Below, piece by piece: positions 1 through 64,000 of a stretch of 64,000 nt of DNA. Position numbers and translations under genes: made by a program. The DNA lies in NCBI GenBank assembly GCA_902563555.1, contig CACEXM010000001.1, positions 1 through 64,000 on the forward strand. The letters are read 5' to 3'. Every line of letters begins with the position of its first letter. The first letter of the stretch is position 1. The notes beneath the pieces are model-generated. The model was not told where the DNA came from. It ran no database searches and saw only the letters and a program-made list of their open reading frames with translations. Origin of the DNA: an uncultured Pelagibacteraceae bacterium. GTDB lineage: Bacteria; Pseudomonadota; Alphaproteobacteria; Pelagibacterales; Pelagibacteraceae.

Positions 1-2
1 AA

Positions 3-176
3 ATACAAAAAATCAGAAGTAAAAATAATAAAAATTGGATGGACTTATTGAGGTTATCATTAAAACTTGACTTTAATTCTACTTCTAAAATTCTTAAGGA
101 AATTTGTAAAGATGACAAAAGAATTTCCAACCTTGCTCAGAAAATACATAGATTGAATAAATATAATGGAAAATAA
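3..176 (+). CDS. C-terminal part of an ORF running in from the left edge (unknown product)
   Basis: Open frame 3 from window start, ...NWMDLLRLSLKLDFNSTSKILKEICKDDKRISNLAQKIHRLNKYNGK*, overlapping the next ATG by 11 nt. Confidence 0.55.
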   Translation: MQKIRSKNNKNWMDLLRLSLKLDFNSTSKILKEICKDDKRISNLAQKIHRLNKYNGK

Positions 177-1185
177 AGTGTTTTTCATAGCAGAAATCTC
201 AGCAAACCATTGCGGAAACTTTAAATTAGCAAAGAATTTAATTAAATGTGCTTATGTAAATGGTGCTGATGCTGTAAAACTTCAAACCTATACTGCTAAT
301 ACAATGACATTAAAATCTAATAAAAAGTATTTCAAAATTAAACAGGGTTTGTGGAAAGGTTATACGCTTTGGGATTTATACAATAAAGCACACACTCCAT
401 TAAAATGGCATAAAGAACTTTTTAAATATGGAAAATCTTTAGGTATAAAAGTATTTAGTACACCATTTGATGATACTGCTGTTGATTTTTTAGAAAAATT
501 AAAGTGTCCAATATATAAAATTGCCTCATTTGAAATGACTGATTTGAATTTAGTTAAAAAGGTATCTCAAACCAAAAAACCTATCATAATATCTACAGGA
601 ATGGCAAACTTAGAAGAAATTGAAACAACTATTAAAGTAGCAAAAAAAAATGGAGCAAAAAACATTACTCTATTGTATTGTGTCAGTAATTATCCATCAT
701 CAATTAGTGATTTTAATTTAAACAATATCAAAATTTTAAAAGACAAATTTAAATGTAGAGTAGGGATTTCAGACCACTCGACAGATAATAGAGTTGCTAT
801 TGCTGCTATCGCTAGTGGGGCAGAAGTTATTGAAAAACATATCGCTTTAGATAATCAAAAAAAAGGTTTTGATATTGATTTTTCATTGAAAGGAAAAGAA
901 ATTAAGAAATTAAGAGATGATATTGATGTTGCTTTTAAACTTTTAGGTAAGAATAGTTTTTTTAGAAATAAAAGTGAAAATAAATCTAAAATTTTTAGAA
1001 GGTCAATATTTACAACTAAGAATATAAAAAAAGGTGAAAAGTTTACTAAAGATAATATAAGAGTTATTAGACCTGGTTACGGTTTAATGCCTAAATACTT
1101 CAATAAAATTTTAAATAAAAGGTCTCCAGTAAATATTTCTAAAGATGAACCATTAAAACCTATTGTATTAAAGAATTTATATTAG
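166..1185 (+). CDS. pseI: NeuB-family sialic/pseudaminic acid synthase (PseI-like)
   Basis: 339 aa; FIAEISANHCGN, KLQTYTA, KGYTLWDLYNKAHTPLKWHKELF, STPFD, IASFEMTD, ISTGMA, GISDHS, C-terminal SAF-like domain. Confidence 0.88.
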   Translation: MENKVFFIAEISANHCGNFKLAKNLIKCAYVNGADAVKLQTYTANTMTLKSNKKYFKIKQGLWKGYTLWDLYNKAHTPLKWHKELFKYGKSLGIKVFSTPFDDTAVDFLEKLKCPIYKIASFEMTDLNLVKKVSQTKKPIIISTGMANLEEIETTIKVAKKNGAKNITLLYCVSNYPSSISDFNLNNIKILKDKFKCRVGISDHSTDNRVAIAAIASGAEVIEKHIALDNQKKGFDIDFSLKGKEIKKLRDDIDVAFKLLGKNSFFRNKSENKSKIFRRSIFTTKNIKKGEKFTKDNIRVIRPGYGLMPKYFNKILNKRSPVNISKDEPLKPIVLKNLY

Positions 1186-1240
1186 GATTTCTAAACCCTA
1201 CTCTCCACATATCGTCTAATTAAGTTTTCGACTATAAATG

Positions 1241-1269
1241 AGTAGGGGCGTTCTGTTGCCAGGTGCCCC
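1241..1269. repeat. Copy 1 of ssrA 3'-end hairpin repeat (AGTAGGGGCGTTCTGTTGCCAGGTGCCCC)
   Basis: Same as 2732-2761 apart from one G in the G-run; minus strand folds as GGGGC-AC-CUG-GCAA-CAG-AAC-GCCCC. Confidence 0.85.
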
Positions 1270-1301
1270 GAACTTTGTACCATTATTTGCTAATAATTAA
1301 T

Positions 1302-2096
1302 TTAATCATTTTTTGAGCATATCGCTGTATAAGAATATTCTAGTCTATGTGAAATATGCTCGACTTTAAAATTTGCACTTTTAAGATCGTTTTCTAATTC
1401 TTCTTTTGTAAAATATTTAGCAAAAGATGGATTTAACTGGTCAAAGATAACATAACTTCTGTGCTTGAATGACCATTTATTAAATGCACCAAGAAAATAT
1501 TTTTTTAATGGTAATGAGATAAAGTTACATAAATATCCATAAGGATAAGTTAGTATAGTTAAAATCTTTGATAATATTCTTAAAGTAAAATCTGGTAGTA
1601 AAATTGTCACTCTTCTTAAATTGTTAAAAATAAATAGATACAATTCATTTCCTTCCTTTCCATATACCCAAATTATAAATCTACCGTTCTTTTTTAGTGA
1701 TTTTTGTATTTTTTTTAAAACTTCTCGATATTCTGGTATATGGTGTATTACCCCTATAGAAAATACATAATCAAATTTGTTTTCAAAATTAATATCTTGT
1801 CCTTTAATATTAAAAAATTCAACTTTGTTGGATTTTATATTCTTTTTTGCAACCTCTATAGCTGCAGATGGTTCAATTCCAAAAATTTTATTTGGATTGT
1901 ATTTAAGTAGGTTATTAGATATTCTTCCACTTCCAACTCCAATTTCAGCAATTTCTTTTTCTTTAATTAGATTTAAATCAAACGGATGAACAATTTCCTC
2001 TAGTAATTTAATGCTACCCCAATTTCCATTGATATCTCCATCAATAGTAAACTGTTCACCAAAATCTTGATAACTTTCTTTATGATCAATTTTCAT
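1302..2096 (-). CDS. SAM-dependent class I methyltransferase
   Basis: 264 aa; IAEIGVGSGRIS (motif I), FDYVFSIGVIHHI, LKKNGRFIIWVYG. Confidence 0.8.
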   Translation of the reverse strand: MKIDHKESYQDFGEQFTIDGDINGNWGSIKLLEEIVHPFDLNLIKEKEIAEIGVGSGRISNNLLKYNPNKIFGIEPSAAIEVAKKNIKSNKVEFFNIKGQDINFENKFDYVFSIGVIHHIPEYREVLKKIQKSLKKNGRFIIWVYGKEGNELYLFIFNNLRRVTILLPDFTLRILSKILTILTYPYGYLCNFISLPLKKYFLGAFNKWSFKHRSYVIFDQLNPSFAKYFTKEELENDLKSANFKVEHISHRLEYSYTAICSKND

Positions 2097-2146
2097 TAAC
2101 TTTTAAAGTTTAAATTTAACATATTTTAAATATTTTTCCCTCTTAA

Positions 2147-2167
2147 GGGGGCGTTCTGTTTCCCGGC
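2147..2167. repeat. Copy 2 (partial/degenerate) of ssrA 3'-end hairpin repeat (GGGGGCGTTCTGTTTCCCGG)
   Basis: Shares GGGGGCGTTCTGTT with 2736-2749, then diverges; followed by TTTGCTTACTTAATCAAA resembling ssrA TTTGCTTAATTAACAAA. Confidence 0.65.
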
Positions 2168-2306
2168 AATAGATTAGAAATTAGCATATTTGCTTACTTA
2201 ATCAAACTTCTTCGTTGAAAACTTCGTTGATAGGTCTCCTTATTTTGTCCAAGGTTTGCCTTTTGACTTCGTTGAAAAACCTCAGGGGTTAGATTACTCT
2301 TACTTT

Positions 2307-2732
2307 ATGAAAAAACTATCTCTATATTTCTTTCTTGGTTTATTTATATTTAATTCTGCTTACGCAGAAGTTTATTATTGCACTGATGGAGCGATTACAG
2401 GGTTTAATAGTAAAAAAGATAGTTACGGGACTTACAGTGAAGACTCGGTTTATTTTAAACCACAAAGATTTACTGCACATATAAATTTTGAAAAATTACA
2501 ATTTGGTACCAAGGAACTTTCTGAATTTTTGCAAATTAAAAGAGATGACGGCACCACACTTTTTGCTGCCACTTGTGAGTGGGGTTTTGGTCAAACTCAT
2601 ATGGGTTGTGTTAGTAATAATAAGACTGATCTATTTTCAATAAGAGTAGAAAATTTGGAGTATGTTAGGTCAAAAAATTTTGGTGGTGGAGATAGTATTT
2701 TAATTGCTTATGGAAAATGTGAAAAATTTTAA
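2307..2732 (+). CDS. Small secreted protein of unknown function
   Basis: Signal peptide MKKLSLYFFLGLFIFNSAYA|EVYYC from ATG 2307; the listed ORF start at 2256 is a longer non-ATG version. Confidence 0.65.
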   Translation: MKKLSLYFFLGLFIFNSAYAEVYYCTDGAITGFNSKKDSYGTYSEDSVYFKPQRFTAHINFEKLQFGTKELSEFLQIKRDDGTTLFAATCEWGFGQTHMGCVSNNKTDLFSIRVENLEYVRSKNFGGGDSILIAYGKCEKF

Positions 2733-2761
2733 GTAGGGGGCGTTCTGTTGCCAGGTGCCCC
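2732..2761. repeat. Copy 3 (native) of the hairpin repeat, 3' end of ssrA coding piece
   Basis: AGTAGGGGGCGTTCTGTTGCCAGGTGCCCC; contiguous with the tmRNA body. Confidence 0.85.
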
Positions 2762-2996
2762 AAAACCCCGTTTGCTTAATTAACAAAGTTAATTAGGCAG
2801 CAAGTGCGTAACTTTCGTTAGCAATTATAAATAGCCCTTTTCGGAGGTACAATTCCGAACGAAAGAACAGCCTTTAGTCATCCGTCGAATCTAGTTCACC
2901 CCCATAAGTTGAAAATGGTGGAGGTGGTGGGTACTGCCCCCACGTCCGCAATGGTTATTACGAAATTCGTTTATCGTCATAGTTGGAAAACCAACA
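2733..2996 (-). ncRNA. ssrA: Circularly permuted two-piece tmRNA (alphaproteobacterial type)
   Basis: Minus strand: acceptor piece ...GGACGTGGGGGCAGTACCCACCACCTCCACCA (T-arm, CCA end at 2916), 12-nt intervening loop 2904-2915, coding piece 5' GGGGGTGAACTAGATTCGACGG (from 2903); GGGGGUG pairs with CACCUCC; tag ORF GCT AAC GAA AGT TAC GCA CTT GCT GCC TAA at 2822-2793. Confidence 0.93.
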
Positions 2997-3001
2997 TGAT
3001 T

Positions 3002-3029
3002 AATATAAAAGTAATTCTGAAAGATTCAA
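3002..3029 (-). promoter_or_regulatory. Putative sigma70 promoter of ssrA
   Basis: Minus strand TTGAAT (3029-3024), 16 nt, TATATT (3007-3002), start expected about 2995 just before GTTGG-TTTT-CCAAC. Confidence 0.45.
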
Positions 3030-3039
3030 TAAATTATTC

Positions 3040-3987
3040 ATGAAATTAACTAAAGAACAACAACAGGAAATTAAAGATCAACAATCTCAAGAAAATAAAA
3101 CAAAAAGAGTCACTGTTGCAGAATTAGAAAATATTCTATATGAGGCAATTCCCATTTTAGATCATGGTTTTATTAGAGTGATTGATTATATGGGAGATGA
3201 TACGTCAATAGTTCAAGCAGCAAGAGTTTCTTACGGTAAGGGTACTAAAAAAGTTTCAACTGACTCCGGGTTAATAAAATATTTAATGAGGCACTGGCAT
3301 AGTACTCCATTTGAAATGTGTGAAATTAAATATCACGTTAAACTTCCAATTTTTATTGCAAGGCAATGGATTAGGCACAGAACTGCGAATGTAAATGAAT
3401 ATTCTGCAAGATATTCAATTTTAGACAAGGAATTTTATTTACCGTCCTTAGAAAATTTAGCTGCACAATCTCAAAGTAATAGACAGGGTAGAGGTGACGT
3501 TCTTACAGGAGAGCAAGCAAAAAAAGTTCTAGACTTATTAAAGAAGGATGCTGAACAAACCTATGATAACTATGAAACTATGCTTAATGAAAGATATGAT
3601 GGCTCAGTAATAGATGAAAAACAAGTTGGTTTAGCTAGAGAGCTTGCAAGAATGAATTTAACATTAAATACTTACACCCAGTGGTATTGGAAAACAGATC
3701 TTTTAAATTTAATGAATTTTTTAAGATTAAGAGCAGATCATCATGCTCAATTTGAGATTAGGGCTTACGCAGATGTTATGCTTGATACTGTAAAAAAATG
3801 GGTTCCAATTACCTATGAAGCTTTTATGGATTATAGAGTAGGTGGTACAGAAATCTCGTCTAAAGGTAAGAAAGTGATTCAAAAGTTAATAAGTGGAGAA
3901 AAAGTGGATATTGATAAATCAGGATTATCAAAAAGAGAATGGAATGAGCTTATGTCTGTTTTAGAACTTAAAGATAAATTGATTTAA
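3040..3987 (+). CDS. thyX: FAD-dependent thymidylate synthase
   Basis: ThyX motif [15 protein letters not shown]; 315 aa. Confidence 0.96.
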
Positions 3988-4792
3988 TTTTTTTAGCTAT
4001 GTCTAAATAAATCTGAGATATTTCATTCTCTGGATTACTTTCGACAATAGGTTTTCCTTGATCTCCGGACTTACCAACTTCAGGATTAATTGGTATTTCA
4101 GCTAAAAATTCTTTATTATATTCTTCCGCTGTTCTTTTAACTCCACCTTCTCCAAAAATTGCATATTTTTTTCCATCATCTCCGGTAAAAGAGCTCATAT
4201 TATCTATAAGACCTAAAATTTTTACCCCAAGCTTATCAAACATTTTTATTCCTCTTTTAACATCTAAAAGAGCTACTTCTTGTGGGGTAGATACTATGAT
4301 TGCTCCATTCATTTCGATGCCTTGAGAAAAAGTTAATTGAGTATCACCAGTTCCAGGTGGCATATCTACAATTATAAAATCTAAATCTTTCCAATTTACT
4401 TTTTGAACGAATGTTTTAATTGCACTTGTCACCATTGGACCTCTCCATATCATTGGAGTTTTTTCATCTGTCAGAAAACCTATAGACATACATTGAATAT
4501 CGTATTTAACTATAGGCTCCAACTTTTGACCATCACTCTTTGGTTTCTCATTTATCCCAAACATTTTAGGTATAGAAGGTCCATATATGTCAGCATCTAA
4601 CAACCCAACTTTACAGCCGATTTGTTTTAATGCTAGAGCAAGGTTTGTTGCAAAAGTTGACTTTCCAACTCCACCTTTAGCACTTGAAATTGCAATAGTG
4701 AATTTTGTTCCATTAATTGGCTTTCTTTCTGCTGATTTTCGACTTAATTTTTTTCGCATTGCGTCACTTAATTCTGGCTTTTCTTTAGGCAT
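3968..4792 (-). CDS. mrp: Mrp/NBP35-family Fe-S cluster carrier ATPase
   Basis: [41 protein letters not shown]. Confidence 0.93.
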
Positions 4793-4844
4793 AATGTGAT
4801 CTTACCTTGTTTTTCAGCATAAAGACATTATATAGATTGCCAGT

Positions 4845-5948
4845 ATGTCAGATGATTTTAGACAAAGCGGTGGAAGTCCTTGGGGCAAGCCCCCAGGAGG
4901 AGGAAGCGGAAATGGTTCAGGTAGAGGACCGACACCTCCAGATGTCGATAAAATTATACGAGAATTTCAAGAAAAACTTAAAAAGTTTTTACCAGGAGGA
5001 AGTTCCTCTGGTGGAAAACAAGCTATCTTAGTTTTACTTATTTTAGGTTTTGTTTGGTTGGCAAGCGGTCTTTACAGAGTATTGCCAGATGAACAAGGCG
5101 TAGTATTAAGATTTGGAAAATTTGTAAAAACTACTCAACCAGGATTAAATTATCATATTCCTTTTCCCGTTGAGTCTGTACTTACTCCAAAGGTTACAAA
5201 AGTGAACAGAATAGATATAGGTTTTAGGTCTGAGAGGGATAGTGGATTTTCTTCTCAAGGTGGTGTTGCTGATGTTCCACAAGAAAGCTTAATGTTAACT
5301 GGTGATGAAAATATTGTGAATATAGACTTTTCTGTTTTTTGGGTAATTAAAGATGCTGGAAATTTTTTATTTAAAATTCAAGATCCAGAGGGCACCGTAA
5401 AAGCTGCAGCAGAAACTGCAATGAGAGAAGTTATTGCTCGATCAAATATTCAACCTATTCTTACAGAGGGAAGATCTTTAATAGAAACTGATACACAAGA
5501 GATTATTCAAAAAATTTTAGATGAATACACAAGTGGTATTCAAATCACTCAAGTCCAAACGCAAAAAGCTGATCCACCAGATCAAGTAATTGACGCTTTT
5601 AGAGATGTGCAAGCAGCAAGAGCTGATATGGAAAGATCCAAGAACGAGGCTGAAGCATATGCAAATGATGTTATACCAAGAGCTCGAGGGGAAGCAGCTA
5701 AAATATTACAAGCTGCTGAAGCGTATAAAAAAGAAGTTGTTGCAAAAGCAGAAGGTGAAGCAAGTAGATTTTTAGCAATTTATAATGAGTACAAAAATGC
5801 TAAATCAGTAACACAAGAAAGAATGTATTTAGAAACTATGGAAAAAGTTTTAGCAGACATAGATAAAGTAATCATTGAAAAGAATGCTGGATCGGGTGTA
5901 GTGCCATATTTACCATTACCTGAATTAAAAAAGAAAGTGACTAATTAA
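4845..5948 (+). CDS. hflK: FtsH protease modulator HflK
   Basis: Gly-rich N-terminus, single TM, band-7/SPFH domain; followed by HflC. Confidence 0.95.
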   Translation: MSDDFRQSGGSPWGKPPGGGSGNGSGRGPTPPDVDKIIREFQEKLKKFLPGGSSSGGKQAILVLLILGFVWLASGLYRVLPDEQGVVLRFGKFVKTTQPGLNYHIPFPVESVLTPKVTKVNRIDIGFRSERDSGFSSQGGVADVPQESLMLTGDENIVNIDFSVFWVIKDAGNFLFKIQDPEGTVKAAAETAMREVIARSNIQPILTEGRSLIETDTQEIIQKILDEYTSGIQITQVQTQKADPPDQVIDAFRDVQAARADMERSKNEAEAYANDVIPRARGEAAKILQAAEAYKKEVVAKAEGEASRFLAIYNEYKNAKSVTQERMYLETMEKVLADIDKVIIEKNAGSGVVPYLPLPELKKKVTN

Positions 5949-5951
5949 ATT

Positions 5952-6824
5952 ATGAATATGGGAAAAATTATTGCTGGTATTAGTGTTGCAATAGCTGCAA
6001 CATTATTCTTTTCAATTTTTATTGTGAAAGAAGTAAATCAAGCTATTGTTTTACAGTTTGGTGATCCAAAAAGAATAATTGTAAAACCAGGTTTAAATTT
6101 TAAAATTCCGTTTATTCAAAACGTAGTTTTTTTAGATAAAAGAATTTTAAATTTAGATACTCCACCAGAGGAAGTTATTGCATCAGATCAAAAAAGATTA
6201 ATCGTAGATGCTTTTGCAAGATTCCAAATAGTGGATCCTTTAAAATTTTATATTTCTGTTGGTAATGAGCGGGTAGCTAGATCAAGATTGGCAACAATTA
6301 TTAATTCAAGAATTAGAAATGTTTTAGGTCAACAAGAACTTCAAACTTTGTTATCAGAAGATAGAACAAAGCAAATGGCTTTAATTCAAGAAGGAGTTAA
6401 TAATGAAGCCGAAAACTTTGGGATTAAAATCAATGATGTAAGAATTAAAAGAGCTGATCTTCCTCAGGCAAACAGTGATGCAATTTTTAGAAGAATGCAA
6501 ACTGAAAGAGAAAGAGAGGCAAAAGAATTTAGAGCAAGAGGTGCGGAGATGGCAGTAACAATCACTTCTACAGCAGACAAAGAAGTAACAGTGATTTTAG
6601 CTGACGCACAAAAAAAATCAGAGATTATGAAAGGTGAAGGTGACGGTAAAAGAAATAATATATTTGCAAGCGCCTTTGGACAAGATCCAGAGTTTTTTGC
6701 ATTTTACCGAGCAATGCAAGCGTACGAAAAAGCTTTGATAGGAGGTGAAACTTCATTGATTTTATCACCTGACAGCGAGTTTTTTAAATTTTTTGGAAAC
6801 ATTAAGCAGCCTCAATCAAATTAA
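5952..6824 (+). CDS. hflC: FtsH protease modulator HflC
   Basis: SPFH domain, REREAKEFRARGAE, adjacent to hflK. Confidence 0.95.
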   Translation: MNMGKIIAGISVAIAATLFFSIFIVKEVNQAIVLQFGDPKRIIVKPGLNFKIPFIQNVVFLDKRILNLDTPPEEVIASDQKRLIVDAFARFQIVDPLKFYISVGNERVARSRLATIINSRIRNVLGQQELQTLLSEDRTKQMALIQEGVNNEAENFGIKINDVRIKRADLPQANSDAIFRRMQTEREREAKEFRARGAEMAVTITSTADKEVTVILADAQKKSEIMKGEGDGKRNNIFASAFGQDPEFFAFYRAMQAYEKALIGGETSLILSPDSEFFKFFGNIKQPQSN

Positions 6825-6830
6825 AAATTA

Positions 6831-7016
6831 ATGCGTGAATTGATCATTGCTTTTGGTCTATTCTTATTTATTGAAGGCGTATTATATGCCATATTTCCAT
6901 CAAAAATGAAAAGTATGTTAAAAAAATTGGAACTAATTCCCTCAGGTCAACTTAGAACCGGTGGATTAGTTTTTGCAATAATAGGATTTGTGATTGTTTA
7001 TTATGCGAAGATTTAA
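6831..7016 (+). CDS. DUF2065-family small membrane protein
   Basis: 61 aa, two TM segments, located after hflC as in other alphaproteobacteria. Confidence 0.75.
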   Translation: MRELIIAFGLFLFIEGVLYAIFPSKMKSMLKKLELIPSGQLRTGGLVFAIIGFVIVYYAKI

Positions 7017-8421
7017 AAAAAAAATAAGAATATTTTTTATCTCAATCTTGTTGTTGTGCAATAACTCACTTACCTCTTTTTCAAAGGAGATACCAGGATC
7101 ATTCGCTGATTTAGCAGAAAAATTAATGCCATCAGTCGTTAATATTTCGACTACCACAACTGTTACCACTCAATCTAATCCCTTTCCATTTCAATTTCCG
7201 CCTGGCTCACCATTTGAGGACATGTTTAAAGAATTTGGAGCTCCACAGGAAAGAAAGTCTGCTGCTCTAGGTTCAGGTTTTATTATAGATGAAAAAGGAA
7301 TAGTGATTACTAATAACCACGTAATCCAGGATGCAGAGGATATCATAGTAAGAGTTAACGGTGACAAAGAGTTTAAAGCTGAGGTAATTGGAGCAGATCC
7401 TCTTTCTGATATAGCTGTTTTAAAATTAAATTCTAATGAGAAATTCATTCCAGTTAAATTTGGAAACTCTGATAAAGCAAGAATTGGTGATTGGGTAATT
7501 GCAATTGGCAATCCTTTTGGATTTGGTGGAACTGTTACATCTGGAATAATTTCAGCAAGAAATCGTTCATTAGGCTTAACTCGATATGAAGATTACATAC
7601 AAACAGATGCATCAATTAATTCAGGAAATTCTGGTGGTCCACTTTTTGATTTAAATGGAGATGTAATTGGAATCAACACAGCAATTCTTGGAAGAAGTGG
7701 TTCTATTGGAATTGGTTTTGCAATACCATCTAATAGTGCAAAAATTGTAATAGATCAGCTGGTAAAATTTGGTGAAACTAAAAGAGGTTGGTTAGGTGTT
7801 AGAATTCAGGATGTTACAAAAGAGATTGCAGATGTTGAAAATTTAGATGAGCCTAGAGGTGCATTAGTTGCTAGTGTTGCTGATAATAGTCCTTCACAAA
7901 AAGCTGGTGTAAAGGCAGGTGATATCATACTTGAATTTAATGGTGAAAAAATAAAAGAGATGAAAGAACTTCCAACAATCGTTGCTAGAACAGAAGTTGG
8001 AAAAAATGTGAAAGTAAAAATTTGGCGAAATAAAAAAGAGATAATCAAAACGATCACACTTGGTAGACTAGAAACTTCAGAAGACTTTAAAGTTGCTGAG
8101 AAAAAAACTTCACCAAAGGAGACTTCAATAGATGAACTAAAAATAAACGTAAGGTTGATTAATAAAGAAGATATTAAAAGTAGAAATTTACCAAACCAGA
8201 CATCAGGATTGGTAATTACTAAAATTGAAAATGATAGTCCGCTCAAAGGATCTATTGAATTAAATAGTATTATTTTAGAGGCTCAAAAGAAAAAAATAAG
8301 ATCAATCGAGGACTTATCTAAAGTTGTAAATAATGTTTTGAAAAGTGATCAAAAAACAATTTTATTGGTTATTTATAATAGTCAAAATCAAAGAAGATAT
8401 ATTGGTGTTAAATTGAATTAA
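7003..8421 (+). CDS. degP: Periplasmic serine protease, DegP/HtrA family
   Basis: Signal peptide, ITNNHV / SDIAVLK / NSGNSGGPLFD catalytic motifs, two PDZ-like regions; start ATG 7003. Confidence 0.92.
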   Translation: MRRFKKKIRIFFISILLLCNNSLTSFSKEIPGSFADLAEKLMPSVVNISTTTTVTTQSNPFPFQFPPGSPFEDMFKEFGAPQERKSAALGSGFIIDEKGIVITNNHVIQDAEDIIVRVNGDKEFKAEVIGADPLSDIAVLKLNSNEKFIPVKFGNSDKARIGDWVIAIGNPFGFGGTVTSGIISARNRSLGLTRYEDYIQTDASINSGNSGGPLFDLNGDVIGINTAILGRSGSIGIGFAIPSNSAKIVIDQLVKFGETKRGWLGVRIQDVTKEIADVENLDEPRGALVASVADNSPSQKAGVKAGDIILEFNGEKIKEMKELPTIVARTEVGKNVKVKIWRNKKEIIKTITLGRLETSEDFKVAEKKTSPKETSIDELKINVRLINKEDIKSRNLPNQTSGLVITKIENDSPLKGSIELNSIILEAQKKKIRSIEDLSKVVNNVLKSDQKTILLVIYNSQNQRRYIGVKLN

Positions 8422-8424
8422 TTT

Positions 8425-9333
8425 ATGGATTTAAAATCCAAAATTATTTTAATCTATGGACCCACGGCATCAGGAAAATCAGAATTCGCAGTAAAACTTG
8501 CAAAAAAAATTAAGGGTGAAATTATAAACGCTGATAGTATGCAAGTATATAAAGAGCTTAAGATTTTATCTGCTAGACCATCTAAAAAAGATTACAAAAA
8601 GATTAAGCATCATTTATATGGATTTCAATCTGTAAAAAAAAATTACTCATCAGGAGATTGGCTGAAAGCTGCAAAAAAAAAAATTTCTGACATTAAAAAG
8701 AGAAAGAATGTTCCAATAATAGTTGGGGGAACTGGTTTATATTTTAAAACGTTAACTGATGGGATAGTTAATATTCCGAAAATTCCAATCCAAATAAGAG
8801 AAAAAGTTAGGAAATTGAATAGTTCTATGGGTAATAAAGTTTTTCTGAAAAAATTAAAAAAACTTGATCCAAAAATTCAAGATTACATCAATCCGTCTGA
8901 TACTCAAAGATTAATAAGAGCTTATGAAGTTAAATTATTTACCAAAAAAACATTACTTGAGTGGTTTAAGGCAACTAAATCAATTTTTGAAGATAAAGAT
9001 TTTTATAAAATCTACATCGATTACCCAAGGGATATTTTAATAAATAAGATACACAACCGTGCTAAAGACATGATCAATAAAGGCGCCATTTTAGAGGCTA
9101 AAAAATTTCTGAACATGAAGGTTTCAAAAAAAAGAACTGCAACTAAAGCAATAGGCTTAATTGAAATTAAAGACTTCATTGATAAAAAAATTGAAATTAA
9201 TGAGGTTATTGAGAGAATATCTATAAAGACTAGGCAATACGCTAAAAGACAGGTTACTTGGGGCAGAGGAAATATGATGGATTGGAACAAAATCAGGCAT
9301 ACTAGGCTGAACAAATTTCTTAAAAATATTTAG
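8425..9333 (+). CDS. miaA: tRNA dimethylallyltransferase
   Basis: GPTASGKSEFAVKLA, NADSMQVYKEL, GGTGLYFKTL. Confidence 0.95.
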   Translation: MDLKSKIILIYGPTASGKSEFAVKLAKKIKGEIINADSMQVYKELKILSARPSKKDYKKIKHHLYGFQSVKKNYSSGDWLKAAKKKISDIKKRKNVPIIVGGTGLYFKTLTDGIVNIPKIPIQIREKVRKLNSSMGNKVFLKKLKKLDPKIQDYINPSDTQRLIRAYEVKLFTKKTLLEWFKATKSIFEDKDFYKIYIDYPRDILINKIHNRAKDMINKGAILEAKKFLNMKVSKKRTATKAIGLIEIKDFIDKKIEINEVIERISIKTRQYAKRQVTWGRGNMMDWNKIRHTRLNKFLKNI

Positions 9334-9351
9334 ATATTTTTTTACTTTACC

Positions 9352-9381
9352 TTGACCAATAAGCACAACTTCAGCTAGATT
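9352..9381 (+). promoter_or_regulatory. Putative promoter of ilvBHC operon
   Basis: TTGACC (9352-9357), 18 nt, TAGATT (9376-9381), 6 nt before ATG 9388. Confidence 0.45.
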
Positions 9382-9387
9382 GCTTAA

Positions 9388-11153
9388 ATGTCTAAATTAT
9401 ATTCAGGAGCTGAAATTGTTTTTAAATGTCTTGAGGATCAAGACGTCGAATTTATTTTTGGTTATCCTGGGGGTGCAGTTCTTCCAATTTATGATGAATT
9501 AAAAAATCATTCTTCTATAAAGCATATATTAGTTAGACACGAACAAGGTGCTGGTCATGCAGCCGAGGGTTATGCGAGGTCATCTGGTAAACCAGGTGTT
9601 GTTCTAGTTACTTCTGGACCGGGAGCTACAAATGTAGTTACAGCCTTGACTGATGCTTATATGGACTCGGTACCATTAGTATGTATCTCAGGACAAGTAC
9701 CAACACATTTGATAGGAACAGACGCTTTTCAAGAGTGTGACACAACAGGAATTACTAGACCATGTACAAAACATAATTGGTTAGTAAAGGATATCAAGGA
9801 ATTGTCAAAAACTCTTCATGAGGCATTTAGAGTTGCAACAACAGGAAGACCAGGTCCAGTTTTAGTAGATATTCCAAAAGATATTCAATTCGCAAAAATC
9901 AAATATATGAAACCAAAAAAAGAAAAAAAATCTAATGGAAAATTGCATAGCAATTTTTCTCAAGAAGAAATTAATGAATTAGTTGACTTAATTGCGAAAG
10001 CAAAAAAACCTGTAGTTTACACTGGTGGTGGAGTTATAAACTCAGGTCCAGAAGCAAGTGAGTCGTTAAGAGAATTTGTGCGAATGATTGGTTTTCCGAT
10101 TACTTCAACATTACAAGGGTTGGGAGCTTTTCCTGGAGATGATAATCAGTTTATAGGTATGCTTGGTATGCATGGAACTTATGAAGCAAATAATGCTATG
10201 CATGATTGTGATTTATTAATAAATATTGGAGCAAGATTTGATGATAGAATTACTGGAAAGATAGACGAATTTTCTCCGAAATCTAAAAAAGTTCATATTG
10301 ATATTGACCCATCTTCGATAAATAAAATAATTAAAGTTGATTTAGCAATCGTGGGTGATGTGAATGAGGTTCTTAAAGCAGCAGTTAAAACCATTAGTCA
10401 AAAAAAAAATGGTTTTAAAAATTCAAATAAACAAAATGTTTCTAAATGGTGGGAAAAAATTGAAAAATGGAGAGAAAAAGACTCACTCGGTTTTATAAAT
10501 AGCAAAGAATCTATTAAACCTCAGCATGCGGTGCAAAGATTATACGAATTAACAAAAAATCAAGACACGTTCATTACTACAGAAGTCGGTCAACATCAGA
10601 TGTGGGCTGCACAACATTATAAATTTAATAAACCAAATAGATGGATGACATCTGGTGGTCTCGGAACAATGGGATATGGTCTTCCAGCTGCAGTAGGTGT
10701 TCAAATTGCGCATCCTGATAAGCTTGTTATTGATATTGCTGGTGAAGCATCAGTGCTAATGACTATGCAAGAGATGTCAACAGCAGTCCAGTATAATTTG
10801 CCAATTAAGATATTTGTTTTGAATAATCAATATATGGGAATGGTAAGGCAATGGCAGGAATTACTTCATGAAAAAAACTATTCTGAGAGTTATTCAGAAG
10901 CATTGCCAGATTTTGTAAAATTAGCAGAAGCATATGGGTGTAAAGGAATTAAAGCTGATAATCCAGATGAATTAGACCTTAAAATAAAAGAAATGTTAGA
11001 TCATAAAGGTCCAGTAATTTTTGATTGTAGAGTTGACCCTAATGAAAATTGCTTTCCGATGATACCATCAGGAAAACCTCACAATCAGATGATTTTAGGT
11101 CCAAATGATAAAGAAGATAATAAAATTACAGGTAAAGGAAAAGCCTTAGTTTA

Positions 11154-11154
<1 letters not shown>
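9388..11154 (+). CDS. ilvB: Acetolactate synthase, large subunit
   Basis: TPP enzyme: GYPGGAVLPIYDEL, RHEQGAGHAAEGYAR, TSGPGATN, 588 aa. Confidence 0.97.
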
Positions 11155-12745
<1,591 letters not shown>

Positions 12746-12828
12746 TTTCTTGTTCCAAATTGGGTAAATTAAGCTGATTTATTTTGCAATCTAAACGATA
12801 GGTTGTATATTTCTTGAAAGATAATTTT

Positions 12829-15440
<2,612 letters not shown>

Positions 15441-15443
15441 AAG

Positions 15444-16673
15444 ATGGCCTCTAGCAGAGATGATTTCATAATTGCAATTCGATCTGCTTTTTTAAAAAAA
15501 AGCACTCAACAGAAATTTTCATTATTAACGCTAGTTTTTGTATCTATTTTTACAATTATTTTATCTAGTTTTGATTTTAAGTTTATAAGGTATTTAAAAG
15601 CTGGAATTAGTGAAGCTGTATATAGATCCTCTTTTATTGTCTCAATACCTGAAAATTTTTTAAAAAATACATTTTTTGAAATAAAAGAATATTCAACTTT
15701 TTTTCAAAATTATAAATCAAACAAAGAAGAGCTTAATGAGCTAAAGTCTAAAAGCATTTCAGATCAAATAACTCAATATGAAAATAAAGAATTAAAAGAG
15801 CTTATAAATAATTATACTTTAAGTTCAGACAAACTACTAGCTAAAATAATCGTTGATCATGATAGTCCATACTTAAAAAGTATTATTATTAATAAAGGTA
15901 GTAAGGATAATATCAAAATCGGAACTAATATTTATGATAGATCTTATTTAGTCGGTAGGGTAGTTGAAGTAAATTATAAAACATCAAGAGTTTTATTATT
16001 ATCCGATCTTAATTCCAACGTTCCTGTAACAATAGCTCCACAAAATATTCAAGCAATAATAACAGGCACAGGTGAAAATTATGGAGAAATAAAATATATT
16101 AAAGAGGGTATTTTAAACTTAATTTTAGAGGATAGTATTGTTTATACATCAGGCACTGGCGCAATTTTTAAAAGTGGCATTCCTATCGGAAGAATTGATG
16201 TAGCTGACACAGGAAATTCAAAAAAATTCAAAGTAGATTTTTACAGTGATTTTGGCCAATTAAAATATGTTTTTGCTGAATTAGTTACTAAAACTGAGAT
16301 TAAAAACGAAGATCAACAAGCTGAAATAGATGATACACAAAAAATCAATACTACTGATACAAAATTACAAATATTAGAAGATGAAAAAAAAATTATTGAA
16401 CAAACTAATTTAAAATTAAAAGATGAAAATGAATCATTAAAAATCACAATTAACAACTTAAATAAACAAAATGTAGACTTTAGAAATGAACTTTACGATC
16501 AAAAACAAATAATTGCTCAATATAATATTGATTTAGATGAAATTGAGTTTTTAAGACTAAATTTAAAATTTGGTCATCAATGTCGTAAGTCTTTTTTAAA
16601 TAATGATGGTTTTGAAGTAGGGACTTTGGAATATAAAAGTTGTGTAATGAGTAAAGGACAGATTAATGACTAA
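15444..16673 (+). CDS. mreC: Rod shape-determining protein MreC
   Basis: Position after mreB; TM + MreC beta domain (VDHDSPYLKSIIINKGSKDNIKIG); C-terminal coiled coil. Confidence 0.9.
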   Translation: MASSRDDFIIAIRSAFLKKSTQQKFSLLTLVFVSIFTIILSSFDFKFIRYLKAGISEAVYRSSFIVSIPENFLKNTFFEIKEYSTFFQNYKSNKEELNELKSKSISDQITQYENKELKELINNYTLSSDKLLAKIIVDHDSPYLKSIIINKGSKDNIKIGTNIYDRSYLVGRVVEVNYKTSRVLLLSDLNSNVPVTIAPQNIQAIITGTGENYGEIKYIKEGILNLILEDSIVYTSGTGAIFKSGIPIGRIDVADTGNSKKFKVDFYSDFGQLKYVFAELVTKTEIKNEDQQAEIDDTQKINTTDTKLQILEDEKKIIEQTNLKLKDENESLKITINNLNKQNVDFRNELYDQKQIIAQYNIDLDEIEFLRLNLKFGHQCRKSFLNNDGFEVGTLEYKSCVMSKGQIND

Positions 16674-17172
16674 ATTTAAATCAAAAGGATTATATTTCAA
16701 ATTCTACACCTTTCTACCAATAATAGCATTATTTATTTCTGTGTTAAACGAATTTGACTTAAACTATTTAAAGCTTAAATACTTTTCTTTCAATTTTCCT
16801 TTTATCTTAATTTTTTTCTTTACATTAAAAGATTTTAAGAATTTTGACTACTTATTGGTTTTCTTAGCAGGCTTAATTAATGATACTGTTGTTGGATTGC
16901 CTTTAGGAATTAGTAGTTTATCGTATATATTAATTTGTATTGCAACATCTTACCTAAGAAATATTACCATAAGACCTAATCCAATAAAAGATTGGTTCTA
17001 TTTTTTATTTATAATAAGTTTGATAAATTCAATGAATTATTCAATTTTGTCTTTATTTTTTTCTTATGATCTTTTACTTTTAAGCTATCTAGTAAATATT
17101 TTTTTTACTTTTATACTGTATATGTTTTTCACTTATTTATTCAAATACTATCTAAAGGGTTTAAATGATTAA
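16666..17172 (+). CDS. mreD: Rod shape-determining protein MreD
   Basis: Multi-TM protein, GLINDTVVGLPLGISSLSYI, synteny. Confidence 0.88.
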   Translation: MTKFKSKGLYFKFYTFLPIIALFISVLNEFDLNYLKLKYFSFNFPFILIFFFTLKDFKNFDYLLVFLAGLINDTVVGLPLGISSLSYILICIATSYLRNITIRPNPIKDWFYFLFIISLINSMNYSILSLFFSYDLLLLSYLVNIFFTFILYMFFTYLFKYYLKGLND

Positions 17173-19039
17173 TTCATCAAGTGATAATGTAAAAAAATTA
17201 AATTCAATTAATCGTAGAATGTTCATAACGGGATCACTAAAGTTTTTTATAATGATTGGAATTGTGAGTAGGTTGTTCTTTCTTCAAGTTAAAGAAAATA
17301 AGAAATATCTTACACTATCGGACAAGAATAGAATTAGAGAATGGAAATTGGCTCCTGTTAGAGGAGAATTTCACGACTATTTTGGCAATGTTATAGCCGG
17401 TAACTTTGAAGCCTATCAGTTACATGTGATACCCGAGCAAGTAGAAAATTTCAAATATGTTATCTATAGGCTTAAAGATTTATTAGAGTTATCTGACACA
17501 GAGTTTAAAAAAGTTTTAAAAAGAAAAAAAGAAATTAAACCTTGGGAAACTTTGATAGTTTCAAATAATTTAAGTTGGGATAAATTCTCAAAAATAAACA
17601 ACCATTTGTATGACTTAAATGGAGTAAAACCTGTTATTTCTATCTCAAGAAATTATCCTTTTAATGATAATTTTACTCATATTATCGGTTATGTTAGTCA
17701 AGCAAATGAGCAGGATATTGAAAATACAGAACTAATAAAAAAGAATTTTGTACCTGGTCTTAAAGTTGGAAAAATTGGATTAGAAAAATCTTTTGAAGAA
17801 AAATTAATTGGAACTAATGATATTGAGAGATATGAAGTAAACGCATATGGTAGACGAATAAGTCAACTTGAGTTTCAAAAAGGTAAAAAAGGTAAAACTC
17901 TAAAACTTACAGTTGATACAGAAATCCAAAAATTAGCAAATGAGCTATTACAAGACAAAGCAGGATCTATATGTGTAATGGATATTTTTACTGGTGAAGT
18001 TATTGCTATGCATTCTTCTCCCTCATTTGACCCCAATCTATTTGTTTTTGGAATAAGTCAAGACAATTGGCAATTAATCCGTAATGACCCAATGAAGCCA
18101 CTATTGAACAAAACTTTGCAAGGTAAATATTCTCCAGGCTCAACATTAAAACCCATTGTGGCTTTATCTGCGTTAGAAAATGGAATTATAAACACAAGTT
18201 TTACAGTTAGATGCACAGGAAAAACTGAGATGTATGATCAAACCTATCATTGCTGGAAAAAAGAAGGTCATGGATATGTAAGTCTTAGAAACGCAATGAA
18301 GATGTCATGTGATACTTATTTTTATGAGATAGCAAGGAAACTTGGAGTAGATAAATTAAGCGAAACAGCAAAAAAATTTGGATTAGGAAAAAAAGTTTTT
18401 GATAATTTATTCGAAATTGAAAAAGATGGATTGATTCCTAATACTCAATGGAAAAAAAATACTTTAGGTAAAGGATGGTTATTAGGAGAAACAATTATTA
18501 CTGGAATAGGCCAAGGATATATTCAAACTACTCCAATACAATTATGCCTAATGACAGCACAAATAGCAAATGGTGGACACAAAATATATCCAAAAATAAT
18601 TATAGATGATGAAGATAAATTAAAGCCAAGAGATTATTACACTCCCCTTTATAAAAATTCTAAAAATATAAAGATTATTCAAGATGCGATGTTTGGCTCT
18701 ACCAATGAGGTAATGGGAACTTCTTATCGATCAAGAATTGATAATCCAAAATATCAATTTGCTGGTAAAACAGGTACAGCTCAAGTTAAAAAAATTACTG
18801 AGAGAGAAAGAGAGCTAGATTTAAAAACTTCTGAAATTCCTTATGAGCAAAGAGATCACGCTTTGTATATTGCTTATGGCCCATATGTTAATCCAAGATA
18901 TGCACTAAGTATTGTTGTGGAGCATGGCGGCAATGGAAGCACAACTGCTGCTCCTATGGCAAAGAAATTATTTAAACTTATTATTGATCGACATGAAATA
19001 AGACAGTCAATAAACGATAAAAAATACTTGGAGATTTAA
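17165..19039 (+). CDS. mrdA: Penicillin-binding protein 2
   Basis: PGSTLKP (SxxK), SCDTYF, KTGTAQ motifs; 624 aa. Confidence 0.95.
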   Translation: MINSSSDNVKKLNSINRRMFITGSLKFFIMIGIVSRLFFLQVKENKKYLTLSDKNRIREWKLAPVRGEFHDYFGNVIAGNFEAYQLHVIPEQVENFKYVIYRLKDLLELSDTEFKKVLKRKKEIKPWETLIVSNNLSWDKFSKINNHLYDLNGVKPVISISRNYPFNDNFTHIIGYVSQANEQDIENTELIKKNFVPGLKVGKIGLEKSFEEKLIGTNDIERYEVNAYGRRISQLEFQKGKKGKTLKLTVDTEIQKLANELLQDKAGSICVMDIFTGEVIAMHSSPSFDPNLFVFGISQDNWQLIRNDPMKPLLNKTLQGKYSPGSTLKPIVALSALENGIINTSFTVRCTGKTEMYDQTYHCWKKEGHGYVSLRNAMKMSCDTYFYEIARKLGVDKLSETAKKFGLGKKVFDNLFEIEKDGLIPNTQWKKNTLGKGWLLGETIITGIGQGYIQTTPIQLCLMTAQIANGGHKIYPKIIIDDEDKLKPRDYYTPLYKNSKNIKIIQDAMFGSTNEVMGTSYRSRIDNPKYQFAGKTGTAQVKKITERERELDLKTSEIPYEQRDHALYIAYGPYVNPRYALSIVVEHGGNGSTTAAPMAKKLFKLIIDRHEIRQSINDKKYLEI

Positions 19040-20167
19040 ATGTATCAGCATACCAGACTAACAAATAATAACTCCACATTTTTTCAAAAATTTAGAAATT
19101 TTGATTATATTTTACTAATTTGTATTTTATTGCTCGGTTTTATCAGTTTAGCAACTATGTATTCGACTGATGGCGGAAAGATTTTATTTCATACAAAAAG
19201 TCATTTTACAAAGTTAATGATTTTTACAATGATGATGCTTTTTATTTCATTTATTAATATCAAATTTTGGTTTTCTGTCGGCTATCTATCTTACATAGTT
19301 GTGGTGGGTCTATTAGTATGGACCTATTTTTTTGGAATAACTTCTTCAGGGTCAAAAAGATGGATGAACTTATATTTTATAAATTTACAACCATCAGAAC
19401 TTATGAAAATATTTATAATTTTGTGTTTGGCAAAGTATTTTCATAGAATGAAATTAGAGAATGTTAATTCTGTATATACAATTTTAACTTCACTAATAAT
19501 AATTTTATTACCTATGGGTCTAGTGATAGTTCAGCCTGATTTGGGTACTTCAGTATTAATAGCTGTTAGTGGAATTGCTGTTTTGTGGTTTGCAGGAATT
19601 AATCACAAATATTTTATCTATACTATGTTAGGTTTCGTTATTTCATTACCATTTGTAATAGCTTTTTTAAAACCTTATCAAAAATTAAGGGTTTTAACTT
19701 TTCTAAACCCAGACAAAGATCCTCTAGGTGCAGGTTATCAGATTATTCAATCTAAAATTGCAGTTGGATCTGGAGGTATTTTTGGCAAAGGTTTTTTAAA
19801 AGGTACTCAAAGTTATTTAGAATTTTTGCCAGAAAAGCATACTGATTTTATATTTACTCTGTTTTCAGAAGAGTTCGGTTTTGTCGGTTCAGTGGTTCTG
19901 TTAGTAATTTATATTATTATAATTTATCGCATAGTTGCTATTGGAGCTAATTCTAGAAGTTATTTTGCTAAACTTTTTTGTTATGGTTTTGGAGCTGCTA
20001 TTTTTGTTTTTATTACAATAAATATGAGCATGGTTCTAGGCTTGCTACCTATAGTTGGATCTCCATTGCCAATAATGTCTTACGGAGGTTCTTCAATGTT
20101 AGCTACCATGATTGGCTTTGGAATAGTAATGAGTGCGAAAGTGCACAACCAACAATTAATCGCCTAA
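19040..20167 (+). CDS. rodA: SEDS peptidoglycan polymerase RodA
   Basis: 10-TM-like, LQPSELMKIFIIL, PDLGTSVLI, PEKHTDFIFTLFSEEFGF. Confidence 0.96.
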   Translation: MYQHTRLTNNNSTFFQKFRNFDYILLICILLLGFISLATMYSTDGGKILFHTKSHFTKLMIFTMMMLFISFINIKFWFSVGYLSYIVVVGLLVWTYFFGITSSGSKRWMNLYFINLQPSELMKIFIILCLAKYFHRMKLENVNSVYTILTSLIIILLPMGLVIVQPDLGTSVLIAVSGIAVLWFAGINHKYFIYTMLGFVISLPFVIAFLKPYQKLRVLTFLNPDKDPLGAGYQIIQSKIAVGSGGIFGKGFLKGTQSYLEFLPEKHTDFIFTLFSEEFGFVGSVVLLVIYIIIIYRIVAIGANSRSYFAKLFCYGFGAAIFVFITINMSMVLGLLPIVGSPLPIMSYGGSSMLATMIGFGIVMSAKVHNQQLIA

Positions 20168-20217
20168 GTATAATTTGTCGCTTAAGTTTTTTAAGAGAAT
20201 AATTGTATATTTTTTTC

Positions 20218-21459
20218 ATGAATAAAAATTTAAATGTTGGAATAATTGGTGCTGGTATTCAAGGTATTTCTAATGCTTTATTTTTACAAAAAAAAGGTTT
20301 TAAAGTAACCATATTTGATCGAGAAAAACCTGGCAGTCCTGTCGCTTCATATGGTAATGCTGGTCATTTTTCACCATACGCATCCTTATCGCTAAATAGA
20401 ACAGATATTTTAATGGATGTACCTGCAATGTTATTAAGTTCAACTGGTCCTTTAGCTCTTAAATGGAATTATGTTCCAAAAATGATTCCTTGGTTTTTAA
20501 AATTTATCTTTAATACAACTAAAAGTAAGATGATGCATACTGCAAAAAATATGCACCAAATTTTAGATTTGGCTCTTCCCGCTTATGATGAATTATTTGA
20601 AGAAATTAGTCTCGAAAACTTAGTTGAAAATAAAGGTATTCTTTATGTTTGGAATGATAAAAATCTAAAAAGTAGAGAACTAGAAATCAAAGTAAGAGAA
20701 GAGCTAGGTGTTAAACAGCAACTCGTAGGTAAAAAAGATATACATGATTTAGAACCAAATCTTAAAAAATTTTATCATGCAGGAGTTTACTACCCATACG
20801 CAAGACATGCTAGGAATCCAAAAAAGATTTTATTAAAACTTTTTGAACTTTTTTTAGCTAAAGGCGGAAAATTTCAAAATAAGAATATTACAAATATAAA
20901 TTTTGAAGAAGAGAGTCCTGTTTTGGTAAGTGAAAATGAATGTTTCAGCTGTGATAAGATTGTAATAACTTGTGGCGCTTTTTCCAAGAAACTGACTGAT
21001 AAATTGGATGAAAAAATTCCATTAGATACAGAGAGAGGTTACCATGTTCATTTTAAAGATTGTGATCATCTTTTAAATAGACCAGTCATATTTCATAATA
21101 GAGGTTTCGGTATAACGCCAATGGAACAAGGATTAAGAGTAGTTGGCACTGTTGAATTTGGTGGTTTAGATAATCCTGCCTCAAAATCAAGAATTAATAA
21201 TTTAATTAATAATGCAAAGTATATGTTAGGGGATCTTCCTGAGCATGAAGATGAGTGGTTAGGCTTCAGGCCAACATTACCAGATTTTTTGCCGGTAATG
21301 GGTCCATCTAAAAATTATAAAAACGTGTTTTATTGTTTTGGACATCATCATTTAGGATGGACATTGGGTCCAATATCTGGAAAGATAGTTTCTGGAATGA
21401 TAGCTAAAGAAAATACAAATTTAAACTTAGATCCTTATAGCTCAAGAAGGTTTTCTTGA
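20218..21459 (+). CDS. D-amino-acid dehydrogenase/FAD-dependent oxidoreductase (DadA-like)
   Basis: GIIGAGIQGISNALFLQKKG, DAO fold; ATG 20218. Confidence 0.85.
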   Translation: MNKNLNVGIIGAGIQGISNALFLQKKGFKVTIFDREKPGSPVASYGNAGHFSPYASLSLNRTDILMDVPAMLLSSTGPLALKWNYVPKMIPWFLKFIFNTTKSKMMHTAKNMHQILDLALPAYDELFEEISLENLVENKGILYVWNDKNLKSRELEIKVREELGVKQQLVGKKDIHDLEPNLKKFYHAGVYYPYARHARNPKKILLKLFELFLAKGGKFQNKNITNINFEEESPVLVSENECFSCDKIVITCGAFSKKLTDKLDEKIPLDTERGYHVHFKDCDHLLNRPVIFHNRGFGITPMEQGLRVVGTVEFGGLDNPASKSRINNLINNAKYMLGDLPEHEDEWLGFRPTLPDFLPVMGPSKNYKNVFYCFGHHHLGWTLGPISGKIVSGMIAKENTNLNLDPYSSRRFS

Positions 21460-21463
21460 TTTT

Positions 21464-22360
21464 GTGTCTAATAAAAACTATTTAGCATACCTATTTTTAG
21501 TCCTTGCAACATTTTGTTGGTCAGGCAACTTTATAGTTGGAAAATTTGCAACATTATATGAAATTCCTCCTTTAACTTTAAATGTTTTTAGGTGGATTTC
21601 TGTTTGGTTTATTCTGATACCTTTTACCTACAAAGAAATTTTCAAAAATCTATCCTATATAAAAAAAAATTGGCTTGTAATTAGTTTTATGGGAGTAATT
21701 ACAATAAGCACGTTTAATTCTGTAGTTTATTTTGCTCTTAATTATACACAAGTAATTAATGCTGTGCTTATGCTTTCAGCTATTCCTGCAGCAACAATTG
21801 TTCTTTCATCATTAATGAAAATTGAAAAAACAAATATTTTTCAGTTAATTGGATTATTAGTTTCAATACTTGGAATAGGCTCAATAATTTCAAATGGAGA
21901 TTTTCAAAAGATAATTTCTTTAGATTTTAATAAAGGTGATATATGGATGTTAGTTTGTGTAATTACCTGGTCTCTATATTCAACTTTACTAAAGAAAAAT
22001 AAGTTTAAATTTTCACAATTTACATTGATACAATTAATGGTTTCGGTAGGGATAATTTTTTTAATTCCACAATTTTTTTATGAAAAATCAATTGGCCTTG
22101 AATTAAATACAGATAAAAATTTTTTTTTAATATTGACTTATGTAGCAATTTTTCCGGCTATAGCTGCTTATTATTTTTGGCAAAAAGGAATTGAGATAAT
22201 TGGTCCAAATCGAGCTTCTATGTTTATTCAATTAATGCCGTTGTTTAGTGCCATTATGGCTATTATTATTTTCAAAGAAAAATTTGAAATGTATCATTTT
22301 GTAGGAGCATTTTTCATATTGTCTGGCATTTATTTATCTAATAAAAAAGTTTATGCTTAA
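21464..22360 (+). CDS. EamA/DMT-family transporter
   Basis: 10-TM DMT pattern, ATFCWSGNFIVGK. Confidence 0.88.
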   Translation: MSNKNYLAYLFLVLATFCWSGNFIVGKFATLYEIPPLTLNVFRWISVWFILIPFTYKEIFKNLSYIKKNWLVISFMGVITISTFNSVVYFALNYTQVINAVLMLSAIPAATIVLSSLMKIEKTNIFQLIGLLVSILGIGSIISNGDFQKIISLDFNKGDIWMLVCVITWSLYSTLLKKNKFKFSQFTLIQLMVSVGIIFLIPQFFYEKSIGLELNTDKNFFLILTYVAIFPAIAAYYFWQKGIEIIGPNRASMFIQLMPLFSAIMAIIIFKEKFEMYHFVGAFFILSGIYLSNKKVYA

Positions 22361-23303
22361 AGTTGCAATTTTAGATGATTATCAAAATGTTTCACAACAA
22401 TTTGTGGATCTAAAAAAATTATCAGGAAAATATGAAATAAAAATTTTTAGTGAGCCTTTTGTAGATGAAGCTGATGCTATAGAGCAATTAGCAGAATTTG
22501 AGGCTCTCCTTATAATGAGAGAAAGAACTCCTATAACAAAAAATTTGATAGAAAATTTAACTAAATTAAAATTTATAATCACTAGCGGTTTAAGAAATAA
22601 ATCAATTGATTTAGATGCCGCAAAAAAAAGAAAAATTTTTGTCAGTGGTACTGAGAGCAATACTAATCCAACACCTGAATTAACTTGGGCATTAATACTT
22701 GGGTTAGCAAGAAACTTAAAAGAGGAAATTGATAATATGTACCAAGGTTATTGGCAAACTTCAGTTGGTGTAGAATTAAAAGGTAAAATTCTTGGTTTGA
22801 TTGGCCTTGGAAAAGTAGGAACGCAGGTTGCTAAGGTTGGCAAGGCATTTGGTATGCAGGTGATGGCTTGGAGTGAAAATTTAAATTTAGACACCTGTAA
22901 AGAATTAGACGTTCTGCCTTGTAGTAAAGAAGATCTAATAAAAAACTCTGACTTTTTATCTATTCATGTACAAGGTGGAGAGAGATATAAAAATTGTATT
23001 ACTCTTAAAGAAATGGATAAGATGAAAAAGACCTCATTTTTAATTAATACCTCTCGGGGTCCCATAATAAACGAAGACGATTTGATAATTGCATTATCAA
23101 CAAATGTAATTGCAGGTGCTGGATTAGATGTTTATGAAAAAGAGCCTTTATCAGAAAATAATAAATTAAGATTTTTACCAAATGCTTTATTAACACCTCA
23201 CATTGGATATGTGACGGCTGAAAATTATCACGTTTATTTTACTCAAATGATCGAGTCACTAGAGGCTTGTGTTAATGGGGAACCAATTCGGGTGATTGAG
23301 TAA
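22353..23303 (+). CDS. D-2-hydroxyacid dehydrogenase (phosphoglycerate dehydrogenase-like)
   Basis: GLIGLGKVGTQVAKVGKAFGM, LINTSRGPIINEDDL. Confidence 0.9.
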   Translation: MLKVAILDDYQNVSQQFVDLKKLSGKYEIKIFSEPFVDEADAIEQLAEFEALLIMRERTPITKNLIENLTKLKFIITSGLRNKSIDLDAAKKRKIFVSGTESNTNPTPELTWALILGLARNLKEEIDNMYQGYWQTSVGVELKGKILGLIGLGKVGTQVAKVGKAFGMQVMAWSENLNLDTCKELDVLPCSKEDLIKNSDFLSIHVQGGERYKNCITLKEMDKMKKTSFLINTSRGPIINEDDLIIALSTNVIAGAGLDVYEKEPLSENNKLRFLPNALLTPHIGYVTAENYHVYFTQMIESLEACVNGEPIRVIE

Positions 23304-23304
23304 A

Positions 23305-24198
23305 ATGCATTTACCTGTAGTTAATCATGAAGATTATTTTGCTAAAATTGGCGATGATCATAAATTTCCTATTAATAAATTTGGTGATCTTGCAGATTTT
23401 TTATTAAAGAATAAGATAGTAACAAAGTTTCATAAACCATATCCATGTTCAGATGAAACTTTAAAGGGTGCTCACTCTGAAAAATATATTAAAGAAATTA
23501 AAAATAAAACACTAGATGAAATTGGAGTTAAAAAAATTGGTTTTCCATTAGTTGATAGCGTAGTTCAAAGGTCGTTAGTTGCAACAGGAGGGACAGTGCT
23601 TGCCTCTAAACTTGCAATAAATCATGGTATTGCTTGTAATACTGCAGGAGGAAGTCATCATGCGAATTATGATAGTGGTGCAGGATATTGTGTTTTTAAT
23701 GATGTAGCGGTTGCTTCTCAATTTCTATTAGATAGAGAATTGGCAAAAAGAATATTAATTGTTGATTTGGATGTTCATCAAGGAAACGGTAATTCAGATA
23801 TATTCAAGGATAATAAAAATGTTTTTACTTTTAGTATGCATTCAAAATCAAATTATCCTGCGAAAAAATCAATTAGCGATTGCGATGTTGAGCTTGAAAA
23901 TGATACGGAGGATAAGGAATACTTAAATATACTTAAATTTCATTTAAATGAATTAAATAAAGAAAATTTTGATTTTGTTTTCTATATTGCAGGGGTTGAC
24001 ATCCATTTTAATGATCGCCTAGGTAAATTAAAGATTTCAGATGATGGTATAAAAAAAAGAGATGAAATTGTTACAGAAAATTTTTTTTCTAAAAGAATTC
24101 CTCTTTGTGGAGTTTTAGGAGGTGGTTACAATAAAAATATTGATAAACTTGTTGAATTACACTCTTTTTTACACCAGTCATGTGCTAAATTAATTTAG
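23305..24198 (+). CDS. Histone deacetylase/acetoin utilization-family deacetylase
   Basis: GGSHHANYDSGAGYCVFNDVAVA, VDLDVHQGNGN. Confidence 0.9.
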   Translation: MHLPVVNHEDYFAKIGDDHKFPINKFGDLADFLLKNKIVTKFHKPYPCSDETLKGAHSEKYIKEIKNKTLDEIGVKKIGFPLVDSVVQRSLVATGGTVLASKLAINHGIACNTAGGSHHANYDSGAGYCVFNDVAVASQFLLDRELAKRILIVDLDVHQGNGNSDIFKDNKNVFTFSMHSKSNYPAKKSISDCDVELENDTEDKEYLNILKFHLNELNKENFDFVFYIAGVDIHFNDRLGKLKISDDGIKKRDEIVTENFFSKRIPLCGVLGGGYNKNIDKLVELHSFLHQSCAKLI

Positions 24199-24203
24199 TA
24201 ATT

Positions 24204-24572
24204 ATGAATAAAAAAAATCCAAATCTCACAGCAGAACAAAAATTAGTTATGTTTGAAGAAGGCACTGAACGACCTGGATCAAGTGAATTAAATAATGAAA
24301 AGCGAGAAGGAACTTATCATTGTGCTAATTGCGATATAAAGTTATTTGATTCAAAAACAAAATATGAAAGTGGATCTGGATGGCCTTCGTTTTATGAGTC
24401 CTTACCAGATGTATTTGAAACAAAAACAGATCATTTAATAGGTTATGCTAGAACTGAATATCATTGTAAAAATTGTAATGCTCATCATGGTCATGTATTT
24501 GATGATGGACCAAAACCAACTGGTAAAAGATATTGCAATAACGGTATTTGTTTAATCTTTAAACAAAAATAG
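24204..24572 (+). CDS. msrB: Peptide-methionine (R)-S-oxide reductase
   Basis: CANCDIKLFDSKTKYESGSGWPSF, GKRYCNNGICLIF. Confidence 0.95.
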   Translation: MNKKNPNLTAEQKLVMFEEGTERPGSSELNNEKREGTYHCANCDIKLFDSKTKYESGSGWPSFYESLPDVFETKTDHLIGYARTEYHCKNCNAHHGHVFDDGPKPTGKRYCNNGICLIFKQK

Positions 24573-24574
24573 AA

Positions 24575-24829
24575 TTATTTTAACATTGCTTGAAGTTTAT
24601 TTTCTTTCTCTAAAGCTCTAACTTCATTATAACCACCGATGTGTTGATCATCAAAAAATATTTGTGGTATTGTTCTTTTTCCATTAGCTTTCTTTATCAT
24701 TTCATCTTTTGCACCCTCGACTTCAGCTACATTAATTTCTTTATAAGGTGCATTATTTCTTGTTAATAATCGTTTTGCTGCATCGCAATAATTACAGTAT
24801 GGTCCAGTATATATTGTAACGTTTTTCAT
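24575..24829 (-). CDS. grxC: Glutaredoxin
   Basis: YTGPYCNYCDAAKRLL, RTIPQIFFDDQHIGG. Confidence 0.93.
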   Translation of the reverse strand: MKNVTIYTGPYCNYCDAAKRLLTRNNAPYKEINVAEVEGAKDEMIKKANGKRTIPQIFFDDQHIGGYNEVRALEKENKLQAMLK

Positions 24830-24832
24830 AGA

Positions 24833-25129
24833 CTATAGATAATCACCTTTTTTAATTTTACTAGATATTTGTTTTCGAGAGTATTCAAATTTTTTTCTAT
24901 GTTTGATACTTTTTTCATGAACCCTTTTTCTCCATAATCTAAATGATGAAGGTTTGAGTGATCTTCGCATTATTCTTATGACATCAGATTCTCCGTAACC
25001 TGTTTTTTTTTTAATTTCCTCAAATGTGATCCTATCAGCCCAGGCAGCCCATATGACCCAATCTGGACTTTCAACACTTGGCTCAGGATTTTTGACTTTA
25101 GTGATAGGCCTGTGACCTTTTTTTTTCAT
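24833..25129 (-). CDS. TIGR03643-family protein
   Basis: SPDWVIWAAWADRITFEEIKKKTGYGESDVIRIMRRSLKPSSFRLWRKRV; likely ATG 25129 with AAGGGA SD (listed start at 25147 is TTG). Confidence 0.75.
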   Translation of the reverse strand: MKKKGHRPITKVKNPEPSVESPDWVIWAAWADRITFEEIKKKTGYGESDVIRIMRRSLKPSSFRLWRKRVHEKSIKHRKKFEYSRKQISSKIKKGDYL

Positions 25130-25153
25130 AAATCCCTTATATTTCAAAAAAAT

Positions 25154-25213
25154 CTATAATGCATTTTTTTTTAAGACCTGATATATTGTGATTTGATAGT
25201 CCTTCTTAGCCAT
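25154..25213 (-). CDS. Candidate 19-aa small ORF MAKKDYQITIYQVLKKNAL
   Basis: ATG preceded by GGGAGCTAAAG (good SD and spacing), stop close upstream of the TIGR03643 gene. Confidence 0.35.
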   Translation of the reverse strand: MAKKDYQITIYQVLKKNAL

Positions 25214-25250
25214 CTTTAGCTCCCGGTTTTTAAGGACTATCTTTTTTTTT
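25195..25250 (+). ncRNA. Hairpin with terminator-type U-tract, candidate sRNA or 5' regulatory element
   Basis: GATAGTCCTT (25195-25204) pairs perfectly with AAGGACTATC (25232-25241), followed by T9 ending at the LysE ATG. Confidence 0.55.
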
Positions 25251-25865
25251 ATGCTCCCATTGGATTTTATCCTTTTTTTACAGATCATTATTTTTTTATT
25301 TATTACACCTGGTACCCCTAGAATAGTAATCATTTCTTATTCAATGAATTATGGAGTTAAAAATTGTATATGGACAGCTTTTGGAGATGTTACCGCAAAT
25401 TTACTACAGGCAACTTTAGTAATTTTTGTCATCGGCTCTTTTTTATCTGACAATCCAAATATCCTAAATATTTTTAAATGGATTGGTGTAATTTATTTAA
25501 TTTATTTAGCTTATGATGTTTACAAATCTTCACCAAAAGATGTTAATTCGAAAATAATTAGCTCAAAAGGAACTTTTTCTTTTTATAAAGATGGTTTTTT
25601 AGTTGCAGGCACAAGTCCTAAGGCTTGGTTGTTCTTTCCTTTAATATTCCCTCAATTCATTGACTTTAGTACCAATTATATCGTCCAGTTTTTTATTTTA
25701 ATAACTACTTATGTTGTTTTAGATTTTATTTCATTAATTGGTTACGCTCTGTTGGCACAAAAACTTATTACATGGATAAAAGCAAATCCAAAAACAATTA
25801 ATACAATCTCAGCGAGTGTTTTGGTAATCATAGCCTTAATTATTATTGTAACACAACAGTATTAG
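25251..25865 (+). CDS. LysE/RhtB-family amino-acid exporter
   Basis: FITPGTPRIVIISYSMNYG, 6-TM. Confidence 0.85.
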   Translation: MLPLDFILFLQIIIFLFITPGTPRIVIISYSMNYGVKNCIWTAFGDVTANLLQATLVIFVIGSFLSDNPNILNIFKWIGVIYLIYLAYDVYKSSPKDVNSKIISSKGTFSFYKDGFLVAGTSPKAWLFFPLIFPQFIDFSTNYIVQFFILITTYVVLDFISLIGYALLAQKLITWIKANPKTINTISASVLVIIALIIIVTQQY

Positions 25866-25955
25866 CACATATGCAAAAGTTTTTTTGCCTCTTGCAATAC
25901 TTTAAAATTATTTATTTAATTAAGTATTAATTAATTAATAACAAAAGGAAATAAA

Positions 25956-27194
25956 ATGAAAATAAGTAGAACAATCTTGAGTTTTATTTCTGCAATAGTA
26001 ATTTTATTTTCAACTTCTGTTACATCATTTTCAAAAGTTGTTGGAGATAAGATTGTCTTAGGTGCTGCCATTTCATTAACTGGTAAATACTCATCTAATG
26101 GTGTTCATACACAAAACGGTTATAATATGGCTGTTGATAGAATTAACAACATGGGTGGAGTAAAAGTTGGTGGAAAAACTTATAAGTTTGAAATCATTTA
26201 TTACGATGATGAATCAAACCCAAAAAGAGCAGCTCAATTAGCAGAAAGATTAATCTCACAAGATGGTGTTGAGTTTATGCTTGGACCATACAGTTCAGGT
26301 TTAACAAAAGCAATTGCACCAGTTACAGAAAAATATGGTGTTCCAATGGTTGAAGCAAATGGTGCTTCTAGATCTTTGTTTACAAAAGGTTACAAATATC
26401 TATTTGCAGTATTAGCTCCAGCAAACTTATATCTTGATGTTGCTATAGATTTAGCAGTTGAAAAGAATAACGGTAAACCAGTAACAGTTGCAATGGCATT
26501 TGAACAAGATGCATTTTCTCAAGACGTAAGATTGGGAGTGCTTGATGCAATTAAAAGAACAGGCTCTAAAAAAGTAATAGACGATAAATTACCGAAAGAG
26601 TTAAATGATATGGCTGCTACATTAGTTAAGGTAAAACAAATGAAGCCAGATGTTCTTGTAGTATCAGGTCATACAAAAGGAGCACTAACTGCAATTAGAC
26701 AAATAGCTGAAATGAAAGTAGATGTGCCTATGCTAGCGATGACACACTGCGATGCTGCGAAATTATCAAAACAACATGGTAAGAATTCACAGTATGCTTT
26801 ATGTGCATCACAATGGCATAAGACATTAACTTATAAAGATAATTTCTTTAAAGATGGTATGAAATATGCAGCAGACTTTGAAAAAGAGTTTGGTTATGAT
26901 CCGCCATATCAGTCAGCAGAGTCTTCAGCTGCGCTGTTAGTATTTAAAGATGCATTTGAAAGAGCAAATTCTTTTGATCAGAAAAAAGTACGAGATGCTC
27001 TTGCAGCTACTAACATGCAAACATTTTATGGAAATATAAAGTTCGCAGAAGGTGGTCAGAATGTTGACAAGCCTATGGTTCTTTTCCAGGTAATGTGTGA
27101 TGGCTCAGGAAAATGTGAAAACAAAGTTGTAGCTCCAACTAAATGGGCTTCAGCGAAGTTAATTCACCCAATTCCTAAGTGGTCTGAAAGATAA
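25956..27194 (+). CDS. Branched-chain amino-acid-type ABC transporter, substrate-binding protein (system 1)
   Basis: Signal peptide, VLGAAISLTGKYSSNGVHTQNGYNMAVDRIN; AAAAGGAAAT RBS. Confidence 0.95.
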   Translation: MKISRTILSFISAIVILFSTSVTSFSKVVGDKIVLGAAISLTGKYSSNGVHTQNGYNMAVDRINNMGGVKVGGKTYKFEIIYYDDESNPKRAAQLAERLISQDGVEFMLGPYSSGLTKAIAPVTEKYGVPMVEANGASRSLFTKGYKYLFAVLAPANLYLDVAIDLAVEKNNGKPVTVAMAFEQDAFSQDVRLGVLDAIKRTGSKKVIDDKLPKELNDMAATLVKVKQMKPDVLVVSGHTKGALTAIRQIAEMKVDVPMLAMTHCDAAKLSKQHGKNSQYALCASQWHKTLTYKDNFFKDGMKYAADFEKEFGYDPPYQSAESSAALLVFKDAFERANSFDQKKVRDALAATNMQTFYGNIKFAEGGQNVDKPMVLFQVMCDGSGKCENKVVAPTKWASAKLIHPIPKWSER

Positions 27195-27208
27195 AAACTA
27201 ATCTATAA

Positions 27209-27241
27209 ATACCCCCTAAATTCTAGGGGGTATTTTTTTTT
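27209..27241 (+). terminator. Rho-independent terminator after SBP gene
   Basis: ATACCCCCTA-AATTC-TAGGGGGTAT + T-run. Confidence 0.92.
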
Positions 27242-27252
27242 AAGAGTTGATT

Positions 27253-28146
27253 ATGGATTTCATGGTTTTCCAATATCCAATGATTACTGTTCAAGCTTGC
27301 TTGGACGGATTACTTCTTGGTATTTTATTTGCTTTGATTGCATACGGCATGGCATTGCAATGGGGAGTTATGAATATCATAAATATTGCTCAAGGTGACC
27401 TAGTCATTCTTGGAGGGTATATTGCTTACTTCATGTATCTATATGGAATTCACCCAGCCTGGGGTGTAATTGTCTCTCCAATAATAATGTATTTTATTGG
27501 TGTCGGAATTTACAAATTAGTAATTAATAAAGTGGTCGATCGAGATTTATTCATCTCCATTCTTGCAACTTTTGGAATAAGCATTTTATTTATGCAATTA
27601 ATGAATTTTGCATTTGGCGCAGATGTTGTTCTAGCTAATTCAGGTTATGGAACAACTATGTTATTTGATAATAATGTTACTTTACCTAACTCAAAAATCT
27701 TTTCAGCAGTAATCAGTATTGTTTTTGCAATTGGTTTAGTTATTTACATGAAAAAATCAAAATTAGGGAGAGCAATTCGTGCAACAGCACAAAACTCAAG
27801 AGCTGCAAAGATTTTAGGAGTTGATACTGAGAAAGTTTATGCAGCTACATTTGGAATTAATGCTGCGCTTTGCGGAGTAGCAGGTGCTTTAATATCTATT
27901 ACATTTACAATCCATCCATACATGGGATTACCATATACAATAAGGTCTTTTATGATTGTAATTGTTGCAGGACTAGGAAATTTACCAGGAGTAGCAATGT
28001 CTGGAATGGGACTTGGAGTTTTTGAAGAATTTGCAGACTATATTTTAGGAACTGAATTTAGAATAGGTGCAGTATTTTTATTATTAGTTTTAATTCTCGT
28101 TTACAGAAGATTTAAACTGTCTAGGAAGAGAGAGTATTTAAAATAA
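27253..28146 (+). CDS. livH: LIV-type ABC permease LivH (system 1)
   Basis: GLLLGILFALIAYGMALQWGVMNIINIAQGDLVILGGY. Confidence 0.94.
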   Translation: MDFMVFQYPMITVQACLDGLLLGILFALIAYGMALQWGVMNIINIAQGDLVILGGYIAYFMYLYGIHPAWGVIVSPIIMYFIGVGIYKLVINKVVDRDLFISILATFGISILFMQLMNFAFGADVVLANSGYGTTMLFDNNVTLPNSKIFSAVISIVFAIGLVIYMKKSKLGRAIRATAQNSRAAKILGVDTEKVYAATFGINAALCGVAGALISITFTIHPYMGLPYTIRSFMIVIVAGLGNLPGVAMSGMGLGVFEEFADYILGTEFRIGAVFLLLVLILVYRRFKLSRKREYLK

Positions 28147-29195
28147 TGAGTAAAAATATTCTTTTATATTCAGCAATTCTAATCTTTGGATTGATAGCAC
28201 CATTTGTTTTTCCAGCATTTAAAGTTCAATTATCCATTCTATGTGTATTGATAGTTTTAGCTACAACTTGGAATATTCAGGGTGGTGAAATGGGATACAA
28301 TACATTCGGGAATATACTATTTTATGGTTTGGGTATGTATTTATGTGCATCTGTCCAAGTTGGAATGTTTTTCCCTCTTGCTGAATGGACAGAAAGTGGA
28401 GGTGAAAAAACTTTTGTTCATACTCCAGCTCAATTTTTTCAAGGTATGGCTGTTGGACTTGTTGTAGCTGCAGTAGTTCCAACGATAGTAGCTGGGTTAA
28501 TTGGTTATGCGATTTTAGGTTTAAGAGGACATTATTTTGCTATTTGTACTTTAGGTTTAGGTGTTGCAGCGGGAGAAATTTCTGGAGGTATAGAAATTAT
28601 AGGTGCAGGTCAGGGATTTACCACTCCTCCATTTCCTGAGGTTGGCGGTCTTGAGGCAAGAGGAGAATTTTTTTACTTTTTAAGTTTTGGAGCTCTCATA
28701 TTAACTTTTGTTGCTGTACGAGCAATTTATTCAACAAGATTTAGACTAATCTTAAATGCGATTAGAGATAATGAAGATAAAGCTGAGGCGATGGGTATTG
28801 AAACAATGAAATATAAAATTATTGGTTGGATGGTATCCGCATTCTTTTGTGGTTTAGCTGGTGGCATTATGGGAGGACTAGTTGGATACATCGACTCAAC
28901 TGATGTTGCTTTTGATGGTAGAGAAATGGGAGTGTTCATGGTTTTGATGGCAATCCTAGGAGGCAAAGGAACTTTATGGGGACCAGTTATTGGTGCAACA
29001 GTATTTCATATTTTTAAAGAAGGGTTTTGGACATTCTTTTTAGGTTGGCAGTATGTTGCTTTAGGAGTTTTAATTGTTGTAATCGTAATTTATTTTCCTG
29101 AAGGGATTATGGGCTGGTTAAGAGAAAAATATCCCGAAAAATTTGGTGAAGTAATTGATGAAAAAGATCGAAAGGCTCAAGTAGAACTTAAATGA
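28146..29195 (+). CDS. livM: LIV-type ABC permease LivM (system 1)
   Basis: RGHYFAICTLGLGVAAGEI, AIRDNEDKAEAMGI. Confidence 0.94.
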   Translation: MSKNILLYSAILIFGLIAPFVFPAFKVQLSILCVLIVLATTWNIQGGEMGYNTFGNILFYGLGMYLCASVQVGMFFPLAEWTESGGEKTFVHTPAQFFQGMAVGLVVAAVVPTIVAGLIGYAILGLRGHYFAICTLGLGVAAGEISGGIEIIGAGQGFTTPPFPEVGGLEARGEFFYFLSFGALILTFVAVRAIYSTRFRLILNAIRDNEDKAEAMGIETMKYKIIGWMVSAFFCGLAGGIMGGLVGYIDSTDVAFDGREMGVFMVLMAILGGKGTLWGPVIGATVFHIFKEGFWTFFLGWQYVALGVLIVVIVIYFPEGIMGWLREKYPEKFGEVIDEKDRKAQVELK

Positions 29196-29932
29196 GTATT
29201 TTAGAGGTTAACAATGTTAGTAAATCTTTTGGCGGAGTAAAAGCTAATGTAGATATATCAATGTCAGTAGAAAAAGGTAAGATATTTGGACTTATCGGTC
29301 CAAATGGGTCTGGTAAAACAACACTGTTCAACTCTATTGTTGGAACATATCCGATAGATAATGGTTCAATAAAATTTAATGATAAAGAAGTCTCAGACTT
29401 ACCTGTACCTGTTATTGCAAAACTTGGTTTACTTAGAACTTTTCAGCAAACTAGAATTTATGGTAAATTAAATTGTGTAGATAATATGTTAATTAGTCAC
29501 AAAGGTAGTGATGAAAGTATATTAAAAATATTCTCAAAAATTCCACAGGATTTAACAGAAAAAGCCGAAAATCTTTTGAACTTCGTTGGACTTTATCAAA
29601 AAAGAAAATTAAGGGCTGGAGATTTATCTTTTGGTCAACAAAAACTTCTAGAGTTAGCAATGGCTCTGATGAATGAACCTGAAATGTTATTATTAGATGA
29701 ACCTACTGCAGGGATCAATCCTACTCTTATAAATGGTATCATCGATAGATTGATTAAAGTAAATCAAGATTTTGGTATTACACTTTTAGTAATTGAACAT
29801 AATATGAGAGTTATTATGCAACTAGCAGAAAGTATTTATTGTTTAGCACATGGTAAGATGCTTGCTAATGGGACACCTGACGAAATTAAAAATGATAAAC
29901 GTGTAATAGATGCGTACTTAGGAGCACAATAA
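29192..29932 (+). CDS. livG: LIV-type ABC ATPase LivG (system 1)
   Basis: GPNGSGKTT, LSFGQQKLLELA, LLLDEP. Confidence 0.94.
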   Translation: MSILEVNNVSKSFGGVKANVDISMSVEKGKIFGLIGPNGSGKTTLFNSIVGTYPIDNGSIKFNDKEVSDLPVPVIAKLGLLRTFQQTRIYGKLNCVDNMLISHKGSDESILKIFSKIPQDLTEKAENLLNFVGLYQKRKLRAGDLSFGQQKLLELAMALMNEPEMLLLDEPTAGINPTLINGIIDRLIKVNQDFGITLLVIEHNMRVIMQLAESIYCLAHGKMLANGTPDEIKNDKRVIDAYLGAQ

Positions 29933-30717
29933 TGTCAAATCAATATGAAGTTTTAGGAAAAGCTCCGGTAGCAGAAGACTTAAAAAAACTATCTCCAAAT
30001 AATATTCATCTTACTATTAAAAATATGAATGCTGGTTATGGTAAAATGGAAATTCTTCATAATTTCGATTTATTTGTCAGTAAAGCTCAATCCTTATGTC
30101 TGATTGGACCAAACGGAGCTGGTAAATCCACTATTCTTCACTCTATTTATGGGTTTACAAATATTTTTTCAGGGCAAATAGAAATAGATGGAAAAGAAAT
30201 CACAAATTTAACACCAGCTGAAAAATTGAAAACTGTTGGAATAGCATACATACTCCAGGATAATTCTGTCTTCCCAGATATGACTGTGGAGGAAAATTTA
30301 TTAATGGGTGGATTTATTAAAGAAAAAACAGAAGAGTCATACGCGGAAGCTGAGCGAATTTTTGAGAAATACGAAAGATTAAGAAACAGAAGAAACCAAC
30401 CTGCAAAAGTATTATCAGGTGGAGAAAGAAGATTGTTAGAAATTTCAAGAGCATTGGTAATGAAGCCATCAGTTTTATTAGTTGATGAACCATCAATTGG
30501 TTTGGAGCCAAGGTATATTGATATGGTATTTGAAATTTTAAGAGATCTCCAAGAGAATGAAAAAAAGACAATTATTTTAGTTGAACAAAATGCTAAAAAA
30601 GGACTCGAGTTCGCAGATATTGGTTACGTGCTAGTATCTGGTCAGACTGCAATTGCAGGTAAAGGGGATGATCTTTTAAATAATCCGGATGTTGGTCGCC
30701 TGTTTTTGGGTGGTTAA
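29932..30717 (+). CDS. livF: LIV-type ABC ATPase LivF (system 1)
   Basis: GPNGAGKST, LSGGERRLLEI, LLVDEP. Confidence 0.94.
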   Translation: MSNQYEVLGKAPVAEDLKKLSPNNIHLTIKNMNAGYGKMEILHNFDLFVSKAQSLCLIGPNGAGKSTILHSIYGFTNIFSGQIEIDGKEITNLTPAEKLKTVGIAYILQDNSVFPDMTVEENLLMGGFIKEKTEESYAEAERIFEKYERLRNRRNQPAKVLSGGERRLLEISRALVMKPSVLLVDEPSIGLEPRYIDMVFEILRDLQENEKKTIILVEQNAKKGLEFADIGYVLVSGQTAIAGKGDDLLNNPDVGRLFLGG

Positions 30718-31421
30718 TGATTAGTACAAAATATTTTTTAAAAGGCTTCAGTGCTATAAAAGGTGTTGGTAGTCCTGCCATAGCTTTAGGTGCAAGTTTT
30801 ATAGCTATAGGCGCACTATTAAAAAATTTAGGTTTCACAATTCAACAAAGTATTTTTTCAACTTTCCTCACATATGCTTTACCTGGCTCACTAGTGATGG
30901 CTGAGTCAATGTTAATTGGAGCATCTTTGATAAATATTTTTTTAGCCGTTTGGTTGGTTAATGCGAGATTATATCCAATGACTGTTGCGCTAATGCCGTT
31001 GTTGATGCATCAAGACCAGCCAAGATGGAAATATTATTTGTCCTGTCATTTTATAGCAGTTTCTTCCTGGCTGATAATGAAAGATAATTATGAAAATATA
31101 GAAAAAGAAAATAGAATTGATTTTTGGATTGGAATAGGAGTAGCAACTTGGTCTGTTGCGATATTCTCAACAATTGTTGGCTATGTAGCCTCTGATTTTT
31201 TTAACAAAGACATACTTATTGGTCTAGCAATTATAAATCCAATATATTTTATATGCATGATGGTTGGAGCTATGAAAACTTTTCAAATAAGTTTATCGGT
31301 TATTTTGGGTGCAACCCTTGGTCCTATTTTTTATTTTTTATCAGCTGAGTGGTGTATCTTGTTTGGTGGCTTCACTGCTGGAACTATAGCTTTTTTAATT
31401 GGAGAAAAAAATGGCAAGTAA
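30717..31421 (+). CDS. azlC: AzlC-family branched-chain amino-acid permease
   Basis: GVGSPAIALGASFIAIGALLKNLGF, synteny with AzlD. Confidence 0.85.
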   Translation: MISTKYFLKGFSAIKGVGSPAIALGASFIAIGALLKNLGFTIQQSIFSTFLTYALPGSLVMAESMLIGASLINIFLAVWLVNARLYPMTVALMPLLMHQDQPRWKYYLSCHFIAVSSWLIMKDNYENIEKENRIDFWIGIGVATWSVAIFSTIVGYVASDFFNKDILIGLAIINPIYFICMMVGAMKTFQISLSVILGATLGPIFYFLSAEWCILFGGFTAGTIAFLIGEKNGK

Positions 31422-31734
31422 TATCTTAATTGTTATATTTGTCACATCTCTAGCCACGTATTTGTCAAGATTTTTAGGAGTTGTTAGTTCAGAAAAAATT
31501 AAAGAAACTTCAAAAATGTTCAGATGGTTTAATTGTCTTGCTTATTCAACTCTTGCTGCATTAATTGCTCGAATAGTTATTTTTCCATTAGGATCTTTAG
31601 CAGAAGTAGATTTATCAGTCAGAATTTTTGTGGTTTCTTTATGTATAATTATTTTCTTTTTAACTAAAAAAAATTTAGTTTACCCTACAATTTTCTCTGC
31701 TATCATACTATCTCTTATTACAAGTTTTGTATGA
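31399..31734 (+). CDS. azlD: AzlD-family protein
   Basis: 111 aa, 3-4 TM, TSLATYLSRFLGV, overlaps azlC. Confidence 0.82.
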   Translation: MEKKMASNILIVIFVTSLATYLSRFLGVVSSEKIKETSKMFRWFNCLAYSTLAALIARIVIFPLGSLAEVDLSVRIFVVSLCIIIFFLTKKNLVYPTIFSAIILSLITSFV

Positions 31735-32645
31735 GCGAAAAGATTGATGGATTTCAAATAGAAAAACACGAACTATCATCTAGAATTGTCAATATCGACA
31801 TCGGCGATGAAGTTTTAAGTAAACTCATTTTTCCATTTAATAAGTTCGATATTACTGCTCTAGAATACAAACCTTTTACAAGATTCACTATTGCAAAAAG
31901 TTTAGACGACTTGAGTGACAATAAATTATCAAAATTTTTAAATGAAATTTTAAAAGATCGAAATACAGGATGTTTTATTATTAAACCTCAAAATTTAAAT
32001 TCAAAAATTGATGATAATTTTTTAGTTAAATTGTCAACTGCCATCTCTCATTTAGTAGGTATACCTAATTACGATGCTATGGCTGGTAAATATTATGCAA
32101 GATTTCATGTAAAGCACGTCGATAAAAGCGACTCTTATTTAAGGAAAGCGTATACAAACATGGATCTTCATACAGATGGCACTTACGTAAAAGAGAAAAC
32201 TGATTGGTTATTAATGTCAAAATTAGAGGAAAGAAATGCAGAAGGTGGTGAAACTGCCATGTTGCATCTCGATGATTGGGAACATTGTGATGAATTGTTT
32301 AATGATCCAACAGGACAGGAAAATTTTCTTTGGGGATCACCAAAAAGTAAAAATATAGACTATAAAGTTGAACATCCTATATTTTCAACAGATCAAAACG
32401 GTAGAGCTCAAATTTCTTATATAGATCAGTTTCCAGAACCAAAAAATATGAAACAAGGTATTTTTTTACAAAAGTTATCTGACAACTTAGAAGAGAGTAA
32501 AAATAAGATAATCACAAAACTTCCAGTAGGATCTTCAATTGTAGCAAACAACTATTTTTGGCTTCATGGACGAAGACCTTTTAAAGAAAATAAAGATTTA
32601 AGTAGAGAATTATTGAGAATAAGGGGTTCTTTTTTTATTAATTAA
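31731..32645 (+). CDS. glaH: CsiD/GlaH-family Fe(II)/2-oxoglutarate dioxygenase (glutarate 2-hydroxylase-like)
   Basis: YYARFHVKHVDKSDSYLRKAYTNMDLHTDGTYVKEKTDWLLM, GGETAMLHLDDWEH, FWLHGRRPF; resembles remembered E. coli CsiD over most of its length. Confidence 0.88.
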   Translation: MSEKIDGFQIEKHELSSRIVNIDIGDEVLSKLIFPFNKFDITALEYKPFTRFTIAKSLDDLSDNKLSKFLNEILKDRNTGCFIIKPQNLNSKIDDNFLVKLSTAISHLVGIPNYDAMAGKYYARFHVKHVDKSDSYLRKAYTNMDLHTDGTYVKEKTDWLLMSKLEERNAEGGETAMLHLDDWEHCDELFNDPTGQENFLWGSPKSKNIDYKVEHPIFSTDQNGRAQISYIDQFPEPKNMKQGIFLQKLSDNLEESKNKIITKLPVGSSIVANNYFWLHGRRPFKENKDLSRELLRIRGSFFIN

Positions 32646-32675
32646 TATAAACAATTCTTTATAAGTATTTAAATT

Positions 32676-33443
32676 ATGAAATTAGGTTTTATTGGAACGG
32701 GTAAAATTACATCATCAGTTATAACTGGTATTTGTAATTCATCTTTGAAATATAACAGGATATTTGTTTCTTCACGGAATAATAAAATCTCCAAAAATCT
32801 CAAAAAAAGATTTAAAAAAATTTCTATCGAAAAAAATAATCAAAAAATAATTGATAGTTGCAGTTGGATATTTCTAGCTGTCACACCAACTGTAGGTAAA
32901 AAAATATTAAAGGATCTTAAATTTAGATCAAATCAAACTGTAATAAGTTTTATTTCAACAATCACGATACCACAATTGAAAAAAATAATAAAAGTTAAAT
33001 CAGACATTGTAAGAGCGATACCGTTACCTCCAATTTCATTAAAAAAAGGACCAGTTCCGATTTGTCCTCCAAATAAAAAAGTAAAAAGTTTTTTTGATAA
33101 ACTTGGCTCAACTGTAGAGATTAAAAATGAAAAGTTATCAATTAATTTTTGGTCAACATCAGGGATGATGGCTGCTTATTATGAAATTTTAAAGATCATG
33201 AGTGATTGGTTGGTAAAAAAAGGAGTAAAGAGACAAGATGCACAGAAATATATTACTTCTCTATTTGTAGCTTTGTCTGAAGATGCAGTTGTAAACTCAA
33301 AGAAGGAACTCAAATATTTAGTAAAAGAGTCTCAAACCCCTAAAGGATTAAATGAGCAAGGTCTTAAACTTATGAGAAGTAAAGGTGTTTATAATTCAGT
33401 TGTAAAAACTTTGAATGATATACACAAAAGACTAAGCAAATAA
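32676..33443 (+). CDS. Pyrroline-5-carboxylate reductase-like protein
   Basis: KLGFIGTGKITSSVITGI, ProC fold and C-terminal helices. Confidence 0.82.
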   Translation: MKLGFIGTGKITSSVITGICNSSLKYNRIFVSSRNNKISKNLKKRFKKISIEKNNQKIIDSCSWIFLAVTPTVGKKILKDLKFRSNQTVISFISTITIPQLKKIIKVKSDIVRAIPLPPISLKKGPVPICPPNKKVKSFFDKLGSTVEIKNEKLSINFWSTSGMMAAYYEILKIMSDWLVKKGVKRQDAQKYITSLFVALSEDAVVNSKKELKYLVKESQTPKGLNEQGLKLMRSKGVYNSVVKTLNDIHKRLSK

Positions 33444-33446
33444 TTA

Positions 33447-34232
33447 ATGTCACAAAATATTTTAGAAATTAATAATTTGTCAAAATATTTTGGAGGACTA
33501 GCGGCAGTATCGGAATGTTCTCTTAAAGTTAAAAAGGGAACTATTACAGGTATTATTGGACCGAATGGTTCTGGCAAAACCACTTTATTTAACCTTATTG
33601 CTGGAAATTTAAAATCCTCTGCTGGCAGTGTGATTTTTAATAATGAAAATATTACTGATGTTCCTTCCTATGAATTATTTTCAAAAGGATTGCTAAGAAC
33701 TTTTCAAATAGCTCATGAATTTACAAATTTATCTGTTTTAGAAAACTTAATGATGGTTCCAGGGAATCAATCTGGAGAAAAATTGGTTAATGCCTTGTTA
33801 AAACCCTCATTAGTTGCAAAAGAAGAAAGTCAAATTAAAGAAAAGGCTATGGAAGTTATTAATTTTCTTAATCTTAGCCATTTAAAAAATGAGTTGGCGG
33901 GAAATTTATCTGGGGGACAAAAAAAATTGTTAGAATTAGGTCGAACAATGATGGTTGATGCAAAATTAGTATTGTTAGATGAGGTAGGTGCTGGTGTAAA
34001 TAGAACTTTACTAAAGGATCTTGGAACAGCTATTGAAAAACTTAATAAAGAAAAAGGTTACACTTTTTGTATGATCGAACATGACATGGATTTTATAGGA
34101 AGATTATGTAATCCAGTGATCGTAATGGCAGAAGGTTCAGTTCTTTTCGAAGGTTCAGTTGAGGATGCAAAAAAAGATGAAAAAGTTATTGAAAGTTATT
34201 TAGGTAGAGGCTCAAAATTAAAGGATAATTAA
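33447..34232 (+). CDS. livG: LIV-type ABC ATPase LivG (system 2)
   Basis: GPNGSGKTTLFNLIAGN, LSGGQKKLLELGR. Confidence 0.93.
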   Translation: MSQNILEINNLSKYFGGLAAVSECSLKVKKGTITGIIGPNGSGKTTLFNLIAGNLKSSAGSVIFNNENITDVPSYELFSKGLLRTFQIAHEFTNLSVLENLMMVPGNQSGEKLVNALLKPSLVAKEESQIKEKAMEVINFLNLSHLKNELAGNLSGGQKKLLELGRTMMVDAKLVLLDEVGAGVNRTLLKDLGTAIEKLNKEKGYTFCMIEHDMDFIGRLCNPVIVMAEGSVLFEGSVEDAKKDEKVIESYLGRGSKLKDN

Positions 34233-34940
34233 ATGGCATTTTTTGAAGGGAATAACATGACCGGTGGATATGGAAATGGCCCAGACATAATTAATTCATG
34301 TTCAGTAAATGTTGAAAGAGGAGAAATAGTATCGATCCTTGGACCTAACGGAGCTGGAAAATCTACCGCGATGAAAGCAATGTTAGGCTTGTTAAATTTA
34401 AAATCTGGTTCAGTAATTATCAATGGTAAAGATATTTCAAAACTTTCTCCACAAGACAGAGTAAAGGAAGGCATCTCATTCGTTCCTCAAACAAAAAATG
34501 TTTTTGCAGGTATGACAGTGGAGGAAAATTTAGAGATGGGTGCTTTCTTAATAAACGCCGAATTTAAAGAGACTATTAATGAAATCTTTGACTTATTTCC
34601 AATTCTAAAAGAAAAAAAAAATCAATTAGTTGGGGAGTTATCTGGAGGACAAAGACAACAAGTTGCATTAGGTAGAGCACTTATGATCAAGCCCTCTGTA
34701 TTAATGTTGGATGAACCAACTGCTGGCGTATCACCTATTGTGATGGATGAATTATTTGATCATATCGTAAAAGTAAAAAGAACGAACGTAGCAATTTTAA
34801 TGGTTGAGCAAAATGCAAAGCAAGCATTAAATATTTCTGATAGAGGTTATGTTTTGGTGACTGGGGAGAACCGGCACTCTGGAACTGGAAAAGAACTACT
34901 AGAAGACCCAAGAGTAAGAAGCTCATTTCTAGGCGGTTAA
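34233..34940 (+). CDS. livF: LIV-type ABC ATPase LivF (system 2)
   Basis: GPNGAGKSTAMKA, LSGGQRQQVALGRAL. Confidence 0.93.
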   Translation: MAFFEGNNMTGGYGNGPDIINSCSVNVERGEIVSILGPNGAGKSTAMKAMLGLLNLKSGSVIINGKDISKLSPQDRVKEGISFVPQTKNVFAGMTVEENLEMGAFLINAEFKETINEIFDLFPILKEKKNQLVGELSGGQRQQVALGRALMIKPSVLMLDEPTAGVSPIVMDELFDHIVKVKRTNVAILMVEQNAKQALNISDRGYVLVTGENRHSGTGKELLEDPRVRSSFLGG

Positions 34941-34941
34941 T

Positions 34942-35952
34942 ATGGACTTTGTAAATGCAATTATACTTTTATTAAATTACATTTTTGTTCCAGCTTTAGC
35001 ATACGGATCTCAACTGGCACTTGGTGCAATATTTGTAACATTGATTTACGGAATTTTACGGTTTGCGAACTTTGCTACAGGGGACATGATGTCTTTTGGG
35101 ACAATGTTTGTGATTTTATTCACTTTCTATTTTCAGTCTATTGGAATTAGTTTTGGGGTTTTACCTACAGCCCTTCTAGCAATTCCTTTTGGTATTATTT
35201 TTATGGTTGGCTACATGTTGATAATAGATAAATTAGTTTTTAAATATTACCGAATAAACAAAAGTCCCCCTGTGCAATTAGCGATGGTAAGTATTGGCGT
35301 GATGTTTGTTACTCAGGCAGTGGTTCGTATAATTATTGGCCCTTCAGATAGAAGATTTTTTGATGGAGAAAAATTTTTAATTAAAGCTGGTGAATTTAAA
35401 GAAATGACAGGATTAAACGAGGGTCTTGCAATAAAATCTACTCAAGTTATTACGATTATTGTTACGTTGATTTTAGTTTCAACTTTGTTTTGGTTTTTAA
35501 ATAAAACTAAGACTGGAAAAAGTATGAGAGCATACTCTGATAACGAGGATTTAGCATTATTATCAGGTATCGATCCCAAAAAAATTGTCATGATAACTTG
35601 GGTCATAGCAGGCATTCTTGCAACAATTGGTGGTGCTTTATATGGTTTAGATAAAAGCTTTAAACCATTCACCTACTTTAATAATATGCTACCAATATTT
35701 GCAGCGGCTATAGTGGGCGGCATTGGTAATCCATTTGGAGCCTTTCTCGGTGGATATGTAATTGCCTTCTCTGAAATATTGTTAACTTACGCTTATAGAA
35801 AATTTTTCATGTATGTTTTACCTGAAAGTATGGAGCCAGATGGTCTAATTCAATTACTCTCTACAGATTATAAATTTGCAGTATCTTTTTCAATCTTAGT
35901 CATCGTCTTACTTTATCGTCCATCAGGTATATTTAAAGGGAAGGTGTTGTGA
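34942..35952 (+). CDS. livH: LIV-type ABC permease LivH (system 2)
   Basis: LALGAIFVTLIYGILRFANFATGDMMSFG. Confidence 0.93.
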   Translation: MDFVNAIILLLNYIFVPALAYGSQLALGAIFVTLIYGILRFANFATGDMMSFGTMFVILFTFYFQSIGISFGVLPTALLAIPFGIIFMVGYMLIIDKLVFKYYRINKSPPVQLAMVSIGVMFVTQAVVRIIIGPSDRRFFDGEKFLIKAGEFKEMTGLNEGLAIKSTQVITIIVTLILVSTLFWFLNKTKTGKSMRAYSDNEDLALLSGIDPKKIVMITWVIAGILATIGGALYGLDKSFKPFTYFNNMLPIFAAAIVGGIGNPFGAFLGGYVIAFSEILLTYAYRKFFMYVLPESMEPDGLIQLLSTDYKFAVSFSILVIVLLYRPSGIFKGKVL

Positions 35953-37319
35953 GAAAAAATTTAAATGTAATTGCTGCGTACAGTATAATGATGGGGCTGA
36001 TTATCCTTGTTGGTATATTCCAGTCTTGGAACATAGCTTTATCAATATTTAATCTTTGTCTAATTTCAGCAGTAATGACAATTGGTGCCAACATTCAATG
36101 GGGTTATGCTGGTCTTATTAACTTTGGGATAATGGGTTTTACAGCTTTAGGTGGTTTAGCAGCTGTTTTAATCTCAGTAGATCCTGTTCAAGAAGCATGG
36201 AGTGTAGGTGGATTTAATATTTTATTCAGTCTTTTTCTTATAACAGCAATGGTATTAGCTGTCAGGTATATTTTAAAAAATTATAAGAAATCAAAAAACA
36301 GAACTTACATAGTAGCTGCAATTATAATTTTAGGAATTATAATCATAAGATTTATTTCTGAACCAGGAATTGAAGCTATTGAGGGAGTTAATCCTGCAAA
36401 AACTGGTTTTCTTGGTGGATTAGGTCTTCCAATTATTTTTTCTTGGGTTGTTGGAGCTTTTTTTGCAGGTGGATTAGCTTTTGTTATAGGAAAAGTTGCC
36501 TTAGGTTTAAGAGCTGATTATCTTGCTATAGCAACTTTACTAATATCAGAAATTGTTATTGCAATTATAAAACACGAAGATTGGTTAACAAGAGGTGTTA
36601 AAAATGTAATTGGATTAAAAAGACCTGCACCTTATGAGGTAAATTTGCAACAAACAGAATGGTTTATAAGTCTTGTTGAAAAATTTAACTCAAGTAAATT
36701 AAATCTAATTACTGATTTAACAGAAAGACAAGCTACACTAAATCAACTTGTAATCGAGGGATCATCAGTTTTTGTAAAACTTTGTTACTCTGGATTATTT
36801 TTAGTTGTAGTAATTATTTTATTAATCTTAACTCAAAAAGCTCTTTATTCTCCTTGGGGAAGAATGATGAGAGCAATTAGAGATAACGAGGAAGCAGCTA
36901 ATGCAATGGGCAAAAATGTAGTTAAACAACACCTTTTAATTTTTGTTTTAGGTTCAGCCATTGTTGGTATTGCGGGTGCCATGTTAGTTACTCAAGATGG
37001 CTTGTTTACCCCAGGAAGTTATAGACCTTTGAGATATACTTTTTTAATTTGGGTAATGGTTATTATTGGTGGAAGTGGAAATAACTTCGGTGCAATTCTT
37101 GGAGGTTTTGTTGTTTGGTTCTTATGGATTGAGGCTGCACCAATTGGTCTTTACTTAGTAAATTTAACTACTGCTGGATTAGATGATACACACTTTTTAA
37201 AAGTACACTTAATTGAAAGTGTTCCATATTTTAGATTTTTAATGATGGGAGTAGGTCTCTTGGTCATAATGAGATATAGACCAAAAGGTATACTTCCTGA
37301 AAAAATAGAAATAAAATAA
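35949..37319 (+). CDS. livM: LIV-type ABC permease LivM (system 2, long form)
   Basis: GANIQWGYAGLINFGIMGF, LRADYLAIATLLISEIV, AIRDNEEAANAMG; 456 aa. Confidence 0.92.
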   Translation: MRKNLNVIAAYSIMMGLIILVGIFQSWNIALSIFNLCLISAVMTIGANIQWGYAGLINFGIMGFTALGGLAAVLISVDPVQEAWSVGGFNILFSLFLITAMVLAVRYILKNYKKSKNRTYIVAAIIILGIIIIRFISEPGIEAIEGVNPAKTGFLGGLGLPIIFSWVVGAFFAGGLAFVIGKVALGLRADYLAIATLLISEIVIAIIKHEDWLTRGVKNVIGLKRPAPYEVNLQQTEWFISLVEKFNSSKLNLITDLTERQATLNQLVIEGSSVFVKLCYSGLFLVVVIILLILTQKALYSPWGRMMRAIRDNEEAANAMGKNVVKQHLLIFVLGSAIVGIAGAMLVTQDGLFTPGSYRPLRYTFLIWVMVIIGGSGNNFGAILGGFVVWFLWIEAAPIGLYLVNLTTAGLDDTHFLKVHLIESVPYFRFLMMGVGLLVIMRYRPKGILPEKIEIK

Positions 37320-37323
37320 GATT

Positions 37324-37395
37324 ATGAAATATATTATTACAGGTGCTGCATTGGCTTGGGCTTTATATATGGCTGATAAATACTTATTTTTTTAA
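37324..37395 (+). CDS. Candidate 23-aa small membrane protein MKYIITGAALAWALYMADKYLFF
   Basis: Complete ATG..TAA starting 5 nt after livM stop; hydrophobic; below ORF-track length cut. Confidence 0.5.
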   Translation: MKYIITGAALAWALYMADKYLFF

Positions 37396-37431
37396 AGTTC
37401 AGCTATTTTTAGAGAGCATTGATTAAATGTT

Positions 37432-37809
37432 TTAACTACATTGATTTTTGTACTTTTTTGATAATTTAATATACTTACCTGACGGTTTATTATATTTTTT
37501 TTGATAATTTATTTCTTTTTCATCCATAGCATTTATCATTTTTGTCATATAGCATTCACAAAATTTTAAATATTGTTTTGTTGATAATCCACTAGCTGTA
37601 AATTGTTGCATATCTTGTTGACAATATCTAATAGCGTAATTCAATTGATTTTCATTCGAACCTGCTTTTGAAGAAATCAAAATAAGAAATAATAATATCA
37701 ATAGTGTTCTTAGGGTGACAATCACAACTAAATAATATATCCTAAATTTAATGAGTTCAATACTTGGATGGTTAGCTGGGGGTGTTGGAGTAATTTTTTT
37801 TCTACTCAT
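37432..37809 (-). CDS. Hypothetical protein
   Basis: Central hydrophobic segment then Cys-containing domain (ASGLSTKQYLKFCECYMTKMI); the true start may be internal since the N-terminus overlaps the divergent gene. Confidence 0.5.
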   Translation of the reverse strand: MSRKKITPTPPANHPSIELIKFRIYYLVVIVTLRTLLILLFLILISSKAGSNENQLNYAIRYCQQDMQQFTASGLSTKQYLKFCECYMTKMINAMDEKEINYQKKYNKPSGKYIKLSKKYKNQCS

Positions 37810-38221
37810 TGGATTAGTTCAAATATTTGTAGGTTATTTAGGTATCGAATATCATCTTGGAGGTGGGTGGGCCATTGGTCTAGTAATAGCCTCAATTTTT
37901 TTTAGAATTACTTTTCCTTTAACAATAGGAACTTTTTTTGGAGCCCTTGATGTTCTTGGATGGCCTTGGTATGGGGCATTAGTTCTAACTTTACCTGGTT
38001 TATTATTAATGGTTCCAGGTGCAATGGCGATAGGTGTAGCTGGATTAGTTTCAATGTTTAAAGGAGCAAATCAAAATAATTATGAGAGAGAAACAAATTA
38101 TAGTTATCAAGATGAAGATCCAATCAACGTAACACCAAAAAAAACTCAAAAAACAAAAGTAAAAAAAATTACCCAAAAGAAAAAAACAAAAGTTATAAAA
38201 AAAAAGAGAAAATCAAAATAG
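37751..38221 (+). CDS. Hypothetical membrane protein with Lys-rich C-terminus
   Basis: 4-TM-like; tail TPKKTQKTKVKKITQKKKTKVIKKKRKSK. Confidence 0.7.
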   Translation: MSSILGWLAGGVGVIFFLLIGLVQIFVGYLGIEYHLGGGWAIGLVIASIFFRITFPLTIGTFFGALDVLGWPWYGALVLTLPGLLLMVPGAMAIGVAGLVSMFKGANQNNYERETNYSYQDEDPINVTPKKTQKTKVKKITQKKKTKVIKKKRKSK

Positions 38222-38233
38222 AGTAAAATAATA

Positions 38234-38608
38234 ATGGTTTATCTATCAGAATTTGGAAATGGAATTCTAATAGGATTATTTTTCATGGCTAAGTTTGGTT
38301 TAGTAAATTTATGGTTAAACTATATTGAAGAGGAAGCAATAAAAGAAAGAGAAAAATTTTCTAAAAATAAAATTACACTTAATGCGCTAAAAAGATGCTT
38401 TGTTTTATCTATTATATTAACAGGTATTTTTTATTCTGCAGATGGAAGTTATTGTGTGGGACAAGATATGTATGGCTGTTATGAATATGAATATGATGAA
38501 GATTTTGTCCCTAGAACTACCAATCAAGCGTTTGAATATTTTGGTATCATCCTAACTGTGTCAGTTATCGCAAGCTATTATCGTTTGTCAAAAAGATTTT
38601 TAATATAG
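38234..38608 (+). CDS. Hypothetical membrane protein
   Basis: 124 aa ORF, TM segments, short gap to upstream gene. Confidence 0.6.
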   Translation: MVYLSEFGNGILIGLFFMAKFGLVNLWLNYIEEEAIKEREKFSKNKITLNALKRCFVLSIILTGIFYSADGSYCVGQDMYGCYEYEYDEDFVPRTTNQAFEYFGIILTVSVIASYYRLSKRFLI

Positions 38609-38670
38609 ATTAATTTATATACTAGTGATTTTTTGAAGTACCAGAAAATCAATATTTGTTTTTTTAAAAA

Positions 38671-38700
38671 AAACCCCCAACAAACTAATGCTGGGGGTTT
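38671..38700 (-). terminator. Rho-independent terminator of the minus-strand SBP gene
   Basis: Minus strand AAACCCCCA-gcattagtttgt-TGGGGGTTT then T-run. Confidence 0.85.
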
Positions 38701-38715
38701 AAATTTTAAGATAGA

Positions 38716-39897
38716 TTATCTTTGTTTTTTAGTTTTAAATTTTCCGCCTTTAACTTCTTGTTCTAAGAAAGAACCCTCAGCTTCACCGACATTAGTAAAA
38801 GTAACTCCAGTTGCACCTTCGTAGTCAACTTTTTTACCTTTAGCTAATAAGTCTAAACCTTTTTTCAATTCACCTGGATAAATTTTTGTTCCAGGGCTGT
38901 TAGCAACATCCATCACATTTTTTGCAATTGACGCTCTATCAGCTGAGTTTCCTGCTTGCATTGCTAAAACGATTAAAGCAGCAGCATCGTAAGACTCACC
39001 TGTGTACGGACCTGAGCTATCTATGTTTGCAGCACTTGCAACTTTAGAGAATACTCCCGCACCTTTTCCTGTTGAACCTGGCATTGAACCAAAAGATTTT
39101 CTTAAGTCTTTTCCAAAAGTATCAACCAATGATTGGCCGATCATTCCATCCGATAAAATAAATTTATCAAATGCACCAGAGTCTAAAGAGGCTTGAATAA
39201 TTCCTTTACCACCTTGGTCTAGGTATCCAATTACAGCTACTGCATCCCCGCCTGCTGAGGCAAGAGTTGCTACTTCAGAGGAGTAGTCTGCTTTTCCATC
39301 TTCGTGAGCAGTTACAGTAGTAACTTTAATTCCGTGTGCTTCGACAGCTGCCTTGTAAACATCTGCCAAACCTTTTCCATAATCATTATTTGTATAGGTA
39401 ATTGCAACACTTTTAACTTTTCTGTCTTTAGTAATATCAGCTAAGATTTGACCACCTCTTGCATCTGATGGTGCAGTTCTAAAGAAATATCCTTTATCAT
39501 CAAGAGTTGTTAATCCTGGTGATGTTGCTGATGGTGAAATCATTACAACACCATTTGGAACTGCAACGTTTGATGCTATTGCACCAGTTACTCCAGAGCA
39601 ATCAGCACCCATTATTGCTGCAACTCCTTGTGAAATAACTCCTTCAGCGGCTGCAGTCGCAGCGGCAGAATCTACACATGTTGAGTCAGCTCTTATCACT
39701 GAAATTTTTTTTCCACCCAGTAGGGATCCAGAATCTGAAGCTTCCTTGAAAGCAAGCTCGGCTGATGCAGCCATAGCGGGGGTTAAAGATTCAATAGGGC
39801 CGGTGAAACCCAAAATTATACCCATTTTAATTTCTGCCAAAACATTTGTTGAAAAAGCTGAAACAAATATGAAAGCAGCAACAATTAGTCTTTTCAT
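38716..39897 (-). CDS. Branched-chain amino-acid-type ABC transporter, substrate-binding protein (probably system 2)
   Basis: Signal peptide; KMGIILGFTGPIESLTPAMAASAELAFKEA. Confidence 0.93.
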   Translation of the reverse strand: MKRLIVAAFIFVSAFSTNVLAEIKMGIILGFTGPIESLTPAMAASAELAFKEASDSGSLLGGKKISVIRADSTCVDSAAATAAAEGVISQGVAAIMGADCSGVTGAIASNVAVPNGVVMISPSATSPGLTTLDDKGYFFRTAPSDARGGQILADITKDRKVKSVAITYTNNDYGKGLADVYKAAVEAHGIKVTTVTAHEDGKADYSSEVATLASAGGDAVAVIGYLDQGGKGIIQASLDSGAFDKFILSDGMIGQSLVDTFGKDLRKSFGSMPGSTGKGAGVFSKVASAANIDSSGPYTGESYDAAALIVLAMQAGNSADRASIAKNVMDVANSPGTKIYPGELKKGLDLLAKGKKVDYEGATGVTFTNVGEAEGSFLEQEVKGGKFKTKKQR

Positions 39898-40033
39898 TAT
39901 TATCCTTTATATTTAGTTAACAATTATTTTATATAAATTTAATTAAATCCGATTTGTAAAGATTTTCAACAAGCAAATTATCTTATTTTATAATGCGTTT
40001 AATTAATCTAGACTTAATTCATATTAATTTAAT

Positions 40034-40780
40034 ATGAAATTAACCAAAATAGAACCTCGGTTTAAAAAAAACTCTAATCCTAGGATTGGATTAATTGCTT
40101 TAGCTACTGATTTTATGATTGAGAAGGATTTTATAAACGTAATTAAAGATAAAGAGATTGATTTTTTTGTTAATAGAATTGAATGTTATAATCCCTTAAC
40201 AAAAGAAAATTTAATAAAAATGTCTGATAAAGTAACTGAAGTTACAAATAATATTTTACCCAATGAGGATATAGATTGTGTTGTTTATGGATGTACCTCT
40301 GGAACAATAGCAACAGGTCATGATGTGATTGAGAAAAAAGTAAGGGCAGCAAAACCTAAGGCTGAGTTAACAACTCCCAGCACAGCTGCGATAAAAGCTT
40401 TAAAAAAATTAAAGGCAAAAAAATTAGCTATCTTTACTCCGTATAGTAAAAAACTAAATAATGAGGTTGTTGAATATTTCAAAGAGGAAAAATTTGAAGT
40501 GGTCTCCAATTCATATTTAGATATAGCTGCAGATTATGACATTGGAAAAGTTGATCAAGATTTTATCTATGACTCTCTAGTTAATATGAATATTGAAGAT
40601 GCTGATGCTTTATTCATTTCTTGTACAGCCTTACCGGTTTTAAAAATTATAGACAGACTAGAAAAAAAATTAAACAAACCTGTTTTATCTAGTAATCAAA
40701 CATTGATTTGGGATACTTTAGAAAAAATTGGAAAAAATAATAATATCAAAGGTTTTGGAAGTTTGTTTGCCAATTCTTAA
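40034..40780 (+). CDS. Asp/Glu racemase-superfamily protein (maleate isomerase/EutA-like)
   Basis: VVYGCTSGTIATGHD and ADALFISCTALPVL two-Cys active-site pattern. Confidence 0.82.
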   Translation: MKLTKIEPRFKKNSNPRIGLIALATDFMIEKDFINVIKDKEIDFFVNRIECYNPLTKENLIKMSDKVTEVTNNILPNEDIDCVVYGCTSGTIATGHDVIEKKVRAAKPKAELTTPSTAAIKALKKLKAKKLAIFTPYSKKLNNEVVEYFKEEKFEVVSNSYLDIAADYDIGKVDQDFIYDSLVNMNIEDADALFISCTALPVLKIIDRLEKKLNKPVLSSNQTLIWDTLEKIGKNNNIKGFGSLFANS

Positions 40781-40782
40781 TT

Positions 40783-41952
40783 ATGCTTTTTACAAAAAAA
40801 GAATACAAACAAAGATTATCTAAAGTTCAAAAAATGATGCAAGAAAAAGGCATTGAACTTTTGATTTCTCATGACACGAATAATATCAATTACCTAACGG
40901 GGTATGATGCTTGGTCATTTTATTACGCTCAATGTGCAGTGGTTCATATAAATGCTGATGAACCTATATGTTTTGTAAGAGATCAAGATGCTGGAGGGGC
41001 TTATATAAAAACATATTTAAAAAAAGAAAACATAATTGTTTATGATGAACATTATATTCATAATTGGCCAAAACATCCTTACGATTATTTAGTTAAAGTT
41101 ATTAAAGATAAAAAGTGGGATAAACTTTCTATAGGATTAGAAATGGATGCTCATTATTTTACAGCATTTTGTTATGAAAAAATTAAACAAGGTTTGCCAA
41201 ATGCAAATTTGAAAGATTCAGAGAGACTGGTTAATTGGGCAAGGCTAGTAAAATCTGACGTTGAAATAGATTATATGAAATCTGCAGCAAAAATTTCTGA
41301 AATTGGAATGAAAACAGCTTTTGACGTAATCAAACCAGGAGTTAGACAATGTGATGCTGTTGGTGAAATTCAAAAATCTTTATTTTATGGATCGCCCGAA
41401 TTTGGTGGAGAGTATTCAAGTATCGCTACTTTATTACCAACTGGAAAAGGAACTTCAGCTTCACATTTGACTGCATCACAAGACAAATTTGTTGAGGGTG
41501 AGGCAACTATTATTGAATTATCAGGGGTTTTTAAAAGATATCACGCTCCAATGGCTAGAACAGTTCTGTTAGGAAAACCTGATCAATTAAAAATCGATAC
41601 AATGAAAAAAACTATTGAAGCAATTGATGCAGGTATAAGCGCTACTAAACCAGGTAATACTGCTAATGATGTAGCGCAAGCTTTCTGGAAAGTTTTGGAT
41701 AAGTATGGAATAGAAAAGAAATCAAGAACTGGTTATTCAATTGGCATTGGTTATCCACCAGATTGGGGAGAGCATACATTAAATATTTATAAAGGTGATA
41801 TGACTGTTCTAAAACCAAATGTTTGTTTTCATATGATCGCTGTTATGCAATTTGGAGATTGGGGCGTTGAAGCTTCAGAAGCTATTAGAGTTACTGACAA
41901 AGGATCAGAACTATTTTGTAACATGTCAAAAGAACTTCACGTTAAAAGCTAA
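40783..41952 (+). CDS. M24-family hydrolase, ectoine hydrolase (DoeA)/creatinase-like
   Basis: NINYLTGYDAWSFYYAQCAVV, RDQDAGGAY, ELSGVFKRYHAPMARTVLLG. Confidence 0.82.
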   Translation: MLFTKKEYKQRLSKVQKMMQEKGIELLISHDTNNINYLTGYDAWSFYYAQCAVVHINADEPICFVRDQDAGGAYIKTYLKKENIIVYDEHYIHNWPKHPYDYLVKVIKDKKWDKLSIGLEMDAHYFTAFCYEKIKQGLPNANLKDSERLVNWARLVKSDVEIDYMKSAAKISEIGMKTAFDVIKPGVRQCDAVGEIQKSLFYGSPEFGGEYSSIATLLPTGKGTSASHLTASQDKFVEGEATIIELSGVFKRYHAPMARTVLLGKPDQLKIDTMKKTIEAIDAGISATKPGNTANDVAQAFWKVLDKYGIEKKSRTGYSIGIGYPPDWGEHTLNIYKGDMTVLKPNVCFHMIAVMQFGDWGVEASEAIRVTDKGSELFCNMSKELHVKS

Positions 41953-42003
41953 TTATTTAAGGTTGATATTTTTTCTTACAAATGTTTTATAGTTACTTAA
42001 TTT

Positions 42004-43089
42004 ATGTCGGTTAATAAAGAATTTGTTAAGTTTGATAAAGTTGATAAAAGTTATGATGGCAAAGTTTTAGTTGTCAAAGACCTCCAATTAGACATTGCAG
42101 AAGGTGAGTTTATTACCATGTTAGGTCCCTCCGGATCAGGTAAAACCACTTGTTTAATGATGCTTGCTGGATTTGAAACACCAACCAATGGAGAAATATA
42201 CCTTGATGGAAATGCAATCTCCAGTATTCCTCCGCACAAAAGAGGTATAGGAATGGTTTTCCAAAACTATGCTTTATTTCCTCATATGACAGTGTATGAA
42301 AATTTGGCTTTTCCGTTGAGAGTTAGGAAAATTCCAAAAGATGAAGCAGATAAAAAAATTGATAAGGCTTTATCTATGGTGTCCTTACAAGGATTTGCTC
42401 AAAGGATGCCAGGTCAATTATCAGGTGGACAGCAACAGAGAGTAGCAGTAGCAAGATCTTTAGTTTTTGACCCACAATTAGTTTTGATGGACGAGCCTCT
42501 TGGAGCTTTAGATAAAAATTTAAGAGAAAGTATGCAATATGAAATTAAACACATTCATGAAAGTATTGGAGTGACTGTTGTTTATGTAACTCATGATCAA
42601 AGTGAAGCACTAACCATGTCTAACCGTATTGCAGTTTTTAATGATGGAAAGGTTCAACAACTTTCTAGTCCGGATGAGTTATATGAAAAACCTGTTAATT
42701 CTTTCGTAGCAGAATTTATTGGAGAGAATAATACTTTTGCGGGAGAAGTTTCCGATATTTCAGGTGGAAAGTGTAAAGTTAAGTTAGCGAGTGCAGATAT
42801 ATTGGCAAACCCAATCTCGGTTAAGAGAAAAGGTGAGAGAACGACAGTTTCATTAAGACCTGAAAGAGCTTTAATTAATCCAAGTGATAAAATGGATAAT
42901 ATTCACAAAGGAAAAATTGAAGAAGTAATTTACCATGGAGATCACACAAGAGTTAGAATTAATTTATTAGGTAATTCTGAATTTATTCTTAAAGTCCCCA
43001 ATAGTTCGTCTAATCTTGATATTAAATTAGGAAATGAAATTAAGATTGGTTGGAACAGTGAGGATGCTAGAGCACTAGATCCAAAATAA
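42004..43089 (+). CDS. potA: Spermidine/putrescine-type ABC ATPase (PotA-like)
   Basis: GPSGSGKTTCLMMLAGFE, LSGGQQQRVAVARSL, TOBE domain. Confidence 0.9.
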   Translation: MSVNKEFVKFDKVDKSYDGKVLVVKDLQLDIAEGEFITMLGPSGSGKTTCLMMLAGFETPTNGEIYLDGNAISSIPPHKRGIGMVFQNYALFPHMTVYENLAFPLRVRKIPKDEADKKIDKALSMVSLQGFAQRMPGQLSGGQQQRVAVARSLVFDPQLVLMDEPLGALDKNLRESMQYEIKHIHESIGVTVVYVTHDQSEALTMSNRIAVFNDGKVQQLSSPDELYEKPVNSFVAEFIGENNTFAGEVSDISGGKCKVKLASADILANPISVKRKGERTTVSLRPERALINPSDKMDNIHKGKIEEVIYHGDHTRVRINLLGNSEFILKVPNSSSNLDIKLGNEIKIGWNSEDARALDPK

Positions 43090-43129
43090 AAACCATAAAT
43101 ATCTCAATTAAACAAGTAAAAAAGGGCTG

Positions 43130-43158
43130 TTGACTCTCATTATCGATCTTGTTGTAAT
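43130..43158 (+). promoter_or_regulatory. Putative sigma70 promoter of PotD-like SBP gene
   Basis: TTGACT (43130-43135), 17-nt spacer, TGTAAT (43153-43158); SD ACGGAGG before ATG 43192. Confidence 0.6.
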
Positions 43159-43191
43159 AGTATTTATATAAAACGTTTAAACGGAGGAAAA

Positions 43192-44307
43192 ATGAAAAAA
43201 ATTAGTAAATTATTACTAGCCCTATCTTTTTTATTTTCTATAACTACATCAGCATTCGCAGTAACAGTTGCGTCTTGGGGTGGAGCTTATACAGAAAGTC
43301 AAAAGTTAGGTTATGGTGATCCTACTGCTAAAAAGTTAGGTATTCCGATCAATTGGGTCGACTACTCAGGTGGATTATCAGAAATTAAAGCACAGAAAGA
43401 AGCAGGCAAAATTACGTGGGATATAATGGACGTATTTGCTATGGATACTATCAATGGCTGTGATGAAGGTTTATTTGTTAAATTTGATTTTGACAAAGAC
43501 TTCCCAGCAGCTCCAGATGGAACTCCTGCAAGTAAAGATTTCTTTACTAGCATGCCAAGTGAATGTGCTGTAGGAAATATTTTATACTCTTGGAACTACG
43601 CTTATAACTCAGATAACGTTAAAGGTACTCCTAAGACTATCAAAGATTTCTTTAACACTAAAAAATTCCCTGGAAAAAGAGCTATCTACAAAGGCGCTCT
43701 AACAAACTTAGAGATTGCTTTAGCTGCAGATGGTATCAAACCAGGTAAAGGTGGAGCAAAAATCTATAAAGCTTTAAACACTGACAAAGGTGTTCAAAGA
43801 GCTATGGATAAGATCAAAAAACTTTGCACAGACCCACAAGGTGGATGTGTATTTTGGTCTGCAGGTGCTCAACCACCAGAACTATTAATGAGTGGTGAAG
43901 TTGTTATGGCAACTGGCTGGAATGGTAGATTCTTTAATGCTGCTGTTGGAGAAGGTGCTCCAATCGTACAAGTATGGGATGCTCAAGGTTTAGACTACGA
44001 GTATTTCGTATTAGTTAAAGGTTCGCCAAATGAAGCTGATGCTAAAAAAGCTTTAGCTGAGATGACAAGTACAGAAGGTTTAGCAGGAAGTGCAAAATAT
44101 ATTGCATATGCCCCTTGGAGAAAATCATCTATTGCTGTAATGGAAAAAGGTGAGCCATGGTACAAAGACGGTAAAACAAATATGGTACCTAATATGCCAA
44201 CTGCACCAGCAAACACTAAAAATTACTTCTTAGTAGATCCACTTTACTGGGCTGATAACGGAACAGAACTTGGTGAAAAATGGGAAGCAATGAAAGCAGG
44301 ATTTTAA
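43192..44307 (+). CDS. potD: Spermidine/putrescine-type substrate-binding protein (PotD-like)
   Basis: Signal peptide, VASWGGAYTESQKLGY; SBP between ATPase and permeases. Confidence 0.9.
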   Translation: MKKISKLLLALSFLFSITTSAFAVTVASWGGAYTESQKLGYGDPTAKKLGIPINWVDYSGGLSEIKAQKEAGKITWDIMDVFAMDTINGCDEGLFVKFDFDKDFPAAPDGTPASKDFFTSMPSECAVGNILYSWNYAYNSDNVKGTPKTIKDFFNTKKFPGKRAIYKGALTNLEIALAADGIKPGKGGAKIYKALNTDKGVQRAMDKIKKLCTDPQGGCVFWSAGAQPPELLMSGEVVMATGWNGRFFNAAVGEGAPIVQVWDAQGLDYEYFVLVKGSPNEADAKKALAEMTSTEGLAGSAKYIAYAPWRKSSIAVMEKGEPWYKDGKTNMVPNMPTAPANTKNYFLVDPLYWADNGTELGEKWEAMKAGF

Positions 44308-44346
44308 TTTTAAGTTTTAAAGATTAAAATTTTATATTATATTGAG

Positions 44347-44375
44347 AGGGCGGTTATTACTAACCGCCCTTTTTA
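44347..44375 (+). terminator. Rho-independent terminator after PotD-like gene
   Basis: AGGGCGGTTA-TTAC-TAACCGCCCT + T-run. Confidence 0.93.
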
Positions 44376-44378
44376 TTT

Positions 44379-45632
44379 ATGAGCTCAGAAACAAAACAAA
44401 TTTTAACAACTGACGGAATCCCTTTAGAAGTTAGCCTTAAAAAAGCAGAAAAGAAAAATAAGATTAAAGCTTTTTTACTTGTTGCTCCATTATTGTTGTT
44501 CATAATTATTACATATGTGTTTCCAATAGGCGATATGCTTATGAGAAGTGTTGACGATAAAATGGTTACTGAGATGCTTCCTAAAACTTTTAAATCCATG
44601 GAAAAATGGGACGGACAGGATCTTCCTCCTGAAGAAGTATTTGAAGCTTTCTATTTTGATTTTCAAAAATTGATTGAAGAGGAGCGAGAAGGAAAACTTT
44701 CAACACAACTAAATTATACAAAGAATGGTTTTAAAAGCATTATTAAAAAATTAAGAAGAAAGTCCAAATCTTTTGAAGAGGGTAATTATAAAGAACAAAT
44801 TATGTCTGTTCATCGAAGATGGGCTGATGTTGAATATTGGAGAGCAATTAAAAGAAGAGCTCCTGCATATACTTATCAAAAATATTTAAAGGGGATTGAT
44901 ATGTATGAAAATGAAAAAGGAGAAATAATCAATGTTCCTGAAGATAGAAGAGTTCATAGAATTTTATGGATGAGGACTTTGGAGATTGCATTCTTTGTTA
45001 CAGTGTTTTGTTTTTTAATGGCATATCCAATTGCACACTTACTGGCAACATTACCAATGAAGTATAGTAACCTGTTAATGATCTGTGTCTTACTTCCTTT
45101 TTGGACCTCATTATTAGTTAGAACTGCTAGTTGGATGATTCTTCTTCAACAGCAAGGAATAGTAAATGATTTCTTTGTCATGATTGGATTAGTAAGCGAT
45201 GATAACAGGCTAGAAATGATGTTTAATAAAACAGGTAGTTATGTTGCAATGACACAAATTTTACTGCCTTTTATGGTTCTTCCACTTTATAGCGTGATGA
45301 AAACAATCTCTCCAAGTTTAATGAGAGCCGGTAAGTCATTAGGCGGAACACCTTTCGTGGCTTTTTGGAAGGTCTATTTCCCTTTAACTATTCCAGGTAT
45401 TGGAGCGGGATGTTTATTGGTTTTTATTTTAGCAATAGGTTATTACATTACCCCAGCTTTAGTTGGCGGAGCTTCAGGTACGTTAATAAGTAACCAGATA
45501 GCATTTCATATGAAAAGTACTCTAGATTGGAGTTTTGCTTCAGCAATGGGACTTATGTTGTTAAGTGGAGTATTAGTCATTTATTGGCTGTATAATAAAT
45601 TAGTTGGAATAGATAACATTAAATTAGGATAA
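44379..45632 (+). CDS. potB: Pot-type ABC permease (PotB-like) with large extracytoplasmic insertion
   Basis: TM1, about 150-residue hydrophilic insert, then standard BPD permease domain. Confidence 0.87.
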   Translation: MSSETKQILTTDGIPLEVSLKKAEKKNKIKAFLLVAPLLLFIIITYVFPIGDMLMRSVDDKMVTEMLPKTFKSMEKWDGQDLPPEEVFEAFYFDFQKLIEEEREGKLSTQLNYTKNGFKSIIKKLRRKSKSFEEGNYKEQIMSVHRRWADVEYWRAIKRRAPAYTYQKYLKGIDMYENEKGEIINVPEDRRVHRILWMRTLEIAFFVTVFCFLMAYPIAHLLATLPMKYSNLLMICVLLPFWTSLLVRTASWMILLQQQGIVNDFFVMIGLVSDDNRLEMMFNKTGSYVAMTQILLPFMVLPLYSVMKTISPSLMRAGKSLGGTPFVAFWKVYFPLTIPGIGAGCLLVFILAIGYYITPALVGGASGTLISNQIAFHMKSTLDWSFASAMGLMLLSGVLVIYWLYNKLVGIDNIKLG

Positions 45633-45637
45633 ACAAA

Positions 45638-46492
45638 ATGGCTTTACCCAAATATACAGAACCACATTATAGAATTTGGCACTATGTTTATTTGACAATC
45701 TGTGCAGCAGTATTCTTTTTTCTTGTTGCGCCATTGTTTGTTATTTTTCCATTATCTTTTAATGCTGAGGAATTTTTAGTTTTTTCAGATGGAATGAAAC
45801 GTTTAGATCCTGATGCATTTTCTTTAAGATGGTATCAAGATATGATTTATGGGACTAAAAATCCTTGGGGATTAGCTGCAAAAAATAGTTTTATCATTGC
45901 AATCTTTGCAACAATAGGTTCAGTAATACTTGGAACAGTTGCAGCTTTGGGTTTAAGCAGCAGACATATGCCTTACAAAGGTTTAATTATGGCAGTATTA
46001 ATTTCACCTATGATAGTTCCTTTAATTATTTCAGGTGTAGCGATATTTTTCTTCATGGCTAAAGTTGGATTAGCAGCCACTCACACAGGAATAGTACTTG
46101 CACATATTATTTTAGGAACACCATTTGTAGTTATTACAGTAACCGCAACTCTATCAGGGTTCGATCATAGTGTTACAAGAGCTGCAGCCAGTTTAGGTAG
46201 TGATCCTGTAAATACATTTATGAAAATCACTTTACCACTTATTTTACCAGGAGTGATATCTGGAGGGTTGTTTGCTTTTGTTACATCATTTGATGAAGTC
46301 GTAGTAGTTCTATTTTTAGCAGGATTAGAAAACACAACCATACCAATTCAAATGTGGACAGGTTTGAGGGAACAACTAAGCCCAACAATTCTTGCTGTTG
46401 CAACTTGTTTAATTATTTTATCAACATTAATATTAGTTACCGCTGAACTTTTAAGAAGAAGATCTGAAAGACTCAGAGGTATAAATCGATAA
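45638..46492 (+). CDS. potC: Pot-type ABC permease (PotC-like)
   Basis: BPD permease, RAAASLGSDPVNTFMKITLPLILPGVISG. Confidence 0.9.
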   Translation: MALPKYTEPHYRIWHYVYLTICAAVFFFLVAPLFVIFPLSFNAEEFLVFSDGMKRLDPDAFSLRWYQDMIYGTKNPWGLAAKNSFIIAIFATIGSVILGTVAALGLSSRHMPYKGLIMAVLISPMIVPLIISGVAIFFFMAKVGLAATHTGIVLAHIILGTPFVVITVTATLSGFDHSVTRAAASLGSDPVNTFMKITLPLILPGVISGGLFAFVTSFDEVVVVLFLAGLENTTIPIQMWTGLREQLSPTILAVATCLIILSTLILVTAELLRRRSERLRGINR

Positions 46493-46504
46493 AAATTTCA
46501 TTTC

Positions 46505-48727
46505 ATGAATATAAAAAATGTCGTAGTGATTGGATCTGGTACGATGGGAAGTGGTATAGCGGCCCATCTCTGCAATGCAAATATCCCAGTTACATTATTA
46601 GATTTAAAAACTGAAATTAGTGAAAAGGCTAGAGAAAGAATTTATAAATCTAGACCTCCATTATTAATTGATAAATCTAAAATAAATAATATTAAAGTTG
46701 GAAATATATCTGATGATTTTGATGTTGTAAAAAATGCTGATTGGATTGTTGAGGCGGTAGTTGAAAGAATAGATGTAAAACACCAAATTTATGAAAAAAT
46801 ATTTAAATCAAGAAAAGCAGGCGCAATTGTTTCATCTAATACTTCTTCGATACCCATAAAAGTTTTATCTCAAAACTTAACAGATACGGAAAAAAAAGAT
46901 TTCTGTATAACTCATTTTTTTAATCCTGTTAGATATATGGGGCTATTAGAAATTGTTAAAAATGAGAACAACGATCTAAATAAAATAAATCAATTAAAAG
47001 AATTTTGTGAAACTGAGCTAGGTAAAGGCGCAATTGTTTGTAACGATACACCAGGATTTTTAGGAAATAGAGTGGGAGTTTATGCAATGCAAATTGCAAT
47101 GACAGAAGCTTTTAAAATGAAGTTATCAGTTGAGGAGGCAGACGCTATTTTTGGAAGGCCGATGGGAATTCCAAAAACAGGTGTTTTTGGTCTCTATGAC
47201 TTGATTGGGATCGATTTAATGGCTGATGTATTAAAAAGTTTTATTAAAGAGCTGCCAGAAACAGATGAATTTCGTGAAGTTGCTAAAGAAATACCACTGG
47301 TAAAAAAATTAATTGAGACGGGTTATACGGGAAGAAAAGGTAAGGGTGGTTTTTACAGAATGAATAAATCTGGAACTACTAAAGTTATGGAGGCAATTAA
47401 TCTTGAAACAGGTGATTATTCGCCAAGCAAAAAAATTGATATTAAGTCTGACAAGGTAGATCTTTCCGGATTAATTAACAGAAAAGACAAATATGGTGAG
47501 TATGCGTGGTCCGTGATTTCAAAAATAATAAAATATGCATCATCGTTAGTTCCAGGGATTACTGAACAATTTAATGATATTGATGAGGCAATGCGGTTAG
47601 GTTTTAACTGGGCCAAAGGACCATTCGAAATGCTTGAGGAAATCGGTGTTAAAAACTTTTTTAACAAAGTTGATGATTTTAGTGGGAATAATTTTTTAGA
47701 GGAATTAAACAAAAATAAAAATGAAGATTTCTATGGAGAAAGACAGAAATACACCAATATAGAAACGCTGGGCAAAGTAAAAAAAACAGCAATGAGTTTA
47801 GATGGTAATGACTCTGCAAAGATTTATAGGTTCCAAGATTATAATATAGTTGAGTTTACCACTAAAGCTAATGCTTTAGATTACGACTCAATGGATGCTC
47901 TTAAAAAAGCTACTGACAAACCTTTAATAATTATAAATGAGAGTATGCAATTCTCTGCTGGTGTAAATCTAACTTATACCATGCAATTTGCAGACAAAAA
48001 TGATTTTAAATCAATAGAAAAATTTATTAAATATTTCCAAGAGACGTGTAAGCATTTAAAATATTCAAAACATCCTGTAATTTCTGCTCCATCGGGTTTA
48101 ACCCTTGGTGGTGGCTTTGAGGTTATGGTTCAAAGTAATTTTGTAGCATCTCATACAAATATTGTTGTAGGACTTGTTGAGACCATTGTTGGATTAATTC
48201 CTGCAGGTGGAGGATGTAAGGAAATGTTAGGCAGGTGGTTAGAGACAGAACAAGCAAAAAAAGATCCAAATTTTGCTCCACTTAAAGTTTTTGATATTAT
48301 TGGATATGGAAAGACAGCTACCTCACCTGTAGAAGCTGAACCGTTGAAATATCTAAGACCTGAAGACAAAAAAATTATGAATAGAAACAGTTTATTAGAA
48401 GTCTCAAAAAAAATTCTTAATGAGAATAAAAATTTTAAAGTACCTGAGGAACTTGTATTTAAGCTTCCTGGGGAAAGTGTCAGAAGTGAAATGAATAAGA
48501 TTATAGAAAAACTTTATAATGAAAAAGTGATATTAGACCATGGTGTACAAGTTGCAAAAGAATTGGCAAATGTTTTAAGTGGTGGGGACACAACAATAGA
48601 CAAAACATTAACCGAAGATGATTTATTTAAGTTAGAGCTAGATGCATTTATGAGATTAATCGAGACAAAAAAAACACAAGACAGAATAAAACACACCTTA
48701 GCTACTGGTAAGCCACTAGTTAATTAG
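46505..48727 (+). CDS. 3-hydroxyacyl-CoA dehydrogenase/enoyl-CoA hydratase fusion (HAD N-terminal, ECH C-terminal)
   Basis: VVIGSGTMGSGIAAHLCNA, THFFNPVRYM, PSGLTLGGGFEVMVQSNFVASH, LIPAGGGCKEML. Confidence 0.9.
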   Translation: MNIKNVVVIGSGTMGSGIAAHLCNANIPVTLLDLKTEISEKARERIYKSRPPLLIDKSKINNIKVGNISDDFDVVKNADWIVEAVVERIDVKHQIYEKIFKSRKAGAIVSSNTSSIPIKVLSQNLTDTEKKDFCITHFFNPVRYMGLLEIVKNENNDLNKINQLKEFCETELGKGAIVCNDTPGFLGNRVGVYAMQIAMTEAFKMKLSVEEADAIFGRPMGIPKTGVFGLYDLIGIDLMADVLKSFIKELPETDEFREVAKEIPLVKKLIETGYTGRKGKGGFYRMNKSGTTKVMEAINLETGDYSPSKKIDIKSDKVDLSGLINRKDKYGEYAWSVISKIIKYASSLVPGITEQFNDIDEAMRLGFNWAKGPFEMLEEIGVKNFFNKVDDFSGNNFLEELNKNKNEDFYGERQKYTNIETLGKVKKTAMSLDGNDSAKIYRFQDYNIVEFTTKANALDYDSMDALKKATDKPLIIINESMQFSAGVNLTYTMQFADKNDFKSIEKFIKYFQETCKHLKYSKHPVISAPSGLTLGGGFEVMVQSNFVASHTNIVVGLVETIVGLIPAGGGCKEMLGRWLETEQAKKDPNFAPLKVFDIIGYGKTATSPVEAEPLKYLRPEDKKIMNRNSLLEVSKKILNENKNFKVPEELVFKLPGESVRSEMNKIIEKLYNEKVILDHGVQVAKELANVLSGGDTTIDKTLTEDDLFKLELDAFMRLIETKKTQDRIKHTLATGKPLVN

Positions 48728-49363
48728 CATTCTAACAGAATTAATAAAATCTGGTCTTAGTACATACTGAGATTTATCAAGATACTTAATTTTTTTTAGC
48801 GCCTCTAAACCGTAAATTACTCTACCTATAGGAGTGTATTCAGACTCGTATAACGGTTCATCTCTCAAAATTATAAAAAACTGACTATCTTCTGTATTAT
48901 AATTTTTTGATCTTGCTAATCCCACACTCCCTTTTTTAAAATCAAATGGAGTGTCTATCTCTGAATTTATTGTTCCTAAGCCAGACTTGCCAGTACCAAT
49001 CTTTGCATAATTCAAGCTTCCTTTCTTACCAAACTCTAAATCACCCGCTTGCACAAGTGTATCTTTTATCACTCTATGAAAGGCAGAATTATCATAGGCT
49101 TTAAACTCAACTAATTTCTTGAATCTTTGAACAGCATTTGGAGAAATTTGAGGATAGAGTTCAATTATAACATTTCCACAAGGAACATTTAAAATCGCAA
49201 TATTTGAGGGATTTTCAAAAGTAATTTTTGTTGGATCATAATTTTTTACAAATAAACACTTATTCTTTATTAAAAAAAAAGAGCCAAAAGAAAATATTGC
49301 TAAGGATAGTAAAAATATTAGAATTATTTTTTCTGATCTTGTTGCCTTAATTTTTTTGATCAT
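48716..49363 (-). CDS. Cyclophilin-type peptidyl-prolyl cis-trans isomerase
   Basis: TM anchor; AFHRVIKDTLVQAGDLEFGKKG, GSVGLARSKNYNTEDSQFFIIL. Confidence 0.9.
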   Translation of the reverse strand: MIKKIKATRSEKIILIFLLSLAIFSFGSFFLIKNKCLFVKNYDPTKITFENPSNIAILNVPCGNVIIELYPQISPNAVQRFKKLVEFKAYDNSAFHRVIKDTLVQAGDLEFGKKGSLNYAKIGTGKSGLGTINSEIDTPFDFKKGSVGLARSKNYNTEDSQFFIILRDEPLYESEYTPIGRVIYGLEALKKIKYLDKSQYVLRPDFINSVRMLIN

Positions 49364-50082
49364 AGGATAAAATTTGGATCAATTTTTAACAAATTTTTTT
49401 TAATAAAATTTATTTTTTTTTCTAAGATTGGGTCTTTATTATTCAAGTTGGTTCCAATCATCAAATGAGAGAAAACTTCTGCCATATCCTCAGATGCAGT
49501 GGATTGAGAATATTCTGAGAAAAATCCTTTGGTAGTATTATAGGTTTCTAGACCTAATTTATTTGTACAGGTGGAACATTCTGCATACTTAAAATCTGTT
49601 AAATTGAATCTCGACCAAGCGCTTTCGTCAAATATATCCTTATAACTATCGTTTATTATATGAAAAACTTCATGATGAATTACTCGTTCAAAATATTTTT
49701 CGTTAAACTTTATATCAAGAATTAATGTTTTCATTACATTATCTGGAATACCTGCTGTGTTAATATTTGAGATTGATAAATCTTCACACAAAACAATATA
49801 TTTTAAATTTATTTTTTTCAAAAAAACTTGATTGTATCTGCTTAAATTTTTTTGAATAACTTTATACTTTTTATCTAAAGTTTTTTTTTCAGAGTCATAA
49901 CAATTTATATTATTATCAACTCCTATTGTGAAAGGTTGTTTAGCGTACAAATATCTAAGCTTATTTGGAGTTTTAATATCATATATTTCCAAATTTGGAA
50001 TCTTGATGAGATTATAAATGGTATCTGCTTGTGCTGAATTAATAATTATAAAAAATAATATTATATATCTAAAATAAATCAT
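49360..50082 (-). CDS. Putative secreted zinc metallopeptidase-like protein
   Basis: Signal peptide; VIHHEVFHIIND (HExxH) and SEDMAEVFSHLM possible downstream Glu ligand. Confidence 0.65.
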   Translation of the reverse strand: MIYFRYIILFFIIINSAQADTIYNLIKIPNLEIYDIKTPNKLRYLYAKQPFTIGVDNNINCYDSEKKTLDKKYKVIQKNLSRYNQVFLKKINLKYIVLCEDLSISNINTAGIPDNVMKTLILDIKFNEKYFERVIHHEVFHIINDSYKDIFDESAWSRFNLTDFKYAECSTCTNKLGLETYNTTKGFFSEYSQSTASEDMAEVFSHLMIGTNLNNKDPILEKKINFIKKNLLKIDPNFIL

Positions 50083-50136
50083 AAATCTTTATATAGAAGA
50101 TATTCCAAATTAAAAGAATGTGATACAGTTTTTACT

Positions 50137-51096
50137 GTGAAAAAAAAAACTAATAAAGATCCAATTCAACCTGTTAGCGGAACAAAAGTCCCTAGGTTTG
50201 CAGGACCTTCAACATTTGCTAGATTGCCAGAACTAAGAGATGTGGAGAGTTGTGATGTTGCAATTGTTGGAGTTCCATTTGATGCTGGCACAAGTTACAG
50301 ACCTGGAGCAAGATTTGGACCTCAAAGTATAAGACAGGCCTCAAGACACTTAAGAACCAATTATCATCCAAGTTATGATGTTGAACCGTTTAAAATTCAA
50401 CAAGTTGCTGATGCAGGAGATATTACCTGCAACCCTTTTAATATTAATGAAGCAATAAAGCAGATAGAAATAGGAGCTGAGGAGTTATTAAAAAAGGTTG
50501 GAGGTATTATTTGTTTAGGTGGAGATCACACGATTGCCTTTCCTCTCTTAAAAGCTGTGAATAAGATTAATAATGGACCAGTTGCATTAGTGCACTTTGA
50601 TGCTCATCTTGATACTTGGGATACATATTTTGGAGCTCCATACACTCATGGAACTCCTTTTAGAAGAGCGAGAGAAGAAAATTTATTTTTAGATGATGCA
50701 TCAATGCATGTTGGAATTAGAGGTCCTCTATATAGCAGAGATGACATTAAGAATGATGAGAGTTTTGGATTTAAAATTATTCATTGTGATGAATTTCAAT
50801 CAGAAGGTACGGATAAAATTGCTGAGAGAATTAAAAAAAGAGTAGGCAACAATCCTTTATACTTATCTATAGATATAGACGTATTAGATCCTGCTTTCGC
50901 ACCTGGAACTGGAACTCCAGAAATTGCTGGGATGACCTCAAGGGAAATGGTTAATGTTTTAAGAGGCCTTTCGGGCTTAAATCTTATATCAGCAGACGTA
51001 GTTGAAGTTTCACCAGCATATGATCATGCTGAGGTCACATCACTTGCAGCTGCTACGATTGTTTATGAATTAACTAATTTATTTGCAAAAAAATAA
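50137..51096 (+). CDS. speB: Agmatinase/ureohydrolase-family protein (SpeB-like)
   Basis: GGDHTIAFPLL, HFDAHLDTWD, SIDIDVLDPAFAPGTGTPE; GTG start. Confidence 0.9.
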   Translation: MKKKTNKDPIQPVSGTKVPRFAGPSTFARLPELRDVESCDVAIVGVPFDAGTSYRPGARFGPQSIRQASRHLRTNYHPSYDVEPFKIQQVADAGDITCNPFNINEAIKQIEIGAEELLKKVGGIICLGGDHTIAFPLLKAVNKINNGPVALVHFDAHLDTWDTYFGAPYTHGTPFRRAREENLFLDDASMHVGIRGPLYSRDDIKNDESFGFKIIHCDEFQSEGTDKIAERIKKRVGNNPLYLSIDIDVLDPAFAPGTGTPEIAGMTSREMVNVLRGLSGLNLISADVVEVSPAYDHAEVTSLAAATIVYELTNLFAKK

Positions 51097-51116
51097 TAAA
51101 AAGTTAGTAAAAAGTT

Positions 51117-52550
51117 ATGAAAGACAAAAAAAATTTTTATATAAATGGAAAATGGCAGGCCCCAAAAAGCAAACAACAAATTGAAATTGTTAATCCTTCA
51201 ACTGAAGAAAAATGTGCGATCATAACTCTTGGTAATAAAGAGGATGTCGATATTGCTGTAAATTCAGCTAAAGAAGCTTATGACTCTTGGGCTTTTTCAA
51301 CCAAAGATGAAAGAATAAAACTTTTAGAAAAACTTTATGAAAATTATAAAAAAAGATGGGCAGATATTTCTGAAGCAATTACTACTGAAATGGGTGCACC
51401 AAAAGACTTTGCAACGAAGCTTCAAGTAGGTACAGGAGCTGCTCATATAAAATCTTTTATAAGACATCTTAAGAATTTTGAATTTGAAAAACCCTTAGGA
51501 GATCATGCTCCCAATCAAAGACTTTTATACGAGCCTAAAGGAGTCTGTGCATTGATAACACCATGGAATTGGCCAATGAATCAGGTTTGTCTTAAGGTAA
51601 TCCCTGCACTTGCATCAGGTTGCACAATGGTTTTGAAACCATCAGAATTAGCTCCATTATCGTCAATGATTTTAACCGAAATTATTGATGAAACAAAATT
51701 TCCTCCAGGAGTATTTAATTTAATAAATGGTGATGGAAATACAACTGGTGATGCACTTACGCGACATCCAGATATTAATATGATTTCATTTACTGGTTCC
51801 ACTAGAGCTGGTGCTTTAATTTCACAAAATGCAGCTAATGATTTTAAAAGAGTGAGTTTAGAGTTAGGTGGCAAAGGAGCAAATATAATTTTTAAAGATG
51901 CTAATCCAAAAGCTATTGAATGGGGTGCTTTAAGATGTTTTAAAAATTCAGGTCAATCGTGTAATGCACCGACAAGAATGTTAATTGAGAAATCAAATTA
52001 CCCTGAAGCAATAAAAAAACTTAAAGAATATACCGATACTATTCAGGTAGGGGATCCAAAAAAAGAGGGAGAACATATTGGGCCAGTGGTATCAGAAACT
52101 CAATATAATAAAATTCAGGGTTTAATTCAAAAAGGCATTGATGAAGGGGCAAAATTAATTGCAGGTGGACTTGGAAAACCTGATGGTCATGAAAAAGGAT
52201 ATTTTGTTAAGCCAACTGTATTTATAGATGTTGACAATAGTATGGAAATCGCAAGAACTGAAATTTTTGGACCAGTATTATCTGTTATACCTTTTGAAAC
52301 AGAGGAAGATGCAATCAAAATTGCAAATGATACTCCTTATGGACTAACAAATTATATTCAAACCCAAGATCAAGAAAAAGCTAAAAGGGTTGCAAAAAAA
52401 CTCAGATCAGGAATGGTTGATGTAAATGGTGCTGGTATAGCAATAGACACACCCTTTGGAGGCTTTAAACATTCAGGAATTGGCAGAGAGGCTGGTGAAC
52501 ATGGCCTTCAAGAATTTTTAGAAGTTAAATCAGTGGGTGGTTGGAGCTAA
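51117..52550 (+). CDS. Aldehyde dehydrogenase family protein
   Basis: TPWNWPMNQ, FTGSTRAGA, LELGGKGANIIF, NSGQSCNAPTR. Confidence 0.94.
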   Translation: MKDKKNFYINGKWQAPKSKQQIEIVNPSTEEKCAIITLGNKEDVDIAVNSAKEAYDSWAFSTKDERIKLLEKLYENYKKRWADISEAITTEMGAPKDFATKLQVGTGAAHIKSFIRHLKNFEFEKPLGDHAPNQRLLYEPKGVCALITPWNWPMNQVCLKVIPALASGCTMVLKPSELAPLSSMILTEIIDETKFPPGVFNLINGDGNTTGDALTRHPDINMISFTGSTRAGALISQNAANDFKRVSLELGGKGANIIFKDANPKAIEWGALRCFKNSGQSCNAPTRMLIEKSNYPEAIKKLKEYTDTIQVGDPKKEGEHIGPVVSETQYNKIQGLIQKGIDEGAKLIAGGLGKPDGHEKGYFVKPTVFIDVDNSMEIARTEIFGPVLSVIPFETEEDAIKIANDTPYGLTNYIQTQDQEKAKRVAKKLRSGMVDVNGAGIAIDTPFGGFKHSGIGREAGEHGLQEFLEVKSVGGWS

Positions 52551-53737
52551 TTTATTGAAGATTTTTCTCTTATACCATCGAGAAATTTTATACACTTTTT
52601 AAGCTCACTTAGTTCAATAAATTCATCAACTTTATGAGCCTGTTCAATTGAACCAGGTCCACAAACAACTGTGCTAATACCAATTTCTTGAAACAACCCG
52701 GCCTCAGTTCCAAAAGAAACAACCTCCCTAGAATTATCACCAGTAAGACTTGATACAAATTCACATGCCTCAGAATTTAGAACACGATTGAAACCTGCAA
52801 CTTCACCAATAATTTTTTTTGTAATTCTAGAATTGGTAAATACTTTCCTCATCTCTGGTAATAAAACCTCATTAGCATATTTATCAATCTCTTGATTAAG
52901 AAATATTCCATCTTCTTTAACTACTGGTCGAGTTTCCCATTCTACATGACATTTATCAGCAATAACATTATGTGCTATTCCTCCAAAAATACCTCCAACT
53001 TGTAAAGTTGAAAAAGGCGGATCAAATATAGAATCTTTTGGAGATCTTTTTTTCAATTCCTCTCTTAGTTCTATTAACTTATTAGAATATTTTGTTGCAA
53101 ATTCAACCGCGCTAACTCCTTTGTGTGGCATGGAGCTATGTCCTGCTAGCCCTTCAAAATAAGTTGTATACTCATAACATCCTTTATGTGCATCAATGAT
53201 TTTCATTTTCGTGGGCTCACCTACGATACAAATACCCTCATTAATATTTCTTTTTTTTAATTCTTTTATCAAAATAGGTGCTCCAATACATGCAGTCTCT
53301 TCATCAAAAGTGAAAGAAAAATGAATATCTCGATTTAAATCAGTTTTAGAATAAATAGGAGCGAAAGCTAATGTGCATGCAATAAAACCTTTCATGTCAC
53401 ATGAGCCTCTTCCATAAAGTTTTTCTTCTTTTATAGTCGCTTTAAAAGGATCTGTACTCCAACTCTTTGAAACTGGCACTGTATCAGTGTGACCTGATAA
53501 AATTATTGGCTTTATACCATTTGATTTTTTTGCTTTAATTGTCGCAAAAAGATTTACTCTTTTTTTTTCATCATCAAACGTCTTAAATGATGTTGCGCCA
53601 AAATTATGAAGGTAATTCTCACAGTAATTAATTAAATTACTGTTGTCTTCACCTGATATAGTTTTGAAACCTATTAAATCTGACAAAATTTTTATCGAAT
53701 TATTATATAATTTATCTAAATTAATTTCTGTACTCAT
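52547..53737 (-). CDS. argE: M20-family deacylase, acetylornithine deacetylase-like
   Basis: LSGHTDTVPV, GRGSCDMKGFIA, TFDEETACIGA. Confidence 0.87.
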   Translation of the reverse strand: MSTEINLDKLYNNSIKILSDLIGFKTISGEDNSNLINYCENYLHNFGATSFKTFDDEKKRVNLFATIKAKKSNGIKPIILSGHTDTVPVSKSWSTDPFKATIKEEKLYGRGSCDMKGFIACTLAFAPIYSKTDLNRDIHFSFTFDEETACIGAPILIKELKKRNINEGICIVGEPTKMKIIDAHKGCYEYTTYFEGLAGHSSMPHKGVSAVEFATKYSNKLIELREELKKRSPKDSIFDPPFSTLQVGGIFGGIAHNVIADKCHVEWETRPVVKEDGIFLNQEIDKYANEVLLPEMRKVFTNSRITKKIIGEVAGFNRVLNSEACEFVSSLTGDNSREVVSFGTEAGLFQEIGISTVVCGPGSIEQAHKVDEFIELSELKKCIKFLDGIREKSSIN

Positions 53738-53766
53738 AAATAATAATTAATATATATAAAGTGATT

Positions 53767-54108
53767 ATGAAAGAACAAATTACATACGACATATTTGATA
53801 AGGTAGATATAAGAATAGGAACTGTAATTTCTGTGAAACAAAATGAAAAAGCCAGAAAACCATCATTAGTGATCGAAGTTGACTTTGGTAAGGAAATAGG
53901 CGTAAAGCAATCATCTGCACAAATCACTCATTACTATAATGAAGAGAATTTAAAAGGGAAACAAGTGATAGGTGTTTGTAATTTCCCAGAGAAAAATATT
54001 GCAGGTATTGTTTCTCAAGTTTTAATCTTAGGTTCGATCGATAAAGAGGGAAAAGTGATATTAGTTCATCCTTCTCAAAAATCTGAGAACGGTCTTCCAA
54101 TAGCTTAA
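53767..54108 (+). CDS. csaA: tRNA-binding-domain protein (CsaA-like)
   Basis: FDKVDIRIGTVISV, EVDFGKEIGVKQSSAQIT. Confidence 0.88.
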   Translation: MKEQITYDIFDKVDIRIGTVISVKQNEKARKPSLVIEVDFGKEIGVKQSSAQITHYYNEENLKGKQVIGVCNFPEKNIAGIVSQVLILGSIDKEGKVILVHPSQKSENGLPIA

Positions 54109-54109
54109 A

Positions 54110-54700
54110 ATGCATCCTGAAATATTATCAATCTCTTTATTTTGGTTTGTAACCGCGTACACTCCAGGACCAAACAATGTTGTGGCCTCGTATTCAGGTT
54201 TCAATTTTGGTTTTGCAAAAACTATCCCCCATATCTTAGGGGTAACTTTAGGATTCACGTCGTTAGTTTTATTTTTATCTATCGGCCTCATAAATATATT
54301 TAAATTATTTCCTATAATACAAATTATAATTAAATATCTTGGGACTCTATTTTTAGTTTATTTGGCCTACAAAATTGCATTTTCAAAAACTTCTGATGAA
54401 ACTATTAAAGAAAACCCTGTAAAATTTATTGAAACATTCTTGTTTCAATATTTAAATCCAAAGGGAGTTACTGTAGCAATAATTGTTGTTTCTACATATG
54501 TAGAATTAGGTGAGAATTACTTAAGTTATGCGACTCAAGTTATAGCGCTGGCATTCATATTTTCGGTAACAAGTATCACTCTTTGGACTTTTATAGGAAA
54601 ATTTCTGAGGAAATTTGCGACAAATGATAAATTTATTAAGTATTTTAATTATGTTATGTCAGGGCTTCTTCTTTTGAGCATAATTACGTTCTATATATGA
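54110..54700 (+). CDS. LysE/RhtB-family amino-acid exporter
   Basis: FVTAYTPGPNNVVASYSG, FQYLNPKGV. Confidence 0.9.
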   Translation: MHPEILSISLFWFVTAYTPGPNNVVASYSGFNFGFAKTIPHILGVTLGFTSLVLFLSIGLINIFKLFPIIQIIIKYLGTLFLVYLAYKIAFSKTSDETIKENPVKFIETFLFQYLNPKGVTVAIIVVSTYVELGENYLSYATQVIALAFIFSVTSITLWTFIGKFLRKFATNDKFIKYFNYVMSGLLLLSIITFYI

Positions 54701-54708
54701 TATAAAAT

Positions 54709-57378
54709 ATGAAACCAGGTACAAAAAATTCTTACAATTCACTCTCAGAAATAGATATCCAGGGTAAAAAATTTAAATATTACTCTTTAGAAAATGCTGA
54801 GAAAAATGGATTAGACGGCATTTCTAGATTACCTAAATCTTTGAAAGTGCTTTTGGAAAATCTTTTAAGATATGAAGATGATCTATCTGTTACAAAAAAA
54901 CAAATTGAGGCAATTAAAGAATGGTTGAAAGATAAAAAATCCAAAACTGAAATAGCATATAGACCTGCAAGAGTTTTGTTACAAGATTATACCGGTATAC
55001 CAGCAGTTGCTGATTTGGCTGCCATGCGAGAAGCTGTAAAAAATAAAAAAAAAGATCCAGAAAAAATCAATCCATTATCTGCTGTTGATCTTGTAATAGA
55101 CCACTCGGTCCAAGTAGATCAATCTGCAAAATCAGATTCATTTGAAAAAAATGTTGAGATAGAATTTAAAAGAAATAGTGAAAGATACTCATTTCTAAAG
55201 TGGGGACAACAAGCTTTTGATAATTTTAGAATTGTTCCCCCAGGTACAGGAATTTGTCACCAGGTCAATTTAGAATATCTATCTAAAGTAGTTTGGAATG
55301 AGAAATATAAAGGAGATGAATATATTTTCCCAGATACATTAGTCGGAACAGATAGTCATACAACAATGGTTAATGGATTATCAGTTCTAGGTTGGGGAGT
55401 AGGAGGTATTGAGGCAGAGGCAGGAATGCTAGGCCAACCAATTTCAATGTTAATACCAGAGGTGATTGGTTTTGAAGTAAAAAATAAAATGCCAGAAGGT
55501 ACAACGGCTACAGATTTAGTATTAACGGTTGTAAAAATGTTAAGAGACAAAGGTGTAGTTGGAAAATTTGTAGAATTTTACGGAGAAGGATTAAAAAATT
55601 TATCTCTTGCTGATCGAGCAACTATTGCAAATATGGCTCCAGAATATGGAGCAACATGTGGTTTTTTTCCTATTGATGAAGAAACTTTGAAGTATTTGGA
55701 ATTTTCTGGCAGAGATAATTTGACTGTAAAAATTGTCGAAAAATATGCAAAGGCACAAGGTTTATGGGCTAGTGATGATATAGATTTTACCGACAATTTA
55801 ATGTTGGATATGTCTACAATTGTACCAACAATCTCAGGACCCAAAAGACCACAAGATAAAGTTTTGTTAACTGATGCTGCTAGTAATTTTAAAAAAGTTT
55901 TTTCTGATACTACAAAGAAAAAAAATTTTTCTATATCAAAAGTGGATGGTGCTGATTTTGAAATTCAAGATGGTTCAATTTTAATTGCTGCAATAACGTC
56001 TTGCACTAACACTTCTAATCCCAATGTTTTAATCGGTGCGGGTTTAGTCGCAAAAAAAGCAGTGGATCTTGGTCTTAAGGTAAAGCCTTGGGTAAAGACC
56101 TCACTGGCGCCAGGGTCTCAAGTTGTTACAGATTACCTTGATAAAGCTGATCTATCAAAATACCTTGATAAATTAGGATTTAATTTAGTAGGTTATGGAT
56201 GCACAACATGTATTGGAAATTCTGGACCATTACCAGATAATATTGTTGATGCAATTCAAAAAGAAAATTTATACGCAGTTTCAGTTCTTTCAGGAAATAG
56301 AAATTTTGAGGGAAGGATTTCACCACACATTAAAGCTAATTATTTGGCTTCTCCTCCATTAGTTGTTGCCTATGCTTTAGCTGGGAGAATGGACTTTAAT
56401 CTCTACAACGACCCACTGGGAAAAGATAAAAATGGAAAAGATATTTATTTAAAAGATATTTGGCCCACAAATAAAGAGATTGAAGATATTTTAAAAGTTT
56501 CTTTAAGTGCGGATATGTTTATTAAGAGATACTCAAATGTTTCTGAAGGACCAAAACAATGGCAAGAAATTAAAACTGAAAAAACTAGTATTTATGATTG
56601 GGAAGAAAATTCAACCTATGTAAAAAAACCACCGTTTTTTGATGACTTACCTGATGAGCCAGAGGGATTTAAAAAGATAAAAGATGCTAGACCTTTACTA
56701 ATTTTAGGGGATATGGTTACTACTGATCATATATCTCCGGCAGGTAATATACAGAAAGATAGTCCGACTGGTGACTATTTTATGAAGCACCAAATTTTAC
56801 CAAAAGATTTTAATTCTTATGGATCAAGAAGAGGAAATCACGAAGTTATGATGAGAGGAACATTTGCAAATATTAGGATAAGAAATGAAATGGCACCAGG
56901 AACGGAAGGTGGTTTTACCAAATTATACCCTGAAGAAAAAGTTATGCCAATATATGATGCAGTTGTTGAATATAAAAAAAGAAAAACAGATTTAGTGGTT
57001 ATTGGCGGCAAAGAATATGGAACAGGTTCATCAAGAGATTGGGCTGCAAAGGGAACAAAACTTTTAGGTATTAAAGCTGTAATTGCCGAAAGTTTTGAAA
57101 GAATTCATAGATCTAATTTAATAGGTATGGGAGTTTTACCTCTTCAATTTATAGATAATATGAACAGAAAAAATTTGAATTTAAAAGGTTCAGAACTAAT
57201 AAGTGTTATTAATTTAGAAAAGGGAATAAATCCTTCTGACAAGGTTAAAATTGAAATTAAGTATTTATCTGGTGAAATTAAAAAAGTAGAAACTCTATGT
57301 AGGATAGATACAAAAAATGAATTAGAGTACTATAAGAATGGGGGAATATTACAATACGTTCTTCGTAATATGATTTAA
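54709..57378 (+). CDS. acnA: Aconitate hydratase A
   Basis: VGTDSHTTMVNGLSVLGWGVGGIEAEAGMLGQP, ITSCTNTSNPNV, GYGCTTCIGNSG; 889 aa. Confidence 0.98.
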   Translation: MKPGTKNSYNSLSEIDIQGKKFKYYSLENAEKNGLDGISRLPKSLKVLLENLLRYEDDLSVTKKQIEAIKEWLKDKKSKTEIAYRPARVLLQDYTGIPAVADLAAMREAVKNKKKDPEKINPLSAVDLVIDHSVQVDQSAKSDSFEKNVEIEFKRNSERYSFLKWGQQAFDNFRIVPPGTGICHQVNLEYLSKVVWNEKYKGDEYIFPDTLVGTDSHTTMVNGLSVLGWGVGGIEAEAGMLGQPISMLIPEVIGFEVKNKMPEGTTATDLVLTVVKMLRDKGVVGKFVEFYGEGLKNLSLADRATIANMAPEYGATCGFFPIDEETLKYLEFSGRDNLTVKIVEKYAKAQGLWASDDIDFTDNLMLDMSTIVPTISGPKRPQDKVLLTDAASNFKKVFSDTTKKKNFSISKVDGADFEIQDGSILIAAITSCTNTSNPNVLIGAGLVAKKAVDLGLKVKPWVKTSLAPGSQVVTDYLDKADLSKYLDKLGFNLVGYGCTTCIGNSGPLPDNIVDAIQKENLYAVSVLSGNRNFEGRISPHIKANYLASPPLVVAYALAGRMDFNLYNDPLGKDKNGKDIYLKDIWPTNKEIEDILKVSLSADMFIKRYSNVSEGPKQWQEIKTEKTSIYDWEENSTYVKKPPFFDDLPDEPEGFKKIKDARPLLILGDMVTTDHISPAGNIQKDSPTGDYFMKHQILPKDFNSYGSRRGNHEVMMRGTFANIRIRNEMAPGTEGGFTKLYPEEKVMPIYDAVVEYKKRKTDLVVIGGKEYGTGSSRDWAAKGTKLLGIKAVIAESFERIHRSNLIGMGVLPLQFIDNMNRKNLNLKGSELISVINLEKGINPSDKVKIEIKYLSGEIKKVETLCRIDTKNELEYYKNGGILQYVLRNMI

Positions 57379-57379
57379 T

Positions 57380-58024
57380 ATGGACGATGATATATCAATA
57401 ATAGAATCAAATACACGTAAAGAAAAGATTAAAAATTTCCTTTTTGAAAACAAAAAAAAAATAATTATTTTTTTTGTTGCAATTATTTTGATAGTAGTTT
57501 CATTTTTTGGCTATGGTGAGTTTATTAAAATTCAAAATAAAAAAATTTCAAATCTATATTATTCGACAACAATAACTTTTGATAAGGATAATAAAGAAAA
57601 AACAACAACAAATTTAATTAAAATTATTAATAAAAAAAATTCAACTTATTCTCCACTTTCACTGTATTTTATTCTAGATAATCAGTTAATTAACGATAGA
57701 AATCAGATCAACAATTTATTTGAAATATTAATTAACAAAACATCTTTAGATAAAGAAATAAGAAATTTAATTATTTATAAGAAAGGTCTTTATAATGCTG
57801 ATCAAATATCTGAGAATGAGTTACTGAATATTTTAAATCCAATTATAAAAAACAAAAGCGTTTGGAACTCACATGCTCTTTATTTGTTAGCAGAATATTT
57901 TTACTCAAAAAATCAAAAACAAAAATCTAAAGAGTTTTTTAATCAAATAATTAACTTAAAAAACTCGAACCCAGATATAGTTGTTGAGGCTCAAAAAAGA
58001 TTAAATAGAGATTTAAGTGATTAA
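57380..58024 (+). CDS. Membrane-anchored TPR-like protein (YfgM-like)
   Basis: Cytoplasmic N-terminus, one TM, helical repeats; directly upstream of BamB-like gene. Confidence 0.65.
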   Translation: MDDDISIIESNTRKEKIKNFLFENKKKIIIFFVAIILIVVSFFGYGEFIKIQNKKISNLYYSTTITFDKDNKEKTTTNLIKIINKKNSTYSPLSLYFILDNQLINDRNQINNLFEILINKTSLDKEIRNLIIYKKGLYNADQISENELLNILNPIIKNKSVWNSHALYLLAEYFYSKNQKQKSKEFFNQIINLKNSNPDIVVEAQKRLNRDLSD

Positions 58025-59315
58025 GATTTTTTCTTTTTTTTTGGTATCACTATTAATTATTAGCTGTTCTTTAAATAAAAATTCAAAAATTTGGAACAAA
58101 AAAGATATTAAAGTTGAAGAAAATAAAGATTTGAAAATTGTACTAGATGAAAAAAAAATATCCTATAGCGAACTTAACCCAAATATTAAATTAGATTTAT
58201 CAAATATTTCAGTTGGAGGAAAAATTTTAAACAACAAAAATAATTATGGTGCTCAAAAATATTCAGGAAATTTTAAAAAAATTAAAAAATTTAAATTTTC
58301 AAAGTTCACTTTTGAGAATCAAATAGATTTTCAACCAATTTTTTTAAGAGATGGTATAATTTTGTTTGATGCCAAAGGTTCAATAATAAGATATGACAAT
58401 AATGCGAAGATTGTTTGGAAGAAAAACTTTTATAAAAAATCTGAAAAAAAAAATAATCCTAGATTATTTTTAGCAATAAAAGAAAATAGATTAATTGTAA
58501 TTGATAGTTTATCAAATTTATTTTTAGTCAATTTAGAAAATGGAAACTTGATATGGTCAACCAAAAATGAATATCCATTTAATTCTGAAATAAAGATTTT
58601 AAATGAAAAATTTTTTGCTGTAGATATAAAAAATATTTTAAGATGCTTTTATATAAAAGATGGTTCAGAGTGTTGGTCACTAGAAACGGATAAAACACTT
58701 ACATTATCTAATTCTAAAAATTCATTAATAATTTCAAACAAATTAGTTGTTTTTGTTAATAATCTAGGAGATGTAACAGCAGCAGATATACAATCGGGTG
58801 CAATGGTTTGGCAACTTCCAACCCAAAGCAGTGCTATTGCCAATTCAACTTATAGTTTTAAAAATTCTAAACTAGTCCTCGACGAGGATGAAATTTATTT
58901 TTCAAATAATTTTAATGAATTTCACTCCATTAATTTAAATAATGGATCAATTAATTGGATAAATGATATAAGCTCAAGTCTTACCCCGATCATTGTAAAT
59001 AGTTTGATTTTTACAATCTCAGAGAATGGTTACTTATTTGTTATTGATAAGAAAACGGGAAATATTATTAAAATAAAAGATGTATTTAAGAATTATAAAG
59101 ATAAAGATAAAAAAAAGATTAAACCCATGGGCTTTTCAATAAGCCAAGATAAAGTTTATTTAACTAATAGTGATGGAAAATTGACTATAATCGAATTGAA
59201 CACTGGAGATATAGCTAAGGTAGAAAATATTTCAAGAAGTTTAATTTCAAAACCATTTTTATTCAATAATAATTTATTTGTAATTAAAAATGGTGGTATT
59301 GTAAAATACGAATAA
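58017..59315 (+). CDS. bamB: PQQ/beta-propeller lipoprotein, BamB-like
   Basis: Lipobox LIISC, repeated W-strand motifs (NGNLIWS, SGAMVWQLPT, NGSINWIND). Confidence 0.75.
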   Translation: MIKIFSFFLVSLLIISCSLNKNSKIWNKKDIKVEENKDLKIVLDEKKISYSELNPNIKLDLSNISVGGKILNNKNNYGAQKYSGNFKKIKKFKFSKFTFENQIDFQPIFLRDGIILFDAKGSIIRYDNNAKIVWKKNFYKKSEKKNNPRLFLAIKENRLIVIDSLSNLFLVNLENGNLIWSTKNEYPFNSEIKILNEKFFAVDIKNILRCFYIKDGSECWSLETDKTLTLSNSKNSLIISNKLVVFVNNLGDVTAADIQSGAMVWQLPTQSSAIANSTYSFKNSKLVLDEDEIYFSNNFNEFHSINLNNGSINWINDISSSLTPIIVNSLIFTISENGYLFVIDKKTGNIIKIKDVFKNYKDKDKKKIKPMGFSISQDKVYLTNSDGKLTIIELNTGDIAKVENISRSLISKPFLFNNNLFVIKNGGIVKYE

Positions 59316-59316
59316 A

Positions 59317-59748
59317 ATGTTTTTAAAATTTTTAGAAAAAATTGGTCGAAAAAAAGTTGTTCTTGATAGAGGACCTTCACATCCAGAGTTTCACAAAGCA
59401 AAACCTTGGATGAATAGGTATTATGTATTGTTGAGACACCGACCAAAATGGTTTCCTTTTAATATTTTAATACATGAAATGTTGGCTGACGATCATGGAG
59501 AAGGTGTTCATAATCACACCTTTCCTTATATAACAATTATATTAAGAGGTGGATACTGGGAAACCTTAAGTACAGGTAAATTTTGGAGACCACCAGGATA
59601 TATTGGATTTAGATCTGCAAATAATCTTCATAGAGTTGATCTTGAGCCTGGAACAAAGCCATTAACAATATTTATTTCAGGACCATTTGGATTAAGAAAA
59701 GGACCTCGATCTGAGTATGGCATTGATTTTGAGACCAAAAAAGATTGA
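59317..59748 (+). CDS. Cupin-like protein of unknown function
   Basis: DDHGEGVHNHTFPYITIILRGGYWE, PGTKPLTIFISGP. Confidence 0.6.
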   Translation: MFLKFLEKIGRKKVVLDRGPSHPEFHKAKPWMNRYYVLLRHRPKWFPFNILIHEMLADDHGEGVHNHTFPYITIILRGGYWETLSTGKFWRPPGYIGFRSANNLHRVDLEPGTKPLTIFISGPFGLRKGPRSEYGIDFETKKD

Positions 59749-60806
59749 TGTCTAAAGACTTTGAAGAAAAATTTCTATTATATTGTAAATCAGAAAACTT
59801 AGAGGTTAATCAAAGTCAAATTAAAGTAATCAAAAGATTACAAGATTTTTTTAATCAAAATTTTACATTTAATTTTTTTAGATTTTTTTCAAAAAAAAAA
59901 TCAAAAAAAGCTTTTTATTTACATGGTGGTGTCGGTGTTGGTAAAACAATGATTTTAAATTTTTTTTTTGATTTAGTTAATCAAGATAAAAAAAGACTTC
60001 ATTTTAATGAATTTATGTTAGAGTTTCATGATTTTGTTCATACTAGAAAAGACAAAAATCAAGAGAATGTAGTAAGCACATTTGTTAAAGATTTAAAATT
60101 AAAAGTATCACTTATTTATTTTGATGAATTTCAAGTTACTAATATCGTAGATGCCATGATTTTAGGAAAGTTATTTGAGGAAATCTTTAAAGAGAATATT
60201 AAGATCATATTAACTTCAAATATTGAATTATCTGAATTGTATAAAGACGGATTACAGAGAGACCAATTTTTACCGTTCATAGAAATAATGAAAAAAAATG
60301 CTATCAACTATGAATTAAAAATTGAGGAAGATTATCGAAAATCGGAAGAAAATCAAAAACAAAGATTTTTTTTTCCTTTAAATCAAGAAACCAATTTTAA
60401 AATAAACAAATTTTTTAGAATTATTACAAAAGAAAAAAAAAACTCACCTATGAATTTAAATATTAAGGGGAGAGATTTTACAATACAAAACTTTTATGAA
60501 GGGATTTGTAGATTTAGCTTTGATGAACTTTGTAATAGAAATTTAGGTGCTGAGGATTATTTGGAAATAGTTAAAAACTCTAAATTTATTGTTATCGAAG
60601 AAATTCCATTGTTTAGCAATAATAATTCAGATCAACAACAGAGATTTATAACATTATTAGATATAATTCACGATAAAGATATTCCTTTGGCTACCACAGC
60701 TGCCCAAAGTTTGGAAAATTTCACATCTTCAAAATCTCTTAAAGCTCCTTTTGAGCGTACCATAAGTCGATTATATGATTTAACATCTAGAGAATACAAT
60801 TTATAA
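59748..60806 (+). CDS. zapE: AFG1/ZapE-family ATPase
   Basis: LHGGVGVGKTMILNFFFD, RLHFNEFMLEFH, IYFDEFQVTNIVDAMIL. Confidence 0.88.
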   Translation: MSKDFEEKFLLYCKSENLEVNQSQIKVIKRLQDFFNQNFTFNFFRFFSKKKSKKAFYLHGGVGVGKTMILNFFFDLVNQDKKRLHFNEFMLEFHDFVHTRKDKNQENVVSTFVKDLKLKVSLIYFDEFQVTNIVDAMILGKLFEEIFKENIKIILTSNIELSELYKDGLQRDQFLPFIEIMKKNAINYELKIEEDYRKSEENQKQRFFFPLNQETNFKINKFFRIITKEKKNSPMNLNIKGRDFTIQNFYEGICRFSFDELCNRNLGAEDYLEIVKNSKFIVIEEIPLFSNNNSDQQQRFITLLDIIHDKDIPLATTAAQSLENFTSSKSLKAPFERTISRLYDLTSREYNL

Positions 60807-60815
60807 ATTATATTA

Positions 60816-62234
60816 CTAATTTTTTAAAGTTTGAAACGCTTTTAAAGCTGAAGCTCTTGCTTGCTCATGAATAACAATTGGTTTTGGATAACTTTTTCCA
60901 ATAATTGTATTTATTGCCTCTTGATATTTAATTTCCATTTCCCATGGTTTGTGAATAAATTTTTGTGGAACCTTACTTAATTCTGGCACCCATTTTTTTA
61001 CATACTTTCCTTCTTTATCGAACTTTTCACCTTGAAGGATAGGATTGAATATTCTGAAATAAGGAGCTGCATCAGCGCCACAACCAGCAACCCATTGCCA
61101 TTGGGCAACATTATTAGCTTTATTAAAATCTAATAAACAATTTCTAAAATGTTTTTCTCCCTCAGTCCAATTTATTCTTAGATGTTTTACTAGAAACGAA
61201 CCCACGACCATTCTTATCCGGTTATGCATCCAACCAGTTTCATAAAGTTCTCTCATCCCAGCATCAACAATCGGATAACCCGTCATACCTGATTTCCATG
61301 CTTTTAAAAATTTTTCATTTTTGACCCAAGGAAACTTATCAAATTCTTTTCTATAATTTCCTTTCAAAAATTCTGGAAAATAATTGATTAAACTATGTGA
61401 AAATTCACGCCAACCTAGCTCATTAATATATTTTCTGTAACCAATTCCTTTCGATTTAATCTCACTGCACTTTTTCCAAATAGTATTTACGTGAATTTGC
61501 CCATGTTTGATATAAGGAGACAATTTCGATGTACCCTCGACAGAAGGATAATCTCTTGCAGTTCCGTAATCTTTAATTTTGCCATCAATTAGATTTTTTA
61601 GAATTTTTTTAGACTCTTCCTCAGAAACCTTCCAATATTTTTCAAACTTTTTATACCAATTTTTTCTTGGAAGAATATCTTTTGGCTCTATACAACCTTT
61701 AAAGAATGATAATGACTTTGTTTTTTTTTTGATACTATAATTTTTACTCGGCGGTGATCCTAAAAATTTTTGTTCAGCATTTCTCCAAAATGGAGTGAAT
61801 ACTTTAAAAGGTGTTCCATCATTTTTAGTTACTTCTTGAAACTCATTTAAAATATTTCCTTTAAAATATTTGTAATTAATCTGATTTTTAACAAAAATAT
61901 CTCTAATTTTTTTTCCTTTTGCAATTACGTCTGGTTCGTAAATTTTATTCCAATATATCGAAATATTGTCTTTTTTTTTAATCTTTGAAAATATATCCAG
62001 CTCATCACCTGCTAATATTTGAAGATTGATCTTAAATTTAGATAATTCAGACTTAAAGATTTCCAATGATTTTGAAAGCCACCATTTTTGTGCCTCTCTT
62101 TTGGTATCAAAGTCGTTTTTGTTGTAAATGTATAGGGCAAGTACGCTATCATGATTTTGGGTTGCGTAAGAAAGGGCAGGGTTATTTTCAATTCTAAAAT
62201 CCTCTCTTATCCAAGTGATCGCGTTTTTTGTCAT
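60816..62234 (-). CDS. phrB: Deoxyribodipyrimidine photolyase/cryptochrome family
   Basis: ITWIREDFRIENNPAL, WREFSHSLINYFP, TGYPIVDAGMRELYETGWMHNRIRMVVGSFL, WQWVAGCGADAAPYFRIFNP. Confidence 0.95.
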   Translation of the reverse strand: MTKNAITWIREDFRIENNPALSYATQNHDSVLALYIYNKNDFDTKREAQKWWLSKSLEIFKSELSKFKINLQILAGDELDIFSKIKKKDNISIYWNKIYEPDVIAKGKKIRDIFVKNQINYKYFKGNILNEFQEVTKNDGTPFKVFTPFWRNAEQKFLGSPPSKNYSIKKKTKSLSFFKGCIEPKDILPRKNWYKKFEKYWKVSEEESKKILKNLIDGKIKDYGTARDYPSVEGTSKLSPYIKHGQIHVNTIWKKCSEIKSKGIGYRKYINELGWREFSHSLINYFPEFLKGNYRKEFDKFPWVKNEKFLKAWKSGMTGYPIVDAGMRELYETGWMHNRIRMVVGSFLVKHLRINWTEGEKHFRNCLLDFNKANNVAQWQWVAGCGADAAPYFRIFNPILQGEKFDKEGKYVKKWVPELSKVPQKFIHKPWEMEIKYQEAINTIIGKSYPKPIVIHEQARASALKAFQTLKN

Positions 62235-62239
62235 AAAAA

Positions 62240-63361
62240 TTATTTTCTTCCCTTAGATAGCAGTTGTTTGTAAAGTTTAACATCTGCATTACCTTCGCAT
62301 CCAATAACTAAAACATTTGAATTTTCATTAAGGTTTATCAATCTTCTAGCTTTTTGGTTGTTGCAAATTCCAATTAAAGCAATAATCCCTGGAGTAGCGC
62401 ATTCACCACCTACAATTGAAGTTTTGCTGAACTTTTTATCTTTTAGACCAGCTACTGTTTTTGCAACATTTTTATCTGAAATTGAGACACAACAATTACT
62501 AGCTTTTTTTAATATTTGCCAAGGCACAAGAGACATTTCATTACAAGACATACCACCCATAATGCTCTCTTTTCTTATCTTTATTTTCTTTAACTTGTTA
62601 TTTTTGACACTTTGAAGAACGCAATCGGCTCTATCTGGTTCGACAATAATGATTTTTGGAATTTTTTTAAAATATTTTGCCACACCAGCAACTAACCCTG
62701 CAGCTAAACCACCAACCCCTGCCTGAAGAAATATATGGGTAATATATTGATTAGTTTGTTTAGAAATTTCTTTGATTAAAATAGAGTATCCAGCCATTGT
62801 TAATTGAGGAATGTACTTATAATTATTTGTCGATACATCTTGAATAATTTTCCAATTATTTTTTTTGGATAATAATTGGCATTCTTTTAATGATGCCTCA
62901 TAATTTCCTCTTACTCTTATTACTTCAGCACCAAATTTTTTAATTTCTTTTACTCTTGTTTCACTCACGTATTGACTAACAAAAATTTTACACTGCAATT
63001 TTAGTCTTTTTGCTCCCCATGCTACAGATCTCCCATGATTACCAGCTGTTGCTGATGAAACAATTATTTTGTTAGCTTTCTTTGAAATTTTTTCTACTGC
63101 ATAAGCACCACCAAGTGCTTTAAAGGATTTTAAGTGAAATCGTTTCGATTCGTCTTTATAAAATATATTCTTAAGCTGAAGTTTTTTATTTAATTTATTT
63201 AACTTTAATAATGGAGTTGGACTATATCCTTTCCATTTAGATATACTTTTGTGAGAATTGACTAATAAATTTGATGGTAAATATTTTAGGACATAGTTTC
63301 TACTAAATTGAAAGTTTTTATTTAACAAAAATTTGGAGTATTTCCATTTGAGATTTTGCAT
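62240..63361 (-). CDS. PLP-dependent diaminopropionate ammonia-lyase-like enzyme
   Basis: GYSPTPLLKLNKLNKKL...YKDESKRFHLKSFKALGGAYAV (PLP Lys), SSATAGNHGRSVAWGAK; YgeX-like N-terminal motif. Confidence 0.82.
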   Translation of the reverse strand: MQNLKWKYSKFLLNKNFQFSRNYVLKYLPSNLLVNSHKSISKWKGYSPTPLLKLNKLNKKLQLKNIFYKDESKRFHLKSFKALGGAYAVEKISKKANKIIVSSATAGNHGRSVAWGAKRLKLQCKIFVSQYVSETRVKEIKKFGAEVIRVRGNYEASLKECQLLSKKNNWKIIQDVSTNNYKYIPQLTMAGYSILIKEISKQTNQYITHIFLQAGVGGLAAGLVAGVAKYFKKIPKIIIVEPDRADCVLQSVKNNKLKKIKIRKESIMGGMSCNEMSLVPWQILKKASNCCVSISDKNVAKTVAGLKDKKFSKTSIVGGECATPGIIALIGICNNQKARRLINLNENSNVLVIGCEGNADVKLYKQLLSKGRK

Positions 63362-63427
63362 TTTAAATTTTTTTTATATTCAAACTATAAATAAACCTAT
63401 ATTAATATTTATACAAAGAAAAACTAT

Positions 63428-64000
63428 ATGAAAAAAATATTAATCATTGGTGGTGGTGCAATGGGTTCTGCCTTTTCAGTTCCTTGTTTGGAAAATAATA
63501 ATAAAGTTACTATTACAGAACCATATAATAAAACTTTTATTAAAAACTTATCATCAAAGCAAAAATTTCACTCCGCACTAAAGCTTAATCTTCCAAAAAA
63601 GTTACAGTATAAAAAATATTCAAAAGATATTTTAAAGGAAAAATTTGATTTAATTGTTATTGCCTTAAGTCTTGCTGGAATTAATTTTATTGGAAAGGAA
63701 TTAAAAGACTTAAAAATAAAAACTCCGTTATTAGTTCTTACAAAAGGACTTAAATATGATAAAAAAAGAAATAAGCTACTTACTATTTCAGGTTTACTTA
63801 AAGATAACTTTAATGTTGCAAATGTATCAGTGCTGAAAGGACCTTGTTTAGCTAAAGAATTAGCAAAAAGAAATAATACAAGCGTAGTAGTAGCAAATAG
63901 GAATATCAAAATAGCTAAATGGATTGGAAAACAGATATCAACAAAATATTATCTGACTGAATTTTCAAGAGATGTTATTGGAGTAGAAATTTGCTCAGCA
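63428..64000 (+). CDS. gpsA: Glycerol-3-phosphate dehydrogenase [NAD(P)+], N-terminal part (truncated by window end)
   Basis: MKKILIIGGGAMGSAFSVPCLENNNKVTI, VSVLKGPCLAKELAKRNNT, VIGVEICSA. Confidence 0.85.
   Translation, partial: MKKILIIGGGAMGSAFSVPCLENNNKVTITEPYNKTFIKNLSSKQKFHSALKLNLPKKLQYKKYSKDILKEKFDLIVIALSLAGINFIGKELKDLKIKTPLLVLTKGLKYDKKRNKLLTISGLLKDNFNVANVSVLKGPCLAKELAKRNNTSVVVANRNIKIAKWIGKQISTKYYLTEFSRDVIGVEICSA

Follow-up and report, generated by a model that had tools for sequence, protein, structure and literature searches.

Tandem islands at ssrA, the gene for tmRNA, are already known. In Dehalococcoides they lie downstream of the gene, and short direct repeats copied from its end bound them; their recombinase is DsiB, a CcrB-like serine recombinase, the islands with an integration module measure ~12 kb, and 15 of 31 are without that module and have been suggested to be cis-mobilisable (PMC3146451). 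Cis-mobilisable elements (CIMEs) are flanked by att sites, have no integrase or transfer genes and are found in tandem (PMC3146451). In Methylophilaceae, an additive flexible genomic island at tRNA-Lys is marked by recurring 20-bp repeats of the end of the RNA gene, and tycheposons, which are tRNA-associated and 4-200 kb in size, contain a tyrosine recombinase (PMC10872708). For SAR11, a 2007 survey that covered the hypervariable regions detected no attC sites of integrons, reported one integrase gene in HVR2 and noted tRNA genes beside HVR4 (PMC2217521); tmRNA is mentioned neither there nor in a further SAR11 survey (PMC7318151). The tiny, arm-matched form of ssrA island that we report here for SAR11 appears to be undescribed in the literature searched, outside which most subscription papers lie and in which we found no account of a SAR11 ssrA cassette system.

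The SAR11 arrays share features with each of these systems. As in Dehalococcoides, elements are inserted in tandem downstream of ssrA and are bounded by direct copies of its end, but the linked integrases are of the tyrosine type, no serine recombinase family is present among the cargo Pfam families listed (the best 25 of 37, and 25 of 27), most elements are only ~1 kb long, their arm repeats are variable and matched, and the ends of other genes carry copies as well. The hosts, like those of the Methylophilaceae island, are streamlined and aquatic, and here too the repeats of an RNA-gene end recur. The cassettes are not tycheposons, given their median size of 0.99 kb, their ssrA site and the lack of a recombinase among the cargo families listed. 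Judged by sequence features alone they are CIME-like: att-type cores flank 129 distinct elements at a shared integration site, and for 111 representatives of the cargo the Pfam families listed include no integration or transfer genes. They differ from CIMEs in being much smaller and very frequent, and in having recurrent end classes with motif-matched arms. Integrons hold arrays of mostly single-gene cassettes with a short repeated site between them. The SAR11 arrays are likewise made up mostly of single-gene units split by a short repeated site, but they have no linked IntI, their site need not be a hairpin, they carry arm repeats and their cargo is mostly antisense; a folded attC stands at every integron cassette, whereas class III junctions, described below, do not fold.

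We observe repeat copies, recurrent end types, matched arms, a cargo in which no recombinase was seen, lateral spread, and two relatives that bear an integrase at the site. On these sequence comparisons we think it likely that the cassettes are non-autonomous, CIME-like mini-islands mobilised in trans by ssrA-specific integrases. SAR11 are among the most abundant bacteria and have streamlined genomes. One-gene inserts that are frequent and can be recognised by their att core would provide a sequence handle by which gene gain can be found, counted and dated, and reading them as att cassettes would offer a testable mechanism for gene gain in streamlined genomes. The ssrA cassettes may represent a common route by which very small genomes gain or swap genes.

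The ssrA array of the window

The window, the whole stretch of DNA analysed, comprises 64,000 nucleotides from the first base of contig C1 onward, in an assembly that is 78% complete. Its ssrA (2732-3033, minus strand) is a permuted two-piece tmRNA gene of the alphaproteobacterial type, identified with ARAGORN and Rfam RF01849 (221.9 bits), and its 3' end would be the primary attachment site. The initial annotation had proposed that this end is repeated twice more, with all copies in one orientation, and both points are borne out. Copy 3, the junction of ssrA with the first element (2737-2761, minus), and copy 1, the distal junction (1245-1269, minus), share the exact 25-mer GGGGCGTTCTGTTGCCAGGTGCCCC and fold as full hairpins at -12.6 and -13.0 kcal/mol, respectively; the 25-mer had 0 matches in 100 dinucleotide shuffles, so none would be expected by chance. 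Copy 2 (2148-2160, minus), which had been described as shortened and diverged, is a real copy, but the description needs revision. It matches the ssrA end over the core AACAGAACGCCCC only and forms no hairpin (-2.8 kcal/mol), and it adjoins a 28-nt element-end sequence that is found beside the same core at ~19 distinct junctions. Because this end recurs, we regard copy 2 as a genuine junction whose left half comes from another type of element end. The copies are best read as attachment-site (att) junctions, in the order ssrA, element A, junction, element B, junction.

Element A (2161-2736, ~0.58 kb) is bounded by copies 3 and 2, and element B (1270-2147, ~0.9 kb) by copies 2 and 1. The cargo of element A is a small secreted protein of 141 aa, counted from its ATG (2307-2732, plus; ORF translation), which has no Pfam match and has relatives in two other cassettes; its stop codon (2730-2732) abuts copy 3. 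The left end of this element, AAGTAAGCAAATATGCTAATTTCTAATCTATTGCCGGG (2161-2199, minus), is of class III, and behind it the arm-like repeats TCAACGAA can be read directly at 2208-2275 on the minus strand (plus-strand TTCGTTGA at 2211-2218, 2223-2230 and 2268-2275). The same arm-like motif recurs in class III ends at other loci. In the window arm repeats occur at this left end only, with none at the right end of element A or in element B. The cargo of element B is a SAM-dependent methyltransferase of 264 aa (1302-2096, minus; Pfam Methyltransf_11, E 2.6e-15), and its left end (..AATAATGGTACAAAGTTC, 1270-1302, minus) belongs to class I. The placing of one methyltransferase gene between copies 1 and 2, and of one secreted-protein gene between copies 2 and 3, was therefore correctly described. 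It had also been stated that no recombinase gene lies in the window; this holds, and the 78%-complete assembly likewise gave no match to PF00589.

A NeuB-family gene (166-1185, plus) lies at the contig edge just past copy 1, which hints that a surface-sugar region adjoins the array. Elsewhere in the window an Rfam match to the rhtB sRNA (25177-25259, plus; 78.4 bits) lies upstream of a LysE/RhtB-like exporter gene.

Element ends, arm repeats and the core across SAR11

The search of SAR11 genomes for further copies, which the initial annotation had called for, found the 25-mer at up to 3 mismatches in 174 of 201 same-genus (SAR11-type) genomes, with at least two copies in 84 and at least three in 23; a reversed-pattern control gave zero in each of the entries listed. 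Extra partial tmRNA matches are present in the genus of the window, whereas in a second family from this order none of 24 genomes had more than one tmRNA match. At 60 fetched loci, the additional copies close to ssrA are found 3' of the gene and share its orientation, spaced from a few hundred bases to ~6 kb, and a further 80 loci were fetched by means of an element-end 29-mer, giving ~140 in all. From these we delimited 129 distinct elements bounded by duplicated ssrA-end cores (median 987 bp, interquartile range 576-1635, range 121-6291), a number that does not represent a frequency because the presence of an element end was the reason for picking the 80 loci, and that of several copies part of the reason for picking the others. 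Among public genomes, the element end of the window matches only records named Pelagibacteraceae, Pelagibacterales or Pelagibacter, which marks its genus as SAR11-type.

The left ends fall into recurrent classes, with 48 junctions in class I, 34 in IIa, 12 in IIb, 19 in III and 9 others. Ends of classes I and II pass via ACAAAGTTC into the full hairpin, and those of class III pass via CCGGG into the core CAACAGAACGCCCC only; copy 1 of the window is a class I junction and copy 2 a class III junction. Behind the hairpin at the end opposite this left end, many elements carry two short repeats, at ~56 and ~67 bp, and in many the same motif is found again ~66-90 bp before the next hairpin. Overall these arm repeats lie 55-90 bp from the core. 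Their sequence varies among elements (GTCGGCAT, TACGGGAT, TGGCACA, CCGCACT, GGCGTCA and others) and agrees between the two ends of one element. When end classes and relatives were pooled, with kinship ignored, true end pairs from 75 elements gave a mean arm-match score of 10.56, compared with 6.13 for permuted pairs (sd 0.25, maximum 7.25), and so exceeded all 5,000 permutations. Arm repeats of this kind resemble the arm sites of lambda-type integrases. Some elements have none, which we count against mobilisation in trans.

Within the core, the 7-nt centre AACAGAA (positions 13-19) is nearly invariant and the outer stem is variable among 249 distinct copies. In several arrays the distal copy combines the canonical left half with a local right half, as in AACTGCCC at rnhA. 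From the nearly invariant centre and from the chimeric distal copies alike, exchange may be placed in the middle of the site. Half-hairpin swapping had been considered as proof of circular intermediates; the half-swap test came out at 8 vs 7, which is neutral, and we dropped this argument, so that the chimeric junctions at rnhA and elsewhere stand as individual examples only.

Lateral spread and copies at other gene ends

Cassette content changes between close relatives. The two closest in the fetched set, with thyX 93-94% identical, differ at the ssrA site, one having a different 1.6 kb element and the other no second copy within ~9 kb. This comparison of strains, proposed in the initial annotation, supports its suggestion that the ssrA end serves as an attachment site whose duplications bound successive small inserts, and shows that the same genes are not kept in all relatives. 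Cassettes can be far more alike than their hosts: one pair shows 95.6% identity, against only 82.5% for the chromosome next to ssrA, and two further comparisons gave 93.3% vs 82.1% and 86.5% vs 77.0%. The same cassette is also found at two sites, in one case at another gene end (L084) and at rnhA (L151) with 92.4% identity, and in a second at another gene end (L188) and at ssrA (L205) with 91.6% identity over 1.6 kb.

These data bear on whether the cassettes could be remnants, that is, elements which once had their own integrase and are now immobile deletion derivatives of prophages or satellites, with homologous recombination between the repeats as their only means of being reshuffled. Fixed tandem islands of such a kind have been proposed for Dehalococcoides (PMC3146451), and the rarity of integrase-bearing elements, the divergence of some junctions and the elements without arms would all be in keeping with this. 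Such remnants would not, however, be expected to stay compact with both ends kept and matched, or to occur as very similar cassettes in diverged hosts and at different sites, and we consider this explanation improbable.

Copies are not confined to ssrA. In some genomes they follow the stop codons of rnhA (by 1-2 nt), of pnp (by 6-9 nt) and of a gene for a 68-aa secreted protein (by 9-17 nt); in other genomes these sites are empty, and some rnhA ends have a copy with no cassette behind it. We count the solo copies at the rnhA and pnp ends against the att-cassette explanation. They would suit a dispersed RNA element, either a terminator or a processing signal that was copied to the ends of genes, with the genes between copies being incidental, as would the rnhA variants that keep stem pairing (for example GGGCA with TGCCC). 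Since such an element would hardly keep its centre invariant whilst its stem varies, and would not be expected to have conserved element ends and matched arms, we hold this to be very unlikely. The repeat also keeps its tie to ssrA. The ssrA hairpin of G028 is a variant, with GGGTAACAG instead of TGGCAACAG, and the same variant is present in each of the five cassette copies found on another contig, from which it follows that the cassette core goes with the ssrA of its host. The possibility raised at the outset, that the hairpin is unrelated to ssrA, is thus answered: it occurs at other gene ends too, yet it is ssrA sequence. At two loci (L083 and L092) a gene ending ..IKDY(R)(T/S)KA lies upstream of the first copy and is followed by a stretch that resembles the end portion of ssrA (over 62 nt, at 87%, in L092); larger pieces of ssrA may also move.

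Integrases, cargo and the proposed mechanism

Two relatives carry a 343-aa tyrosine integrase of phage type (PF00589, phrog_1) at the site. In G160 it directly follows an ssrA copy, together with small genes and a primase-like protein, and the element is complete, closing at the next copy after 6.17 kb; a 2.4 kb cassette follows in tandem, and its two genes include no integrase. In G265 the integrase lies beside an ssrA copy and the repeats GGCGTCAT and GGCGTCAC, which carry GGCGTCA, a motif of several cassettes, and the contig ends soon after. The two enzymes share 52% identity, and with the other SAR11 relatives found neither exceeds 34%. Given that this ssrA-linked type occurs in only 2 of 399 genomes and that arm motifs are far more varied, most of the matching integrases would be unseen. 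The G160 element combines an integrase and a replication gene in a small space, as phage satellites do, and in gene content it resembles minimal satellites such as the PICMIs (PMC10803314); the SAR11 cassettes have neither integrase nor primase.

Between copies there are one to a few genes per segment, and 156 of 191 ORFs are antisense to the repeat. Cargo types include restriction-modification systems, nucleases, methyltransferases and secreted proteins, which hints at functions in defence against phages and in variation of the cell surface. No recombinase was seen among the best 25 of 37 and 25 of 27 Pfam families listed for 111 cargo representatives, and no integron integrase in these families or in the PHROGs of half of the representatives. 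Otherwise different cargo proteins (for example in L067, L100, L141, L142 and L208) share a near-identical, signal-peptide-like start, e.g. MKKLLGIVVLGLLLSGNAYA, and this suggests that the left end of the element may supply a common 5' part to cargo genes.

Most SAR11 genomes have one tyrosine recombinase of 300-325 aa, which is Cre/Xer-like. This enzyme would be the recombinase at work if the hairpin is a folded, attC-type site recombined in the manner of an integron, as the single-gene units with a hairpin between them might imply and as had initially been envisaged. That mechanism does not hold up well. Class III junctions have no hairpin, the AACAGAA centre is nearly invariant, the cargo is mostly antisense, matched arm repeats would be needless for such enzymes, and a phage-type integrase stands beside the site in two relatives. 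The conserved recombinase, of which one was tested, aligns with Cre over its length and also with Xer, and it falls below the Xer and integron-integrase cut-offs (31 bits against the integron-integrase profile, where the cut-off is 265); no repeat copy was found near it in the regions read. We rejected it as the mobiliser, there being no supporting linkage to the repeat, and regard an integron-like system as very unlikely. In several loci (L269, L331-L338 and L341) this recombinase, at 301-319 aa, is mostly located beside surface-polysaccharide and alkyltransferase-like genes. Other integrases were also encountered in SAR11 genomes: prophage-like elements with integrases of 420-450 aa lie beside tRNA-Leu(tag) (L265, L267, L268, L357 and L359), and enzymes distantly related to the ssrA-linked ones (L340, L347, L354 and L355) in some cases adjoin tRNA-Met genes.

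For mobilisation in trans we propose the following scheme. For non-autonomous integrative elements with a median of ~1 kb, attB would be the end (3') of the coding piece in the permuted ssrA. Each would circularise with one att core, so that the junction of the circle, itself an inferred intermediate, would run from the left end of the element through the AACAGAAC core to the right end. An ssrA-specific tyrosine integrase of phage type would then recombine this core with either the end of ssrA or a copy already resident there, its amino-terminal part binding the arm repeats at the element ends and strand exchange taking place in or near the AACAGAA centre. Exchange of this type would stack elements in one orientation and leave ssrA intact. 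The enzyme that moves the cassettes is probably borrowed from rare satellite-like elements, which would hold integrase and primase at the same site and supply the former in trans; the scheme presumes both that the cassettes are active at present and that they have a route between cells. A wider version, in which tiny cargo-only cassettes across SAR11 are matched through their arms to particular integrases, use several docking sites (ssrA, rnhA, pnp and others) and share rare satellites as helpers, is a tentative proposal that we find somewhat doubtful. If true, such a cassette economy would amount to functionally integron-like gene capture built from phage-type integrases.

We also considered an origin in known phages and rejected this, as neither viral contigs nor phage records contain the element ends, a single weak match by chance excepted. 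The sequence ACAAAGTTCGGGGCACC had two viral matches, both in coding regions of apparently unrelated phages, and searches of viral contigs for close relatives of the two ssrA-linked integrases gave one weak match for one of them and none for the other. Viral matches to the 17-mer core are mostly to sequences like phage-encoded tmRNA, with a few chance matches in coding regions. Putative tmRNA genes of phages, in which the core is CACCTGGCAACAGAACG and the stems vary but stay complementary, were seen in many viral contigs (L123-L130 and most of L218-L263), and in eight viral contigs with the SAR11 stem the tmRNA tag ends in ..ENLALAA.
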